From contig JAOUMY010000002.1 in NCBI GenBank assembly GCA_029881255.1, positions 434,001 through 498,000 of the forward strand: a stretch of DNA of 64,000 nt. The letters are read 5' to 3'. Below, one piece after another: positions 1 through 64,000 of this stretch (position 1 is its first letter; each line of letters opens with the position of its first letter). The notes beneath the pieces were generated by a model. It was not told the origin of the DNA and did not search any database. It worked only from the letters and a program-made list of their open reading frames with translations. Both the position numbers and the translations under genes were made by a program. The stretch comes from Gammaproteobacteria bacterium (GTDB lineage: Bacteria > Pseudomonadota > Gammaproteobacteria > S012-40).

Positions 1-320
1 CCGGACTGCAGTCTGTCGAGGCCGATCTAAGTCTGCTATCGCGCATGAATCGAGACTTGAAAGAATACCAGGTGATTTCCGGAAAGTATCCGTACCCTTC
101 CGATAGCCAAATTACGTTCAATCCTCTCGACTACAAGGCGCTACTGACAGGAAAGAAAGTCGTCGGCATGAACAGCTATCTCAGGAAACTCTATCGTGAT
201 ACGGAATACTTTTACCTGCAGGATTTTCTGCTCGCGGAAGATTCAGGCGATAGTAAACAAAAAAGCGTCTACATCAGCATTTCGGGACACAAAAATGTCT
301 TCGCGGAGGATAGAAAATAA
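1..320 (+). CDS. mshJ: MSHA biogenesis protein MshJ-like, C-terminal fragment (5' end outside window)
   Basis: The reading frame is open to the left edge, so about 105 codons of the C-terminal part of a longer gene are visible; the Met codon at 45 is probably internal. The stop overlaps the start of the next gene (mshK) by one base. The visible part ends in a short beta-rich segment (VYISISGHKNVF) like the end of PilO/GspM-type inner-membrane alignment proteins. MshJ sits at this position, directly before mshK, in known MSHA loci. Assignment rests mainly on gene order; similarity in the fragment is weak. Its expected role is to link the secretin complex to the inner-membrane assembly platform. 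Confidence 0.5.
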   Translation, partial: GLQSVEADLSLLSRMNRDLKEYQVISGKYPYPSDSQITFNPLDYKALLTGKKVVGMNSYLRKLYRDTEYFYLQDFLLAEDSGDSKQKSVYISISGHKNVFAEDRK

Positions 321-784
321 TGAATAACGTCAGGCCGTATATTCCGTTGATTACAATAATTTTTTCAATATATTTCGCTGTCACTGCAGCGCAATTGTAC
401 AGAGACTCTCTCGCCGATCATAAACCAATCCAAGCAGTCAGTCTCGACCTCCCCATAGTACCAGAAGTGAAAGCTCTCAGCGCTGCACGGTATGATGTGC
501 GCATAAAGGCGTTTCTTCCGGATCATCGCGAAACTGAAAATACTTTTACCCAAAATGTAAAACAAGGTAACGAACTACCAAACTCTACCAAGCTTACTGA
601 TGCGGATTCCGATACATATCAGGTAAATGCAATTCTAATAGAACAAAGCGACAAAAAGGCGATGATAAACGGCAAGATCGTCTCGGTAGGCGACCGCGTA
701 GGCGGATACCAAGTTAGACTGATCGAGAGCGACTATGTTTCCTTAGCTGGGCCTCGTGGAAGTCGAAAATTACGACTGGATTAG
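320..784 (+). CDS. mshK: MSHA biogenesis protein MshK-like
   Basis: This 154-residue protein has one N-terminal membrane segment (about residues 6-25), a polar linker and a C-terminal domain (about 105-154) containing AMINGKIVSVGDRVGGYQV. That pattern is typical of the GspC/PilP-like periplasmic domain that contacts a secretin. It starts on the last base of the upstream mshJ-like stop and ends 16 bases before the preferred mshL start, so it belongs to one pilus operon. MshK is expected to connect the inner-membrane complex to the MshL secretin. The family is poorly conserved, so the symbol relies partly on position before mshL. Confidence 0.7.
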   Translation: MNNVRPYIPLITIIFSIYFAVTAAQLYRDSLADHKPIQAVSLDLPIVPEVKALSAARYDVRIKAFLPDHRETENTFTQNVKQGNELPNSTKLTDADSDTYQVNAILIEQSDKKAMINGKIVSVGDRVGGYQVRLIESDYVSLAGPRGSRKLRLD

Positions 785-800
785 AACAGTGAGGATGAAA

Positions 801-2291
801 ATGAAAAGTACGGTTTTACGGACAGTATGCCTGTTGGCCGTAGTCAGCTCATTCGGTTGCGCTGGCCTGTCTGGAGCTTCGAAACAGACGATGAAAGATA
901 TCGTCACCGTAAAACCTGAGCCCCTCGTTGAAAGCTTGTTCGATTCAAAAACCAAAGACGATAATTCGCAAACTAGTGGCATGGTCTATCAAAACCGCAT
1001 GCCACTGGTGTCGATGCGCAACGAGCTACCACAGTCTGTTGCAGAGGGTCGATACTCGCTTAAGGTTAAAAATCTCTCCATACACGACACCCTTAACCTT
1101 TTCGCTACCACATACAATATAAACGTATACGCCGCGCCAGAGGTTACCGGTACGGTCAACGTTAGCTTCAAGGATTTGCCGCTCGACAGTGCCATGAACC
1201 TGATCCTCGGTTCACTTGGCTACTACTGGGAATGGTCGGACAATCTGGTTCATGTAAAGAAATACAAAACGATCACTGTCGAACTGGACTATCTACGACT
1301 TACTCGCGGAGGCACTGGTTCGAGCTCGAGTTCGATCTCGTCCTCCGGTGGAAACAGCGGTGGCGGCGGCACGACCTCGACGCAGCTTACGCAAAAGGAT
1401 AGTGTTGCATTCTGGGACGAATTGGAAGTTCAACTTAAGGCCATGCTGGGCGCAAGTGGAACCTTAGCGATTAGCAAGGTTTCCGGCACGGTACAGATTA
1501 CCGACGAGTTTAGCCGCGTAAAACAAATCGAGCAATTTTTAAAACACCTGAAAAACGGATTACACAAGCAGGTCGAAATCGAAGTCCGTATCGTAGAGGT
1601 CTCATTACGTGACGATATGTCGATGGGTATTAATTGGGAGAACATATCACTCAAAGGTGTAACCGGCGCGCTTTCTAACATCGTTACTCAAGCGAACGGT
1701 GGCTTGAACCTTCGCTCCTCTACAATTGATCTTCAATATGGTGCTTCGAACTTTACCGCGGTCATGTCGGCGCTCAGTGAGCAAGGAAAGATCAACGTAG
1801 TTTCACAGCCACGAATTCGTGCCATGAACAATCAAACAGCGCTTATTAAGGTGGGTACTGATCGTACTTTTTTCTCCCAGGAAGTCACAAGACAACAAGG
1901 CACAAACGGCGTGACCGACATCATAATCACTGAAATTCCAACCACGGTGACCGAAGGAGTGGTTTTATCTCTAACTCCACAAATTTCCAATGACCAGTGG
2001 GTATTAATGGACATCTCGCCGGTAATTACACGCGTGACCGACACCGTGGTTTCAACTCAAGGCAGTATCGCGCCGGTTTTGGATATCAAACAGACCTCCA
2101 CTCTGGTCAGAGCAAGACATGGAGAGATGGTGATGCTGGGCGGCTTAATCCAGGATCAAAACGTCGAGACCTTGCGTGGAATACCGTTTCTAAACAAAGT
2201 GCCGCTTTTGGGTCGTCTATTCGGTGGTACGTATAAAACGAAAGTTAGAAAAGAGCTTGTTATTTTTTTAGTACCTAAAATCGTTGGTTGA
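801..2291 (+). CDS. mshL: MSHA-type pilus secretin MshL (outer-membrane lipoprotein)
   Basis: This is the outer-membrane secretin through which the MSHA-type IV pilus passes. An in-frame start at 756 overlaps mshK. ATG 801 is preferred because GAGG lies six bases upstream and the product then opens with a lipoprotein signal ending SSFGC. An N-domain (about residues 65-140, SLKVKNLSIHDTLNLFA) is followed by a Ser/Gly-rich linker (about 170-195). The secretin core (about 240-495) includes the conserved VPLLGRLFGG segment and ends in a short beta strand. About 496 residues is slightly short for the family. It is followed by mshM with almost no gap. Confidence 0.88.
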   Translation: MKSTVLRTVCLLAVVSSFGCAGLSGASKQTMKDIVTVKPEPLVESLFDSKTKDDNSQTSGMVYQNRMPLVSMRNELPQSVAEGRYSLKVKNLSIHDTLNLFATTYNINVYAAPEVTGTVNVSFKDLPLDSAMNLILGSLGYYWEWSDNLVHVKKYKTITVELDYLRLTRGGTGSSSSSISSSGGNSGGGGTTSTQLTQKDSVAFWDELEVQLKAMLGASGTLAISKVSGTVQITDEFSRVKQIEQFLKHLKNGLHKQVEIEVRIVEVSLRDDMSMGINWENISLKGVTGALSNIVTQANGGLNLRSSTIDLQYGASNFTAVMSALSEQGKINVVSQPRIRAMNNQTALIKVGTDRTFFSQEVTRQQGTNGVTDIIITEIPTTVTEGVVLSLTPQISNDQWVLMDISPVITRVTDTVVSTQGSIAPVLDIKQTSTLVRARHGEMVMLGGLIQDQNVETLRGIPFLNKVPLLGRLFGGTYKTKVRKELVIFLVPKIVG

Positions 2292-2295
2292 CATT

Positions 2296-3126
2296 ATGCA
2301 CGCGATCAACAACAAACCCTGGTATGACGAATTAGGTTTTTCGGAATCTCCGTTTAGCATCACCCCAGACACAAGCTTCTTCTTTGCAAACGATGGGCAT
2401 GTAGAGGCACTTTCAACCATGTTTTTCGCAGCAACAGCGGGAGGCTTGTGTGTTATCAGCGGGGAAGTCGGCCTGGGTAAGACATTACTGTGTCGCAGCT
2501 TGCTCAACAAACTGGACTCTACCTTCAACGCTGCCTATATCTTTAATCCGATGCAGGACCCGCTGAGTTTACTTAAGACCATCTACTATGATTTTACGGG
2601 AAGTGGCGCCAAAGGCGAAAATATCAGTGAAGTCTACAATGAGTTGAATGAATATCTTCTAGATATAGCGCGCGCGGGGACACGGGCAGTACTCATTATC
2701 GACGAGGCGCAACTATTGTCCGAAGAGGCCTTGCAAACCGTTAGGCTAGTGACCAATCTGGAGACTGAGAAGAAAAAGTTACTTTCACTGATCTTGGTTG
2801 GACAACCTGAGCTATGCGAAATTCTGGCTAGCAAGGCTATGCGCCCGCTTCAGCAACGCGTTTCTTACCGCTACCAGCTTCGGCCACTCACCATGAGCCA
2901 AAGTTTTCGCTACATCGAACACCGCTTCGCCAAGGCTAGTGTTGAGAGCGGCCTATGGATGACGAACGCAGCAAAACTCGCGGCACACAAGTGTAGCGGT
3001 GGTGTTCCGCGCAGACTCAACCAGGTTTGTGAACGAGCGATACTGTCGGCCTACGTAGCTAAAAAGTCTTCGATTGATGTGTATGCTGTTTATCAATCGG
3101 CGCGCGAAATTCTGGCAAAGGGGTAG
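2296..3126 (+). CDS. mshM: MSHA biogenesis AAA ATPase MshM (ExeA-like)
   Basis: This cytoplasmic or membrane-associated ATPase of the ExeA/MshM group is thought to help assemble or position the secretin. Walker A is GEVGLGKTLLC (about residues 56-66) and Walker B is VLIIDEAQLL (about 135-144), with the ExeA-type N-terminus (YDELGFSESPFSITPD) before them. ATG 2296 lies just after the mshL stop; a TTG at 2284 would overlap mshL. The gene is followed after six bases by mshN. Length and motifs agree with MshM. No C-terminal peptidoglycan-binding domain, as in ExeA proper, is seen. Confidence 0.85.
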   Translation: MHAINNKPWYDELGFSESPFSITPDTSFFFANDGHVEALSTMFFAATAGGLCVISGEVGLGKTLLCRSLLNKLDSTFNAAYIFNPMQDPLSLLKTIYYDFTGSGAKGENISEVYNELNEYLLDIARAGTRAVLIIDEAQLLSEEALQTVRLVTNLETEKKKLLSLILVGQPELCEILASKAMRPLQQRVSYRYQLRPLTMSQSFRYIEHRFAKASVESGLWMTNAAKLAAHKCSGGVPRRLNQVCERAILSAYVAKKSSIDVYAVYQSAREILAKG

Positions 3127-3132
3127 CCGACG

Positions 3133-4386
3133 ATGAGTATAATTCACAATGCATTGAGAGAGCTGGAACAGGACGACAAAAGAAATACTGGTCCTAGCAC
3201 CGTTGAAAAGAATGGAAAGCTGCCACCGAGAATTGTCTTCGTCAATGAAAGCATCGAACTCCAGAAAAAGCGCTCGATGAAACCGTTGTGGCTATTCGTA
3301 ATCGGTGCAGTTCTCGCCGGGAATTATGCCTGGTATATCTATCAGAGCGAACCCGTACTTCCACCCCTATTAGCACAAAAACAGCCGACGGTAATTGACG
3401 AGAATGCATCTATGCCGGAACCAGCGTTGTCTAAAGAGGTCATCGCTACCGAAAGTGTCGAAGAAGAACAGCCTCTCTCACTGCTACCGATGGGAAAGTT
3501 AAACCGGGGAATGCAAACGTATAACAAGCAAGGGATAGAGGCCGCGCTGCCGGTTTGGATACAAGAATTTATAGCTCTACCCGACAATACGCCCGTCCTG
3601 GTTGTCATGGCCAGCACCTATCAATCGCATGCCTCCAGAACGGTAGACAAGCTTAAAAAAATCCACAACGACGTATATGTTGTGCCCGGAACCTTTCGTG
3701 GAAAATCGATCTACTACACAATAATAAACGCCCACCCCGAAACTACTCTAATCGACGACGTTCAATCGAAGATACCGTTAAACCCATATGCGGCGACTGT
3801 AGCGACGATTAAGGATAGACTAATCCAGTTTCGGAACGCAGTTAACACATCAAAACCTGTAACGGACAACATTAAGCCCAAAGACCTGAATTTGCCACCT
3901 GCGCAGCCTTCAAACCCTCGCTCACAGATGATGGCTATAAGGAAAGCCAGCGAGTATGTAAGCAAGGGACAATACGCTAAAGCAAGAAAGATCGTCGAGC
4001 CTCTATTATCACAGCAAACCGTGCAATGGGAGGCGTGGTTTTGGGCCGGCGCTGCCGATATTGGTTTGAAACAGTGGGAGTTGGCAACTCAGGAACTGGC
4101 ACATGCTCAGAGATTCAAACCGGACTCAGCTATTATCAGAGTCCAACAGGCAATCGTCGCCCAAGAAACTTCCAATCATCAACAGGCAATCCATGTATTG
4201 CAGCAAGCACAGCAACTAGATGCGAGTATCCCGGAAATTTACGTCAATCTCGGACATTCTTTTGAGGCACTTTCTCGTCCGAACGATGCCAGGCTTGCAT
4301 ATCAACACTTTTTGTTTCTGGTCAAAGACAATACAGCTTATGCTCCACTCGTACGACAGATTGAATATCGCATGAGCATGCTGTAA
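3133..4386 (+). CDS. mshN: MSHA biogenesis TPR protein MshN
   Basis: This 417-residue protein has a short cytoplasmic N-terminus beginning MSIIHNALRELEQD, which is characteristic of MshN and related GspB/ExeB-like proteins. A membrane segment (about residues 54-68) is followed by a periplasmic SPOR-like stretch (about 150-215) and C-terminal tetratricopeptide-like repeats (about 275-400). It is probably a periplasmic scaffold of the pilus machine. It is the last gene of the rightward MSHA block; 20 bases later the convergent prepilin genes end, and no clear hairpin terminator separates them. In known MSHA loci mshE/mshG normally follow, but here they do not. Confidence 0.8.
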   Translation: MSIIHNALRELEQDDKRNTGPSTVEKNGKLPPRIVFVNESIELQKKRSMKPLWLFVIGAVLAGNYAWYIYQSEPVLPPLLAQKQPTVIDENASMPEPALSKEVIATESVEEEQPLSLLPMGKLNRGMQTYNKQGIEAALPVWIQEFIALPDNTPVLVVMASTYQSHASRTVDKLKKIHNDVYVVPGTFRGKSIYYTIINAHPETTLIDDVQSKIPLNPYAATVATIKDRLIQFRNAVNTSKPVTDNIKPKDLNLPPAQPSNPRSQMMAIRKASEYVSKGQYAKARKIVEPLLSQQTVQWEAWFWAGAADIGLKQWELATQELAHAQRFKPDSAIIRVQQAIVAQETSNHQQAIHVLQQAQQLDASIPEIYVNLGHSFEALSRPNDARLAYQHFLFLVKDNTAYAPLVRQIEYRMSML

Positions 4387-4406
4387 GAAAAGAACTCACT
4401 TCCTGG

Positions 4407-5075
4407 CTATGACGTTGGTGCCTGACATTTAAAGCCTATCTCCATACACTGTCGACAAAACTGGCTCTGTGAGTAGCTAGCAACAATATCGTCATAGTCA
4501 TTTTCTTTAGCTTTAGATGGATTTTCATAAATACGGTCCACGGGCGCAATAACATTATCATTCTCCCCATCCCGTTTGTGATTTTCTCCTGTAGAGTAAA
4601 CAACAAATATCACCGGATTCGACAGTGTAGGATCGGTATAGCTACTACCATCCCAGGTTTTAGGAAATGCATTGACAAGACTTCCTGATACAGCCGCATT
4701 ACAAAGCGTACTCAAATTACCAAGCGTATTCGCCGACGTAAAGGCGTCATTGACATCATAGTAGAGTGATTCACCTCTTACGCTTCTCGTCAGAAAATCA
4801 AATTCTCCTTTAGGCAGCTCTCCGTTAACTCCTGGAGCGGGAAATCCGCCGTTCTTGAAGGCGTAGTTGACTAATGCGATCTTGCTTTGGTTGACCAATA
4901 ATACCTCGGCCGAGGAATAGCCGATGTCCAATAGATTTCTTGTCATTGGCATCATTAGAGCGATCAGCAATCCGATTACAACCAGTACCACCGCGAGCTC
5001 TATCAATGTAAACCCATGTTCGCGCGCAATACCAAATCGCACAAGCTTGCTGTCTTTAGTATAGTCCACAGGCAT
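4407..5075 (-). CDS. Prepilin-type protein, downstream member of a tandem pair
   Basis: This is a 222-residue class III signal peptide protein. A basic leader ends at Gly20 and is followed by FTLIELAVVLVVIGLLIAL, the type IV prepilin/pseudopilin signature with Glu at +5. The globular part shares blocks with the neighbouring upstream prepilin: YAF-x-x-GGFP, YDVN, AN-x3-G-x-xSTxC, and R-x-x-EN followed by YENPS. The two are therefore paralogues. The start overlaps the end of the upstream gene by 20 bases, suggesting translational coupling. It faces the MSHA genes and is large for a major pilin, so a minor pilin or pseudopilin is likelier. I do not recognise a named family. Confidence 0.8.
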   Translation of the reverse strand: MPVDYTKDSKLVRFGIAREHGFTLIELAVVLVVIGLLIALMMPMTRNLLDIGYSSAEVLLVNQSKIALVNYAFKNGGFPAPGVNGELPKGEFDFLTRSVRGESLYYDVNDAFTSANTLGNLSTLCNAAVSGSLVNAFPKTWDGSSYTDPTLSNPVIFVVYSTGENHKRDGENDNVIAPVDRIYENPSKAKENDYDDIVASYSQSQFCRQCMEIGFKCQAPTS

Positions 5076-6027
5076 TTCTTTCAGTCGTATTACATTCCAC
5101 CGATGCCATTAAGTCATCATCGTTACTGTCGATTTCCCTAAGTTTCTTAAATGTCACACTGTTACTCGAACTACATTTTAGATCAGTTCTCCCAGCATCC
5201 ATGCTTGTCGATACGTAAAGCGTCATCTCCTTGTCCCAGATACCCAGGTATTCGTGTTGACCATTGGCGATAGCCCTACAAACGCCTTCTGTGCTATTCC
5301 AGTCTCTCGCAATTGCATAGTACAGCTCTTGTCCACTATTGTTAGTCAACTCCGCGCAACGAGCATCTCCAGAGGCTGCACATGCAGTTTGTTGCACGAC
5401 AGGCGGTGCAACTTTTAAACAGTCACTACTCAACTGAACCAGCGAGTAACTGACCACAGCATCGTCATATTCTTCTTGCTCTGCCGTGGAGGGATTCTCG
5501 TAGTAGCGGTCGGCCAGGGTACCGTCGCCGAGGGGTGAATTTTCGCGATCGCTCCGGTAGTTTGCACCTTGAGAGACTACGACAAATGCAACAGGCGCAC
5601 TATTAGCAGTATCACTAAAATCAGTCCCGTTCCAAATCAAAGGCGGATTAGCTGCTGTTTGTTCCGCCTCTATTGCGGCGCAAAATGTAGACATATCACC
5701 ACCAGTGTTAGAAGCAAGAAATGTGGGGTTAACGTCGTAGAGAAATGGTTTAGCGTAGGGACCTATAGCCCGTATACCGAGCTTACCCGCTGGTACAATA
5801 TCATTGGGAAGTGGATCAGGAAATCCGCCGTGGATAAACGCATAGCCGATCAAAGCGTTCTTGGTCTCCTCCAGATACGCGCGCTCTTTATTATATTTAC
5901 TGGTTTTAACCATACCACGCACTACCGGAAGAGTCATCGACAATATAATTCCGACAACGACGAGTACAATCGACATTTCTATCAGGGAGAAACCGTGATT
6001 ATTTTGTGAGTTTGTTCGTCCAGGCAT
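5056..6027 (-). CDS. Prepilin-type protein, upstream member of a tandem pair
   Basis: This is a 323-residue prepilin. Its 12-residue leader ends in HG and is followed by FSLIEMSIVLVVVGIILSM, with Glu at +5 of the mature form. It shares the globular blocks of the 4407-5075 protein (YAF-x-x-GGFP, YDVN, EN...YENPS...YDD) and adds a Cys-rich C-terminal extension of about 110 residues (Cys at several positions from about 204 to 321), probably disulfide-bonded outside the cell. ATG 6027 has a GGAG box seven bases upstream. The next gene upstream on this strand is lolA, 157 bases away. It probably belongs to the MSHA-type pilus as a minor or tip pilin, which is inference. Confidence 0.82.
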   Translation of the reverse strand: MPGRTNSQNNHGFSLIEMSIVLVVVGIILSMTLPVVRGMVKTSKYNKERAYLEETKNALIGYAFIHGGFPDPLPNDIVPAGKLGIRAIGPYAKPFLYDVNPTFLASNTGGDMSTFCAAIEAEQTAANPPLIWNGTDFSDTANSAPVAFVVVSQGANYRSDRENSPLGDGTLADRYYENPSTAEQEEYDDAVVSYSLVQLSSDCLKVAPPVVQQTACAASGDARCAELTNNSGQELYYAIARDWNSTEGVCRAIANGQHEYLGIWDKEMTLYVSTSMDAGRTDLKCSSSNSVTFKKLREIDSNDDDLMASVECNTTERNACGLY

Positions 6028-6184
6028 TCTCTCGCTCTCCGCAATTCCTTATCGCCTCATCTATTTATTGCGTCTTAGCTAGAGGAGTTTTGTATGCAGA
6101 GAATGTAACGATTTGTGAAGTACGACAGACGGCATCACTATCCTCAGATCCCACTCGGATAGAAATATGGAATTGGCAGTATAC

Positions 6185-6808
6185 TTACTGACTGGTATCA
6201 AACACATCCGCGCCTTTCGGCACCTGAAATTCAAACGTGGAGGCAGGAATTTGGGGATTGCGTTGAAAATGCGTAAAAACCACGCGGGTGACCTGATCCA
6301 AATTATCGACCAACATCATTTCTTTTAGATCTTTGCCGGAAAACCCCATCAGGATTTCGTTAAAGCCCGCATCAGTGTCTTTAGGTTTTAGTGAAGTCCA
6401 ACGTATGCCATCGATAGTATTGCTCTCACCGACGGTAAAACTTTGTTCCAGCGCTTTTTCGCTGCTGAGTAATAGAGCAGGCGTATTTCCAATCGCCTTG
6501 TCCATCGGCTTGACAGTGACTTGCCCAAGATCAACGTCGTAAATCCAGACCTTTTTTCCATTGGATACGATTTGCTGTTCATAGGGTAAGGCGTAGTCCC
6601 AGCGAAATTTTCCTGGCTTTTGAATAAACAGCTTTCCACGCGAGGTTTCGCTAATCGCCAGCTGTGACTTTTCGATGGTCTGCTCAAACTCGGCACTAAA
6701 CGAATTCAGGCTTTTGAAAAAAGTGAGGATTTCATTCTTATCCGCCGCCAGCGTCGGCAAGGCGAATACCAGCAACAAACTACCAAGTACTACACGCTTC
6801 AGTTTCAT
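6185..6808 (-). CDS. lolA: Outer-membrane lipoprotein carrier protein LolA
   Basis: This periplasmic chaperone takes lipoproteins from LolCDE and delivers them to LolB. ATG 6808 is chosen over an upstream in-frame Met inside ftsK because it opens a clean signal peptide (MKLKRVVLGSLLLVFALPTLAA). The product is 207 residues, the usual size. Family features include FSAEFEQTI near the mature N-terminus, GKFRWDY (about 75-81) and QQIVSNGKKVWIYD (about 84-97), the strand that contacts lipoprotein acyl chains. It lies seven bases after the ftsK stop, the conserved ftsK-lolA order of gammaproteobacteria. Confidence 0.95.
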   Translation of the reverse strand: MKLKRVVLGSLLLVFALPTLAADKNEILTFFKSLNSFSAEFEQTIEKSQLAISETSRGKLFIQKPGKFRWDYALPYEQQIVSNGKKVWIYDVDLGQVTVKPMDKAIGNTPALLLSSEKALEQSFTVGESNTIDGIRWTSLKPKDTDAGFNEILMGFSGKDLKEMMLVDNLDQVTRVVFTHFQRNPQIPASTFEFQVPKGADVFDTSQ

Positions 6809-6815
6809 TGAATTC

Positions 6816-9149
6816 CTATTCCACAGGTTCAGGTAGTAATACTTCACGTTGGCCATTGGATTGGGGCGCGCTAACCAGACCGGCCTCTTCCATCGCTTCG
6901 ACTAAACGTGCCGCGCGATTGTAACCTATCTTTAAACGCCGCTGCACGTTCGACACCGAGGCGCGACGGGTGCGCAACACCACATCAACGGCCTGATCAT
7001 ACAGTGGATCAGATTCGGCATTGCCATTTTCGCCATTATCCACACCACCGGGAATAAGCGCCGGGTCGACATTGGACACATCACCGGCGAGTATCTCCTC
7101 GTTGTAATCGGGCTCGCCACGGGATTTCAAATCATTGACCACATTGTGCACTTCGTGGTCATCGACAAAGGCGCCGTGTATGCGTATTGGCATGCCGGTT
7201 CCCGGTGGCAGATACAACATGTCACCATGACCGAGTAACTGTTCGGCGCCGCCTTGATCGATAATCGTGCGCGAATCTATCTTCGAAGACACCTGAAAAG
7301 CAATACGTGTGGGAATGTTCGCCTTGATCAAACCAGTCAATACATCAACCGAAGGACGTTGCGTGGCAAGAATTAAATGTATACCAGCGGCGCGTGCCTT
7401 CTGCGCCAGTCGTGCAATCAATTCTTCGACTTTCTTGCCCACCACCATCATCATATCGGCCAACTCGTCGACAATGACAACGATTAAAGGCAGCTCTTTG
7501 AGTGGCTCGGCCTCAGTAAAACTTTGCGGATCATGTAGCGGGTTCATGATCGGTTCTTTCTTTGCCTCGGCTTCGCGAACCTTGCGATTAAAACCAGCAA
7601 TATTACGCACACCGACAGCAGACATTACTTTGTAACGTCGTTCCATCTCCGCCACACACCAACGCAAGGCATTGGCGGCTTCCTTCATGTCGGTTACGAC
7701 CGGCGCCAGCAAATGGGGAATACCGTCGTACACGGATAACTCCAGCATTTTCGGATCGATCATAATCAGCCGAACCTGCTGCGGCGTGGCGCTATATAGC
7801 AGACTCAACACCATCGCATTAACCGCAACAGACTTACCCGAGCCAGTAGTCCCTGCGACCAACAAGTGAGGCATTTTCGCCAGATCCGCGACCATTGGAT
7901 GACCGCCGATATCTTTACCTAAGCCTAGTGTTAGCGGCGAACTTGCATCATCGTATTCTCGCGTCTGCAATACTTCAATCAAGCGCACCATTTCCCGTTC
8001 TTCATTGGGAATCTCGAGACCGATAACCGGCTTGCCGGGAATGACTTCCACCACACGCACACTCACTACCGAAAGACTGCGCGCAAGGTCTTTTGCTAAA
8101 TTGGAAATCTGACTACTTTTAACGCCGGGTGCAGGCTGAAGTTCGAAGCGTGTAATAACCGGACCTGGATAAACAGCAACGACTTCAACATCAATATTGA
8201 AATCCTTGAGCTTAAATTCCACCAGACGCGCAATCGCTTCCAGTGATTCCGGAGATGCCTTGCGTTTATTCTCACTCGGCAAATCAAGAAGCGAAAGCGC
8301 AGGCAATGAAACATTGGCCGGCTCGGCGAACAGCTTTAACTGTTTTTCCTTTTCTACCCGACTGCTCTCATTTTTCGCTGCCGGTTTTGACGCAACGGGC
8401 ACTGCCGGAGGTAGTGTCCCTATTTTCGGTGGATCATGTAACTTTTTACGTTTCTGTTCACTGGCAATCGCTTCGACACGCTTTTTCTTTGCCTCTCTTG
8501 CGGCTTTGGCGTCATCCAGGCGCGTACGGATTTGCGTCATCGCGCGCATTACCCATTGCCCCAGCGTATCCATGAGCTTGATCCAAGACATACCGGTCGC
8601 AAGACTGATACCTGCCAATAACAAAGCGATGAGAAACAGTGTTGCGCCTACGGTGTTGAAAACACCAATCAGCAAACCGGAAAATTCACTACCTAATACA
8701 CCGCCACTATTGGCTGGTAATAAAGAATCAGCTTGGAAAAAATAGACACTCGACAATGCAGTACCCGAACACAACACAAACACGGCACCGCTAAAACGAA
8801 TCACCCCTTGTATCGCAGGCGGCTTTTGCGCGTCTTCCTGCTTGCGTAGGCGAAATAACAACCAGCCGGCACCAAACACCATCAGCGGAAACAAATACGC
8901 GAGATAACCAAACAAAAAGAAAAACACGTCGGCAAACATCGCACCCACTTTGCCACCGGCATTGCTTGCCGTTACTGACGTGGTGCTATGCGACCAGGCA
9001 GGATCGTCGGTGTTATAGGTTAATAGCGACACCAGAAAATAAAGCGCCAGCATACCGAACAGGATTAAAGCGCCCTCACGTATGCCGCGTTGGATATTGG
9101 AAGCTAAAGTTGTAGGGACAGATTGCTGTTTTGTTGAATTTCCAGCCAA
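6816..9149 (-). CDS. ftsK: DNA translocase FtsK
   Basis: This septal DNA pump coordinates chromosome segregation and XerCD dimer resolution with division. The N-terminal region (about residues 20-190) has four to five membrane segments. A short charged linker (about 205-290) follows, then the motor: Walker [13 protein letters not shown] (about 429-440), Walker [16 protein letters not shown] and the ILATQRPS segment. The C-terminal winged-helix gamma domain (about 710-770, [19 protein letters not shown]) reads KOPS sites. At 777 residues it is a short-linker FtsK, unlike the much longer E. coli form. It lies between ald (54 bases upstream) and lolA. Confidence 0.96.
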
Positions 9150-9203
9150 TGAATTTACCGCTTGATTCTAATAGTTAAACAAAATGTAGTGGATTCTACC
9201 CCA

Positions 9204-10268
9204 TCAAGCCAGAATTTTCTGTAAAGCCGGGTGTACGAGCTTACCCTTTTCCACATTAACTCCCGCGACCAATCGTGGATCTTCACGCCAATTACCACTG
9301 GCCAATAGCACCGCGTACGGTGTAATGCTGGCAGACAAGGCCTGAGACGCAGAACGCGGCACACCACCAGGCATATTCGTCACCGCAAAATGGGTCACAC
9401 CATGTTCAACATAGGTGGGATCTGCATACGTTGTTGGACGGGTGGTTTCGATACATCCACCCTGGTCGACAGAGACATCTACAATCACGCTGCCTGGCTG
9501 CATGGTTTTGACCATTGCTGTGGTTACCACGTGTGGCGCCTTCTCGCCGACGAGCAACACGCCACCGACAAGCAAATCCGCAGAGGCAACCGCCTCTTCT
9601 ATCGATGCAGGATAGGGGTAAAGACCGGACACATTGGGCCCGATGTCGCGCACCGCTTCCAGGCGCAATCGATTTTTATCAAAGACAGTTACCCGCGCGC
9701 CCAATCCAGCCGCAACCCGCGCCGCATTAGTGCCAACCACGCCACCACCGACAATAACCACATGCCCGCGATCTGCCGCTGGCAAACCGCCGAGTAATAA
9801 GCCCTTACCACCTTGAGGGCGATGCAAGAGATGTGTACCGATCTGTACAGCAAGACGTCCGGCGATATCACTCATCGGCGCCAACAACGGTAACAAACCA
9901 TTTTCTTCCACGGTTTCGAAGGCAACTGCGGTCAAACCGATTTCGAGCAGGCGCTTGGCCAGTGGGATTTCTGCGGCCAGATGCAAATAACTGAATAAGA
10001 GATGATGGGATTGCAATAGCTCGAGCTCTGGGCCAATAGGCTCTTTGACCTTGACGATCATCTCAGCGGTGCCATACAAGGAATCGGCATCGGGCAATAG
10101 CTTCGCGCCCACATCGGTATATTGTTGATCGGTATAGCCGCTCAAATCACCCGCGGTTTTCTGTACATAGACCTGGTGTCCGGCCTCGACCAGGGCCGCG
10201 CACGCCGCGGGCACCAATCCAACTCTCGCTTCCAGCGTTTTGATTTCCTTAGGTATCCCGATCTTCAT
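9204..10268 (-). CDS. ald: Alanine dehydrogenase
   Basis: This NAD-dependent enzyme interconverts L-alanine and pyruvate plus ammonia. The N-terminal catalytic half begins [20 protein letters not shown], with the Arg and Lys typical of the AlaDH/PNT family. The Rossmann fold has [22 protein letters not shown] (dinucleotide glycine motif, about residues 169-189). His at about 95 (SYLHLAA) corresponds to the catalytic histidine. At 354 residues it is slightly shorter than the usual 370. It is transcribed away from trxB, with a 118-base divergent promoter region between them, and lies upstream of ftsK on the same strand. Confidence 0.93.
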
Positions 10269-10386
10269 GATTGTTCCTTTGGGCTATGGTTGAGTTTATG
10301 TACAATAGCAAAGCTGAGACTGAATCTTATCTTTCCATCTTTGCATTTTTTGCACCGAAACAACATCTTGGACGGAGTTACCCTGA

Positions 10387-11343
<957 letters not shown>

Positions 11344-11351
11344 TAATACTA

Positions 11352-11375
11352 GGCGTCGTCAGCCATGACGACGCC
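11352..11375 (+). promoter_or_regulatory. Perfect hairpin between trxB and aat covering the aat start codon
   Basis: Arms GGCGTCGTCA and TGACGACGCC (10 bp, fully paired) enclose a four-base loop GCCA. The ATG of aat (11365-11367) begins in the loop and runs into the 3' arm. The stem is followed by AAGCTTTTA, only a weak U-run. It could be a trxB terminator, an attenuator, or a structure restricting aat initiation. Confidence 0.55.
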
Positions 11376-12084
11376 AAGCTTTTATCCGCGCGGGCCATAT
11401 CTCATCGACAACACGCCGCCGGATATGCCCTTCCCCGAAGTCGAGTATGCCCTCGAAGAACCCAACGGCTTGCTCGCCATTGGCGGCGATCTCCACCCCC
11501 AACGTATACTCAATGCCTATCGTCAGGGCATCTTTCCCTGGTATAGCGCCCATCAACCGATATTGTGGTGGTCGCCTGATCCGCGCCTGGTGTTATTTCC
11601 CGAAGAGCTACATGTATCCCGCAGCATGCGTAAGTTTATGCGTCAGTCTCAGTGGAATTTGACGATGGACACAGCCTTTGAACAGGTCACCCATGCCTGC
11701 TCCTTACCCCGTCCTGGTCAACCGGAAACCTGGCTAAGCCCTGAAATGCAGGACGCCTATCTAGAATTACATCGTTTAGGCTACGCCCATTCAGTCGAGG
11801 TTTGGGATGAAAATGAAAAACTTATCGGTGGACTATATGGCATCGCGATTGGCAGCGTGTTTTTCGGTGAGTCTATGTTCTCTTTTACCACCAATGCGTC
11901 TAAATTTGCGTTCATAAGCTTTGTGGAACAAATCTCAGGCTGGGGTTTCAAATTAATAGACTGCCAAGTGGAAACAACGCATCTGAATAGCCTCGGCGCC
12001 GCGAATATTCCACGAGAAAAATTCATCACTTTTTTGGACCAATGGTGTAGTGAACCTGTCCCGAATAAATGGAACACAAAATAA
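11365..12084 (+). CDS. aat: Leucyl/phenylalanyl-tRNA--protein transferase
   Basis: Aat adds Leu or Phe to proteins with N-terminal Lys or Arg, making them N-degrons for ClpAP. The family core is clear: EPNGLLAIGGDL (about residues 32-43), GIFPWYS, ILWWSPDPR, and GGLYGIAIGSVFFGESMFS (about 156-174). ATG 11365 gives a 20-residue leader before the conserved region and lacks a good ribosome site; the only other in-frame Met (11425) starts at the very edge of the domain. The gene abuts bpt with no intergenic base. No clpS/clpA is in the window. Confidence 0.95.
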   Translation: MTTPSFYPRGPYLIDNTPPDMPFPEVEYALEEPNGLLAIGGDLHPQRILNAYRQGIFPWYSAHQPILWWSPDPRLVLFPEELHVSRSMRKFMRQSQWNLTMDTAFEQVTHACSLPRPGQPETWLSPEMQDAYLELHRLGYAHSVEVWDENEKLIGGLYGIAIGSVFFGESMFSFTTNASKFAFISFVEQISGWGFKLIDCQVETTHLNSLGAANIPREKFITFLDQWCSEPVPNKWNTK

Positions 12085-12846
12085 ATGACAACAAGTGAAC
12101 ACGGCAATCGACGAGACCTGAAGTTTTTTATCAGCACACCCTCTCCTTGTGGATACCTCAAGGACAGGGATTCTATTTCTTTGTTTGCCGATCCCAAATT
12201 TCCCTTCACTCCCGCAGTATACGATTTGTTAATAGATCACGGTTTTCGTCGTAGCGCGGATTACGTCTATCGGCCACATTGCCCAAGTTGTCATTTGTGT
12301 GTTCCCGTGCGCGTACCTGTCGAGGAATTCAAGCCCAGTCGCAGCCAAAAACGCGTGTGGAAACGCAACCAGGATTTGCGCGTCACCACGCACAAGCTTG
12401 GACTCAAACAAGAACATTTTGATCTCTACAAAAAATATCAGCAAAGCCGTCACAGCGAAGGCGAAATGGCCCGCCATGATATCAATCGCTATTTTGAGTT
12501 TCTCGACAGCGAATGGAGTGAAACTCTTTTGATGGAAATACGGGATGGAAACCGTTTAATCGGCGTCGCGATTACCGATGTCGTTCGCCGAGGGCTGTCA
12601 GCCTTTTATACCTTCTTCGACCCCGAGGAAGAACAACGCAGTTTGGGTACTTTCGCGATTCTGTGGCAAATAAAGTTTGCCAAACGCCTGCAACTACCGT
12701 GGCTATATCTAGGTTATTGGATTAGCGAGACGCGTAAGATGAATTACAAAACGCGTTTTCTGCCGCTTGAACTGCGTATTGACGATGGATGGCAACGAAT
12801 TACTCGTGATGAATTAATCGCTATGCAAACAAAAACGGGAGCCTAG
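12085..12846 (+). CDS. bpt: Aspartate/glutamate leucyltransferase Bpt
   Basis: Bpt is the bacterial ATE-like enzyme that transfers Leu to N-terminal Asp or Glu, the second arm of the N-degron pathway with aat. The N-terminal Cys cluster (CGYL at about residue 21; CPSCHLC at about 70-76) and the core SRSQKRVWKRNQDL (about 91-104) are diagnostic. The C-terminal acetyltransferase-like fold includes LGTFAILWQI and WLYLGYWI. Length (253) is normal. The start immediately follows the aat stop, so the two are co-translated. The stop codon lies inside a bidirectional terminator. Confidence 0.94.
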   Translation: MTTSEHGNRRDLKFFISTPSPCGYLKDRDSISLFADPKFPFTPAVYDLLIDHGFRRSADYVYRPHCPSCHLCVPVRVPVEEFKPSRSQKRVWKRNQDLRVTTHKLGLKQEHFDLYKKYQQSRHSEGEMARHDINRYFEFLDSEWSETLLMEIRDGNRLIGVAITDVVRRGLSAFYTFFDPEEEQRSLGTFAILWQIKFAKRLQLPWLYLGYWISETRKMNYKTRFLPLELRIDDGWQRITRDELIAMQTKTGA

Positions 12847-12858
12847 GCTCCCGTTTTT
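12831..12858. terminator. Bidirectional rho-independent terminator for bpt and the CARDB-protein gene
   Basis: A palindrome with 13-base arms has an A-run on one flank and a T-run on the other. The core is CGGGAGCC/GGCTCCCG around the bpt stop codon TAG. It lies between the convergent ends of bpt (+) and the 12879-15038 gene (-), so it can terminate both. Confidence 0.9.
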
Positions 12859-12878
12859 GATGTTGCGTTATTGCTTTT

Positions 12879-15038
12879 TTATGCAACTGTGCGGCGGCGA
12901 CGCATCCAGCCTACCAGCACCATGGCTGCCAGGATTCCGAATGGGTGTACCGCGCTACGCTTAGGAGGCACTGGAATATTGATAAAACTGACTCGCAAAG
13001 TTCCAGTGTTCGCACCGCCACGACCATCACTCATACTAATTGTAATTTGCTCGTTTGTAGTTTGCTTGATTGCGCCCTTGTTAGTTGGTGTGTACGTCCA
13101 GGTATAGCCGCTAGCACTTGAACCTGTGAGGCTAAAGCTGCCGTAAAGACCATTACCTTGTAAGGTCGCAGTTACCGGGTCTCCGTCTGGATCACTAAAC
13201 GACAATGTGCCGGTATTAATTTGTCTGCTCAAATCAACCTGAATTGTCTGAGTGCCCAATATCGGTGAACGGTTACCTACTGGATTGGTGATGATACCAC
13301 CAGTACCAATTGTGACACCAAGATTCTGCAATTGTGGGTTACCAACACTGCTGTTGTTCTGAGTATTGAGGTCCCCCTGCGCTGTCACGGTGGCGTCTAC
13401 CTTGGCAATACCACTGGTTAATTGCGAAGCTGTTAGTGACAACTGAAACGGCTGTTGCTGCCCCGCAGTCATGGTGTTTATTGAACAGCTCAAAGCCGTT
13501 GTGCCTTGCGCCTGACATCCCAGTGGTGGCTGCACGCCAAACCCCAATGTCGCATTTGTCAGATTTAAGGTTACAGTCGCAGGCGTTACCATCTGTTGGG
13601 TACCATTATTGCGAACGGTTACCGTTGCACTGAATGTTCCACCTGGCTGAACTTGTTGCGGCGTATATTGGATACTGGAGATAGCCAAATCCAGGCCTTG
13701 AGTCTGTTGCCCAGGGTTTGGATTAAAGCCACCACCTGCACACTGAACAGTAGTCAGCGGTGGAGTTACAGTTGCATAGTATAAGCCGCTATTGCCAGTT
13801 CTGACGTAGACCGTATTACCACTCACAACCGAATTTTGTACGAACCCACCCTGTGGCGGCGTAACTTCAGTAGTAGGTAACCATGACTGACCACAGTTAG
13901 TGGAGTATTCAAGTGCACCTATCTGACTGGTTGCAAAGTTGTATTGAAAACCGTAGAGAATGCCGGAGGAATTACTTGCTAAGCCCAAATAAGGCATCTG
14001 GCCCATACGTGAACATTGCAGACCGGTGCTAGCCTGACAACTGTAGAGACCTGCACGGGTGTCGACCGCAGAATTACCAATTACAGAGAAAAAGTAATAA
14101 GGAGTTGCCGTTCCCTGAGTCGCGGCAGGAGAAATCAGCATACCATCAGTTTGTGAAGTGATTGTAGGCATACCCGTCGCAGGCTGGAAGGTCAGATTGC
14201 TACCAACGCCGCCGAATTGCTGAGCGTCTGTGGCGTAGTAGACGCCTGGCGCTTGAACAAAGAAACCGCCAGTGGAATTTCCAGAGTTCATTCCGACAAT
14301 CATTGAACCCTGTGTATTGAATGAAGACTCAACAACATGTAGTGAACTTAACGTTGTGGTTCCAACAGGTGTCCAGTTGGCTTGCGAGCCAAACTGTGTC
14401 TGTAGTGACTGCGCCTGAATACGCATAACCTGATTTCCAAGAGTGGCCATATAAATATTGCCATTCTTGCCAGCTGCTAGCGCGCTAACTTGATCGGTTG
14501 TCGCACGGTTAATCATGACCGCAGTACCACTGGCAAATCCACCTGTAGCCGCGCTTAGGGTAACACCATACTCGACGTTATCCTGATACGACTGGCCACC
14601 ATATTGTTGACTTCTGGTTCCAAAACCTGAGATGACCAATGTTGTCTGGCCGCCAAATGTTGTCGAGGGAACCACTGCGATATGGTCAATTCGAGACATC
14701 GTCATGCCGGTAACATTGACCTGGCTCCACTGTGTTGTCCCGCCTGTAGTGCCAAAACCACCAGCACTTGAAGTACCAATGTACAGATAAGACTGCTGCA
14801 ATCCGCCAAATGCGGAGGCAGAACCTGCGGCATAGATAACATTTGTATTCATTGGATCTGCGGCAATCGCGGTTACCTGAGTAACGTTTGGTATTGCAGC
14901 CTGCTGCCAAAAGGCTTGTGCCTGCGCTGTAAACAGCGAGGCGGCGAGAACGATACAGCCCGATATCATACGGCCCAATCCCGTATTCACGCGCTCACGC
15001 TTTTGCGCCCATTGCTGTGCGCCAGTCTTACTAGTCAT
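12879..15038 (-). CDS. Secreted CARDB/Ig-like repeat protein with C-terminal sorting-like tail
   Basis: ATG 15038 is preferred (GGGGGA seven bases upstream), giving about 719 residues. A signal peptide lies in the first 45 residues (hydrophobic core CIVLAASLFTA, ending AQAQA). Residues about 45-425 form a Gly/Ser/Thr/Gln-rich region resembling beta-propeller or photosystem-stability (BNR-like) repeats. A CARDB-like domain (about 440-570, starting LDLAISSIQYTPQQVQPGG) and a cadherin/Big-type domain containing SFSDPDGDPV follow. The tail is Pro-rich, then a hydrophobic helix (FGILAAMVLVGW) and MRRRR, the layout of CTERM sorting signals. It is an exported, perhaps surface-released protein of unknown function. 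No exosortase or rhombosortase is in the window. Confidence 0.75.
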   Translation of the reverse strand: MTSKTGAQQWAQKRERVNTGLGRMISGCIVLAASLFTAQAQAFWQQAAIPNVTQVTAIAADPMNTNVIYAAGSASAFGGLQQSYLYIGTSSAGGFGTTGGTTQWSQVNVTGMTMSRIDHIAVVPSTTFGGQTTLVISGFGTRSQQYGGQSYQDNVEYGVTLSAATGGFASGTAVMINRATTDQVSALAAGKNGNIYMATLGNQVMRIQAQSLQTQFGSQANWTPVGTTTLSSLHVVESSFNTQGSMIVGMNSGNSTGGFFVQAPGVYYATDAQQFGGVGSNLTFQPATGMPTITSQTDGMLISPAATQGTATPYYFFSVIGNSAVDTRAGLYSCQASTGLQCSRMGQMPYLGLASNSSGILYGFQYNFATSQIGALEYSTNCGQSWLPTTEVTPPQGGFVQNSVVSGNTVYVRTGNSGLYYATVTPPLTTVQCAGGGFNPNPGQQTQGLDLAISSIQYTPQQVQPGGTFSATVTVRNNGTQQMVTPATVTLNLTNATLGFGVQPPLGCQAQGTTALSCSINTMTAGQQQPFQLSLTASQLTSGIAKVDATVTAQGDLNTQNNSSVGNPQLQNLGVTIGTGGIITNPVGNRSPILGTQTIQVDLSRQINTGTLSFSDPDGDPVTATLQGNGLYGSFSLTGSSASGYTWTYTPTNKGAIKQTTNEQITISMSDGRGGANTGTLRVSFINIPVPPKRSAVHPFGILAAMVLVGWMRRRRTVA

Positions 15039-15268
15039 GGAATTGTCCCCCACATTTACGGACACACTTCGTCCGTATTATTTTGATTTCACGCACCGAT
15101 CCTAGTCTTATTTCCTTAACCAAAAATTAATCGCTTACGACGCATTTCGTTAACTTTTGTTCATGTTTGGAAAACGGAAAAAAACCAGTTTTTCTGACAT
15201 ATCTATGTGATAACTCAAGTTTTTTCGCATTGTGCCAATACAAGCTTGTAAGATCGTTAAATGTGTGA

Positions 15269-17518
15269 ATGAGAATGGCAAAAATTGAATGGCGCAGTGG
15301 CCTGAGATACGGCATTTCCACGATGCTAATGTTGTTCTTTTTGCTGCACGCGACCGGACTTTTCCCGATACCATTTCTCGCGACTCTTGAAAACCAGGCC
15401 TATGACCTAAGGCTCAAGCTCACAGCTCCACACACCACTGACCCACGCGTGGTCATACTCGATATCGACGAAAACAGTCTCAAAAAGGTAGGCCGTTGGC
15501 CGTGGGACCGGGACATAATTGCCGCCTTGATGAATGACTTGTTCGACTTCTACGGTATACAAGTGTTGGGCTTCGACGTTTTGTTCGCCGAAGAGGACCG
15601 TGACGCTGGCCTAGACATCATGGATCAACTTGCCGATGGTCCGCTGAAAGATGACGCCGCATTTAGACAAACTCTCGAACAGATACGCCCCCAGCTTGAA
15701 CGCGATCGCATTTTGGCCGAGAGCTTTCAAAACCGCCCGGTTGTGTTGGGCTATTACTTTAAAAACAGGAGATCTCATGGGGATGTTGATCTCCAGTCAG
15801 GTAATTTGCCCACGCCCGCCCTGTCTAAAGAAATGATGCAGCACCAGGGGATTCCATTTCTGGACGCGACTGGTTATGGTGCAAATTTACCCATATTGCA
15901 GCAAGCAGCGATGAGCGGTGGTTTCATTGATATGCCTTTCATCGATGACGACGGCATTATCCGCAGATTACCGTTGGTGCAGGAATATGACGGCGAACTA
16001 TATGGCACCCTCTCCCTGAGCATTGTGCGCGCTCTGCTCGGAAATCCGCCCTTACAACTCACGGTGGCACCGGGTCTAAACGACAAGGGTACCAATCTTG
16101 GCCTGGAGTGGATCGAAGTCGGTGGTTTCCGTATTCCCGTTGATGAATACGGGGCGGCAATGATTAACTATCTAGGCCCTTTTCCCAGTTTTCCTTATGT
16201 ATCGGCGATTGATGTCCTCACTCACAAAGCGCCGAAGGAAGTACTTGAAGGAACCATCGTGTTGGTCGGCACGACGGCAGCGGGCTTGCTTGATATGCGA
16301 TCCACACCTATGCAGGCGGTTTATCCCGGGGTGGAAGTCCATGCGAATATGGTTCTGAACATACTCGACGAAAGCTTCAAGGAGCGTCCTGTCTATGTGC
16401 GCGGGATAGATTCAGTATTGCTTTTGGGTCTGAGTACGCTACTAATCCTTCTGCTACCGCGATTGTCTTTAACAATGTCATTTCTTGTGGCGATATCTAC
16501 GCTTGCCGCAGTCGCCTGGATCAACATATATAGCTGGACGCAATTGAATCTCATTGTCCCGATTGTTTCCCAAGCCCTGTCGGTGTCCTCTATCTTCATC
16601 GTCCACATTTTTATGCAGGTGTTTGTTGAGAATCGTTCCAAGAAACAACTCGCGCGGGTCTTCGGCCAGTATGTCCCGCCCGAACTGGTAGACGAAATGA
16701 GCCGTCACCAGGAAGGCTACGGTATGGAAGGGGAGACCAGAGAGATGACGGTCTTGTTTTCAGATATCCGCGGATTTACCAATATGTCTGAGAATATGGA
16801 ACCTAAGCAGCTCACGCTATTGATGAATGAATATCTGACCGAGATGACTTCCTGTGTACACCACCACCGCGGCACAATCGACAAATATATTGGCGATGCA
16901 CTAATGGCATTCTGGGGAGCACCCTTGTCTGATCCACAACATGCACGCAACGCCTTGCTCAGCAGCATGGAAATGATCGAACGACTACCTGAGGTAAATG
17001 CTCGTTTCGAGGAAAAGGGTTGGAAACCTATCAATATCGGTATCGGTTTGAACACTGGCAAAATGAATGTAGGAAACATGGGTTCGCGTTTCCGTATGTC
17101 ATACACTGTGCTTGGCGATGCGGTAAATCTTGGTTCACGTCTCGAATCGCTAACGAAGCGCTACGGTGTTTCTATCATCGTTAGTGAATCAGTTGCTGCT
17201 CAGGTTCCCGAATTGCACTATCGCGAATTGGATCTTGTTCGCGTTGTTGGAAAGAAACAACCTATCACCATTTACGAACCTCTCGCCAGCGACTTGCATC
17301 AGCAGGCAAAAGTACAGGAAGAGCTAGGACTATATGAAACGGCTCTCAGCCTCTATCGTCAACAGCGGTGGCTTGACGCACGAACAATTTTTACCGACTT
17401 GATTATGCACCATCGTGGACGATTGCTTTACCAGATGTATATTGGCCGATGCGTACACTTTCTCAAAGAGCCACCGCCGGAGGACTGGGACGGCGTCTAC
17501 AACATTTCCAGCAAATAA
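15269..17518 (+). CDS. CHASE2-domain class III adenylate/guanylate cyclase
   Basis: This membrane sensor makes cyclic nucleotide, most probably cAMP. An N-terminal membrane segment (about residues 15-33) precedes an extracytoplasmic CHASE2 domain (about 40-340, with AYDLRLKL and VVILDIDENSLKKVGRWPW), then two or three membrane helices (about 375-450). The cyclase domain (about 485-660) carries both metal aspartates (LFSDIRGFT; IGDALMAFWG) and YTVLGDAVNLGSRLE, where Asp at the purine position favours adenine. A helical C-terminal tail of about 80 residues follows. Start 15269 or 15275 are both possible. A 230-base AT-rich gap separates it from the divergent CARDB gene. It is probably active. 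Confidence 0.92.
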   Translation: MRMAKIEWRSGLRYGISTMLMLFFLLHATGLFPIPFLATLENQAYDLRLKLTAPHTTDPRVVILDIDENSLKKVGRWPWDRDIIAALMNDLFDFYGIQVLGFDVLFAEEDRDAGLDIMDQLADGPLKDDAAFRQTLEQIRPQLERDRILAESFQNRPVVLGYYFKNRRSHGDVDLQSGNLPTPALSKEMMQHQGIPFLDATGYGANLPILQQAAMSGGFIDMPFIDDDGIIRRLPLVQEYDGELYGTLSLSIVRALLGNPPLQLTVAPGLNDKGTNLGLEWIEVGGFRIPVDEYGAAMINYLGPFPSFPYVSAIDVLTHKAPKEVLEGTIVLVGTTAAGLLDMRSTPMQAVYPGVEVHANMVLNILDESFKERPVYVRGIDSVLLLGLSTLLILLLPRLSLTMSFLVAISTLAAVAWINIYSWTQLNLIVPIVSQALSVSSIFIVHIFMQVFVENRSKKQLARVFGQYVPPELVDEMSRHQEGYGMEGETREMTVLFSDIRGFTNMSENMEPKQLTLLMNEYLTEMTSCVHHHRGTIDKYIGDALMAFWGAPLSDPQHARNALLSSMEMIERLPEVNARFEEKGWKPINIGIGLNTGKMNVGNMGSRFRMSYTVLGDAVNLGSRLESLTKRYGVSIIVSESVAAQVPELHYRELDLVRVVGKKQPITIYEPLASDLHQQAKVQEELGLYETALSLYRQQRWLDARTIFTDLIMHHRGRLLYQMYIGRCVHFLKEPPPEDWDGVYNISSK

Positions 17519-17960
17519 TTTTTTGGTTAAAGCCCGAATTCTTTACCAAATCTAGTGCACACCATACATAGTCCCGTTATTTGCTTTCCTCTCATAATTT
17601 CTGCAATCGATACACCATTTAAACATTTACTCTACAGACGCATTTGTACTATATTCGAAAAGTTATCTTACAAGACATGAGACAAGGAATTCCTGTGCTG
17701 CTTTCTCGTTTTACCTCTTTTTTTTCATGCTATATAAAATGTGTTACGACACGCTCACGGCGATTTTCTAAATCAGACCTCGGCAATCTAGGTATTGGCT
17801 TTCCTGAACCCCCAAAAGCACAACCGTATTACTCATTGAATGGACAGTCTAATTGTCCGGTAGTTTCACTCTGTTTTTTTCGCATTCTTTCAAAAATATT
17901 GCTTTTTGGCTTTTCTTCCTTATACATACAACTATCGGCACTAGAAATACGGATAATGTG
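17519..17960. other. AT-rich intergenic region, 442 bases
   Basis: This lies between the cyclase and histidine kinase genes. I see no convincing gene, tRNA or terminator. A frame of about 105 codons here has no recognisable product and looks accidental. The start of the kinase is uncertain: the frame extends upstream from 17961 through a TTG at 17853, but without a family match. Confidence 0.6.
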
Positions 17961-19904
17961 ATGATAAAAGCGATGCCCGATACAATTAACTCAATCAACA
18001 ATGAAAAAAACAAACATGCGCTTTGGTCAGTACCCTTGCTTTTATCGCTATTCCTAATAATGTCTAGCTTTTACAGCTTTCTACTCTTCCATACTTTGGC
18101 CGAATATTTTGCGATAACAATAGGCATACTCATGTGTGTCGTCGCGTGGCAGACCTATCCATTTACCCGTAATAATTTTTTAATGTATCTAGGATGTGGA
18201 TATTTCTGGATTGCGATACTCGACATGATGCATACACTAACCTACAAAGATATGAATATTTTTGCTAATAGTGGTGCCAATACAGCCGTACAACTTTGGA
18301 TAGGAACCCGATACCTCGAAGCCTTGCTATTATTGAGCGCACCCATCTTTCTATCCACCAATCTGAACCGTCTAGGCGCTTTCATCACCTTTGGAATCGC
18401 TGCCTCAGTAATTTTCTTATCGGTGATGACAGGTAATTTTCCTCAGGGATTTATTGAAGGCAAGGGACTCACACAATTTAAAGTCCTAAGTGAATATGTC
18501 ATTATTCTACTGCTCTGCGGCGCAGGATACTATTTATACAGACAGCGAAAACTACTAGACCAGAAAATCCTAAATTTGGTCTACATTTCAGTTGGATTCA
18601 CTATATGTGCGGAGCTCGCCTTTACGTTCTATATCGATGTTTTCAGCCTGTCTAACCTACTGGGGCATATATTCAAGTTTTTCTCGTTCTGGCTGATATT
18701 TGTATCAATCGTACGCACAACGTTGCGGGAACCTTTTACCGTAATGGCGAGAAACGCATCAAATTTTAATGCTATACCGCTAGCGACGATAGTCGTTGAC
18801 GATAAAAACATCGTACGCCAGGCTAATCGTAGCGCTGCCATGCTCATAGGTCGGGACCATTCGACGATCGTTGGCTCCAATGCTCATTATTTTTTTCACC
18901 CTCAGCGTTACTCTGAGCATCAATGCGAAATTTGCCGCAGCACAAAAGAAGGTTTCGTCATGAACTGGCGTGAGTTTGAGTTAGACGATGACGACACTTG
19001 GTGGGCATATTCTCTCTCTCCCGTATCGAGTCAAACCAATACACTCGGAATGATTCAAGTCATACGTGACATCACCGATCGTAAACACGCAGAAAAAGAG
19101 TTGATTGACTATAGAATCAATTTGGAAGAACTGGTCGAGGCCCGTACTCGAGAACTGGAAATTGCCCGTGACCAGGCACTAAGCGCTACAAAAACAAAAT
19201 CGGCATTTCTTGCGAATATGAGTCACGAGCTAAGAACGCCACTCAATTCGATTATAGGTTTTACTGGCATAATTAAGGGAGGCATGGCAGGCCCTGTAAA
19301 CGAAGTCCAAACCAAGCAACTGGAGATGGTTTATAGCAGCGCCAACCATCTTTTGAGAATAATTAATGACATACTCGATCTCTCAAAGGTTGAGGCAGGA
19401 AAAATGGAAGTCGAAAAAGAATTTTTTCTTGCCTCTGATCTTGTTGAGGAATTAAGAAACCAAAATGCAGTGCTTTTTGAGAAAAAATCTATTGATTTCC
19501 ACGTAAAAGGAACGCCCCCTTCGGTGGAGATATATAGCGATCGCAGTAAGCTTTATCAAATTTTGTTAAATTTGATCAGCAATGCCCTTAAGTTCACCAA
19601 AAAAGGAAGCGTTACCCTTTCTTATAGTGTAAAGCATGATGACTTAGAAATATCGGTTGAAGATACGGGCATCGGTATTCCTGTTGATGAACAGCTTCGA
19701 ATCTTTGACACATTCCACCAGACTCGTGAAGATAAAATCGCGGGTGGAACGGGGCTGGGACTCGCAATATCGAAGAAATTTTGTGAAATGCTGGGAGGCA
19801 ATATCAAACTTCGCAGTGAACCAGGCAAAGGTAGCATATTTACTATTACCCTTTACAACTGCATCAATCGCGAATATCAATACGAAAAGGAAGTGGACAA
19901 TTAG
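17961..19904 (+). CDS. MASE3-PAS sensor histidine kinase
   Basis: This is a membrane histidine kinase of about 647 residues from ATG 17961 (chosen because membrane helices start soon after; in-frame TTG 17853 is less likely). An N-terminal MASE3-type region with about seven to eight helices (residues about 15-255) contains LDMMHTLTYKDMNIF. A PAS domain (about 275-385) with a C-x-x-C pair follows, then a coiled linker. HisKA has the phosphorylatable His in FLANMSHELRTPLNSIIGF. HATPase_c has LLNLISNALKFTKKG, EDTGIGIP and GGTGLGLAISKKF. There is no receiver domain and no response-regulator gene nearby. The gene looks AT-richer than its neighbours. It ends four bases before the convergent yejF-like stop. 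Confidence 0.88.
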   Translation: MIKAMPDTINSINNEKNKHALWSVPLLLSLFLIMSSFYSFLLFHTLAEYFAITIGILMCVVAWQTYPFTRNNFLMYLGCGYFWIAILDMMHTLTYKDMNIFANSGANTAVQLWIGTRYLEALLLLSAPIFLSTNLNRLGAFITFGIAASVIFLSVMTGNFPQGFIEGKGLTQFKVLSEYVIILLLCGAGYYLYRQRKLLDQKILNLVYISVGFTICAELAFTFYIDVFSLSNLLGHIFKFFSFWLIFVSIVRTTLREPFTVMARNASNFNAIPLATIVVDDKNIVRQANRSAAMLIGRDHSTIVGSNAHYFFHPQRYSEHQCEICRSTKEGFVMNWREFELDDDDTWWAYSLSPVSSQTNTLGMIQVIRDITDRKHAEKELIDYRINLEELVEARTRELEIARDQALSATKTKSAFLANMSHELRTPLNSIIGFTGIIKGGMAGPVNEVQTKQLEMVYSSANHLLRIINDILDLSKVEAGKMEVEKEFFLASDLVEELRNQNAVLFEKKSIDFHVKGTPPSVEIYSDRSKLYQILLNLISNALKFTKKGSVTLSYSVKHDDLEISVEDTGIGIPVDEQLRIFDTFHQTREDKIAGGTGLGLAISKKFCEMLGGNIKLRSEPGKGSIFTITLYNCINREYQYEKEVDN

Positions 19905-19908
19905 TGAT

Positions 19909-21924
19909 TCACTTCGCGTACAAATGACAGCAGACGATATGAGTCTTACCTACAGATGACGTTTCTGGATATTCCAAGCGGCAAATATCCTTAGCTTCTT
20001 TACACCTTGGTGAAAAATGGCATCCTGCGGGTGGGTTGATTGGCGATGGCGGATCTCCCTCCAAACGTATTATTTCCCGTTTTGATTCTTTATCAACCGC
20101 TGGAACCGCTGATAGCAATGCTTTCGTATAAGGATGCAGGGGATTCTCTAATACTTCGTCAACCTTACCTTGTTCCACAATTCGCCCCAAATACATAACG
20201 GCCACCTCGTCCGCAAGATAGGCGACAACGGATATATTATGCGTTATAAACAAATAGGAGATATTGTGTTTATTCTGTAGTTCTTTCAGCAAATTCAATA
20301 TTTGTGCTTGAACCGAAACGTCGAGTGCACTAGTAGGCTCATCACACACAATGAGTTTAGGATTAACTGCCAGCGCACGCGCAATGCAAATGCGTTGTCG
20401 TTGGCCGCCCGAAAATTCGTGAGGATAGCGCTGGCGATGTTCAGGCGACAACCCTACCTGAGTGAGTAATTCATCGACTCGCTGCTGACGTTCCGACGAA
20501 GCATTTCCAATGCTTTGCGCAATCATACCCTCTTCAATGATATCGCCTACCATCATCCGTGGATTCATTGATGAAAATGGATCTTGAAATATGATCTGAA
20601 ACTCAGATCTACGACGCCTTAGCTGTGATCCACTTAAGCGTGTCAAATCGGCGTTTTCAAATAAGACTTTACCTGCGGTTGGACGTATCAATTGCAGGAT
20701 TGCTTTGCCAACCGTGGTTTTCCCACATCCTGATTCTCCTACCAAGGCTACTGTACGCCCCTTGGGCAGACTTAGCGAAACACCATCTACGGCGTAGACA
20801 TAACCCGCAACGCGCTTGAGTACGCCTTTCAATATTGGGAAATGTACTTTTACGTTGCTTACATCCAATAATGCTTGCCCAGCGTCGACGTTTGAACGCT
20901 GAACTTCGTCAAAACTTTCAAACTGTGTACTGCTCTGCTGTTGTTTCCCTTCTTTCGAGGAGTAAAGATGACACCGCACTCCGCGTATGGGTGTGTGCGC
21001 CATCCATAGCGGTATCTGAGTTTTACATAAGTTCCAAGAGCGATTACATCTAGGCTCAAAACGGCAACTATTGAACTCCTGATTCAAGGATGGAACACTG
21101 CCTGGAATCACGGCTAGACTTTGGTCACGCTTAGCCATGTCTGGCAACGCATCAAATAGTTTTTGGCTATAGGGATGCTCCGGATGTTTGAAAAAACTCT
21201 TGCTCGGCGCCTGTTCTACGATTTGTCCAGCGTACATAACAGCGACTTCGTCGGCCATCTTTGCGACGACACCCAGATCGTGGGTAATCATCATCACCGC
21301 CATATCATTCTTCTTTTGCAGATCTTTGATTAGATCCAGTACCTGTGCCTGTATCGTCACATCCAAAGCTGTGGTCGGTTCATCAGCAATAAGCAAATCC
21401 GGCTCCCCGGCAAGCGCGATCGCAATCATCACTCGTTGTTTCATTCCACCAGAAAGCTGGTGCGGATACTCGTCAATGCGTTGAATCGGCTCTGGAATTC
21501 CTACTGACTCTAGTAGCTCGATTATGCGTTGACGAGCGCGGATACCGGTGAGTTTTTTATGACGCTTCAACACTTCGCCGATTTGCGTTCCAACACGGAG
21601 CACCGGGTTTAACGAAGACATTGGTTCTTGGAATATCATGGCTACACGATTGCCACGTATAGCGCGCATTTCGATTTCCGACATGCTGAGAAGATTGCGG
21701 CCGTGCAATACAATTTCGCCGCGTATATTGCGTGACGCCTGTGAGGGGAGTAATTGCATTATGGAAAGCGCCGTCATGGATTTTCCACACCCTGACTCAC
21801 CCAATAGGCAGAAGGTTTGACCTTTGCGTATGGAAAAACTGAGATCGTCAACGACGCGAACTTTGCCCTCTCTGGTATCAAACCAGGTTTGCAGATTCTT
21901 CACTTCCAGCAACATATCGGACAT
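19909..21924 (-). CDS. yejF: Peptide ABC transporter, double ATP-binding protein (YejF-like)
   Basis: Two complete ABC domains are fused in one 671-residue protein, as in YejF of the microcin C/oligopeptide importer. The first has Walker A GESGCGKSMTAL, signature LSGGMKQR and Walker B LLIADEPT. The second (from about residue 345) has GESGCGKTTVGKAIL, FSGGQRQR and LIVCDEPT. Each half ends with the OppD/F-type Cys motif region (SCRFEPRC; GCHFSPRC). It is the last gene of the four-gene operon yejA-yejB-yejE-yejF, with only five bases between it and the upstream permease gene. It powers ATP-driven peptide uptake across the inner membrane. Confidence 0.92.
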   Translation of the reverse strand: MSDMLLEVKNLQTWFDTREGKVRVVDDLSFSIRKGQTFCLLGESGCGKSMTALSIMQLLPSQASRNIRGEIVLHGRNLLSMSEIEMRAIRGNRVAMIFQEPMSSLNPVLRVGTQIGEVLKRHKKLTGIRARQRIIELLESVGIPEPIQRIDEYPHQLSGGMKQRVMIAIALAGEPDLLIADEPTTALDVTIQAQVLDLIKDLQKKNDMAVMMITHDLGVVAKMADEVAVMYAGQIVEQAPSKSFFKHPEHPYSQKLFDALPDMAKRDQSLAVIPGSVPSLNQEFNSCRFEPRCNRSWNLCKTQIPLWMAHTPIRGVRCHLYSSKEGKQQQSSTQFESFDEVQRSNVDAGQALLDVSNVKVHFPILKGVLKRVAGYVYAVDGVSLSLPKGRTVALVGESGCGKTTVGKAILQLIRPTAGKVLFENADLTRLSGSQLRRRRSEFQIIFQDPFSSMNPRMMVGDIIEEGMIAQSIGNASSERQQRVDELLTQVGLSPEHRQRYPHEFSGGQRQRICIARALAVNPKLIVCDEPTSALDVSVQAQILNLLKELQNKHNISYLFITHNISVVAYLADEVAVMYLGRIVEQGKVDEVLENPLHPYTKALLSAVPAVDKESKREIIRLEGDPPSPINPPAGCHFSPRCKEAKDICRLEYPETSSVGKTHIVCCHLYAK

Positions 21925-21929
21925 AGGAG

Positions 21930-23429
21930 TTAACGCTTCCGTATTCTCGGATCAAACGCGTCTCTAACAGCATCTGAGAACACATTCGCCGCCAGAACCA
22001 GGATAAACATAAACACAAAGGCGGCAAGAAGAGACCACCACACGATAGGCTCGCGAGCCATTTCCAAACGGGCGCTATTGATCATATTGCCCCAGCTATG
22101 CATGGTGGGATCAACACCTATGCCTAGATAAGACAACACTGCCTCAGCCAACACCAATCCGCTAAAGTCAAGTACAACGGCGATAAGAACGATGTGCATG
22201 ATGTTTGGTTGTATATGTCGTATTAACACTTTCCACGCCGGTACGCCAAATGCGAGAGCTGACTGCACATAATCCACTTCTCTAAGCTTCAATGTCTCGC
22301 CACGCAACATGCGACACAAGCCTGTCCAACTGGTAATACCAAGAATGACACATAAGAAAAAAAGCTTTACATCTGTACGTTGCAATTCTGTTTCGAACAT
22401 ATCCGGATGATTGGCTATGTAGACCTGCATCATAAGCACCGCTGCAGCAATAAGAAGAATTCCCGGAATTGAATTCAGCGTCGTATAGAGATACTGTACA
22501 AGATCATCTATCCATCCCTTGAAATAACCAGCCGTAATTCCCAGCAGTATAGCAAACGGCAACATTATTAGAGTCGTGAGCGTGCCGATTACCAATCCGG
22601 TGCGTATACTTTTAATACTTTGATAAAGCACATCCTGACCTACCTTATCGGTACCAAGAATATGATATTTGTCACCTAAAGCTGCAATAAGTCCAACGAG
22701 TACGCAAAACAAGCCTACTGTCGCCCACACGCTGCGCCACGGTAGTTCAGAACGCCCCTTAATCAGATTCGAGAACACGGCGCCATAGGGTTGGTTTCTT
22801 GAACGGGTAAGCACGAGACAAAACATGGCTAACAACAATAGCCAGAAAATAATACCAATAAAAATTCCTTTAACTACTCTTGTAAAAATATCATTGAATC
22901 TATCCTGCTCCGGGTTGACGAGATGGGCGCCTCCATAGACTAGTCTGGGATAAAGCCGCTGTTTAGTTCCGTCATCACGCTCGACAGTTTCTTTACTATA
23001 CAAGTGCGTGGCAAAAGGCGACGAATAGGTTTTCTCCTGCTGCGTTCGAAGCGAGAACATCACGATGTCCATCAAACTCAATACTTCAGCAGAATAGTTC
23101 ACCTGTCCACTATCGTTAACATCAGCCAGTTTGCTGCGAAAGTGTATTGAATCCAATAAACCAATAACAACGTAGAGCAACAGAACGACCAGAGCGACCA
23201 TTCCCATACGACTGCGTGCCACTTGTCGCCATGGATCACGCAAATGCGCCTTTTGGCTGGCCACGCCTGCGAACACACTAATTCCGATGACCAATAGTAG
23301 TATTAATGCATCCGTCCACAACACAACTGGTGCAGCCTGCTTCCAAATCACGCTAAACACCGACAGCATGACTAGCGTTATTGCCGGCAGCAAAAAGACA
23401 AGCATTCTATTTTGAAATAGTACGTTCAT
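21930..23429 (-). CDS. yejE: Peptide ABC transporter permease (YejE-like, extended)
   Basis: This is the second permease of the Yej-type importer. The C-terminal 270 residues form a binding-protein-dependent transport permease of the DppC/OppC type: LGTDKVGQDVLYQSIKSIRTGLVIG, then five helices and an EAA-like loop (GVPAWKVLIRHIQPN). At 499 residues it is well over 100 longer than E. coli YejE as I remember it. The extra N-terminal part adds membrane segments and a polar periplasmic segment (about residues 95-190). It starts two bases after yejB ends. Confidence 0.9.
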   Translation of the reverse strand: MNVLFQNRMLVFLLPAITLVMLSVFSVIWKQAAPVVLWTDALILLLVIGISVFAGVASQKAHLRDPWRQVARSRMGMVALVVLLLYVVIGLLDSIHFRSKLADVNDSGQVNYSAEVLSLMDIVMFSLRTQQEKTYSSPFATHLYSKETVERDDGTKQRLYPRLVYGGAHLVNPEQDRFNDIFTRVVKGIFIGIIFWLLLLAMFCLVLTRSRNQPYGAVFSNLIKGRSELPWRSVWATVGLFCVLVGLIAALGDKYHILGTDKVGQDVLYQSIKSIRTGLVIGTLTTLIMLPFAILLGITAGYFKGWIDDLVQYLYTTLNSIPGILLIAAAVLMMQVYIANHPDMFETELQRTDVKLFFLCVILGITSWTGLCRMLRGETLKLREVDYVQSALAFGVPAWKVLIRHIQPNIMHIVLIAVVLDFSGLVLAEAVLSYLGIGVDPTMHSWGNMINSARLEMAREPIVWWSLLAAFVFMFILVLAANVFSDAVRDAFDPRIRKR

Positions 23430-23431
23430 GA

Positions 23432-24409
23432 TTAGGCCAGGCGTATCCTCGGGTCAACCAACGTATAACAGATATCCGTTAACAATAAACCAATGATGTA
23501 AAGAACTGATCCCAGAAACACCATGGATCGAACTATTGCAAAGTCCTGACTGTTTATTGCATCGATAGTGTAACTTCCCAAGCCGGGAATTCCGAAAAAG
23601 GATTCGGTGATCAAACTACCCATAAACAATAGCGGAAGAACGGCGACTACTCCGGTTAATATCGGTATCATCGCATTTTTTAATACATGTACGAACAAAA
23701 CAGTAGCTTCGGCCATACCCTTAGCACGTGCGGTTCTGACATAGTCTTTCTCTATCTCTTCCAAAAAGATTGTACGATACCAGCGCGTACCTGACCCTAT
23801 GCCCGAGATCACGCCTATTATGACGGGTAATATGATGAATTTGATCGAGTCAAAGCCGGTGTCATATCCAGATATTGGAACCAGATGCAAAAGCTTGCCT
23901 ACAACAAATTGCCCACCGATGATATAAAACATTCCAGAGACTGACATCAGCACCACACACAGAAATACTCCCCAGTAATCGATATAGCTTGCACGAAAAA
24001 AGGCCACAATCAGGGCAAAGGTAATATTCGCCAATATAGCAATGACAAAAGTGGGCGCAGCTATCGCAAGACTTGGCCCCATACGCTGCGTAATATCATA
24101 TGAAATGTCGCGACCTTCGTCTGACCGTCCAAAGTCAAATACGAACAAACGTACCGAATTTTCAAAAAAGATCGTGTCCGTAAAACGTGCGCTTCCATCT
24201 TCCTCACTATTCCAAACAACAGGTTTATCGTATCCGCGCTCTGCTTTCCACCGTTCGACTGCTTCAGGTGTTACACGTTTCGCGCCTAATTGCATTCGCG
24301 CCATATCGTCTGGTGTGTTTACAACAAAAAACAAGGTAAAAGTAATCAGATTTACACCGATTAAAATAGGAATGGCGTAAATAGCACGTCTAATTATATA
24401 TGCGAGCAT
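23432..24409 (-). CDS. yejB: Peptide ABC transporter permease (YejB-like)
   Basis: This is a DppB/OppB-type inner-membrane permease of 325 residues, pairing with the YejE-like protein to form the channel. The N-terminus MLAYIIRRAIYAIPILIGVNLITFTLFFV is typical. The polar loop (about 35-110) is followed by five helices, and the EAA-like cytoplasmic loop YVRTARAKGMAEATVLFVHVLKN couples to the ATPase. The C-terminus has FGIPGLGSYTIDAI and DPRIRLA. It lies between yejA (16 bases upstream) and yejE (two bases downstream). Confidence 0.92.
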   Translation of the reverse strand: MLAYIIRRAIYAIPILIGVNLITFTLFFVVNTPDDMARMQLGAKRVTPEAVERWKAERGYDKPVVWNSEEDGSARFTDTIFFENSVRLFVFDFGRSDEGRDISYDITQRMGPSLAIAAPTFVIAILANITFALIVAFFRASYIDYWGVFLCVVLMSVSGMFYIIGGQFVVGKLLHLVPISGYDTGFDSIKFIILPVIIGVISGIGSGTRWYRTIFLEEIEKDYVRTARAKGMAEATVLFVHVLKNAMIPILTGVVAVLPLLFMGSLITESFFGIPGLGSYTIDAINSQDFAIVRSMVFLGSVLYIIGLLLTDICYTLVDPRIRLA

Positions 24410-24425
24410 ATTCCGCTTCTCCTCA

Positions 24426-26615
24426 CTACGACGGCTTCACAGCTGGTTTGTGCAAGCGATGGCGATAAACCAGGAAAGCCGGTACTGCGCTGATGAAAAA
24501 TAAGGTCAGGAGTATGTAGATTGGCAACGTCACAGGCTTGTTCCACTGTTCCCGCTTTTCATCTCGCAATCGCGTATCGATACGTTTATATTGCAGTGTA
24601 TTGTGCGACATAAGATTGGGTTTCGCATTCTTAAACCACTCATGATAGAGACCGAACTGTTTAGGATTCATCCCCCAAATCCACGGCGCATCCTCTTGAA
24701 CAATGCTTACCATTTTATCGATAATTTCCATCCGTTTTGGACTATTGGGCATGTTCTTCATCTGCTCAAACAGTTTATCAAAGTGACTATTGCTGTAGTT
24801 AGCTGCGTTCTCACCATTTTTATTGACCTTCGCATTAGGACCATACAAAAGAAACAGGAAATTCTCCGGGTCAGGATAATCCGCATTCCAGCCCCATACA
24901 AAAATCTGCGCGGTCCCCTTCAGCATTTTCTCCTGAAAGCGGTTATACATGGTATTGCGTATATTCAGCTGAATATCAATCTTCTTGAGCTGTTTCACAT
25001 ACCAGTTCAACCTTGCCTTATCATCTGGTCCACTGGCCGTAATATCCAGATTCAAAATTAGCGGTGTATTCGTTTTTTGATCGATACCATTTGTGAAACC
25101 CGCTTCGGCCAAAAGCTTTTTTGCGTAGTCAATAGATTTTCGTTTTGGCTTTCCATCGACCCAGTCATAAACGAATGGATTAATGCCATTCTTTCCATCT
25201 CGATAGCCATATATCCCTGGGGGAATCGGCCCCTGCGCCGGAATTCCTCTTCCATTTGCAAAGATGGAAATAAATTCTTCATAATCGATGGCAATAGAGA
25301 TTGCCTGACGTAATTTTTGATTAGCCTTAGATAGACCACCCACAACAGGGTCTTGCATATTAAAGCCCATATAATAAACAGACGAAGCAACAACAGTTGA
25401 TAGGCGGATATTTTTCTCGGTCATGCTTTCACTCAAACCGACATCCCCTTGCGCAGAAAACTGTATCGCCTGATCGAAACTCTCCGAACTGATGCCGGAA
25501 GTGTCGTAATAACCCTGGAGGAATTTATTCCAATAAGGGATGGTTTCTTTTTCCGGCAAGTAAATCGCTTTATCAATAAAAGGCATTCTATTGCCCGCGT
25601 CTTCCAGCAGACCAGCTTCGCGATCGCCAGGCTCTCCGCGAGTCGGATAGGTATCACCTCGATAGTTAGGATTGCGTTCCAATAACATTTTTCGATTGGG
25701 ATTGTTTACGGTAAGCATAAATGCCCCCGTTCCGACCGGGTACCAATCTAAGGTAATATTTTTTTCCGCCATTCCGTTTTGTGCGTAAAAGCGATCAACT
25801 TCCGGCGCCATTGGCGCAAAGAAAGGCATAGCCAACCAATACAACAGTTGAGGGTATTTTCCTTTTACTCGAATACGATAACTATACCTGTCAACGACCT
25901 CGACGCCTTTAATCTGATACGAAGTCAGATCGAGAAAAGTTTTCCCTTGTTTCTTTAGCTCTGCATAATCGTTCTTTAATTGTTCGCCAAATTCACTCAG
26001 ACCGACTATATATTCGCTCATTGTGCCAAATATTGGTGAATGTATGGCAGGATGTGCCAGACGCTTTATTTGGTATACATAGTCACCCGCTTCAAGATTA
26101 CGCGTCCCGTTAGCTTCAAAATCTGCCAGTTCATATTTGTCGTCAATATCCTCTGCCTTCAGTTCGTGATAAAGAAAATTGCCCTCGCCATCTTTCGCAA
26201 AAGCAGGATGTGGTTGATAAAGTATCCCCGGTTTGATGCGCACCAGGTATTCGCTCTCCGCAACTTTGTCTGTTGGCGCATTTTCACTTAGTTGTCCACC
26301 GTCCTTGTCGTAATACGTTACCAGTGGCATGCGATAAGCCGTCAATTCGGTCAATTCGTAGGGACGTTTCAGGTAGTGATATTGCAAAGGTGGTTCATAG
26401 ATTTGACCAATGAATGCGTATTCGTTGGAACTGTACGATCGTGCCGGATCAAGGTGTTTGGGGCGTTCACTAAAAGAGGAATAGAGAATATTTTCACCGC
26501 GTTCAAGACTGGAATATGGATTGTTCCAAGCGCCATCGCCACAGGCTGTCGCCAAAACCCATACAAGTCCCGTAGTGAATACTTTCGTCAGCCCTGTTTT
26601 TCGCATGAATTTCAA
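24426..26615 (-). CDS. yejA: Peptide-binding lipoprotein (SBP family 5) with C-terminal membrane helix
   Basis: This solute-binding protein (729 residues) should hand peptides to the YejBE channel. The signal sequence ends in WVLATAC, a lipobox, so the mature protein is lipid-anchored. The SBP_bac_5 fold starts at about residue 40 (ERPKHLDPARSYSSNEYAFIGQIYEPP) and includes VYYMGFN and the C-terminal lobe KGTAQIFVWGWNADYPDPENFL. Unusually, about residues 700-718 form a strong membrane helix (PIYILLTLFFISAVPAFLVY) followed by a basic tail. It would thus be anchored at both ends. It is the first gene of the yej operon. Confidence 0.88.
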   Translation of the reverse strand: MKFMRKTGLTKVFTTGLVWVLATACGDGAWNNPYSSLERGENILYSSFSERPKHLDPARSYSSNEYAFIGQIYEPPLQYHYLKRPYELTELTAYRMPLVTYYDKDGGQLSENAPTDKVAESEYLVRIKPGILYQPHPAFAKDGEGNFLYHELKAEDIDDKYELADFEANGTRNLEAGDYVYQIKRLAHPAIHSPIFGTMSEYIVGLSEFGEQLKNDYAELKKQGKTFLDLTSYQIKGVEVVDRYSYRIRVKGKYPQLLYWLAMPFFAPMAPEVDRFYAQNGMAEKNITLDWYPVGTGAFMLTVNNPNRKMLLERNPNYRGDTYPTRGEPGDREAGLLEDAGNRMPFIDKAIYLPEKETIPYWNKFLQGYYDTSGISSESFDQAIQFSAQGDVGLSESMTEKNIRLSTVVASSVYYMGFNMQDPVVGGLSKANQKLRQAISIAIDYEEFISIFANGRGIPAQGPIPPGIYGYRDGKNGINPFVYDWVDGKPKRKSIDYAKKLLAEAGFTNGIDQKTNTPLILNLDITASGPDDKARLNWYVKQLKKIDIQLNIRNTMYNRFQEKMLKGTAQIFVWGWNADYPDPENFLFLLYGPNAKVNKNGENAANYSNSHFDKLFEQMKNMPNSPKRMEIIDKMVSIVQEDAPWIWGMNPKQFGLYHEWFKNAKPNLMSHNTLQYKRIDTRLRDEKREQWNKPVTLPIYILLTLFFISAVPAFLVYRHRLHKPAVKPS

Positions 26616-26860
26616 TTGATTGCCTAGTCAGTGCTAAATAATGCCAGTTTCTTTTTTATGATGCCAATCAGGATTGGGGTACGCCGCGTTCTAATCGCAT
26701 ACAAAACCTGGAGTTTTAGACAAGCAAGAAAATCGCCAGAGAATTAAAAGAACGAAGAAACTTTGCGCAACATTGCTACTCAACACTAGCAACGAATAGA
26801 ACGAAAACAGTTAGATTTGATTATTGTTTGAGATCAAGACTAGCCATCTACCGGCGACGT

Positions 26861-28138
26861 TTAGACGACTTTTTCCAGCACGCCTTTCTCTCCTTGTATG
26901 CGAGCAAGTACTACCGCCCCGCACGCGTCGCTAAAAACATTAACACTGGTGCGGCACATGTCGAGTACACGATCTACAGCCAAGATCAAGCCTATGCCCT
27001 CTGCCGGAAGACCTATCGCCCCAAGGATAATTGAAATCGCCACCAGGCTGGCAGATGGAATGCCTGCTACACCGATTGAGGTTAAAAGCGCGGTCATTAC
27101 GATGGTAAACTGAATGCTGAAACTAAGCTCCAGGCCATAGGCCTGGGCAATAAAGATCGCGGCAACACATTCATAGAGCGCTGTCCCATCCATGTTCACT
27201 GTTGCGCCCAGCGGCAACACAAAACTGCTGGTACGGTTTGAAACACCAGCATTCTTTTCTACACAATCCAGAGTCAGTGGTAATGTCGCAGAAGAAGAAC
27301 TTGTAGAGAACGCGGTCAATAGTGCCGGCGCCATGGCTTTGTACATCAGAAATGGATTTTTGACGCCGCCGACGAAACGCAGGATAAGAGGCATACTGAT
27401 TAAAAAATGCGCTAACAAGGCAAGCAATACGGACAAGAAAAACATCAACAACGGTTCAAAGGCTGCCAGCCCGGTAGTAGCAATAACTTTAGCCACCAAA
27501 CCAAATACACCAATGGGAGCGAATTTCATAATCAGGTCCGTAATTTTCATCATGACCTCAAACACGCCTTCCCAAAAACTACGCATGGTATCGCCTGGTT
27601 TACCTTCCAACTTGGCGACAAAATAGCCAAATAGCAAACAGAAAAAAATCAAACCCAACATTTGGCCTTCGGCAGCAGCGCTTACAATATTGGGCGGTAT
27701 CATGCGCAGGAAGACTTCGGCAATATCCCCTGCACCCTTCCCTTCAACCTTACTCATAAACGAATCTGTGTCGGCCTGCAAACCGATAATCTCTTTCGCT
27801 GGCTCTCCATCAACAATCCCCGGTTGAAGAGCATTCACCACCAGCAAGCCAATTAGTATTGCTACCAGACTAGTGCCCACGTAATAGAGCAACGTTTTGC
27901 TACCAAGTTGTTTCAGAGAGCCCGAGGCGCCAATACTCAACATTCCGGTGATGATGGCAGAAACGATTAGCGGCACAATAATCATCTTCAAGGCATTAAG
28001 AAATAACATGCCGATAAAACTATAGACGTCATAAAAACGTAAAGTACCGATCCCCATTTCGGTACCAGTAATCATTCCAGCAATGATTGCCAGTGCTAAA
28101 GCAATCAGAATTTGCCAGTGCAGTTTTATCTTAGTCAT
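26861..28138 (-). CDS. Dicarboxylate/amino acid:cation symporter (DAACS family)
   Basis: This inner-membrane secondary transporter of the GltP/DctA/SstT superfamily imports Glu, Asp or C4-dicarboxylates with Na+ or H+. It has 425 residues with eight helices and two re-entrant loops. The signature serine-rich hairpin [12 protein letters not shown] (about residues 280-291) and the metal/substrate region [15 protein letters not shown] (about 311-325) are intact. Asp in [15 protein letters not shown] (about 390-404) corresponds to substrate and cation contacts. The substrate cannot be settled from sequence. It lies downstream of ppiD on the same strand but is separated by a terminator. The 245 bases after it, before yejA, show no gene. 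Confidence 0.92.
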
Positions 28139-28167
28139 GTCTTCACCTCTGTTTTCGATAAAACAAA

Positions 28168-28189
28168 AACGGCACCCTTAGGTGCCGTT
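28168..28189 (-). terminator. Rho-independent terminator of ppiD
   Basis: Arms AACGGCACC/GGTGCCGTT with a four-base loop are followed on the minus strand by a U-rich run (TTTTGTTTTA). It lies 22 bases beyond the ppiD stop and before the symporter gene, so the symporter probably has its own promoter. Confidence 0.88.
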
Positions 28190-28210
28190 ACGTTATCAAC
28201 CTTCAGTCGA

Positions 28211-30100
28211 TTAAAGATTTCCTGGAAACTTTTGTATTTCAACCTCGTCTTTGATGCTTTTAAGCATAAAGCCGAACTCATCCATACCAATACTGTTGGC
28301 AATTCGGTTATTCGCGTCACTCTTCGTATTATCATCTGCCGCTTCATCGCCATCCTTAATAGCGAAAAGCGTCATAACGACAAAGTCCCCATTCGCAAGA
28401 GAGAAACCTTTGTTGGTAGTTGCGCCATTAGCTGGACGCGCCGCGGAGAATACTTCACGGCTGATCTCCGGGCCGAGAGTGGAATCATTACGTTTTACCC
28501 ATGCGCGTTTTTCAGCCTTCTGTTTTTCCGCGTTGGCAACAGACTCGATATCACTTCCGGAATTCAACTTTTCCAACGCCTTGTTTCCGGTTTCTTCGGC
28601 CATCTTCTTTGCGCGTTCGTTCTTTAACTCATTCTCGATGCGTGTACGCACCTGATCAAGCGGACGCACTTCAGCAGGACGATATTCTTTCAAACGGATG
28701 ACCACGGCGTGTTGTTCGCTGAGTTCTATCATTGGGCTGTTCAGACGCTCACGCATAACATCTTCACCAAAGGCCGCGTCAATCACCTTGCGGTTCGATG
28801 CAATTGCGCCTGGACCTCCCCCTCTTCCAAAGAATGGGGTTGACTTGATTTGCAGCCCAAGCTTATCACGTGCTTCGTCAAGACTGTCCGGCAATTCATA
28901 GGTCAGATTTGACAGCTTTTCGACCTTATCAAAATATTCCTTTTCGGCTTTTTGACGCTTAATGTCGGCAGTAATCTCGTTCTTAACTTCCGCAAGCGGC
29001 TTCACCGCTCCACCGCGTACGTCTTCCAGCTTGATGACGTGATATCCGAAGGAAGAGAGTACAGGTTTACTTATCTCACCTTTCTTCAAAGAGAATGCGG
29101 ACTTCTCAAATTCGGGATCCATCAACCCTTTTCCAAAGAAATCTAGCATTCCGCCATCACTGGCAGATCCAGGATCAGCCGAGTGAGCCTTTGCCAGCTT
29201 TGCGAAATCTTCGCCCGCTACGGCTTTCTGATAAATCTCTTCAGCCTTGGCTTTGGACTCATTACTACTGCCTTCGATCAGGATATGCCGTGCTTTGCGC
29301 TCTTCTGGCGCAGAGAAACGATCCTTCTGATCGTCATAATATTCGTCGATTTCTTCGTCACTGACTTCAATCCCGCCTACCAGATCCTGAACTGACAATT
29401 CCAAATAGTCCAACATGACTTGCTCTGGCGTTTTATATGTTTCACTGTTGGCATCATAATGCGCTTTTACATCGTCATCAGAGACGTTCACACTTTTCTT
29501 GAAATCTTCGCTCTTAATGCGGATGTACGAGAGTTCACGTTCCTGGTTCTGCAGTTTCAGTGTAGCCTTTACCGCAGAGCTTGTGGCAAAACCTGTTGCC
29601 GCAATACCTTTTACGATTTGGTCTGCTAACAACGCGCGGCGGATTCGTGCTTCAAAACTGCTAGTAGGCTCACCCGACTGACGCAAGGCCATCTCATAAG
29701 CAGTTTTGGAAAACTTACCATCTTCCTGGAAGGCTTCAATCTGTTGCAAGGTTGTAAACAGTTGTCCATCGGAAACTACCATGCCTGCGTCCAGTGCTGC
29801 ACTGGTGAGCACTGCGTTATCTACAACGCGATCGAGCGCTGATGTCTTGATTTGTTGATCAAACATATCGGAATCAAAATTCTCGCCGAACATCTGCTCC
29901 ATACGAGCGCGTTCATTATTAAACGCTATTTGATATTCATAGACAGAGATATCTTTTCCAGCAACAGTGGCAACTTTCATTCCTGCTGTATCATCACGAA
30001 AATATTCGTTGATTCCCCAGAGGGCGAAGGAAAGGATAATGGCACCGACGATTAACCAGGCAAAAAAACCCTGGGCACGATCACGTATGACTTGCAGCAT
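28211..30100 (-). CDS. ppiD: Periplasmic folding chaperone PpiD (SurA-like, parvulin domain)
   Basis: This inner-membrane-anchored periplasmic chaperone sits near the Sec translocon and helps newly exported proteins fold. A short cytoplasmic N-terminus and one membrane helix (about residues 14-31, FAWLIVGAIILSFALWGI) precede a SurA-N-like chaperone region. A single parvulin domain (about 255-355) contains RKARHILIEG, SADPGSASDGGMLDFFGKG and GYHVIKLEDV. A second degenerate PPIase-like region and a helical C-terminus follow. Length (629) matches the family. It is downstream of hupB and two tRNAs; a terminator ends only about 20 bases before its start codon. Confidence 0.93.
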   Translation of the reverse strand: MLQVIRDRAQGFFAWLIVGAIILSFALWGINEYFRDDTAGMKVATVAGKDISVYEYQIAFNNERARMEQMFGENFDSDMFDQQIKTSALDRVVDNAVLTSAALDAGMVVSDGQLFTTLQQIEAFQEDGKFSKTAYEMALRQSGEPTSSFEARIRRALLADQIVKGIAATGFATSSAVKATLKLQNQERELSYIRIKSEDFKKSVNVSDDDVKAHYDANSETYKTPEQVMLDYLELSVQDLVGGIEVSDEEIDEYYDDQKDRFSAPEERKARHILIEGSSNESKAKAEEIYQKAVAGEDFAKLAKAHSADPGSASDGGMLDFFGKGLMDPEFEKSAFSLKKGEISKPVLSSFGYHVIKLEDVRGGAVKPLAEVKNEITADIKRQKAEKEYFDKVEKLSNLTYELPDSLDEARDKLGLQIKSTPFFGRGGGPGAIASNRKVIDAAFGEDVMRERLNSPMIELSEQHAVVIRLKEYRPAEVRPLDQVRTRIENELKNERAKKMAEETGNKALEKLNSGSDIESVANAEKQKAEKRAWVKRNDSTLGPEISREVFSAARPANGATTNKGFSLANGDFVVMTLFAIKDGDEAADDNTKSDANNRIANSIGMDEFGFMLKSIKDEVEIQKFPGNL

Positions 30101-30137
30101 AGGCTTCCGATCCGCTTTTGATTGAAAAAAACAAAAA

Positions 30138-30161
30138 AGGGCGCTCTAACCAGAGCGCCCT
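30138..30161 (-). terminator. Terminator of the hupB-tRNA-Val-tRNA-Asp transcript
   Basis: A hairpin with arms AGGGCGCTCT/AGAGCGCCCT is followed on the minus strand by a long U-rich stretch (to about 30121). It begins about eight bases after the CCA end of tRNA-Asp. Confidence 0.92.
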
Positions 30162-30168
30162 AACTGTA

Positions 30169-30245
30169 TGGCGGAGCGGACGGGACTCGAACCCGCGACC
30201 CCCGGCGTGACAGGCCGGTATTCTAACCAGCTGAACTACCGCTCC
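30169..30245 (-). tRNA. tRNA-Asp (anticodon GTC)
   Basis: The minus strand folds into a 77-base cloverleaf with acceptor stem GGAGCGG/CCGCTCC, discriminator G and genome-encoded CCA. The D arm is AGTTCAGCTGGTTAGA, the anticodon stem CCGGC/GCCGG with loop CTGTCAC, and the T arm GCGGGTTCGAGTCCCGT. It lies 11 bases downstream of tRNA-Val. Confidence 0.96.
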
Positions 30246-30256
30246 AAAACCGAAAA

Positions 30257-30332
30257 TGGTGGGTGGTGAGGGACTTGAACCCCCGACATTCGCCTTGTAA
30301 GGGCGACGCTCTACCAACTGAGCTAACCACCC
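30257..30332 (-). tRNA. tRNA-Val (anticodon TAC)
   Basis: The minus strand gives a 76-base cloverleaf with acceptor GGGTGGT/ACCACCC, discriminator A and encoded CCA. The anticodon loop CTTACAA is in stem CGCC/GGCG, and the T arm contains GGTTCAAGTCC. Its 5' end is only 17 bases from the hupB stop codon, so it is probably released from the hupB transcript. Confidence 0.96.
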
Positions 30333-30349
30333 GGGTCTCTGAAGGCGGC

Positions 30350-30622
30350 CTAATTTACCGCATCCTTCAAGAATTTTCCAGGTTTAAATCCAGGAACCTT
30401 GGCAGCCTTAATTTCAATTGGCTTGCCAGTCTGTGGATTACGGCCAGTACGAGCCGAACGTTCCTTAACCACAAATGTACCAAACCCTACCAGGGAAACT
30501 TGATCGCCGTCCTGTAGCGCTTTTGTCACAGAGCCTATCAGAGCATCCAGAGCGCGCGTGGCAGATGCTTTGGATATATCAGCGGTTTCAGCGATGGAGT
30601 CGATCAATTCAGCTTTGTTCAC
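30350..30622 (-). CDS. hupB: DNA-binding protein HU-beta
   Basis: This nucleoid protein (90 residues) binds and bends DNA without sequence preference. GTG 30622 is chosen: it gives exactly the HU length, starts [12 protein letters not shown], and has GGGGAG eight bases upstream. The DNA-binding arm is [24 protein letters not shown], with the intercalating Pro in NPQTG. Its place after lon is conserved. Two tRNA genes follow at once. A hairpin with a U-rich tail (30664-30685) lies in its upstream region. Confidence 0.97.
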
Positions 30623-30663
30623 GTTACTGCTCCCCTTCGTTGTGTCGAATTTCGTGAAAAGAA

Positions 30664-30685
30664 AGGCCGCCTTCGCTGGCGGCCT
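30664..30685 (-). terminator. Hairpin with U-rich tail 42 bases upstream of hupB
   Basis: On the minus strand the arms AGGCCGCC/GGCGGCCT enclose a six-base loop and are followed by TTCTTTTC. It lies between lon and hupB, after the separate lon hairpin. It may be a second lon terminator or a leader attenuator of hupB; which depends on where hupB transcription starts. Confidence 0.6.
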
Positions 30686-30778
30686 ATTATGTAGCCTTGA
30701 GGTCCGCATTTATACCAGTCTGGCTAATGCCGGTCAAGCGAGTGACGCCTTAATTTTTTTTGTCGTCATAAACGAAAA

Positions 30779-30814
30779 GCCTAAAAACACAGCAATAAAA
30801 CTGCGTTTTTAGGC
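30779..30814 (-). terminator. Probable lon terminator
   Basis: Ten-base arms GCCTAAAAAC/GTTTTTAGGC, extended by an inner CAG/CTG pairing, lie 16 bases beyond the lon stop. On the minus strand the stem is followed by TTTTCG. The stem is AT-rich, so strength is moderate. Confidence 0.65.
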
Positions 30815-30829
30815 TAGCAAGACCACTTA

Positions 30830-33262
30830 TCAGTGTCTTAATGGTTTTCCGCTTTGATCCAAATTTTCTTTGTTTCCGTCGACAACTTCTTTTTCTTTCG
30901 AAGCTGCCACCGGTGTTGGCATATGCGCAAGAGCAACCTCTAGCACTTCGTCTATCCATTTAACAGGTTTTACATCAATTTTTTCCAAAATATTTTTTGG
31001 GATTTCCTGTAAGTCTCGACGATTTTCCTCAGGTATTAAAACTGTGGTAATTCCACCACGATGCGCTGCCAGTAACTTTTCTTTCAAACCACCAATTGGT
31101 AGCACTTCTCCACGCAATGTAATCTCACCTGTCATTGCCACATCGGCGCGCACCGGAATGTCGGTTAGCACTGACACCAGCGCAGTACACATCGCAATAC
31201 CCGCACTTGGTCCGTCTTTTGGTATAGCTCCTTCAGGTACATGGATATGAATATCGTTCTTTTCGTAAAACTCATTATCCACACCAAGCACGCCTGAACG
31301 GCTTCTCACAACCGTTGTCGCGGCCTGTACGGATTCTTTCATAACATCACCTAACTGTCCGGTAATCGTCATTTTGCCTTTACCCGGAATCAGGGCGGCT
31401 TCTATCGTTAACAGATCACCACCGACTTCAGTCCAGGCCAATCCGGTTACCTGACCCACCTGATCCTTTTCTTCGGCACTTCCAAAACGGAAGCGTTTCA
31501 CGCCAAGATATTTTTCAAGGTTTTCGGGTGTAACTTCAATCTTGCTTTTCTCTGTATCCAGCAAAATTTCCTTCACAACCTTACGACAAATTTTCGAAAT
31601 TTCACGTTCGAGATTACGCACGCCCGCTTCACGCGTGTAATATCTAATTACGTCACGCAAAGCGTCTTCGCTAACATCAAGCTCTTCAGACTCCAGACCA
31701 TTATTCTTTATCTGCTTTTGCAGAAGATAACGCTGGGCGATATTGACTTTCTCTTCCTCGGTATAGCCGGCGATGCGTATCACTTCCATACGATCCAACA
31801 ACGGACCAGGAATATTTAGACTATTCGCTGTGGCAATAAACATCACCTCGGAAAGATCGTAATCGACTTCGAGATAGTGATCATTAAAGGTGTGATTCTG
31901 CTCCGGGTCCAAAACCTCCAATAGCGCAGAGGACGGATCACCGCGAAAGTCCATGGACATCTTGTCTACTTCGTCGAGTAGGAACAGTGGATTTTTCACT
32001 TCCACTTTAGACATGTTTTGGACCAACTTGCCCGGCATAGAACCGATATATGTCCGGCGGTGACCACGAATTTCCGCTTCGTCACGAACGCCGCCTAAGG
32101 ACATACGCACAAACTTTCGATTCGTGGCCTTTGCGATGGAACGACCCAACGAGGTCTTACCCACACCTGGAGGTCCAACCAGGCAAAGAACCGAACCTTT
32201 GAGTTTCTTTACTCGCTGTTGAACAGCGAGGTATTCGAGTATGCGTTCCTTGACCTTTTCGAGACCGTAGTGATCCGCTTCCAAAACTTCCTCGGCTTTT
32301 TTCAGATCATGGCGGATTTTTGTACGCTTTTTCCACGGCACCGAAACCAACCAATCAATGTAGTTACGAACAACCGTAGCCTCGGCAGACATGGGCGACA
32401 TCATCTTGAGCTTGTTCAACTCTGCCGTCGCCTTCTCTTTGGCCTCTTTACTCATGCCCGAAGATTCAATTTTATTTGCAAGATCTTCGGTTTCATTAGG
32501 CGCTTCATCCAGATCACCAAGTTCTTTCTGAATTGCCTTCATCTGTTCGTTCAAATAGTATTCGCGCTGGCTCTTTTCCATTTGACGCTTAACGCGTCCA
32601 CGAATGCGCTTTTCAACCTCAAGCAAATCGATTTCTGATTCCATTATGCCCATCAATTGTTCGAAACGGGCTCGGATATCCTCCATCTCAAGAATGCGCT
32701 GTTTTTCATCAATCTTAAGTGACATGTGCGCTGCAATTGTGTCCGCAAGACGACCTGCCTCATCGATACCGGATAATGACGTTAAAATTTCCGGTGGAAT
32801 TTTCTTGTTTAACTTTACATATTGATCAAACTGGGCCAGTACCGAACGAGTGAGCACCTCGGCTTCACGCTCATCAAGCGGCGTAGACTTAACTTGCTCA
32901 ATACGCGCGCTGAAAAAATCTTCTCCGTCTGTAAATTCGCTAATTGTTGCACGCTGAATTCCTTCTACCAGAACTTTGACCGTGCCATCTGGCAATTTGA
33001 GGAGCTGCAAAATACTTGAGATTGTTCCGATGCGATAGATGTCATCGATACTTGGCTCGTCCTGCCCTGCACTTTTTTGCGCAACTAACAAAATCTGTTT
33101 ATTTTCTTCCATTGCGGCTTCCAGCGCTTTGATGGACTTTTCCCGTCCAACAAAAAGTGGAATAACCATGTGCGGATAAACAACAACATCTCTGAGAGGC
33201 AGTATCGGTATGACGTCGATTTCGTCATCGATGGTAGTGGTGCTTGTGTCTTTTTCGCTCAT
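30830..33262 (-). CDS. lon: ATP-dependent protease Lon
   Basis: This soluble AAA+ serine protease degrades misfolded and regulatory proteins. The N-terminal LON domain (about residues 15-205, [23 protein letters not shown]) is followed by a coiled region. The ATPase has Walker [12 protein letters not shown] (about 360-370) and Walker [11 protein letters not shown]. The protease domain holds the catalytic Ser in [14 protein letters not shown] (about 685) and the paired Lys in [16 protein letters not shown] (about 728). Length is 810, with a polar tail. It lies between clpX and hupB in the conserved order. Confidence 0.97.
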
Positions 33263-33505
33263 GTAATTATCCTGAATCTCGTTATGGAATTAAAACACCC
33301 GGTCTGCCGGCTAATATTTCCCTTTGTCTAGCCTATGACACCCACTCTTTATAAGCAAGTGATTATCAAGTCGATAATTCTCCCTACGGCATCCAAAAAC
33401 CTGAAAGTTGAAGTGCAAGTTCTTGGCCAGTCGAGAAAAAGCGTTTGGGAAGTTGTTGAAGGAAATTATTGGGACTAGACAGCGAATTTCAAGAGTAAAA
33501 AAAAA

Positions 33506-33525
33506 GCGCATCAACAAAGATGCGC
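33506..33525. terminator. clpX terminator
   Basis: Arms GCGCATC/GATGCGC with a six-base loop are flanked by an A-run on the left and a T-run on the right. On the minus strand it ends clpX transcription about 14 bases after the stop codon. Both flanks would permit bidirectional action, though no plus-strand gene ends here. Confidence 0.92.
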
Positions 33526-33545
33526 TTTTTTTGATCAGTGACTTA

Positions 33546-34820
33546 CTATTCAGGCATAGCCCTATCTTTTCCTTCAAACATCAGTAGCGGTTCGCTCTTA
33601 CCTGCGATTGTGTCCTCATCTAACACAACTTTGCTGACGTCTTTCATTGAAGGTAATTCATACATGATATCGAGTAGTACATGTTCCAGGATCGAGCGTA
33701 AACCGCGAGCTCCTGTTTTACGATCCATCGCTTTACGCGCAATCGCGTGTAAGGCGTCTTCACGGAACTCCAGCTCACTACCCTCGATTTCAAACAATTT
33801 GGCATATTGTTTTGTAATCGCATTTTTCGGCTCAGTGAGTACTCGAACCAAGGCTTCTTCGTCTAATTGCTCCAGAGTAGCTATTACCGGTAAGCGGCCG
33901 ATAAACTCAGGGATCAGACCATACTTGACCAAATCTTCCGGTTCCACATCGTGTAATAGAGACGGATCCTTCTCTCGATCAATCTTACTCTTTACTTCCG
34001 CTGCGAATCCAATTCCACCCTTCTCTGTGCGCTCACGAATGATCTTATCCAGGCCAGCAAACGCTCCACCACAAATGAACAGGATATTCGACGTATTAAC
34101 CTGCAAGAATTCCTGCTGTGGATGCTTACGTCCGCCCTGTGGAGGAACCGAGGCTACAGTACCCTCGATCAACTTTAACAAGGCTTGCTGTACACCTTCC
34201 CCGGAAACATCACGAGTAATTGAAGGGTTATCAGATTTACGAGAAATCTTGTCAATTTCATCGATGTAAACGATACCGGTTTGCGCCTTTTCAACATCGT
34301 AATCACACTTCTGCAGCAGCTTCTGTATGATGTTCTCGACATCTTCACCCACATAACCCGCTTCGGTTAGCGTCGTGGCATCGGCAATGGTAAACGGTAC
34401 GTTGAGTAAACGCGCCAGGGTCTCAGCAAGCAACGTCTTACCAGAACCCGTTGGACCCAATAGCAAAATATTGCTCTTGGATAACTCAACATCATCTTTC
34501 TTCTGTCCAGCATCGAGGCGTTTGTAGTGGTTATAAACCGCCACAGATAAAATCTTCTTTGCGCGACTCTGTCCGATGACGTACTCGTCCAATACTGCAT
34601 TGATCTCTTTGGGAGTTGGCAGCTGATTACCATGGACGGACGGGGATTTATCCTGAACTTCTTCGCGGATAATGTCGTTACACAATTCGACACATTCGTC
34701 ACAAACAAAGACAGAAGGGCCGGCTATCAGCTTTCTGACTTCGTGCTGACTCTTTCCACAGAAGGAACAATAGAGCAGTTTATCTCCGCTATTGTTCTTA
34801 TCGTGTCCATCATCACTCAT
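33546..34820 (-). CDS. clpX: ClpX, ATPase subunit of ClpXP
   Basis: ClpX unfolds substrates and feeds them to ClpP. The N-terminal zinc-binding domain has four Cys ([11 protein letters not shown]... CDECVELC, about residues 18-47). The AAA+ core has Walker [16 protein letters not shown] (about 119-133) and Walker [11 protein letters not shown]. The pore loop GYVGEDVE and the ClpP-contacting IGF-type loop region, here [10 protein letters not shown], are present. Length 424 is normal. clpP lies 129 bases upstream on the same strand. Confidence 0.97.
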
Positions 34821-34949
34821 GTGGTCACCTCATTACTAAACAATCGGTTGCCCACAGGCTGTCAAATAGCCCGCGCGCCTTGTTCAAGTATCGTCTATTA
34901 GACATTTATTCCCACTTAACAATTCTAGGCAATTTTTCCTGACTTTACC

Positions 34950-35588
34950 CTATTTTGTATTGCTCTCGCCACGTTTGCTCAGGACTGAATCTATTAAACC
35001 CCACTCAACTGCCTCATCTCCCCCCATAAAATAGTCACGATCCGTGTCTTTTTCTACTTTATCAAGAGGTTGACCAGAGTGCTCTGCCAAGATCTTATTC
35101 AATCGCTCACGCGCGCGCAGCACTTCCTTAGTATGGATTTCAAGGTCAGTCGCTTGTCCCTGATAGCCCGCAAGTGGTTGATGTATCATCATTCTTGAAT
35201 GCGGCAGGCAATAACGCTTACCTGCGGCACCACCGCACAATAACAAGGCGCCCATACTGGCCGCCTGGCCAATACAAAGCGTACTAACGTCCGGCTTGAT
35301 AAACTGCATGGTGTCATAAATTGACAGCCCTGCCGTTACCGACCCACCGGGCGAATTTATATATAAGTAAATATCCTTATCGGGATTTTCAGATTCCAGA
35401 AACAACAACTGGGCAACTACCAGGTTCGCCATATGGTCTTCTACCTGGCCTACCAGAAAGATCACTCGCTCCTTGAGAAGGCGAGAGTAGATGTCAAACG
35501 CTCGTTCACCGCGCCCGGTCTGTTCGATGACCATGGGCACCAGGTTCATCTGGGCTTCCAATGCACCCTTGCTGAAGTTATCGGTCAC
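34950..35588 (-). CDS. clpP: ClpP protease subunit
   Basis: This is the tetradecameric serine protease that partners ClpX and ClpA. The catalytic Ser is in [11 protein letters not shown] (about residue 108), the His in [11 protein letters not shown] (about 133), and the Asp in DTDRDYFM (about 182). The N-terminus [25 protein letters not shown] fits, with a short propeptide expected. Length 212. It follows tig by 20 bases, so trigger factor and ClpP may be co-transcribed. Confidence 0.97.
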
Positions 35589-35608
35589 TATAGGTTTTCC
35601 TTTATATG

Positions 35609-36910
35609 CTAGCCACCTGCTGACGGCTTCATGATTTCATCAAATGTCATCATATTATCAGTGACTTGCGCTCTTTCCAAGGTCCATTCCACTACGCAGT
35701 CTTCTAACACCATGGACTCGACCTCTTGCAGACGATTGCGGTCCTGATAATACCAATTGACCACCTGTTGAGGGTCACCGTATGCCGAAGCGATGCTCTC
35801 TACTTCCTGACGCACTTTTTCGGGGGCAGCCTTCAGCTGGTTGGTCTGGATAATTTCAGCAAGAATTAGACCCAGTGCAACCCGACGCTTGGCCTGTTCT
35901 TTAAACAAATCAGCCGCCAAATCCCCACCTTTCGCGCCTTGGAAGCTCATCTGATCTTTCATCTGCTTCGCTAAACGTTGTGCTTCCTGATCAACCATAG
36001 ACCCCGGAACGTCAAAAGAATTCTGTTCAAGCAACTGATCCATGACCATATTTTTGACGCGTCCGCGAACCGCTTGGTCAAGTTCACGTTTCATATTCCT
36101 ACGCAAATCGTCGCGCAAAGTAGCGATATTGCCATCTTCTATACCAAAAGAACGTGCAAACTCCTCGTTCACCTCTGGCAAAACAGGCTCTTCAACTTTA
36201 GTAATCTGACAGGTGAAATGGACCGGTTTACCAGCTATTTCTGCTTTGTGGTAGGGATCAGGGAAAGTGAGGTCCATCTCGACATATTTACCAACTTCAC
36301 CACCTTTCAAGCCATCTTCAAAACCCGCAATCATGGAACCGCTACCGACTTCCACTGACAGGTCCTTGCCTTCGCCACCCTCGAAAACCACACCGTCGAT
36401 CTCGCCCTTGTAGTCACAAGTCACACGGTCACCTTTTTGCGCGGCCCGACCTGCGTCTTTCCATTCTTTACGCTGAGTTCGCAAGGTCTCAACCATCTTG
36501 TCGATATCGGCTTCGGCGATATCCGCTTTCGGACGGCTGATACTGATCTTTTCCACGCCTTTTATTTCGATATCGGGATATATCTCGAAACGAGCGGTGT
36601 ACTCAATTCCGCCATCGGTATCGTTCTGCTCTTCGATAACTGGAGTTCCCGCAGGACGCAGATTTTCCTTGGCTACTGCCTCGTAAAAACTGGAATTGAT
36701 GACATCACCAAGCACTTCAAGACGTATTTGCTTGGAATAACGCTTTTGGATGACGGAAAATGGCACCTTACCTGGACGAAAGCCGGAAATCTTGACACGT
36801 GGTGCCATGGACTTGAGGCGACGCTCGACTTCCACATCCACCTTATCGGCGGGGACGGCAACCTTGATTTTACGCTCCAGGCCCTGTGCGGCCTCAACTG
36901 ATACCTGCAT
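35609..36910 (-). CDS. tig: Trigger factor
   Basis: This ribosome-bound chaperone and prolyl isomerase meets nascent chains at the exit tunnel. The N-terminal ribosome-binding domain includes the signature GFRPGKVP (about residues 43-50). The FKBP-type PPIase domain (about 160-240) has [14 protein letters not shown] and [10 protein letters not shown]. The C-terminal helical cradle runs from about 250 to the end. Length 433 is typical. It is the first gene of the tig-clpP-clpX-lon block, and tRNA-Leu lies upstream on the same strand. Confidence 0.96.
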
Positions 36911-37044
36911 TACAAACCTCTAACTAAATATATAAATTAAATTCTATGGTCAGCAGTAACCTACGCTTCTCCAGGATACTGCCTACCGGGAATGCTGTTC
37001 CAGATCTTGGATTCGGAGCCAAGCTCCTGTTTTAACTAGAAATA

Positions 37045-37129
37045 TGGTGCGAAAGGAGAGACTCGAACTCTCACATCTTACGATACCAGAACCTAAATCT
37101 GGCGCGTCTACCAATTCCGCCACTTTCGC
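37045..37129 (-). tRNA. tRNA-Leu (anticodon TAG)
   Basis: The minus strand folds into an 85-base type II tRNA with acceptor GCGAAAG/CTTTCGC, discriminator A and encoded CCA. The D arm is TGGCGGAATTGGTAGACGC, the anticodon arm CCAGA-TTTAGGT-TCTGG, and a long variable arm follows as expected for Leu. A TATAAT box lies at 37142-37147 within a perfect inverted repeat. Confidence 0.96.
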
Positions 37130-37141
37130 ATTTGGGCACGG

Positions 37142-37163
37142 ATTATACCTATTGATAGGTATA
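37142..37163 (-). promoter_or_regulatory. tRNA-Leu promoter -10 box overlapping a perfect inverted repeat
   Basis: On the minus strand TATAAT (37147-37142) ends 12 bases before the mature tRNA, a normal promoter distance. It overlaps a perfect 8-bp inverted repeat, TATACCTA/TAGGTATA with a four-base spacer (37144-37163). No good -35 sits at 17 bp; TTAACA lies 24 bp upstream of the -10. The repeat could be a regulator site or coincidence. Confidence 0.5.
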
Positions 37164-37252
37164 AGTTGAAATGTTAAATGGTTTACAGCACTTAGCTGTC
37201 GATTTTCACCGGAGGCGAAGTAAACCACAAGCGTCGACGTGTTTCAATAGTC

Positions 37253-38398
37253 CTAACGTTGATGAATCATACGCGCCGTAATTACGGCCGCGATCAGGCA
37301 CAAAATAGACGAAAAAGTGTAGGTCCACATAGCTCCTGCCCCATCCCACAAGTAGCCACCGACCAGGGAGCCCACCGCTCCACCTGCGCCAAAAGAAATA
37401 CTCGAATACAAGGCCTGTCCTCGCCCCATAAGACGACCGGGGAAAAAACCGTGCACAAGATGTATGGCCACGGCATGATAAATTCCAAAGCTGGCTGCGT
37501 GTAGCGTCTGCGCAAAAAGCATAATCGCGTGGGATTCCACATATACTCCAATGAGCAGCCAACGTAACGCAGACAGTAATAGCGCCCACATCAATAAATT
37601 ACGCGCGCCAAATCGTGGCATCAATCGATGCATCAACATAAAAACTATGATTTCCGCCACGACACCCACGGCCCAATACAGCCCTATAGTGCTTCGGGAG
37701 TAGTGGTGAACTTCCATGTACAAGGTGTAAAAAGCGTAGTAGGGCCCGTGGCTGGCCTGCAGGAGAAAGCAAACAACAAACAGCGCAATAACCGTAGGCT
37801 GACGAATGACAGATAAGAACCCGGCCCCATCGTGATGTTCTGGAGATGCGGCCTGAGGCGTAAACAAACTTAAGGCCCAAACTGATATTAACAAAACCAG
37901 TACCGTAGACGGCACCCATTCACTACCGTATTGTTCAGTAACACTTCCAAGCACTACTACCGACAGAATAAATCCGATAGACCCCCATAGACGGATGCCA
38001 CTATAGCGATGGGTATCCTGTCCAAGATACGCCAAGGTGTTTGCTTCAAATTGGGGAAGATTGGCATTCCAAAAAAAACTGAACACCAGCATGACAAATA
38101 ACATCCAGCCATAACTGGAATCGACATAGACACCGGCAAAACATAATGCTGAAAATAGCGACGTTATGCGTATCAATTGCATGTGCCTGCCGCTTCGGTC
38201 GGCAAGCCAGCCCCAGATGTTTGGCGCAACAATCTTGGTTGCCATAATAACGGCAATCAGTTCGCCAATTTCTACCGCGCTAAAACCCAGCGAGCTGAGA
38301 TATAGGCCCCAATAGGGCATTAATGCGCCGAGGCCGGCGAAATAGACGAGATAAAAGCCAGACAGGCGCCAATATGGCAGTTCAGGCGTGGCGCTCAT
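37253..38398 (-). CDS. MFS transporter (HcaT-like, MFS_1_like family)
   Basis: This 381-residue inner-membrane transporter has about twelve helices. The N-terminal PYWRLSGFYLVYFAGLGALMPYWGLYL and the first intracellular loop GWLADRSGRHMQLIR match the HcaT/LacY-like MFS_1_like group. The substrate is unknown. Its ATG overlaps the aroC stop by one base (TAATG), so it is translated from the aroC message. No catabolic genes for phenylpropionate are near, so the HcaT role should not be assumed. Confidence 0.85.
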   Translation of the reverse strand: MSATPELPYWRLSGFYLVYFAGLGALMPYWGLYLSSLGFSAVEIGELIAVIMATKIVAPNIWGWLADRSGRHMQLIRITSLFSALCFAGVYVDSSYGWMLFVMLVFSFFWNANLPQFEANTLAYLGQDTHRYSGIRLWGSIGFILSVVVLGSVTEQYGSEWVPSTVLVLLISVWALSLFTPQAASPEHHDGAGFLSVIRQPTVIALFVVCFLLQASHGPYYAFYTLYMEVHHYSRSTIGLYWAVGVVAEIIVFMLMHRLMPRFGARNLLMWALLLSALRWLLIGVYVESHAIMLFAQTLHAASFGIYHAVAIHLVHGFFPGRLMGRGQALYSSISFGAGGAVGSLVGGYLWDGAGAMWTYTFSSILCLIAAVITARMIHQR

Positions 38399-39498
38399 TA
38401 CCCCCCTGTACTACCGGGAACCGGCGCCGTTGGAGGTGAAGCTTCTGCGTTTTGCCCGCGTTGACGGAGAAAGTGATCCATTAACACCAGGGCCAACATG
38501 GCCTCGGCGATCGGTGTTGCCCGAATACCAACACAGGGATCATGCCGACCTTTGGTTATAACTTCGACACTTTCACCTTTTTGATTAATCGTATGCCCAG
38601 GCAAGCGCAAACTGGAAGTAGGCTTTAGCGCGATATGGGCAACAATATCTTGTCCACTGGAAATACCACCCAGAATTCCTCCAGCATGATTGGACATAAA
38701 ACCCGATGGGCTCATCTCATCCCGATGTTCCGTACCTTTTTGTTCTACACAGGCAAATCCATCGCCGATCTCTACGCCTTTTACCGCATTAATACTCATC
38801 AATGCATGGGCAATTTCGGCATCAAGTCGATCAAATATCGGTTCACCCAATCCGGGCATAACGCCCGTGGCGACTACACTGACGCGAGCACCAATAGAAT
38901 TACCCTCTTTGCGCAAGGCATCCATATATTTTTCGAGCTCGGGAACCTGTGCATTGTTCGGGAAGAAAAAGGCATTGGTTTCGACGTCGTCCCAGTGAAA
39001 CGCCTCTGGTTTAATCGGACCTAACTGGGAAAGGTATCCGCGAATGTGGATACCTTTGCTCGCTAAAAACTTTTTCGCCACGCCACCCGCAGCCACCCGC
39101 ATTGCGGTTTCCCGCGCCGATGAGCGACCACCACCGCGATAGTCACGTACACCATATTTTTGCTCATAGGTGTAGTCTGCGTGACCGGGACGATAGCGAT
39201 CCATAATTTCAGAGTAATCCTTGGAGCGCTGATCTGTATTTTCGATAAGCAACCCAATCGGCGTACCGGTCGTTTTACCTTCGAAAACTCCGGACAGAAT
39301 TTTAACCTCGTCTCCCTCGCGTCTTTGCGTAGTATGTCGGGATGTACCTGGTTTACGTCGGTCAAGATCGACCTGCAGGTCGGCCTCGCACAATTCCAGA
39401 CCGGGAGGGCAGCCATCAACAATACCGCCCAGGGCTGGTCCATGACTCTCGCCAAACGTGGTTACCGTAAACAATTTCCCAAAGGTATTACCCGACAT
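38398..39498 (-). CDS. aroC: Chorismate synthase
   Basis: This enzyme converts 5-enolpyruvylshikimate-3-phosphate to chorismate with reduced FMN, the last shikimate step. ATG 39498 is chosen because the family N-terminus [20 protein letters not shown] begins there; the longer in-frame start lacks similarity. Other signatures are [14 protein letters not shown] (about 107-120), [18 protein letters not shown] (about 125-142) and [15 protein letters not shown] near the C-terminus. Length is 366. It overlaps the MFS gene by one base, and 151 bases separate it from the divergent DUF465 gene. Confidence 0.96.
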
Positions 39499-39649
39499 GC
39501 TGTATTCCTGAAGTGTAAAGCGGGAGATTATACGGATAAATGTGTGTTGCCACAAAAGCCAAGTTTGGCGTCGCCCCGGCAACTACACGTTGTACAAAAC
39601 TCGCTCAAGAGGCACAATGAAGTTGAAACGACACACATGAGGAAAAGCA

Positions 39650-39889
39650 ATGCTGGGCGAAAAACACGATCTCATTCATGAGTTCCCCGAGTACAAAGAC
39701 AAAATTCACGAACTCAAAACGAATAACCCGCATTTTGCGCGTTTATTTGATGAATATCACGAGGTGGAGCACGAAGTGCGCCGTATCGAAGAAGGCGTCG
39801 AGACCCGCGCAGACGAATATCTTGAAGAACGAAAGAAGTTGCGTCTGTCACTTAAAGACCAGCTCTTTACTATGCTACGTGAGGGCTAA
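39650..39889 (+). CDS. DUF465 / YdcH-family small protein
   Basis: This 79-residue, strongly charged helical protein has the DUF465 pattern: HELKTNNPHFARLFDEYHEVEHEVRRIEEG, then LKDQL near the end. YdcH-like proteins are widespread in Proteobacteria and of uncertain function. The start has GAGGAAAAGC upstream. It ends two bases before the convergent prmB stop and so sits between aroC and prmB, which are often adjacent in gammaproteobacteria. Confidence 0.85.
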   Translation: MLGEKHDLIHEFPEYKDKIHELKTNNPHFARLFDEYHEVEHEVRRIEEGVETRADEYLEERKKLRLSLKDQLFTMLREG

Positions 39890-39891
39890 CT

Positions 39892-40809
39892 TCACCCGCG
39901 TAAGGCCACGCGATTTTTCGTTAGCTGATCCTTCGTGAGAAGAAACACCCCGCTGCCTCCCCGCGCAAATTCCAGCCAGGTAAATGGAATTGTGGGGAAG
40001 GCGGCGACCAGGGCCTCTTCGCTTGCCCCCACTTCTACCACCAACACGCCATTCTCATTTAGAAAATCTTCCGCTTTCGCTAATATGCGACGAGTCGCAT
40101 CCAGCCCATCGTTACCAGATGCCAGCCCCAAGATAGGTTCATGATGAAACTCACTCGGCATGGCATCGATTTCTGATTGATCGACATATGGCGGATTGCT
40201 AACGATCAGGTCGTACTGTCCCTTCAGCCCACTAAAAATGTCAGAACAGATTGCTTCTACTTGCCCCTCGACTCCCAGATCAACAATATTACGTTGGGCA
40301 ACCGCAAGTGCTTCATCGGAAATATCCGCCGCATCTACGCTGGCGTGTGGAAACTGATAGGCGCATGCAATGGCGATACAGCCACTGCCAGTACACAAAT
40401 CGAGTATTCGTGTGACGTTTTCGGGCTCAACCCAAGGCTCGAACTGTTGCTCAATAAGCTCAGCAATAGGCGAACGCGGTACTAACACTCGTTGATCAAC
40501 AAAGAATTTCAGTCCGGCAAACCACGCTTCATTGGTGAGATAGGCCATGGGAACGCGTTCTTCTACACGCCTTCTGATTAGCGTTAGTACGGCTTTCTTC
40601 TCCGAAGTTAGCAATCGCGACTCCATGAAATGACCGGGCAAGTCATGTGGAAGTCGTAGCACATGAAGTACAGCCGCCGTGGCCTCATCCAAGGCATTGT
40701 CCGTACCATGCCCGAAAAAGACCTCGCCACGTTCGAGCTCAGACATCCCGAAACGTATAAAATCCCGGATGGTGCTCAGCTGGTTTTCTACCGAATCATA
40801 ATCTTCCAT
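39892..40809 (-). CDS. prmB: 50S ribosomal protein L3 glutamine methyltransferase PrmB
   Basis: PrmB methylates the side-chain amide of a Gln in ribosomal protein L3. The SAM-binding motif ILDLCTGSGCIAIACA (about residues 140-155) and the catalytic LIVSNPPYVDQSEI (about 206-219) are intact. The NPPY tetrad identifies the N5-glutamine methyltransferase group. The N-terminal helical domain and PHDLPGHFMESRLL fit PrmB better than PrmC. Length is 305. The promoter should lie in the 191-base divergent gap before the FHA gene. Confidence 0.93.
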   Translation of the reverse strand: MEDYDSVENQLSTIRDFIRFGMSELERGEVFFGHGTDNALDEATAAVLHVLRLPHDLPGHFMESRLLTSEKKAVLTLIRRRVEERVPMAYLTNEAWFAGLKFFVDQRVLVPRSPIAELIEQQFEPWVEPENVTRILDLCTGSGCIAIACAYQFPHASVDAADISDEALAVAQRNIVDLGVEGQVEAICSDIFSGLKGQYDLIVSNPPYVDQSEIDAMPSEFHHEPILGLASGNDGLDATRRILAKAEDFLNENGVLVVEVGASEEALVAAFPTIPFTWLEFARGGSGVFLLTKDQLTKNRVALRG

Positions 40810-41000
40810 TAGATTTCCGTCACTTAAGAGTGTTTTGAATTACTTCTTATAATCAATTGATTTACGAAATATTTAACAGAGAGGACAAGTGTCTAAAAAG
40901 CGGTTAAACTTGGCCACTCAGCAGATTTTAAGTGTCGCAAGTGTAAAGTAATATTGGCAATCGAACCAGATAGCCCAACAAAAACAATACAAAAAAAACA

Positions 41001-41888
41001 ATGACAAGTACGCTGGAAAATACACCTCAGTCTTCCCCTATTTCGGTGCAGTTGATCCATATTGACGGACCATACAAGGGCAAGATTGATGAATTCAATC
41101 AAGATAGCATCTCAATCGGTCGCGACCAGGACAATGACGTAGTCTTCCCAGCAGAGCTGCGTTCCATTTCCCGCCATCACGCTCGGCTGATTCGACAAGG
41201 CGACCAGTTTCTTTTTCTCAGCCTCGGTAAAAACAGCTGCTTGATGAATCAAACAGCGCTCGACGAACGCACAATCCAATCTGGCGATATTATTTGGCTT
41301 ACTCAGAATGGACCAAGAATAAGCTTTCTCACACGCACGCATACGCCAAGCCAAAATAAATCCCAAACCTCTCAGCATGACAAGTTGGTTCAACATTCCC
41401 TAAAGGCTTTCGAAGAGAAAAAGAATCAAAAAACCGAATTTACATTTCAGTACGATACAACGATCAAGTCGATGACCAAAGCACTTGTTCGTCTAGGTAG
41501 CAGTGCAGACGCGGATTTCCGTATAGATCACCCTTGTGTTTCGCCAATACAAAGTGAAATCATTTTTCGCAGCAACGAATTCTATATAAGAGACATTTCG
41601 AACCGGGGCACTACGCTGTTAAATGGCGAGAAGATTTTTCCGGAAGCATTACTACAAGCCAACGACATTATCACACTGGGAAAAGATGGCATAAAAATGC
41701 GTTTTCTCGGGACCGGTCGTTTTTCAGAGTTGCCTGTTGAAGAAAAACAACTGGATCGAAGAATTTTAAACATGCTTGATGAAGATGAAAAAGAAATTGA
41801 GGCCATAAAGCGCTTTCTCGAACCAGTTCCCGAAAGTACTGGGATAAAATTCGTTAAATCGATCTTGAATAAAATATGGCGTCAGTAG
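41001..41888 (+). CDS. Cytoplasmic protein with two FHA domains
   Basis: This 295-residue protein has two forkhead-associated phosphothreonine-binding domains. FHA1 (about residues 20-110) has ISIGRDQDNDVVF, RSISRHHARL and NSCLMN. FHA2 (about 150-235) has VRLGSSADADFRI, SPIQSEI and NRGTTLLNG. FHA1 keeps the Gly-Arg and Ser-x-x-His contacts. FHA2 lacks the canonical Arg after Gly and the His, so it may not bind phosphopeptide. A helical C-terminal tail of about 50 residues follows. There is no signal peptide or membrane segment. It overlaps the kinase gene by 13 bases, so it is probably the kinase's partner or substrate. Confidence 0.88.
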   Translation: MTSTLENTPQSSPISVQLIHIDGPYKGKIDEFNQDSISIGRDQDNDVVFPAELRSISRHHARLIRQGDQFLFLSLGKNSCLMNQTALDERTIQSGDIIWLTQNGPRISFLTRTHTPSQNKSQTSQHDKLVQHSLKAFEEKKNQKTEFTFQYDTTIKSMTKALVRLGSSADADFRIDHPCVSPIQSEIIFRSNEFYIRDISNRGTTLLNGEKIFPEALLQANDIITLGKDGIKMRFLGTGRFSELPVEEKQLDRRILNMLDEDEKEIEAIKRFLEPVPESTGIKFVKSILNKIWRQ

Positions 41889-43288
41889 CAATGAAGAATA
41901 TTAGTCGTTACGAAATCAAATCAATACTGGGCCAGGGCAATATGGCGACGGTATATGAAGCTCATGACCCACGGATTAACCGCACACTGGCAATCAAGGT
42001 CATGCGCAAGGAAAAATGCGCTGACAATGAAAGTCGAACGCGATTTTTACGCGAGGGCAAGGCCGTAGGCGCACTAAACCATCCCAATATAGTCACGATA
42101 TATGACGTCAGCGAACTCGATAGTACGCCGTATATTGCCATGGAAATGATCAACGGAACATCACTAGACAAACTGATTAAACAAGACCACAGTTTTTCCT
42201 TCGATCAAATCGCTCAACTGGGCATACAACTCGCAAATGCCCTACATTTCGCGCATACACGCAACATCATTCATCGAGACATAAAACCAAGTAACATCAT
42301 TCTTTCGGACGATTTTCGAACAGTCAAAATAACGGATTTTGGCATTGCCCGTGTCGAAGAAGTCGAAATCACTCAGCTTACTCAGATAGGCAATTTATTG
42401 GGCACCCCCCAATATATGTCACCTGAACAAGTAAATGGTGAAAAAGCTGACGCACGATCTGATCTATTTTCTCTCGGATCTATTTTATATCAATTGCTAA
42501 CAGGAAAACGTGCTTTCTCAGGGCAAGGGCTGGCAAAAGTATTGTTTCAAATTGCAACGGAGTCTCCTGAACCGATAGAAAATCTGCGACCGGAAACTCC
42601 CGATATCCTTAAACAAGCAGTCACTCGTTTGTTGGAGAAAGACCCACAAAAACGTTATCAAAGTGGCGAGGAACTTGCCGCTGCGCTAGAACTTTCGCTG
42701 GAACAGATGAATCCACATGCATTAAATCGGGTTTTCGCATTTTCGAGGAGCGGGTTCAATACCCTAGGATTTTTTCTCACTATCGCTCTAATTTTTTCAA
42801 GTTGCGTCTCGATTGGCGCATTTCACTTCAGTCAATCCCAAAAACTAAGCGATGACTTCGTCATCTCACATGCCGATTCCCTGTCTAAATTCATGTCGGA
42901 ATCTGCTGCAGAATCATTGCTATCTCAAGACTGGCGTTCACTGGAAATACTGGTAAAGGACTTTCAAGAGAAATATCACTTGAACAGCATAGCATTTGCT
43001 GATAGAGAACACATCATCAAGGCGAGCAACGAGGCAGACCGCCTAAACCGAAACTTAAATGCACCCCGCGTTTTCAGCTTTGACATTTACGAGTCGAATT
43101 ACCAATTCACAACCCCGGTACGTTTTGGTGATCAAGATATTGGTGCACTGCAATTCGGGATAGTCAGACGATCTGTTTTTGAACAGTTTAATCTAGGCCA
43201 GATAGCAACCCCAACACTGGCTTTGGGTGCATCATTACTGCTTCTAAGTGTCATCTCACTTTTTAGTATTTCGAGGATAAGAAAGTAA
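41876..43288 (+). CDS. Transmembrane serine/threonine protein kinase with periplasmic sensor domain
   Basis: This 470-residue Hanks-type kinase has an intact catalytic domain (about residues 12-275): glycine loop LGQGNMATVYEA, Lys in AIKVM, HRDIKPSN, DFGIAR and GTPQYMSPEQ. A membrane helix (about 298-318) leads to a periplasmic domain of about 120 residues that looks like a small Cache-type sensor. A second helix (about 443-465) ends in a short basic tail. No PASTA repeats are present. The 13-base overlap with the FHA gene suggests coupled translation. ATG 41891, just past the FHA stop, is an alternative start. No phosphatase gene is nearby. Confidence 0.9.
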   Translation: MASVAMKNISRYEIKSILGQGNMATVYEAHDPRINRTLAIKVMRKEKCADNESRTRFLREGKAVGALNHPNIVTIYDVSELDSTPYIAMEMINGTSLDKLIKQDHSFSFDQIAQLGIQLANALHFAHTRNIIHRDIKPSNIILSDDFRTVKITDFGIARVEEVEITQLTQIGNLLGTPQYMSPEQVNGEKADARSDLFSLGSILYQLLTGKRAFSGQGLAKVLFQIATESPEPIENLRPETPDILKQAVTRLLEKDPQKRYQSGEELAAALELSLEQMNPHALNRVFAFSRSGFNTLGFFLTIALIFSSCVSIGAFHFSQSQKLSDDFVISHADSLSKFMSESAAESLLSQDWRSLEILVKDFQEKYHLNSIAFADREHIIKASNEADRLNRNLNAPRVFSFDIYESNYQFTTPVRFGDQDIGALQFGIVRRSVFEQFNLGQIATPTLALGASLLLLSVISLFSISRIRK

Positions 43289-43311
43289 GCCGACTTTCTT
43301 AACAGGGAACG

Positions 43312-44343
43312 ATGACAATAAAAACAACATATTCAATACTAGCTCTTATTGTTCTTAGCTTTCTGCACGGATGTAGCGTGAGCCTTTACAAGGGCCACGG
43401 CAACACTGCGGGAAAAGGCAATAGCATTCTAAAAATTACTCAGGCAGCAAGCAAAGATTTAGTCGTATTAATCACCCGTCGTGACGACACGCTCCAGAGA
43501 CTCGCGCAACAATATTTGGGTGACGCCAATAAGGACTGGGTAATCGCTGACTATAACCAAATCGACCATATCGTTCCGGGTATCGAAATTGCCATTCCTT
43601 TAAAACCATTTAATCCTACCGGCGTTTTTGGCAACGGCCTGCAAACCATTCCTATACTGTGCTATCACCGATTCGATGACGAACGGGGAAAAATGTCTGT
43701 CTCCACCGACAAATTCCGACAGCAGATGCAATACCTGAAGGACAATGGTTATCGTGTGATCTCACTAAAAGACGCTCTCTCATTTTTTCAGGGAAAACAG
43801 GCCATACCTCTAAGGTCTGTGGTTATCACAATAGATGATGGCTATCGATCCAACTACACCGAAGCCTTTCCCATATTTCAGGAATTCAACTTCCCAGCAA
43901 CCATTTTTCTTTATACTGATTTTCTTGGCGCACCGGATGCGTTGACGTACACACAAATCCGAGAAATGCACAAAAGCGGGCTGATAGATTTTCAACCGCA
44001 TTCCAAGAGTCATCCCAATCTAGTGTTAATGCACGGCGATGATAGCGAAGAAGAGTACCGCCAGCGAGTGGAAGCGGAGATTGAGTCATCTTCCAGTCGC
44101 ATCTCATCAATCATTGAGACTGATATGTTTTCATTTGCCTATCCATTCGGTGATACGAATGAATTAGTAATTAGCAAACTCAAAGATCGCAATTTTTCGG
44201 TTGCCGCTACCGTACAGCCAGGCACCAATCCCGCATTCGCAACACCATTTATGCTCAAGCGTACCATGATATTCGGCGACCACGATTATGAAACGTTTAT
44301 AGCCTCACTACAGGTTTTTGAATCTTTGAGACTTAAAGAGTAA
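43312..44343 (+). CDS. LysM-polysaccharide deacetylase lipoprotein
   Basis: This 343-residue envelope enzyme opens with a lipoprotein signal ending SFLHGC (Cys21). A LysM-like domain (about 50-95: RDDTLQRLAQQYLGD... IVPGIEIAIP) should bind glycan. A NodB-type polysaccharide deacetylase domain follows (about 105-340). It has TIDDGY, whose Asp pair supplies the base and a metal ligand, and HSKSHPNL, whose two His bind the metal. It probably removes acetyl groups from peptidoglycan or an exopolysaccharide. AGGGA lies upstream of the ATG, 23 bases after the kinase gene. It has the same orientation as the kinase, so co-regulation is likely. Confidence 0.9.
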   Translation: MTIKTTYSILALIVLSFLHGCSVSLYKGHGNTAGKGNSILKITQAASKDLVVLITRRDDTLQRLAQQYLGDANKDWVIADYNQIDHIVPGIEIAIPLKPFNPTGVFGNGLQTIPILCYHRFDDERGKMSVSTDKFRQQMQYLKDNGYRVISLKDALSFFQGKQAIPLRSVVITIDDGYRSNYTEAFPIFQEFNFPATIFLYTDFLGAPDALTYTQIREMHKSGLIDFQPHSKSHPNLVLMHGDDSEEEYRQRVEAEIESSSSRISSIIETDMFSFAYPFGDTNELVISKLKDRNFSVAATVQPGTNPAFATPFMLKRTMIFGDHDYETFIASLQVFESLRLKE

Positions 44344-44358
44344 CGGGATTATCGCCTA

Positions 44359-44844
44359 GTGAAAAATTTTATTTTACCTATCTCCGTCTTATCTGTATTG
44401 CTAGTAACGCAGTCGTGCGCATCATCAAATCTGACGTTCACAAATGAGTTTGTGTATGCCGACACAATACACCCGGAAAGACACTATCGTCTGGCGCAGA
44501 AAAGTCTAAAAGAAAAAGATTATCAGCGTTCACTACGCCACTGGCGCATCCTGAGCACAGTTAAACCCGATGCCGCCGAATACAAGAACCGAATAAGAAT
44601 TGTCGAGGCATTGGCCGATCGCATGGCTTACCTGGAAATTGAAAAAGGGCAAAAGCTACTGAAGATGGGAAAATTAGAAATCGCAAGAATGCACTTTTTA
44701 CGCGCCCTGTTTTATCAACCAAATAACGATTTCGCCTTTGGCGCCCTGCGCGAAATCAATACTGATGAGGTTACTAAGGCGCAATTGACGCATATCGACA
44801 AACTGAAAAAACAACAGGTTCAGCAATACGCCGATTCGCAATAA
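44359..44844 (+). CDS. Small TPR-like lipoprotein
   Basis: This 161-residue protein starts at GTG 44359, 15 bases after the deacetylase stop, with GGGA upstream. The signal sequence ends in LLVTQSC (lipobox). The mature part is helical with two TPR-like hairpins: HYRLAQKSLKEKDYQRSLRHWRIL (about 48-71) and EKGQKLLKMGKLEIARMHFLRALF (about 95-118). It resembles the C-terminal repeats of the convergent LysM-TPR lipoprotein at 44847-46052. Probably a scaffold partner of the deacetylase; function unknown. The two genes end two bases apart. Confidence 0.78.
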   Translation: MKNFILPISVLSVLLVTQSCASSNLTFTNEFVYADTIHPERHYRLAQKSLKEKDYQRSLRHWRILSTVKPDAAEYKNRIRIVEALADRMAYLEIEKGQKLLKMGKLEIARMHFLRALFYQPNNDFAFGALREINTDEVTKAQLTHIDKLKKQQVQQYADSQ

Positions 44845-44846
44845 GT

Positions 44847-46052
44847 CTATTGCGCAGCGAATTTCTTCAAATTTATTTTCATCCGTATGGCTTTTTCCCG
44901 ATAGAGTCGCGCATTTTCGTTTTCTGGCATCATGGAAAGAAATTCATCCCATAACAAAATCGCGCCTTCGAGATCCTGTCGACGTTGAGCTAGTAACGCG
45001 CGCTTGTAAAGACTGTCAGCGACTTCAAGAAAAAGGGCTTCCTTTTTCGCCTTAGCCTGAATGTGATCGGGTTGAAGTTCCAATACTTTGTCAAACGCCC
45101 TAAAGGCCTCTTCGTTTTGACTATTCTCAATTGCCCGTAGACCTTGTTGATAATATTGGTCGACCTCTATTTTTGCGGAAAGGGCTTCCAGTTGAAAACG
45201 AATGTCTGCGTTTCCGGGCTGTAAAGCTGTTGCACGATGTAATAAGTCTTTTGCCGCCAGTGTTTTTTGTTGTTTTTCAAGATGGCTTGCCTGTTTGAGC
45301 AAAGCATTGGTCAGCAGATGATTCAAAGCCTTCTTCTCGCTATCGGACAAAACCTTCTCGGTCAGGCTATTTTCCAACTCGTTAATGACATCGCTGTATT
45401 TGCCGAGTTCGTACAGGCTGTTTGCACGTTGTAAATCGGTGTTGGGCATCGCAGCCAGCCTGGTATCGGAATCTGCCACAGACTGCTCGCCAGGAATCCG
45501 GATTTTCTGCCCCATTTTTACGTCGCTGGGCTTTTCAATGTGGTTATAGCGAGCGAGCAAATAGAACAGCAGTGGATCATTCAAATACTGTTTTGCCAGT
45601 TTCGATAGCGAATCTCCATACTCAATACGATATTCGAAACTCTCACTTCCCAGCTGTTCAACAGGATCATCGTCCAACTGTGACAGCAGTTTGCTGGCTC
45701 TCTTATTGTTTGGACTCAGTTCAAGCGCGCCATTGAATGCCCAACGCGCACCGTTCTGATCGCCTTTCTGCAGATAAAGTATGCCCTGTTGGATATACTC
45801 TCTGACACTGGACAAAACTGGACGGTGGGATTCAGGATCTGGCGTCTGCGGAAGCGCCCCAATTTCCTCGACCTCTTCTGACGACTCCGTAGATTCTGCC
45901 GTCACGTCCAGACCTGTTTCTATTTGTGGCAGGTCAACTGGCTCGGAAGGTGACTCAATAGGAGGAACGGGGATAACACCGCAACTGCTGAGCAAAAACA
46001 GAAATGCGCCGCCAATAGGTGCGGCGACCTTGCCTCTTATTATTATTTTCAC
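44847..46052 (-). CDS. LysM and TPR repeat lipoprotein
   Basis: This 401-residue protein starts at GTG 46052 with GAGG seven bases upstream. The signal sequence ends in FLLSSC. An acidic, Pro-rich linker (about 30-75) is followed by a TPR unit (about 85-125) and a LysM domain (about 140-190: YRIEYGDSLSKLAKQYLND... MGQKIRIPG). At least three more TPR-like units reach the C-terminus. The LysM core resembles that of the 43312-44343 deacetylase. It probably organises peptidoglycan-linked factors from the inner leaflet of the outer membrane. It faces the kinase/deacetylase group. Confidence 0.82.
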   Translation of the reverse strand: MKIIIRGKVAAPIGGAFLFLLSSCGVIPVPPIESPSEPVDLPQIETGLDVTAESTESSEEVEEIGALPQTPDPESHRPVLSSVREYIQQGILYLQKGDQNGARWAFNGALELSPNNKRASKLLSQLDDDPVEQLGSESFEYRIEYGDSLSKLAKQYLNDPLLFYLLARYNHIEKPSDVKMGQKIRIPGEQSVADSDTRLAAMPNTDLQRANSLYELGKYSDVINELENSLTEKVLSDSEKKALNHLLTNALLKQASHLEKQQKTLAAKDLLHRATALQPGNADIRFQLEALSAKIEVDQYYQQGLRAIENSQNEEAFRAFDKVLELQPDHIQAKAKKEALFLEVADSLYKRALLAQRRQDLEGAILLWDEFLSMMPENENARLYREKAIRMKINLKKFAAQ

Positions 46053-46087
46053 AACACAACCTCAATTTTGGTACTGCGCAACAAACT

Positions 46088-46612
46088 TTAGAATGGATAA
46101 TGCAGCGCTACTCCCGCATTATTCGCGTTATTCTTTAATCGTGTATATTCAAGCTCCAAGGTTATCTTGCTCTTAAACACATAGCCCAAACCAGCGCCTA
46201 ACTGTAACTCCAGACCTTCTCTAATGCGCGTGCCTGCGCCAGCTGGTCTTAGGTGTTCGCTATGCATATAGACAGCGCCGGCTTTTAACTTTAGATAGCC
46301 CTCCGTTAAAACAGGATAACGGTAGGCGCCGTATACAGCTACATCCCAATAGGAAAAACTGCCATTGCCCTCTGCAGACGTATAATCACCGCCATAAAAA
46401 CCGTAATTTCCTTCGATTTCACCGGAAAGATTATTGTCCAGACCATAGCCGTAAAAAGCCCCGACGGTATACAGCGGTTTACGCCACTGGGGGTTGTCAT
46501 CGAACACCATAGCGGTAATTTTGGGCAGTATATAGCTAACACCCTCCCGCGCCTGTGCATTTGACCAAGCAAGTGTGCACAAAATAACTAGAAAAATTAA
46601 ACGTCTACTCAC
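46088..46612 (-). CDS. Outer-membrane beta-barrel protein
   Basis: This 174-residue protein starts at GTG 46612 with GAGG just upstream. A signal peptide ends at about residue 21 (SNAQA). Alternating aromatic/polar strands follow (YTVGAFYGYGLDNN, WDVAVYGAYRYPVL, YLKLKAGAVYM, LELQLGAGLGYVF), and the protein ends in Phe, the outer-membrane insertion signal. About eight strands fit, as in small OmpA-like or YfaZ-like barrels. It lies 35 bases upstream of the LysM-TPR lipoprotein gene on the same strand, so they probably form one unit. Role unknown. Confidence 0.8.
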   Translation of the reverse strand: MSRRLIFLVILCTLAWSNAQAREGVSYILPKITAMVFDDNPQWRKPLYTVGAFYGYGLDNNLSGEIEGNYGFYGGDYTSAEGNGSFSYWDVAVYGAYRYPVLTEGYLKLKAGAVYMHSEHLRPAGAGTRIREGLELQLGAGLGYVFKSKITLELEYTRLKNNANNAGVALHYPF

Positions 46613-46646
46613 AACATCCTCACGAGCGATTGAATTATTATTACCA

Positions 46647-47672
46647 CTATTCTAGCCAGTTTCCCGCCTGGGCCAACACCAGATGTTCCATCATATCGAT
46701 ATGCGCATCATCATCATTCAACGCCGGAATATAGTGAAACTCACTCCCACCCTTGGACAAAAAGAAATCGCGATTTTCCTGGTCGATCTCTTCCAGTGTC
46801 TCCAGGCAATCGGCCGAAAAGCCTGGGCAAACCACATCCAGTCGCTTAACGCCCTGAGCAGCAAGTGATTCGACGGTTTCATCCGTATACGGCCGCAACC
46901 ATTCTTCTCTTCCAAGCCTAGACTGATAGGAAAGCGCCCACTCGTCGTCACGCAAGCCTAATCTGGTGACAAGCGCCTGTACCGTCGCTTTACAATGTTG
47001 TGGATAAATATCGCCGTGATCCGCGTAGCGCTTTGGTATTGAGTGAAAAGAAAATAATAGCTTGTCGCCTTTGCCGTGCGCTTGCCAGTAGCGGCTCACA
47101 CTATCGGCGAGTGCCTGGATATAGTGATTGTCCACGTGGTATTCCGTGGCGACTCGCAACTCAGGGATCACCCGCCAGCGTTTAAAGACGTCAAACATAC
47201 CGTCAGTAATAGATGCGGTGGTTGTCGCGGAATATTGTGGATAGAGCGGTAACACCACCAGTTTACGCGCATTAGCGTGAGCAAGTTTTTCCAAGGCTGT
47301 ATTTATAGAAGGATGTCCATAGCGCATACCCAACTCCACCACAAAGCGGCCAGGATAATGTTTATCCAATCGTTGTTGGAGACTTTTCTGCTGTTTGCGC
47401 GAGATCAACAATAGCGGCGAACCATGCTCAGTCCAGACTTTGCTATAAGCGCGGGCAGATTTTGATGGCCGGATGTTGAGGATGATGCCGTTCAATGCGA
47501 ACCACCAGATAAACCTTGGCACCTCGACAATGCGCGGATCCCACAGAAATTCTTTGAGATAGCGTCGAACAGCGCCTTTGGTAGGCGCTTCGGGTGTGCC
47601 TAAATTGGCAAGCAACACCCCGATTTTGTCAGTATTCTCGTCTCTGCCCAGCCCGGCAATATATGCTGGCAT
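46647..47672 (-). CDS. hemH: Ferrochelatase
   Basis: This enzyme inserts Fe2+ into protoporphyrin IX in the last step of heme synthesis. ATG 47672 is preferred because AGGGGG lies four bases upstream; a GTG six codons earlier overlaps that box. The family core includes VLLANLGTPEAPT, ILNIRPSKSARAYSKVW, VELGMRYGHPSI, LPLYPQYSATT, LLFSFHSIPKRYAD (with the metal-site His) and CPGFSADCLETLEEID. Length is 341. No other heme genes are in the window. Confidence 0.95.
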   Translation of the reverse strand: MPAYIAGLGRDENTDKIGVLLANLGTPEAPTKGAVRRYLKEFLWDPRIVEVPRFIWWFALNGIILNIRPSKSARAYSKVWTEHGSPLLLISRKQQKSLQQRLDKHYPGRFVVELGMRYGHPSINTALEKLAHANARKLVVLPLYPQYSATTTASITDGMFDVFKRWRVIPELRVATEYHVDNHYIQALADSVSRYWQAHGKGDKLLFSFHSIPKRYADHGDIYPQHCKATVQALVTRLGLRDDEWALSYQSRLGREEWLRPYTDETVESLAAQGVKRLDVVCPGFSADCLETLEEIDQENRDFFLSKGGSEFHYIPALNDDDAHIDMMEHLVLAQAGNWLE

Positions 47673-47761
47673 TTCGCCCCCTGTACCCACTAAATTCGGT
47701 GGCCAAGGGTACCAGATTCACCAATCGAATGACAGGTGGCCAGCAGATGACGACTTAGGCG

Positions 47762-49102
47762 TTACTCAGCAATGGCCGATTCGGACAAGGCCATATTGAT
47801 GCGGTTGCGACCGTCTTTTTTGGCCGTATACAAGGCATTGTCTGCGCGCCCGATAAGTGCGTCCAGGCTCTCGCCTGGCTCAAATACCACCAGGCCAGAG
47901 GAAAATCCCGGTAAGCGTATATTATTGCCCTCAAACTGCAGAGTCGTCTCATTGGCGCGTTTCAATACTTTCTGCAATGCCTTATATGCACCTTCAACCG
48001 CTGTATTGGGGAAAATTACGGCAAATTCCTCACCCCCGTATCGAGCAACCATGTCGTTATGTCGAAAAGTTGTCAGCACATCCTGAGAATAACACTTGAG
48101 AACCGCGTCGCCTGCCGGATGCCCGTAGTTATCATTGATAGGTTTAAAACGATCGAGGTCGAGTATGGCCAGGGCCAGAGAATTGCCGTAGCGCTGGGCG
48201 CGACTGATTTCGTCCTTGAGCCGTTTGATAAACGCCCTTCGATTGGGAAGCGCGGTCAAATCATCGGTGAGGCTCAAGGTGGTTACCCGATTCAATTCCT
48301 CACTAAGTCGTTTGCCTTCATGCTGCACCATAGCAAGATAGCTGGATACGGTTTGAAAGTTTTCGACCAGTTGCTGGTGATCCTGCAGCACGTTTTCCAG
48401 TTCATGGACCAGTGCCTGTTTACGTTTATCAAATTCATTCAGATGATCAATATCGCGTATGGTTTCAAGCTCGGTTTCGAGCAGCTTGCCAAATTCCCGG
48501 CTTTTGTTTAGCCCTTCAACGATTTTTTCATGCGCAGTCAACGAATCCATAACCATATTCATTCCCTTCGAAACGACTCCATTTTTGACTTCATCCGTTA
48601 CCTTGGAACGGGTTTCCGCAACCGATCGCTTTTGCAGATAATGTATCTTGCCTCTTGTGTTTATATCCTCAGAGGTAGTTGATCCCGGGGTCTCACTCAT
48701 CCCGTAAGCTTCGAGCAAGGGCTTGAGCATAGTACGAACCTGCTGTTCTACCGCACCTTCGACTAAGGTTATTTCGTCTGCGCATTGCTCGACTGCTTCA
48801 CGGATAGCATCCATTTCGACTTCATCGAGAGGAGGCGTCATGCGAGCACGAAGCAGGCTGATTTTGGTCTGGAGTTTGGTATCTGCAGGAAGATGAGTGG
48901 ATATGGCATCCAAAAGAAAACCGATAGATGCCACCAGCGTATGCTCGCGGGCGCAGCATGCGTCCTCGTGACTGGCCAACATATGCCCAATCTGGGACAG
49001 AAGTATATGCCCCGAATCAGATGCGGACAGACCATCGAGCAAGCGCATAATCTTGCGCAAGGTGGCAGCCTTGAGCAAGACAGTATCTTTGCCTAAGTTC
49101 AA
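47762..49102 (-). CDS. Diguanylate cyclase (GGDEF) with helical N-terminal region
   Basis: This cytoplasmic protein of 446 residues makes c-di-GMP. It starts at TTG 49102, supported by GGGGAG eight bases upstream. The first 260 residues are helical with coiled-coil character and no recognised sensor domain or membrane segment; such N-termini occur in cyclases that dimerise through helices. The GGDEF domain (about 275-440) starts LTDDLTALPNRRAF, has the active-site motif RYGGEEF and keeps the RxxD inhibitory site (RHND). It should therefore be active and product-inhibited. 89 bases separate it from hemH downstream. Confidence 0.9.
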   Translation of the reverse strand: MNLGKDTVLLKAATLRKIMRLLDGLSASDSGHILLSQIGHMLASHEDACCAREHTLVASIGFLLDAISTHLPADTKLQTKISLLRARMTPPLDEVEMDAIREAVEQCADEITLVEGAVEQQVRTMLKPLLEAYGMSETPGSTTSEDINTRGKIHYLQKRSVAETRSKVTDEVKNGVVSKGMNMVMDSLTAHEKIVEGLNKSREFGKLLETELETIRDIDHLNEFDKRKQALVHELENVLQDHQQLVENFQTVSSYLAMVQHEGKRLSEELNRVTTLSLTDDLTALPNRRAFIKRLKDEISRAQRYGNSLALAILDLDRFKPINDNYGHPAGDAVLKCYSQDVLTTFRHNDMVARYGGEEFAVIFPNTAVEGAYKALQKVLKRANETTLQFEGNNIRLPGFSSGLVVFEPGESLDALIGRADNALYTAKKDGRNRINMALSESAIAE

Positions 49103-49349
49103 TTTTATTGCTCCCCATCCGCCCCTGTTTTTAAAACAGCTTTTTTATTTGGAGCTATGTTTCAGATGTTTTGTTTTTATTGAGTAAGAAATACGACGAA
49201 ATTGCCAACTCACAAGCACCATCGAATATTCGCTTCGATAGATGTTCGAGGATACTACGGCAATTCATGGTTATTGGGCATTATAGTAAGTAGATTTCAA
49301 AAAAAACAGCGCTATAACGGTTAACATATGTCCATATTGACCGAAAGGT

Positions 49350-50729
49350 TTAGCCTAACATGATTTCGGTCAGAAATGGCACCTCAGCGGCGACGTTGTC
49401 TTTGACTATCGCCTGCATCAGTGTGTCAAGATCCATGTCATAGGATTGGAGAATTTCACGGACGGATACGGGTACTTCGGAGAAATCTTTGCGGAGATTG
49501 GCGCACACAAATCGCGCCAGCCTAAAACAATGCAGATAAGCAATATTCTCGCTGGTTACCGGAATGTCAGAAGATTCACATACCGCAATGCAGGCTTGCG
49601 GAAGATTCCAGGCTTGCAACACGTGAACCGTCACCTGTTCAGGCCGGATTCCCATCAAACCGTCTTCAAGTTCTGGTAATGGCGTTTCGGGCATACCACT
49701 GACGATATGATTGAGAACCGAATACTCACGGGGAAAAAGATGCGCCAGCGTCAAATATCCAATGCTATGCAAAAGACCCGCAAGAAAACTCATCCCTGCC
49801 GTTACCCGTTTCCGCAAAGGCGTGTGCAAGGCGATGTATCGCGATACGATGGCCTCTGAAAGAGAGCTTTCCCATATCGCTTTGACGCCCACTCGTCCTT
49901 CATGTGGCGCGTGAAACTGATGGGAAAACAACATCGCCAGCGCGACGTTAACTGAATCGTCATAACCGATAACGCGGTAAATCGCATCGAATACACTATT
50001 CACATCACCTTGAAACGAATAATGTGCCGAACGCGCCAGAGACACTATGCGCGCCGAGAGTGCCTGATCCTGTTCAACGATTTCCACCAATTCATCAATG
50101 CCTGCCTCATCATTTCCCAATAGACGCAATAGTTGGTGCACAATGCCCGGCATTACTGGTAATGACTTTACCTGCTTTAATTGCGACAATACTTCTGTCT
50201 CTGCAAAAAGCTGGTTACTGTCCCGCGTCGTATCGACATCACTAAGCAAGTGATGAGTCGCCATATCGTCCGATTCCCCGACGGAGTTATCGACTTTTTG
50301 CCTATGCGCAAATGCAAAACCCTTTTTTCCTGGAAACAAGGAGGAAAAGTATTGCGCATCGACACGCACCACATGTTCCCCATCGACTATAAATTCCAGA
50401 AAAGGCCAACTAAACAGACAGCTTTCCACCAGGGTAGGAATATTCCACAGCACGCCTAATGGTGGAACAGAAGTTGTTCCCAGCGTTTGGCTATAACGTG
50501 CGATGCATTCCTGCGTAGCAAAGTCGAGTTTCCGATGCGTAATTTTTCGAATGGCATTGAGATCGATATTGGAATCTTTTGGATAGGCGCTAATTACCAG
50601 CCCTTGCGTGTCACACAATAGGCGTGTATCAATCCGGTATTGGCACTCCTGGTCACCAGCGTACTTAACGACGGAATAATTGATTTTTTGTTTTTGAAAA
50701 TATTGTAATACTTCACCAATAGTCGACAT
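49350..50729 (-). CDS. HDOD-domain protein with YbaK/aaRS-editing-like N-terminal domain
   Basis: This 459-residue cytoplasmic protein begins with a domain (about residues 1-150) whose layout recalls YbaK/EbsC deacylases: YFQKQKINYSVVKY, GLVISAYPKDSNIDLNAIRKIT, LDFATQECIARYSQTLGTTSVPPLG. The second half (about 185-420) is an HDOD domain (VKSLPVMPGIVHQLLRLL... IVEQDQALSARIVSLARSA... GLLHSIGYLTLAHLFP). That fold resembles HD phosphohydrolases but usually lacks catalysis and works in signalling. It is the last gene of a leftward set with the DUF2934 and LpxC-like genes. Ligand unknown. The 247-base gap downstream shows no gene. Confidence 0.8.
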   Translation of the reverse strand: MSTIGEVLQYFQKQKINYSVVKYAGDQECQYRIDTRLLCDTQGLVISAYPKDSNIDLNAIRKITHRKLDFATQECIARYSQTLGTTSVPPLGVLWNIPTLVESCLFSWPFLEFIVDGEHVVRVDAQYFSSLFPGKKGFAFAHRQKVDNSVGESDDMATHHLLSDVDTTRDSNQLFAETEVLSQLKQVKSLPVMPGIVHQLLRLLGNDEAGIDELVEIVEQDQALSARIVSLARSAHYSFQGDVNSVFDAIYRVIGYDDSVNVALAMLFSHQFHAPHEGRVGVKAIWESSLSEAIVSRYIALHTPLRKRVTAGMSFLAGLLHSIGYLTLAHLFPREYSVLNHIVSGMPETPLPELEDGLMGIRPEQVTVHVLQAWNLPQACIAVCESSDIPVTSENIAYLHCFRLARFVCANLRKDFSEVPVSVREILQSYDMDLDTLMQAIVKDNVAAEVPFLTEIMLG

Positions 50730-50813
50730 AAAGTACCGCTAGTGTGGCCGATGTTAATGCGACCCCCAGTCACGCAAGAACTATCTATCTCTCCCGCATC
50801 GGGACAAAACGGC

Positions 50814-51053
50814 TCAGGCACCAATCAAATGATTGATCTCTTGCTCAGCTTCAATCCAATCCTGTTCCGGGCTGCCATTGGCAAATTCACGGCCCATAGC
50901 CTTGAAATACGCCGCCTCTCGGATCATTTGTTGGCGCTTATCATCGTCTACTTCAACATTAGGCTTCGTAATCCTGCTCGTTGCCCGTGGCTTGGTAGTC
51001 GTTGTCTGGCGTGTCGCCTTTACTGTTTTACCGCGCGGTTTGACTGAGGTCAC
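50814..51053 (-). CDS. DUF2934 small protein
   Basis: This 79-residue protein has a basic Thr/Lys-rich N-terminus (about 1-35) and a C-terminal DUF2934-like helix pair: RQQMIREAAYFKAMGREFANGSPEQDWIEAEQEI. DUF2934 proteins are common small proteins of unknown function in Proteobacteria. It lies between the LpxC-like gene (75 bases upstream) and the HDOD gene (84 bases downstream), all on the minus strand. AGGAGG-like sequence (AAGGAGGG) is just upstream of the start. Confidence 0.75.
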   Translation of the reverse strand: MTSVKPRGKTVKATRQTTTTKPRATSRITKPNVEVDDDKRQQMIREAAYFKAMGREFANGSPEQDWIEAEQEINHLIGA

Positions 51054-51128
51054 TTGTGTACCCTCCTTGTAGTGAGATTCCTCTCTTAGTATAGGAACCT
51101 CTTCTCACAAATTCGAATCCGTTCGAAT

Positions 51129-51959
51129 TTAAATTGCACGTATTCTGTCGCGACGGTCCACGTCGTCAACATTTTCACTACCACTCGTCAGATCGCGAAG
51201 CACTGATAAATGCAGTGACATATCCGCATCAAACGCCGTGTAACAACCGTCGAACCAGGTATAGGTCAGTGAAAGCGCTGACAATACCCGTACGACCATG
51301 TGATTTAGCTGGGATCTCTGAGCAACATTGCGCATGTTCCGCGCTGCCTGCTCACTGAATCTTGCATTACTGATATCAACATCAGCCACATCCTGCGCAT
51401 GACTGAGCTCACTGACAAATACGGCTGGTGACACATCGACAACCGCGCTGGAACGATGCACAGATGCTGCGGATTCACCCAAGGTATTGATACAGGCGAC
51501 GCGCAGGCCATTAAAGCTATTGATACGAACCCAACTGTTATTCCGCTTTTTCAATAGCGATTCTTGAAATCTTATCTGCGGCAATTCGGCGCATTGTTCT
51601 TTAAAGCCCGCTGCACGCAGCAAGAATAGAAATCCAGCGGCACTGCTCGTCAGGCGTGGTAAACAATCACCATCTACGTCAACATACAGATTGCAAACCC
51701 CCATCGCGTAACAGGTGGCCAATAAATGTTCAACATCTGCCATCGTTTGTCCATGATCGGTCAAAACCAGGTGATTGTTTTCTACAGTCGCCGTATTCAA
51801 ACCCGCACGTATTTGAATGGGTTTACCAGAATTTGTCTTGCCTCGGAAAATTATGCCGGTGTTTTCAGGCGCGGGTGAAAGACGCATATTAATTGTCTCC
51901 CCGCCATCGCGTCCTCGTCCGCGGGCCTTTATGGTATTCACTATTGTTTTTTGTCTCAT
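51129..51959 (-). CDS. LpxC-like protein lacking key catalytic residues (probable pseudoenzyme)
   Basis: This 276-residue protein lines up along its length with LpxC, the zinc deacetylase committing lipid A synthesis. Shared stretches are RQKTIVNTIKARGRG, RLSPAPENTGIIFR, VEHLLATCYAMGVCNLYVDV and SSAAGFLFLLRAAG. Glu77-His78 (general base and zinc ligand) and His220 (second zinc ligand) remain. The third ligand Asp (E. coli Asp242) is replaced by Arg224, the conserved GxGLHxG motif reads GRGRDGG, and the C-terminal catalytic GHALNN motif is missing. The start has AGGA seven bases upstream and the frame is intact, so it is probably expressed with a non-catalytic role. The true lpxC should lie elsewhere with ftsZ. 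Homology is read by eye. Confidence 0.72.
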   Translation of the reverse strand: MRQKTIVNTIKARGRGRDGGETINMRLSPAPENTGIIFRGKTNSGKPIQIRAGLNTATVENNHLVLTDHGQTMADVEHLLATCYAMGVCNLYVDVDGDCLPRLTSSAAGFLFLLRAAGFKEQCAELPQIRFQESLLKKRNNSWVRINSFNGLRVACINTLGESAASVHRSSAVVDVSPAVFVSELSHAQDVADVDISNARFSEQAARNMRNVAQRSQLNHMVVRVLSALSLTYTWFDGCYTAFDADMSLHLSVLRDLTSGSENVDDVDRRDRIRAI

Positions 51960-52143
51960 GGATGAATCCTTTTTTTACTGGCGATCACCTGACAAGCTCT
52001 ATAGAATTGGCCCTGCCCGGCGATAATATTGCCAAAGGCACGCTATGATCTGCAGAAAACACCTAATATAGAATGTTTGTTTCGACAGCGTCGCAGATAA
52101 CCTTAAGCTAAAAATTGAATTTCAAATTGAAAGAGCAAAATCT

Positions 52144-52464
52144 ATGCTAGATAGCAAACACTGCGTACCTTGCCGTGGCGGCATCCCCCCTCTTGAGGAA
52201 GAACAGGCGCAATCTTTGCTCAAACAAGTACCTAAGTGGGCTTTGATCGATAATGCCACCAAGATTAGACGACGTTTCGCGTTTGACAACTTCGCTGAAA
52301 GTCTGGCGTTCGTGAACAAAGTCGGACAAATTGCAGAAGACGAGGGTCATCATCCTGACATCACCTTCGGTTGGGGATATGCTGAGGTCATTATCTATTC
52401 TCATAAAATTGGCGGTTTGCACGAAAATGATTTTATTCTCGCCCATGCAATTGATAAATTGTAG
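52144..52464 (+). CDS. phhB: 4a-hydroxytetrahydrobiopterin dehydratase (pterin-4a-carbinolamine dehydratase)
   Basis: This 106-residue enzyme dehydrates 4a-hydroxytetrahydropterin, recycling cofactor for phenylalanine hydroxylase; many bacteria carry it without that enzyme. The N-terminus CVPCRGGIPPLEEEQA and the active-site GHHPDITFGWGYAEVIIYSHKIGGLHENDFILA (catalytic His pair in GHHPD and a third His) are typical. It is divergent from the LpxC-like gene across a 184-base gap. No phhA is present in the window. Confidence 0.93.
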   Translation: MLDSKHCVPCRGGIPPLEEEQAQSLLKQVPKWALIDNATKIRRRFAFDNFAESLAFVNKVGQIAEDEGHHPDITFGWGYAEVIIYSHKIGGLHENDFILAHAIDKL

Positions 52465-52521
52465 CCAACTCCCAATATTCCGTATTCAAACCACGACACA
52501 CTCTCAAGCTAAAAATCACCT

Positions 52522-53976
52522 ATGAATCTACTGCTTATGAAACGCCTTGAAAAAAGTGCCCTCTATATATTCACTATTTTATTGCTCGCTATGCCATTCG
52601 CTACGTTGGCATCCGGCGACGCTAAGACGCTGAATCTGACCCAACACACCGTCGGCTTTCTGTCCATTGGCATATTCGTCATCGCCTATCTTTTAGTGAT
52701 GGCGGAAGAATTTACCCACATGCGTAAATCCAAGCCGGTCATATTCGCCGCCGGTCTTATCTGGGGTTTAATCGCCGTAGCCTATTCAGCCAATGGGCTA
52801 GGTCACGAAGCAGAAGCCGCCGTTCGACATAACTTGCTGGAATTTGCCGAACTCTTCCTGTTTTTGCTTGTGGCAATGACTTATATCAACGCCCTGGAAG
52901 AGCGCCAGGTATTCGATGCATTACGTGCCTGGCTTGTTAGTAAGAATTTCAGTTACCGCAAACTTTTCTGGTTAACCGGTACGCTGGCCTTTTTCATTTC
53001 ACCAGTCGCGGATAATCTGACGACTGCATTACTCATGTGCGCAGTACTGCTGTCTGTTGGCGCGGATAGTCCACGTTTTATCGCTATTGGTTGTGTGAAT
53101 ATTGTCGTAGCCGCCAATGCCGGAGGCGCATTTAGCCCATTTGGTGATATCACCACATTAATGGTCTGGCAGAAAGGCATAGTCGATTTCTGGACGTTTT
53201 TCCTGCTGTTCGTACCGTCGGTAGTCAATTTCCTGGTTCCTGCGGCCATAATGCATTTCGCCATACCCAATATCACTCCTCAGGCAGACGGTGAAAACGT
53301 GCAGGTAAGGCGCGGTGGATTTACCATAATTTTTCTATTTTTGTTAACCATAGCGACCGCAGTCAGCTTTCACAATTTCCTGCACATGCCGCCTGTTATC
53401 GGCATGATGACGGGACTTGCCTTTCTGCAGTTCTTTGGCTTCTACTTGCGAAAAACGCATCACCGCGACATGCAATACTCTGAGGATAAAGCGGATCAGA
53501 TGCTTGGAGACGTAATTGCTTTTGACGTGTTCCGGAAAATATCCCGGGCCGAGTGGGACACCTTGTTATTTTTCTACGGCGTGGTGTTATGCGTCGGGGG
53601 GCTGGGTTTTATTGGTTATCTGGCATTAGCCTCGGAAGTCATGTATGGCGACTGGGGAGCTACTACAGCTAACATCATGGTGGGTATACTTTCGGCTATC
53701 GTCGACAATATCCCCGTTATGTTTGCCGTTTTAACGATGCAACCTGACATGTCTATGGGGCAATGGTTGCTGGTGACATTGACCGCCGGCGTTGGTGGTA
53801 GCCTTTTGTCTATTGGATCTGCAGCCGGAGTCGCCTTAATGGGACAATCCCGCGGCAAATATACCTTTTTCTCCCATTTGAAATGGACACCAGCTATTGC
53901 GCTGGGCTATGCCGCGAGTATCGCTGCACACTTATGGATCAATTCCAGTAGTTTTTCAGTTCCTGTTGCTGGATAA
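52522..53976 (+). CDS. nhaD: Na+/H+ antiporter NhaD
   Basis: This 484-residue inner-membrane antiporter of the NhaD group extrudes Na+ in exchange for H+ and is common in marine and halotolerant bacteria. A signal-like N-terminus precedes about twelve helices. Typical segments are TGTLAFFISPVADNLTTALLMCAVLL, AANAGGAFSPFGDITTLMVW and SAIVDNIPVMFAVL, with buried Asp residues (ADN, GD, VDN) that should bind the ion. GSLLSIGSAAGVALMGQSRG near the end is also characteristic. A second in-frame ATG at 52537 is possible; neither has a strong ribosome site. Confidence 0.93.
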   Translation: MNLLLMKRLEKSALYIFTILLLAMPFATLASGDAKTLNLTQHTVGFLSIGIFVIAYLLVMAEEFTHMRKSKPVIFAAGLIWGLIAVAYSANGLGHEAEAAVRHNLLEFAELFLFLLVAMTYINALEERQVFDALRAWLVSKNFSYRKLFWLTGTLAFFISPVADNLTTALLMCAVLLSVGADSPRFIAIGCVNIVVAANAGGAFSPFGDITTLMVWQKGIVDFWTFFLLFVPSVVNFLVPAAIMHFAIPNITPQADGENVQVRRGGFTIIFLFLLTIATAVSFHNFLHMPPVIGMMTGLAFLQFFGFYLRKTHHRDMQYSEDKADQMLGDVIAFDVFRKISRAEWDTLLFFYGVVLCVGGLGFIGYLALASEVMYGDWGATTANIMVGILSAIVDNIPVMFAVLTMQPDMSMGQWLLVTLTAGVGGSLLSIGSAAGVALMGQSRGKYTFFSHLKWTPAIALGYAASIAAHLWINSSSFSVPVAG

Positions 53977-54056
53977 CTAAATATCTAAATTCACTAAACT
54001 AATTACATCACCCTGCCGATCTAGTCCCTGTGAATTCCCTCAGGGACAAACTCGCT

Positions 54057-56447
54057 ATGCAGGAAAACAGACGCCTATCATTGAAAGGAGCAACGATTTT
54101 ATCGATGCTCTTTCTTGGCGTCGTTTCATTAATTCTGATTTTTCTGACTACCGAAATTTATCACCAACTGGTTCTGAAAAATGAATCTCAGAATCTTTCC
54201 GCTATCATTTCGTTTGAAGCAGAGGCAGTTCGTGCCAATCATTTCAAAACAGTCAGCAATCTGTCCGAAGCGATTCAACGGGAGGAAGGATTTCGCAAAG
54301 CCTCCATCAAAGGCGACATCAACACTTTGCAACGCATCATAGAAGCGCAATATACGCAATACTATGTCACTGCAAACGTATTGGATCTAAAACATATCTA
54401 TATTCTCGATCTGAATTACAAGATTATTGCTGGCTCGACTGGAAGCAAACAAATACAACTGGATTTTCCATACTGCACCTCGTTCTTGACTGCTGTGGAA
54501 CAACGCGTCGGTGTTGAACATCTCAAACCAACTAACAATCTCTGTTGGTCAAATGGAAAACAACTAATGTTATCCATTTTTTCTATAGGCACATTTCGAC
54601 CTGGTGGTTACCTGATGTTGGTCACGGATATCGTGGAAGATTACATGGCAATTGAACAGGAACTCAGTTTACCGATTCAATTAAGTCTTGCGGAAGGTGA
54701 AGTAATCTACACCAGTGTCAATTGGGAATCAGTAAATGCAGACAATGACTACATACTAGCGCAGTATACGGAACTCGATCTCGCAGGTCACCCTGGACTG
54801 ACAATAAGCGTTGCCAGAAACTTTCATTCACTCGACTCAAGCCTATCCACACTGCGCTTTTATGCGCTGATCTTTGGTAGCCTGATCACGCTGATTGCCA
54901 TCATGCTGTCTCTGTTCGTCATTACAAAAAACGCATTGATGCCTCTACACAAACTCAACTCTCATTTGCATAAACTGCAGTCGGATAGATCACTATTGGG
55001 AACCACCGTCGAGATACAGGCAAATCCGGAAATCATGCGCATAGCGACCAGTGTCAACTCGCTCAGTCATGAATTGAAGATAGCCTATAGCAATCTGGAA
55101 CGTTTGGCCTATACCGATCCACTAACCGATCTTCCTAATCGCAGTCAATTGCAGAAACAGCTGGAACTATACACCCATCAAGTAGTGGAACGGCAAGTAC
55201 CCTTCACCCTATTTCTAATGGATCTCGATAGATTCAAACAAGTAAATGACACCATCGGCCATCACGCTGGTGACATATTGCTGAAACAAGTCAGTGAACG
55301 CCTTCAAACCGTGCTAAGAAAAACTGACTTGTTAACACGCATTGATGAATGGGAAGTCGAAAAGGCCAAGGAAGCCGATGTCGCCAGACTTGGTGGTGAC
55401 GAATTCGCAGCGATATTGCCGAGCGTGGGCAATGTGAACGATGCCACCGCAATCGCGCAGAAAATTCTGCGTGAGCTTTCCAGCTCTTTCAAAATTGAAG
55501 AATTTGAATTCAGCGTGGGCATTAGTATTGGCATCGTCATTTCTCCCATTCATGGCGCTGAGCCTAGCACCTTGATGCGCAAAGCCGATGTTGCGATGTA
55601 TCACGCCAAGAATCACCAGCTTGGCTACTATGTATATGAACAACATGCGGACAACCACAGTATTGAGATACTAAGCCTGGACAAGGATATCAAACACGCG
55701 GTTGAAAACGACGAGTATGAATTGTTCTATCAACCCAAAATCAGCATGATCTCTGGTCAGGTTTGTGGTGTCGAGGCGCTTATACGTTGGAACAAAGACG
55801 GCAAGATGATATTCCCTGATCAGTTTATCACTCATGCGGAAAAAACCGGCAGTATACACATGATTACTGATTGGGTAATCAATAAGGCCCTGGCAAAGTC
55901 CAAGCGTTGGCATGAAGAAGGTATCGATTTAAGCATTGCGATCAACCTGTCTTCCAAATCACTTTACTCACGCGAAATCACCGAGCGCCTGCTTCGTCAA
56001 ATAAATGAGCACTCTTTCCAACACGGTACGCTTTATCTCGAAATTACCGAATCCAGCCTCATGGCCGATCCCAAGCGATCGGCGAGTTTTCTACGGCAGA
56101 TTCAAAATCAGAACATCAAAATATCGATAGACGACTTCGGCACGGGCTACTCGTCTCTGAGTAAATTGAAAACGCTTCCCGTAGACGAGATAAAAATTGA
56201 TCGTTCATTTGTAATGGATATGCTTGATGATCCCAACGACGCTGTCATCGTTAATTCCATCATCGACCTTGCACACAATATGAACCTGATTGCCGTTGCG
56301 GAAGGCGTGGAAAATCAGGAGATACTGGAAATGCTGCGCGGACTCGGTTGCGATATTATTCAGGGCTATCACATGGGGAAGCCTATGTCTGAACAAGCGC
56401 TAGACGAGTGGCTGTTTAACTCACCATGGGGTCTAAAGAAGTCTTAA
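54057..56447 (+). CDS. Membrane GGDEF-EAL c-di-GMP signalling protein
   Basis: This is about 796 residues from ATG 54057 (AGGGA ten bases upstream; GTG 54030 adds nine). Two membrane helices (about residues 12-32 and 273-297) bracket a periplasmic sensor of about 240 residues that I do not recognise. A HAMP-like linker is followed by GGDEF (about 345-515): RLGGDEF is intact, but a segment of about 16 residues is inserted before it and the RxxD site reads KEAD. The EAL domain (about 535-785) keeps EALIRW, LEITESSLM, SIDDFGTGYSSL, KIDRSFV and EGVE. The phosphodiesterase should be active; cyclase activity is uncertain. Confidence 0.9.
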   Translation: MQENRRLSLKGATILSMLFLGVVSLILIFLTTEIYHQLVLKNESQNLSAIISFEAEAVRANHFKTVSNLSEAIQREEGFRKASIKGDINTLQRIIEAQYTQYYVTANVLDLKHIYILDLNYKIIAGSTGSKQIQLDFPYCTSFLTAVEQRVGVEHLKPTNNLCWSNGKQLMLSIFSIGTFRPGGYLMLVTDIVEDYMAIEQELSLPIQLSLAEGEVIYTSVNWESVNADNDYILAQYTELDLAGHPGLTISVARNFHSLDSSLSTLRFYALIFGSLITLIAIMLSLFVITKNALMPLHKLNSHLHKLQSDRSLLGTTVEIQANPEIMRIATSVNSLSHELKIAYSNLERLAYTDPLTDLPNRSQLQKQLELYTHQVVERQVPFTLFLMDLDRFKQVNDTIGHHAGDILLKQVSERLQTVLRKTDLLTRIDEWEVEKAKEADVARLGGDEFAAILPSVGNVNDATAIAQKILRELSSSFKIEEFEFSVGISIGIVISPIHGAEPSTLMRKADVAMYHAKNHQLGYYVYEQHADNHSIEILSLDKDIKHAVENDEYELFYQPKISMISGQVCGVEALIRWNKDGKMIFPDQFITHAEKTGSIHMITDWVINKALAKSKRWHEEGIDLSIAINLSSKSLYSREITERLLRQINEHSFQHGTLYLEITESSLMADPKRSASFLRQIQNQNIKISIDDFGTGYSSLSKLKTLPVDEIKIDRSFVMDMLDDPNDAVIVNSIIDLAHNMNLIAVAEGVENQEILEMLRGLGCDIIQGYHMGKPMSEQALDEWLFNSPWGLKKS

Positions 56448-56611
56448 GGATTCACCAAATAAGCCACCAGACACATTCAGAATATAGATTGTACTTTTGT
56501 TCAATCCTATCGGCCAAAACACATATGAGAAATTGCTGGTCCGTTTCAATTCTTGTTGCCCGTTTTGATGAAGGGTCTGCATAGGGTTTGCGGGCAACCA
56601 TACAGCTACCC
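56448..56611. other. Intergenic segment after the GGDEF-EAL gene
   Basis: No terminator, RNA or promoter is evident. Together with the doubtful small gene at 56612-56776 it makes a 335-base stretch without a confident gene, between the GGDEF-EAL gene and the convergent dnaQ. Confidence 0.5.
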
Positions 56612-56776
56612 ATGGCCGTGCGTCATGCGCTGGAAAAATCACGTGAACATAGTCGAGCGGACAGAGATATCGAATCTATGCGTGAAGATGTCTCGGAAAA
56701 CCAACGACGCCAGCGTCAGGAAAGGCAAGAATCGCGTGACATGCACGACATGCGTGATGCACGTGGTAATCGATAA
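56612..56776 (+). CDS. Doubtful small, highly charged protein (54 residues)
   Basis: An open frame encodes a protein made almost wholly of Arg, Glu, Asp, Gln, His and Met (for example RRQRQERQESRDMHDM). It would be a single charged helix. Codon choice (CGT, CGC, GAA, GAC) resembles real genes here. There is no ribosome site at ATG 56612; an upstream TTG at 56588 has AAGGG further up. It ends six bases before the convergent dnaQ stop. No family is recognised, and it may be chance. Confidence 0.3.
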   Translation: MAVRHALEKSREHSRADRDIESMREDVSENQRRQRQERQESRDMHDMRDARGNR

Positions 56777-56782
56777 CAACCG

Positions 56783-57520
56783 CTAGTTGCCCGCCGTCAC
56801 TTCCTTATTCCACAAGCATTCACCTCCAGACGCTTTATCGATAGCAATCAAACGCACCTGGTGAGCCTCTAATTCCGCAACGCTTGCACGTAAGACTCGT
56901 AATGGTTTGCGCTCAGCACTCAACTTCGCATAACCAGGCAATCCGTTTTCATCCACTGGATTTGATGAGGAACCGAGTCCTTCAAACGACATTGCGGATT
57001 GTCCACCGGTCATGGCCAGATACACATCGGCGAGAATTTCCGAGTCGAGCAAGGCGCCGTGTAAGTCGCGATGAGAATTGTCTATCTCATAGCGTTTACA
57101 CAAGGCATCGAGATTGTTTTTCTGCCCTGGGTGTAGCTGACGCGCCATTACCAGCGTATCAATTACCTCGCAATGATCAACGACCTTACCCCAATCATCT
57201 CCTAGCAACCCAAATTCATGGTTGATAAATCCAACGTCGAATGGCGCATTGTGGATAATCAGTTCCGCGCCTTTTATATAATCCAGAAACGTCTGTGCGA
57301 CGTCGTGAAAACGTGGTTTATCGGCGAGAAACTCCAAGGTAATACCGTGGACTTCCTGTGCGCCCGCATCGATGTCACGATCTGGTTGCAGGTATTGATG
57401 AAAGTTATTCCCGGTCAATCGACGATTAATAAGTTCGACGGCACCGATCTCGATGATGCGATGTCCTTGCGAAGGCTCAAGACCTGTAGTCTCCGTATCC
57501 AGCACGATCTGTCTCATCAA
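56783..57520 (-). CDS. dnaQ: DNA polymerase III epsilon subunit (proofreading exonuclease)
   Basis: This 3'-5' exonuclease of the replicative polymerase carries Exo I DTETTG (about residues 8-13), Exo [15 protein letters not shown] and Exo IIIe [17 protein letters not shown], with the DEDDh His. The C-terminal part (about 180-245) should bind the alpha subunit. Length is 245. Its ATG overlaps the rnhA stop by four bases (ATGA), so it is translated from the rnhA message. Together with the yafS-like gene this is the familiar gammaproteobacterial set, normally beside mltD. Confidence 0.96.
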
Positions 57521-57957
57521 TCCTCCTGCAATTCGTCGATGGCCTTATTCGCCAGGGCGTCGGCGCGTTCATTCTCGGCGTGACCACTATGGCCTTTTAC
57601 CCAATGCCAACTGATTTGATGCCCGGTAACCAACTCGTCCAGTTGTTGCCACAGCTCGGCATTCTTAACCGGTTTCTTACTGGCGTTGCGCCAGCCATTG
57701 CGCTTCCAGTTATGTATCCATTCGGTGATGCCTTGCTTGACGTATTTGGAGTCGGTGGTCACATGGACTTCACAAGGGCGTTTGAGCTGTGCAAGCGAAG
57801 AGATGACTGCCTGTAACTCCATGCGATTATTGGTGGTCAGGGCCTCGCCGCCATAGAGTTCTTTTTCAACTTCACCATAACGCATTAAGGCGCCCCACCC
57901 TCCCGGACCAGGATTACCACGACAGGCACCATCGGTAAAAATATCCACCCGCTGCAT
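57517..57957 (-). CDS. rnhA: Ribonuclease HI
   Basis: This enzyme cuts the RNA strand of RNA-DNA hybrids. ATG 57957 is chosen: it gives 146 residues and the family N-terminus [22 protein letters not shown]. Catalytic residues are Asp in FTDGAC, Glu in NNRMELQAV, Asp in TTDSKYV and the last Asp in [10 protein letters not shown]; the handle region [15 protein letters not shown] is present. Its start shares one base with the stop of the upstream methyltransferase (TAATG). Its end overlaps dnaQ by four bases. Confidence 0.97.
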
Positions 57958-58760
57958 TATGCTTCCTCCCGGGTTTCTACTAAACCGGGGCTCAACTTGC
58001 GTCGCGTCGGACGCCAGGATGTGCCGATTGGCGTCAAGGTGGATACCCGCTTGCGTGCCACTAACATATAACCTGCACCAAATGCCGGCCACGCCTTGCT
58101 GCCGATTTTCTCTACCAGCGACAGACGATCCACCGACCACGGGTAATTAAATGGCGGGCGATAAAAATAGGTATTCACGATTTCCAAATCGTAGCCCAGA
58201 AGTTGTAACCAGTCTTTCACCCGAAACGGACTGAAGAAGTAACAACACCAGGGCAACTGCTTGCCCCAGGGCATTAATAATCTGCGCGCGCCCCACATAC
58301 TCCAGGGATTGAAACCCAAAATAATAATGCGCCCTTCCGGCACCAGCACGCGGTCGATTTCGCGCAAGACGCTGTGCGGATCAGAGTGCAATTCCAATTC
58401 ATGATCGAGTAACACCACATCGACGCTGTCGGTGGCAATACACAGCTGCTCGGTTTTAGATCGTAAGTTAACCTTTACTTCGCCGTCGCCCAAATTGCGA
58501 TCCACGATGACTTTGTGTTTGATGAGATTCTTTTCCAGATAATACGGCTGGCGATAGGCGCCTATCTGCAGAAGATGATAGCCAAAGAGCGTAGGCAGTA
58601 CTTCTTCGAGGTGCATGACTTCCAGCGCCCCATAGGCCTGGCCCAATGGCGTTTGATACCAGCGACGCAACTCCCGACGGGCACGTCCAATAGACCCACA
58701 CGGCGCCGATTTCCTGCGCAGCTTATCCACCAATTGTCGAGACCGAGAGAAACTTTTCAA
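57957..58760 (-). CDS. SAM-dependent methyltransferase (YafS-like)
   Basis: This 267-residue protein belongs to the class I methyltransferases found beside rnhA/dnaQ, like E. coli YafS. The core has [49 protein letters not shown] (about residues 115-165), the usual post-I and motif III region. The glycine-rich motif I is weak (LLQIGAY). The start appears to be TTG 58760 with no strong ribosome site. Substrate unknown. gloB, which lies nearby in E. coli, is absent here. Confidence 0.82.
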
Positions 58761-59060
58761 TTATCTGACTTCATTAGAAAAAATAGCATGTGTTAACAAA
58801 ATCGGTTTATTATATCCCTGTTAGAATCGGTGTAAAAAATTTACCGCTGCCTGGTACCAAGCTTGCTATTTATAACCGATTAAAGAATTTCGTTACGAAA
58901 CCGCTATTAAATCAAACGATAACTGATTTAATAACAACAAGTTAATTTCCACATTGCCAAAAAACCTGAACTGAAATTCTGTTTTTGTCGGTGACCGTCC
59001 GCAAGGAATATGTGAAGTAGGCGAAGTATACCAATTAATTGATATAAGCATCTGGATCAA
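58761..59060. other. Divergent intergenic region between the yafS-like gene and mltD
   Basis: Three hundred AT-rich bases must carry both promoters. I see no tRNA, hairpin or riboswitch. A GGA box just before 59061 serves mltD. Confidence 0.5.
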
Positions 59061-60839
59061 ATGAAAAAATTATTATGTAATTGCCCTAAGACACTCGCAC
59101 TGGCTGCAGCGTTTTCGCTGCTTGGCGCCTGCGCCACCACTTCTACGCCGCCCGTGCCACAGGAAGATATGTCGGTTTACCAGGAAGGCCTGGACAGCTG
59201 GCAAAACGATGAGCCGCTATTCACTTACTGGATGCCAGATCTGGACCCAGCCAGTTTGACCTCCAGTATTATGCAACAGGGTACGCAGCTGTCACCGGTG
59301 GTTTCACCGCGGGTTGCCGGTAATTTGCCCGGACAAAAACCACTACCGCCCAGTCATTATGATGAAGTCGCTATTCCCTATGCCTATCCAGTCGTAGAGT
59401 TTGCGGCTGAAAATACGTTTAATAATTTGTGGGACCGCATTCGTCACGGTTTCGCCCTGCCCAGCCATGACCACCCGGGCATACAAGCGGAATTACGGTG
59501 GTATGGAAATCATCCCGAATACCTCGACCGTGTCACCAGCCGTGCCGAACGCTACATGTATTTCATCGTCGAGGAAGCGGAGAAGCGCGACATGCCGCTT
59601 GAGATTGCGCTACTGCCTATCGTCGAAAGCGCGTTTCAACCGTTTGCCTACTCTCATGGACGTGCCGCCGGTATCTGGCAATTCATTCCCAGCACCGGAA
59701 GACTCTATGGCCTGAAGCAAAACTGGTGGTATGACGGACGTCGTGATGTTATCGCCTCGACACGCGCAGCGTTGGATTTTCTGGTGCGCCTCCATCGTGG
59801 ATTCAAAGGTGACTGGCTACTAGCCCTCGCCGCGTATAACTCCGGGGCTGGAACGGTTTCAAAAGCGATACGCAAAAATCAACGTAAAGGCAAGCCAACG
59901 GATTTTTTCTCACTTGATCTGCCCGATGAGACTCGCGGTTATGTTCCCAAGTTATTGGCAATCTCTACCATCGTAGATGAACCAGAGAAATTTGGAATGT
60001 CGCTACAGACCATTCCGAATGAACCTGTCCTGGCCAGGGTCGAAACCGGTTCGCAAATCGATCTGGCACTGGCAGCGGAACTTGCCGATATCAGCGTTGA
60101 GGAACTGTACATGCTCAACCCTGGATTTAATCGTTGGGCTACCGATCCGAAAGGTCCGCACTTTTTAATGGTGCCTCTGGAAAACGAGGATACTTTCCGC
60201 GAAAACCTGGCGAATTTACCTGAAAGCGAGCGAGTACGCTGGGAGCGTCACCGCATACGTCAGGGCGAGTCACTTCTGACTATCGCTGACAAGTACAACA
60301 CCACGGTTGCCTTGATCAAAGACGTCAATAATATACGCGGTAATATGATACGCGCGGGTCAAAGCCTGATCATACCGGTTGCCTCAAAAAATAAATCCCA
60401 ATACGTACTTAGTGCCGAACAACGACTGTCTTCTCTTCAAAACAGACAACACAGCGGCAAACAAAAAGTCACATATCATGTACGCTCCGGCGACACACTC
60501 TGGGATATATCCCGTCGCTATAAAGTCGGTGTGCGTTCACTGGCTAAATGGAACGGCCTTGCGCCAAGAGATACCTTGCGTGAAGGCCAAAAGCTGGTCA
60601 TCTGGACAAAGTATGGTCGCCAGGTTACAGCAGCCAAAGAAAACTTTTCGCCACATGCCCGTACTCAGAAGATTGGCTATCGCGTCAGACGCGGCGACTC
60701 ACTGGCACGCATTGCCGACAAATTTAACGTGCGTATAAACCAGGTCATGCGCTGGAACAACCTCAAAGAGGGAGTCATCCTGCGTCCTGGACAACGTCTG
60801 ACACTCTACGTCGACGTGACCAGACAAGCCGGTGTATAG
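59061..60839 (+). CDS. mltD: Membrane-bound lytic murein transglycosylase D
   Basis: This lipoprotein of 592 residues cleaves peptidoglycan to 1,6-anhydro products. The signal sequence ends in SLLGAC (Cys23). The SLT domain (about residues 155-300) has the catalytic Glu in LLPIVESAFQPFAYSHGRAAGIWQF and LAAYNSGAGTV. Three LysM domains follow (about 395-440, 465-510 and 540-588), e.g. YHVRSGDTLWDISRRYKVG and YRVRRGDSLARIADKFNVR. E. coli MltD has two LysM as I recall, so this is a longer form. It is divergent from the yafS-like/rnhA/dnaQ set, as is typical. Confidence 0.95.
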   Translation: MKKLLCNCPKTLALAAAFSLLGACATTSTPPVPQEDMSVYQEGLDSWQNDEPLFTYWMPDLDPASLTSSIMQQGTQLSPVVSPRVAGNLPGQKPLPPSHYDEVAIPYAYPVVEFAAENTFNNLWDRIRHGFALPSHDHPGIQAELRWYGNHPEYLDRVTSRAERYMYFIVEEAEKRDMPLEIALLPIVESAFQPFAYSHGRAAGIWQFIPSTGRLYGLKQNWWYDGRRDVIASTRAALDFLVRLHRGFKGDWLLALAAYNSGAGTVSKAIRKNQRKGKPTDFFSLDLPDETRGYVPKLLAISTIVDEPEKFGMSLQTIPNEPVLARVETGSQIDLALAAELADISVEELYMLNPGFNRWATDPKGPHFLMVPLENEDTFRENLANLPESERVRWERHRIRQGESLLTIADKYNTTVALIKDVNNIRGNMIRAGQSLIIPVASKNKSQYVLSAEQRLSSLQNRQHSGKQKVTYHVRSGDTLWDISRRYKVGVRSLAKWNGLAPRDTLREGQKLVIWTKYGRQVTAAKENFSPHARTQKIGYRVRRGDSLARIADKFNVRINQVMRWNNLKEGVILRPGQRLTLYVDVTRQAGV

Positions 60840-60854
60840 GCAAATCAATTGATC

Positions 60855-60880
60855 AAAAGCCCGGTTTAAACCGGGCTTTT
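60855..60880 (+). terminator. mltD rho-independent terminator
   Basis: A perfect 26-base palindrome has arms built on AAAAGCCCGG/CCGGGCTTTT and is followed by a further T-run to 60884. It begins 16 bases after the mltD stop. Confidence 0.95.
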
Positions 60881-60978
60881 TTTTGTCTTTTTTGTATGCT
60901 GACTCGCTACGCCACATGCCACTCTAACCATAGACGGTGATATACTGCGCCATCATCTGAACCCTTACGAGAGTGACA

Positions 60979-62643
60979 ATGGCGCAATACATCTACACCA
61001 TGAATCGCGTGAGCAAGGTAGTCCCACCGAAGCGCGAAATCATCAAAGACATATCCCTATCTTTCTTCCCTGGCGCCAAGATCGGCGTACTCGGCCTCAA
61101 TGGTGCGGGTAAATCGACTGTGCTAAGAATTATGGCCGGTGTGGATAAGGAATACGATGGTGAAGCTCGCCCAATGCCGAATATTCGCATTGGCTATCTG
61201 CCTCAGGAACCGCAACTCGATCCTAAAAAAGACGTACGCGGTAATGTGGAAGAAGCAGTCGCCACCGTCAAAGACGCCCTGGCTCGTCTCGATGCGGTCT
61301 ATGCAGCCTATGCCGAACCCGATGCGGATTTCGATGCCCTGGCCAAAGAACAACAGGAACTGGAAAATCTCATTCAGGCCGCTGACGGTCACAATCTGGA
61401 AAACGCATTGGAACGTGCAGCATCCGCATTAAACCTGCCACCCTGGGATGCAGACGTAAGCAAACTCTCTGGCGGAGAAAAACGCCGTGTTGCGCTATGT
61501 CGTCTATTGCTCTCTCACCCCGATATGATTTTGCTCGACGAACCGACCAACCATCTCGACGCCGAATCGGTTGCATGGTTAGAGCGTTTTCTTCACGACT
61601 ACACCGGTACCGTTATCGCCGTTACCCACGATCGTTACTTTTTGGATAACGTCGCGGGCTGGATACTGGAACTGGATCGCGGACACGGAATTCCATGGGA
61701 AGGAAATTACTCTTCCTGGCTGGAGCAAAAAGAGAAGCGCCTAGAGCAGGAAGAGAAGCAGGAAACTGCGCGCATGAAGGCCATGAAGCAAGAGCTGGAA
61801 TGGGTGCGCACGAATCCCAAGGGACGTCATGCCAAGAGCAAGGCGCGTCTCGCTCGCTTTGAAGAATTGAGTAATGTCGAAAACCAGAAGCGTAACGAGA
61901 CCAAGGAGATTTATATTCCACCGGGTCCGCGTCTGGGCGAAAAAGTGATTGAAGTAAATAACATCAGCAAGGGTTTTGGTGATCGCCTATTGATCGAAAA
62001 CCTGAGTTTTAGTCTGCCGCAAGGTGGCATCGTCGGCATTATCGGCCCTAACGGTGCGGGTAAGACGACTTTGTTCCGCATGCTGGCCGGACTGGAAGAA
62101 CCGAATTCCGGTTCTATCGATTTCGGTGACACCGTTGATCTAGCCCATGTTGATCAAAGTCGTGACAGCCTCGACGGCAGCAAAACCGTATGGGAAGAAA
62201 TCTCTGACGGCCAGGACATCATCCAGGTGGGCAGCTACGAAATTCAATCACGCGCCTATTGCAGCCGTTTCAATTTCAAAGGTTCGGATCAACAAAAACG
62301 CATTAGTGAATTATCTGGCGGTGAGCGCAACCGGGTACATCTCGCCAAACTACTTCGCCGCGGTGGAAACGTACTCTTACTCGACGAACCAACCAACGAC
62401 CTCGACGTGGAAACCCTGCGTGCACTCGAAGAGGCATTGCTCGACTTCCCCGGCTGCGCCGTGGTGATCTCGCATGATCGCTGGTTCCTCGATCGTATCG
62501 CGACACACATGCTGGCCTTCGAAGGCGACGCCCATGTGGAATGGTTTGCGGGTAACTTTGCGGATTACGAAGAAGACCGTAAACGCCGTTTAGGTGAAGA
62601 CGCCGATCAACCGAAGCGATTTAAGTACAAAAAGATTTCCTAA
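60979..62643 (+). CDS. ettA: Energy-dependent translational throttle protein EttA (ABC-F)
   Basis: This ribosome-associated ABC-F ATPase adjusts early elongation to ATP/ADP levels. ATG 60979 is preferred over a GTG two codons earlier. Two ABC domains carry Walker [17 protein letters not shown] and [16 protein letters not shown], signatures LSGGEKRR and LSGGERNR, and [13 protein letters not shown] / [13 protein letters not shown]. The first domain has the EttA-type arm (about 95-145) for the ribosomal E-site, and the linker between domains is the charged P-site tRNA interaction motif (about 245-320). The product is 554 residues, as in E. coli. Confidence 0.96.
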
Positions 62644-62656
62644 AACGGAATGTGAT

Positions 62657-62687
62657 AAAGGTGCGAAGAACATGTCTTCGCACCTTT
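62657..62687 (+). terminator. ettA rho-independent terminator
   Basis: Arms AAAGGTGCGAAGA/TCTTCGCACCTTT (13 bp) with a five-base loop are followed by a T-run. It starts 14 bases after the ettA stop. Confidence 0.95.
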
Positions 62688-62749
62688 TTTATTTGGGCCG
62701 GAATCTGAACATGCGGTCGAGGATTTTCACGCTCTTAAAACGTTTTTCT

Positions 62750-63535
62750 TTATACCCGATTGATTTCGCCAACTCGTAGATAAAGCTCATCAAGGCGACA
62801 ATTCAATTGCTTTTGGAATTCCTGCAATTTTTCCTTATCCGATTCTGGTGATGGCACGGGTTTTGTTTTGGCTGCGTAGATAATATGATTGTCGCTACCG
62901 GTTGTACACAAACGTATCGTGTTAAATGTCGATGTCAGCTGTTGATAGTATTGGCCACCAAATTCTGGCAATTGGTGGTGATTGATAATTAGCCATCCTT
63001 GTGGTCTTAACACGCGATGACACGCGACCAGAAAGTCCGGCTGGCTTTGAATACCCGCTTCCGTATGTGCATGATACATGTCTGAATAAATCACATCAGT
63101 GCTTTCGTCAGCTTGTGTATTCAGATAGTCCATGGCATCGGCCACATAAAGTGCAAACCTTGCGTCTTTGGGCAAACCAAAATATTCACTCGCAATATCG
63201 GCGACCAGTTGACGATATTCCACAGCAGATATCGACATTGCCGGAAACAATTTACGTAGCGCGCGAACCAAAGCGCCACCGCCGAGGCCAAGCACTGTTG
63301 CATGATTCGACGGCGCGTATAATTGCCCGATAATCATGGCGCGCATGTATTCGTAGACCAGGGACGCTGGGCGAAATAAATCTTTGCGACTTTGACCAAA
63401 ACCATCGTCAAATCGCATCACCCGTTGCTGACCGAAGTCGATAACGCAGACTTCGCCAAGCTCATCACTTTGTCTGTGAACAATGCGACCCTGATAAAAC
63501 TCCGCTTCGACGTCGATCTTACGGTCTTCTTCCAT
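62750..63535 (-). CDS. Spermidine synthase-like methyltransferase-fold protein
   Basis: This 261-residue protein has the polyamine synthase fold: QRVMRFDDGFGQSRKDLFRPASLVYEYMRAMII, the nucleotide motif VLGLGGGALVRALRKLFP (about residues 83-100), VEYRQLVADIASEYFGL and VIYSDMYHAHTEAG (about 147-160). In true SpeE the catalytic motif is a Gly-rich loop with DxTDP; here it reads SDMYH, so aminopropyl transfer is doubtful. It looks like the shortened SpeE-like proteins common in Proteobacteria. GAGGA lies 12 bases before ATG 63535. No speD is nearby. Confidence 0.8.
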   Translation of the reverse strand: MEEDRKIDVEAEFYQGRIVHRQSDELGEVCVIDFGQQRVMRFDDGFGQSRKDLFRPASLVYEYMRAMIIGQLYAPSNHATVLGLGGGALVRALRKLFPAMSISAVEYRQLVADIASEYFGLPKDARFALYVADAMDYLNTQADESTDVIYSDMYHAHTEAGIQSQPDFLVACHRVLRPQGWLIINHHQLPEFGGQYYQQLTSTFNTIRLCTTGSDNHIIYAAKTKPVPSPESDKEKLQEFQKQLNCRLDELYLRVGEINRV

Positions 63536-63600
63536 TACGTTTTTTTGTCCTCATGTTACCGGCAAAATAGTATTGCTTTGGAAGACGTCGGTCAAACCAG

Positions 63601-63622
63601 GACAGGGACTTATGTCCCTGTC
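63601..63622. repeat. Strong hairpin upstream of the spermidine-synthase-like gene
   Basis: Nine-base arms GACAGGGAC/GTCCCTGTC enclose TTAT. A short T-run follows only on the plus strand, where no gene ends. It may be a dispersed palindromic element or a structured leader; no second copy is seen in this window. Confidence 0.5.
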
Positions 63623-63692
63623 TTTCTGCGCGGGTTTAAAACCAGTTGTGATAGCGTGCTAATAATGAAGAATCATACCAACAGCAAAACGT

Positions 63693-63717
63693 GTACAGGC
63701 TAAAGACTGGCCTGTAC
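63693..63717 (-). terminator. Hairpin at the end of the RecQ-like gene
   Basis: Eight-base arms GTACAGGC/GCCTGTAC span the stop codon on the minus strand and are followed by ACACGTTTTG. The weak U-run makes terminator function tentative. Confidence 0.4.
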
Positions 63718-64000
63718 GCAGCGTAGCAAACCGTAGTCATACTCGCCATTAAAACTCTCGTAGACAGGCTTGAGGCGATCGTCCTCGGACATTTCAATTG
63801 CATAAATGATTTCCTGCATCACGTCTTTGTCTATCGGCAAGACATCCAGAGGATTAAGCAATCCGGCTTCGATAGCGTCTGCAAGGTGATTGTAAACCGT
63901 CGACACAGTAAGCTTGCGATGTTTGGCGATTGCTTCGGCATCCATGTCTTGAGTCAACATAAATAAAGTTTCATTGACCGTGTCGCTCAGCTTGTTATTG
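63700..64000 (-). CDS. C-terminal end of a probable RecQ-type helicase (HTH_40-like), 5' part outside window
   Basis: The frame is open to the right edge, so only the last 99 or so codons are visible; Met at 63960 is probably internal. The sequence SDTVNETLFMLTQDMDAEAI followed by AKHRKLTVSTVYNHLADAIEAG is the helix-turn-helix found at the C-terminus of RecQ-family helicases and YpbB-like proteins (HTH_40). The tail (about 50 residues) is acidic. No helicase motif is visible, so the identity of the whole protein is inferred. Confidence 0.5.
   Translation of the reverse strand, partial: NNKLSDTVNETLFMLTQDMDAEAIAKHRKLTVSTVYNHLADAIEAGLLNPLDVLPIDKDVMQEIIYAIEMSEDDRLKPVYESFNGEYDYGLLRCVQASL

Follow-up and report, generated by a model that had tools for sequence, protein, structure and literature searches.

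The gene lpxC*, which lies on the minus strand at positions 51129 to 51959 of the window (the whole 64,000-nucleotide stretch of bacterial DNA analysed here), probably encodes an LpxC-derived pseudoenzyme of 276 residues that would serve as a non-catalytic folded binding module. This reading draws on the homology of the product to LpxC, its predicted fold, the loss of catalytic residues and of Insertion II, a locus common to the orthologues, their open frames and a coexisting canonical lpxC. LpxC, the UDP-3-O-acyl-N-acetylglucosamine deacetylase, is a drug target; it catalyses the step that commits the cell to lipid A synthesis and that is under tight regulation. Among pseudoenzymes generally, a dead paralogue regulates or scaffolds its active relative, and the lpxC* product resembles them in that the fold appears intact, the catalytic residues are lost and an active paralogue is present in the same genome.

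The frame of lpxC* runs from 51959 down to 51129 over 276 codons without interruption; the strand, which the preliminary description did not give, is established here. Upstream of the ATG, AAAAAAAGGATTCATCC (51961 to 51976, minus strand) represents an AGGA-type ribosome-binding site. The Pfam LpxC model (PF03331) scored the product at 97.8 bits, where its cut-off is 27 (E 1e-27), most strongly over residues 3-189, and the profile-profile comparison with LpxC extended over 251 columns at a probability of 100%. The near full-length similarity to LpxC, the open frame and the good ribosome site that had been described before were thus all recovered. Considering that the NCBIfam lpxC equivalog model gave 81 bits, under its cut-off of 187, the product is a relative of LpxC and not an ordinary LpxC. 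The canonical gene was found elsewhere in the source genome, immediately after ftsZ, and scored 376.8 bits.

To compare folds, we used a model of the lpxC* product predicted from nine rows, namely the window protein and LpxC proteins from the loci compared here, canonical rows included (pLDDT 78, pTM 0.81). The model superimposed on the two-domain fold of LpxC structures with Z scores of 28-33 and rmsd values of 2.1-3.0 over 240-259 aligned residues, and the nearest unrelated fold reached a Z score of 5.7. The earlier proposal that the fold was kept is therefore consistent with the prediction. When folded as a single sequence, the protein gave a pLDDT of only 33, so that the model depends in part on the LpxC rows. 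The lpxC* product shares with LpxC the two-domain fold, about 27% identity over its length and the structural motifs of domain I, but differs in that the zinc site is incomplete, Thr191 and the general-acid His are gone, the Insertion II region is mostly missing and the gene does not adjoin ftsZ.

In LpxC, the zinc ligands are H79, H238 and D242, residues E78, T191 and H265 are critical, and the acyl chain runs in a tunnel formed by the helix of Insertion II (review, PMC13333357). Residue equivalences, given in E. coli LpxC numbering, were taken from a MAFFT alignment and from the profile-profile comparison, and both returned the residue reading of the preliminary description. The window protein retains Glu77-His78 (E. 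coli E78-H79) within the former zinc and base motif VEHLLA (V76-A81, codons at 51717 to 51734, minus strand, coordinates here and below from the ORF), as well as His220 (E. coli H238, the zinc His of HKILD). The latter belongs to HMVVRV (H220-V225, 51285 to 51302, minus strand), the former HKxxD motif, where Arg224 occupies the position of the zinc ligand D242. In addition, GxGLHxG reads GRGRDGG, Thr191 is replaced by Asp, and GHALNN has become DMSLHL with Met in place of the general acid His265. The active site is thus dismantled, as had been proposed. What is left of the Insertion II region, residues 190-219 (51303 to 51392, minus strand), falls short of its counterpart in canonical LpxC by 17 residues, as counted from F181 to the former zinc His.

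A second, low-scoring LpxC copy was detected by LpxC searches in 6 of 13 genomes of the family, namely the window genome, G005, G006, G007, G008 and G012. The carriers span five genera, with five other species in four other genera besides the window genome. All six copies occupy one locus between HDOD/hemH and dnaQ/rnhA; when gene order was read as far as each contig extends, HDOD followed by GGDEF and/or hemH stood on one side, and phhB/nhaD and/or dnaQ-rnhA on the other. In a maximum-likelihood tree, the five intact copies formed one group with support of 100/99, subject to a long-branch warning, and their branch point among the canonical copies is blurred because of the long branches. The shared locus gives independent support for the group. 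The five intact copies show 23-31% mutual identity and on average 24-30% identity to canonical LpxC, and the canonical copies of the family have a mean mutual identity of 75%. In G001, G002, G004 and G011 the block is intact and lacks lpxC*, and the contigs of G003 and G010 stop short of the spot. Since at least four relatives with an intact block are without the gene, it is dispensable across the family, whose species tree is too weak for counting losses.

In the sample of 369 genomes from the class, the other second LpxC copies were either full-length and catalytic-looking or fragments and did not belong to the lpxC* family, of which rare members may exist elsewhere. The window protein as query found no relative among the genome contigs or the viral contigs, the five-row lpxC* alignment contained no stretch conserved enough for searching, and none of 80 loci found with the neighbour NhaD as query carried lpxC*. 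Separately, several families of the class possess an additional full-length LpxC that falls in a distinct clade and has its motifs intact (L068-L072, L076). G224, from another family of the class, has two full-length LpxC copies and also an ORF for LpxC domain I only (L077, 1252-1932, plus strand), which stops after about 145 residues, reads GRFDG for GLHxG and retains EH. Viral contigs ranging from 5 to 215 kb in length carry canonical LpxC with intact GLH, EH, HKxxD and GHxLN motifs (L164 at 911-1747, L166 at 1501-2430, L167 at 1501-2412, L169, L170 and L175); in the group of L167, L169 and L170 it is followed by a zinc-peptidase-like ORF. These viral copies are possibly phage-borne lipid A genes.

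We then considered the neighbourhood of lpxC*. Downstream by 75 bp and on the same strand lies a gene for a small DUF2934 protein (50814 to 51053, Pfam PF11154), which adjoins lpxC* also in G007 and G008. It is followed on the same strand by the gene of an HDOD-domain protein (49350 to 50729, PF08668), co-directional in the orthologous loci. A pterin-4a-carbinolamine dehydratase gene assigned by Pfam (52144 to 52464, plus strand) is the divergent neighbour and serves as a synteny marker. The HDOD gene, at 20-35% identity to the window copy, diverges far faster than hemH, dnaQ and nhaD (50-78%), and its product has an unassigned domain of some 180 residues at the N terminus. No LPS genes were found beside lpxC*, where the neighbours are signalling and housekeeping genes, and a promoter and terminator scan stayed at chance level.

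The chief alternative is that the LpxC fold was recruited outside lipid A, for an unrelated signalling or stress function shared with the DUF2934 and HDOD proteins that are encoded in the same direction. It would agree with the six loci, in which the neighbours lie on the same strand and the next gene is some 30-130 bp away, and with an HDOD gene that is fast-evolving like lpxC* itself. However, HDOD keeps its syntenic place in G001, G002, G004 and G011, all of which are without lpxC*, and no fusion was seen. We regard such a recruitment as possible, at somewhat less than one chance in three.

In terms of known regulation, LapB binds and controls LpxC, as MurA does in Pseudomonas (PMC13333357, PMC9995270). 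In our searches, LapB-length zinc-ribbon proteins of about 380-390 residues were present in 11 of 13 family genomes, the source genome included, and the YejM domain (DUF3413) exceeded its cut-off in none of the 13. From these counts one could propose that the lpxC* product occupies LapB and so takes the place of the antiadaptor YejM, which is missing. However, YejM is also missing in genomes without lpxC*, and G012 has lpxC* yet no LapB match. Since the presence of lpxC* tracks neither YejM nor LapB, this reading is weakened, and we consider it improbable.

To determine whether the residues retained in the window protein represent a remnant site, we compared the five intact copies. The E78-H79 pair reads EH, EK, TP, VP and EP, with EH in the window copy only, and the equivalent of H238 is H, H, F, Y and F, so that a single orthologue keeps this His besides the window copy. 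None of the five has kept the equivalent of D242 (the zinc Asp whose fate across orthologues had been left to check), of T191 or of H265, and a full zinc site is found in none. As the orthologues do not keep them, Glu77, His78 and His220 of the window protein do not amount to a conserved site left over from LpxC. A divergent active enzyme, which would use these three residues with another ligand on another substrate, could appeal to the Glu base and two His kept in the window protein. It is nevertheless very unlikely, given that the E-H pair varies, H238 is F or Y in three copies, and Thr191, Asp242 and His265 have no equivalent in any intact copy. The distance from F181 to the former zinc His is 39 residues in the window copy and 28, 35, 24 and 30 in the others, compared with 56 in canonical LpxC, which corresponds to a loss of 17-32 residues in the stretch holding Insertion II in all five. 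In contrast with these losses, Q4, G15, P30, A31, G36, L79, L80, N90, P101, L113, G118, F181, L248 and G255 (canonical numbering) are invariant in canonical and dead copies alike, and from the alignment they look structural.

The lpxC* gene is kept as protein-coding in most carriers. Simulated neutral decay, started from the canonical gene with amino-acid identity targets and no indels, left 1 of 400 genes stop-free at 32% identity and 0 of 400 at 24% identity. Considering that the lpxC* frames are open at 23-31% mutual identity, neutral decay would not account for them. Comparison of G012 with G005 across 187 codons gave a dN/dS of 0.22, equal to that of the adjacent HDOD gene, dS being almost saturated. 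In G005 the final third of the copy seems to be shifted in frame, as a result of decay or of an assembly error. A decaying pseudogene without product would fit the rapid divergence, the frameshift in G005 and the absence from several relatives, but with five open frames that simulated decay would almost never leave, a dN/dS of about 0.2 and a ribosome site, it is the least credible of the readings considered here, and the gene appears to be maintained, not debris, as the preliminary description had held.

Taken all together, the results favour an LpxC-derived pseudoenzyme. In the proposed course of events, an lpxC copy would have been fixed, most simply once, in a probably gammaproteobacterial family, at the spot flanked by the HDOD/hemH and dnaQ blocks. 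Loss of its zinc site and of its acyl-chain tunnel would have followed, with the two-domain LpxC scaffold retained under purifying selection. From the residues and the established enzymology of LpxC, we infer that catalysis has been lost, and the protein should not deacetylate UDP-3-O-acyl-GlcNAc. A binding role is likewise what we infer for the product. The earlier suggestion that it binds an acyl-UDP-sugar is disfavoured, as the acyl tunnel has gone as well, with the Insertion II region shortened in every intact orthologue. Since what is left is the scaffold, a protein-binding role is likeliest. We found no LpxC pseudoenzyme in the open literature, subscription papers being outside the scope of the search. 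The lpxC* genes are new as a syntenic family, which extends the pseudoenzyme reading beyond a single genome.

That lpxC* takes part in controlling lipid A is plausible, though unproven. Its partner may be one that it has in common with canonical LpxC, for example the adaptor LapB, or MurA; the likeliest single guess, at about one chance in three, is competition for such an LpxC-handling protein, through which the pseudoenzyme would tune lipid A synthesis. Tentatively, and with slightly less confidence, a dedicated pseudoenzyme might regulate canonical LpxC, as a decoy for the adaptor or protease or as a modulator of the coupling to MurA, which would be an undescribed layer of control in a family without detectable YejM. 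The lpxC* product would resemble LapB, YejM, FtsH and MurA only in this proposed level of action, the control of LpxC through protein binding, and differs from them in that, to our knowledge, none of these regulators is an LpxC homologue. If lpxC* is a dead but maintained paralogue of LpxC, it would show which LpxC surfaces are needed for protein contacts alone, and it could point to an additional regulator in bacteria with LapB and no detectable YejM.
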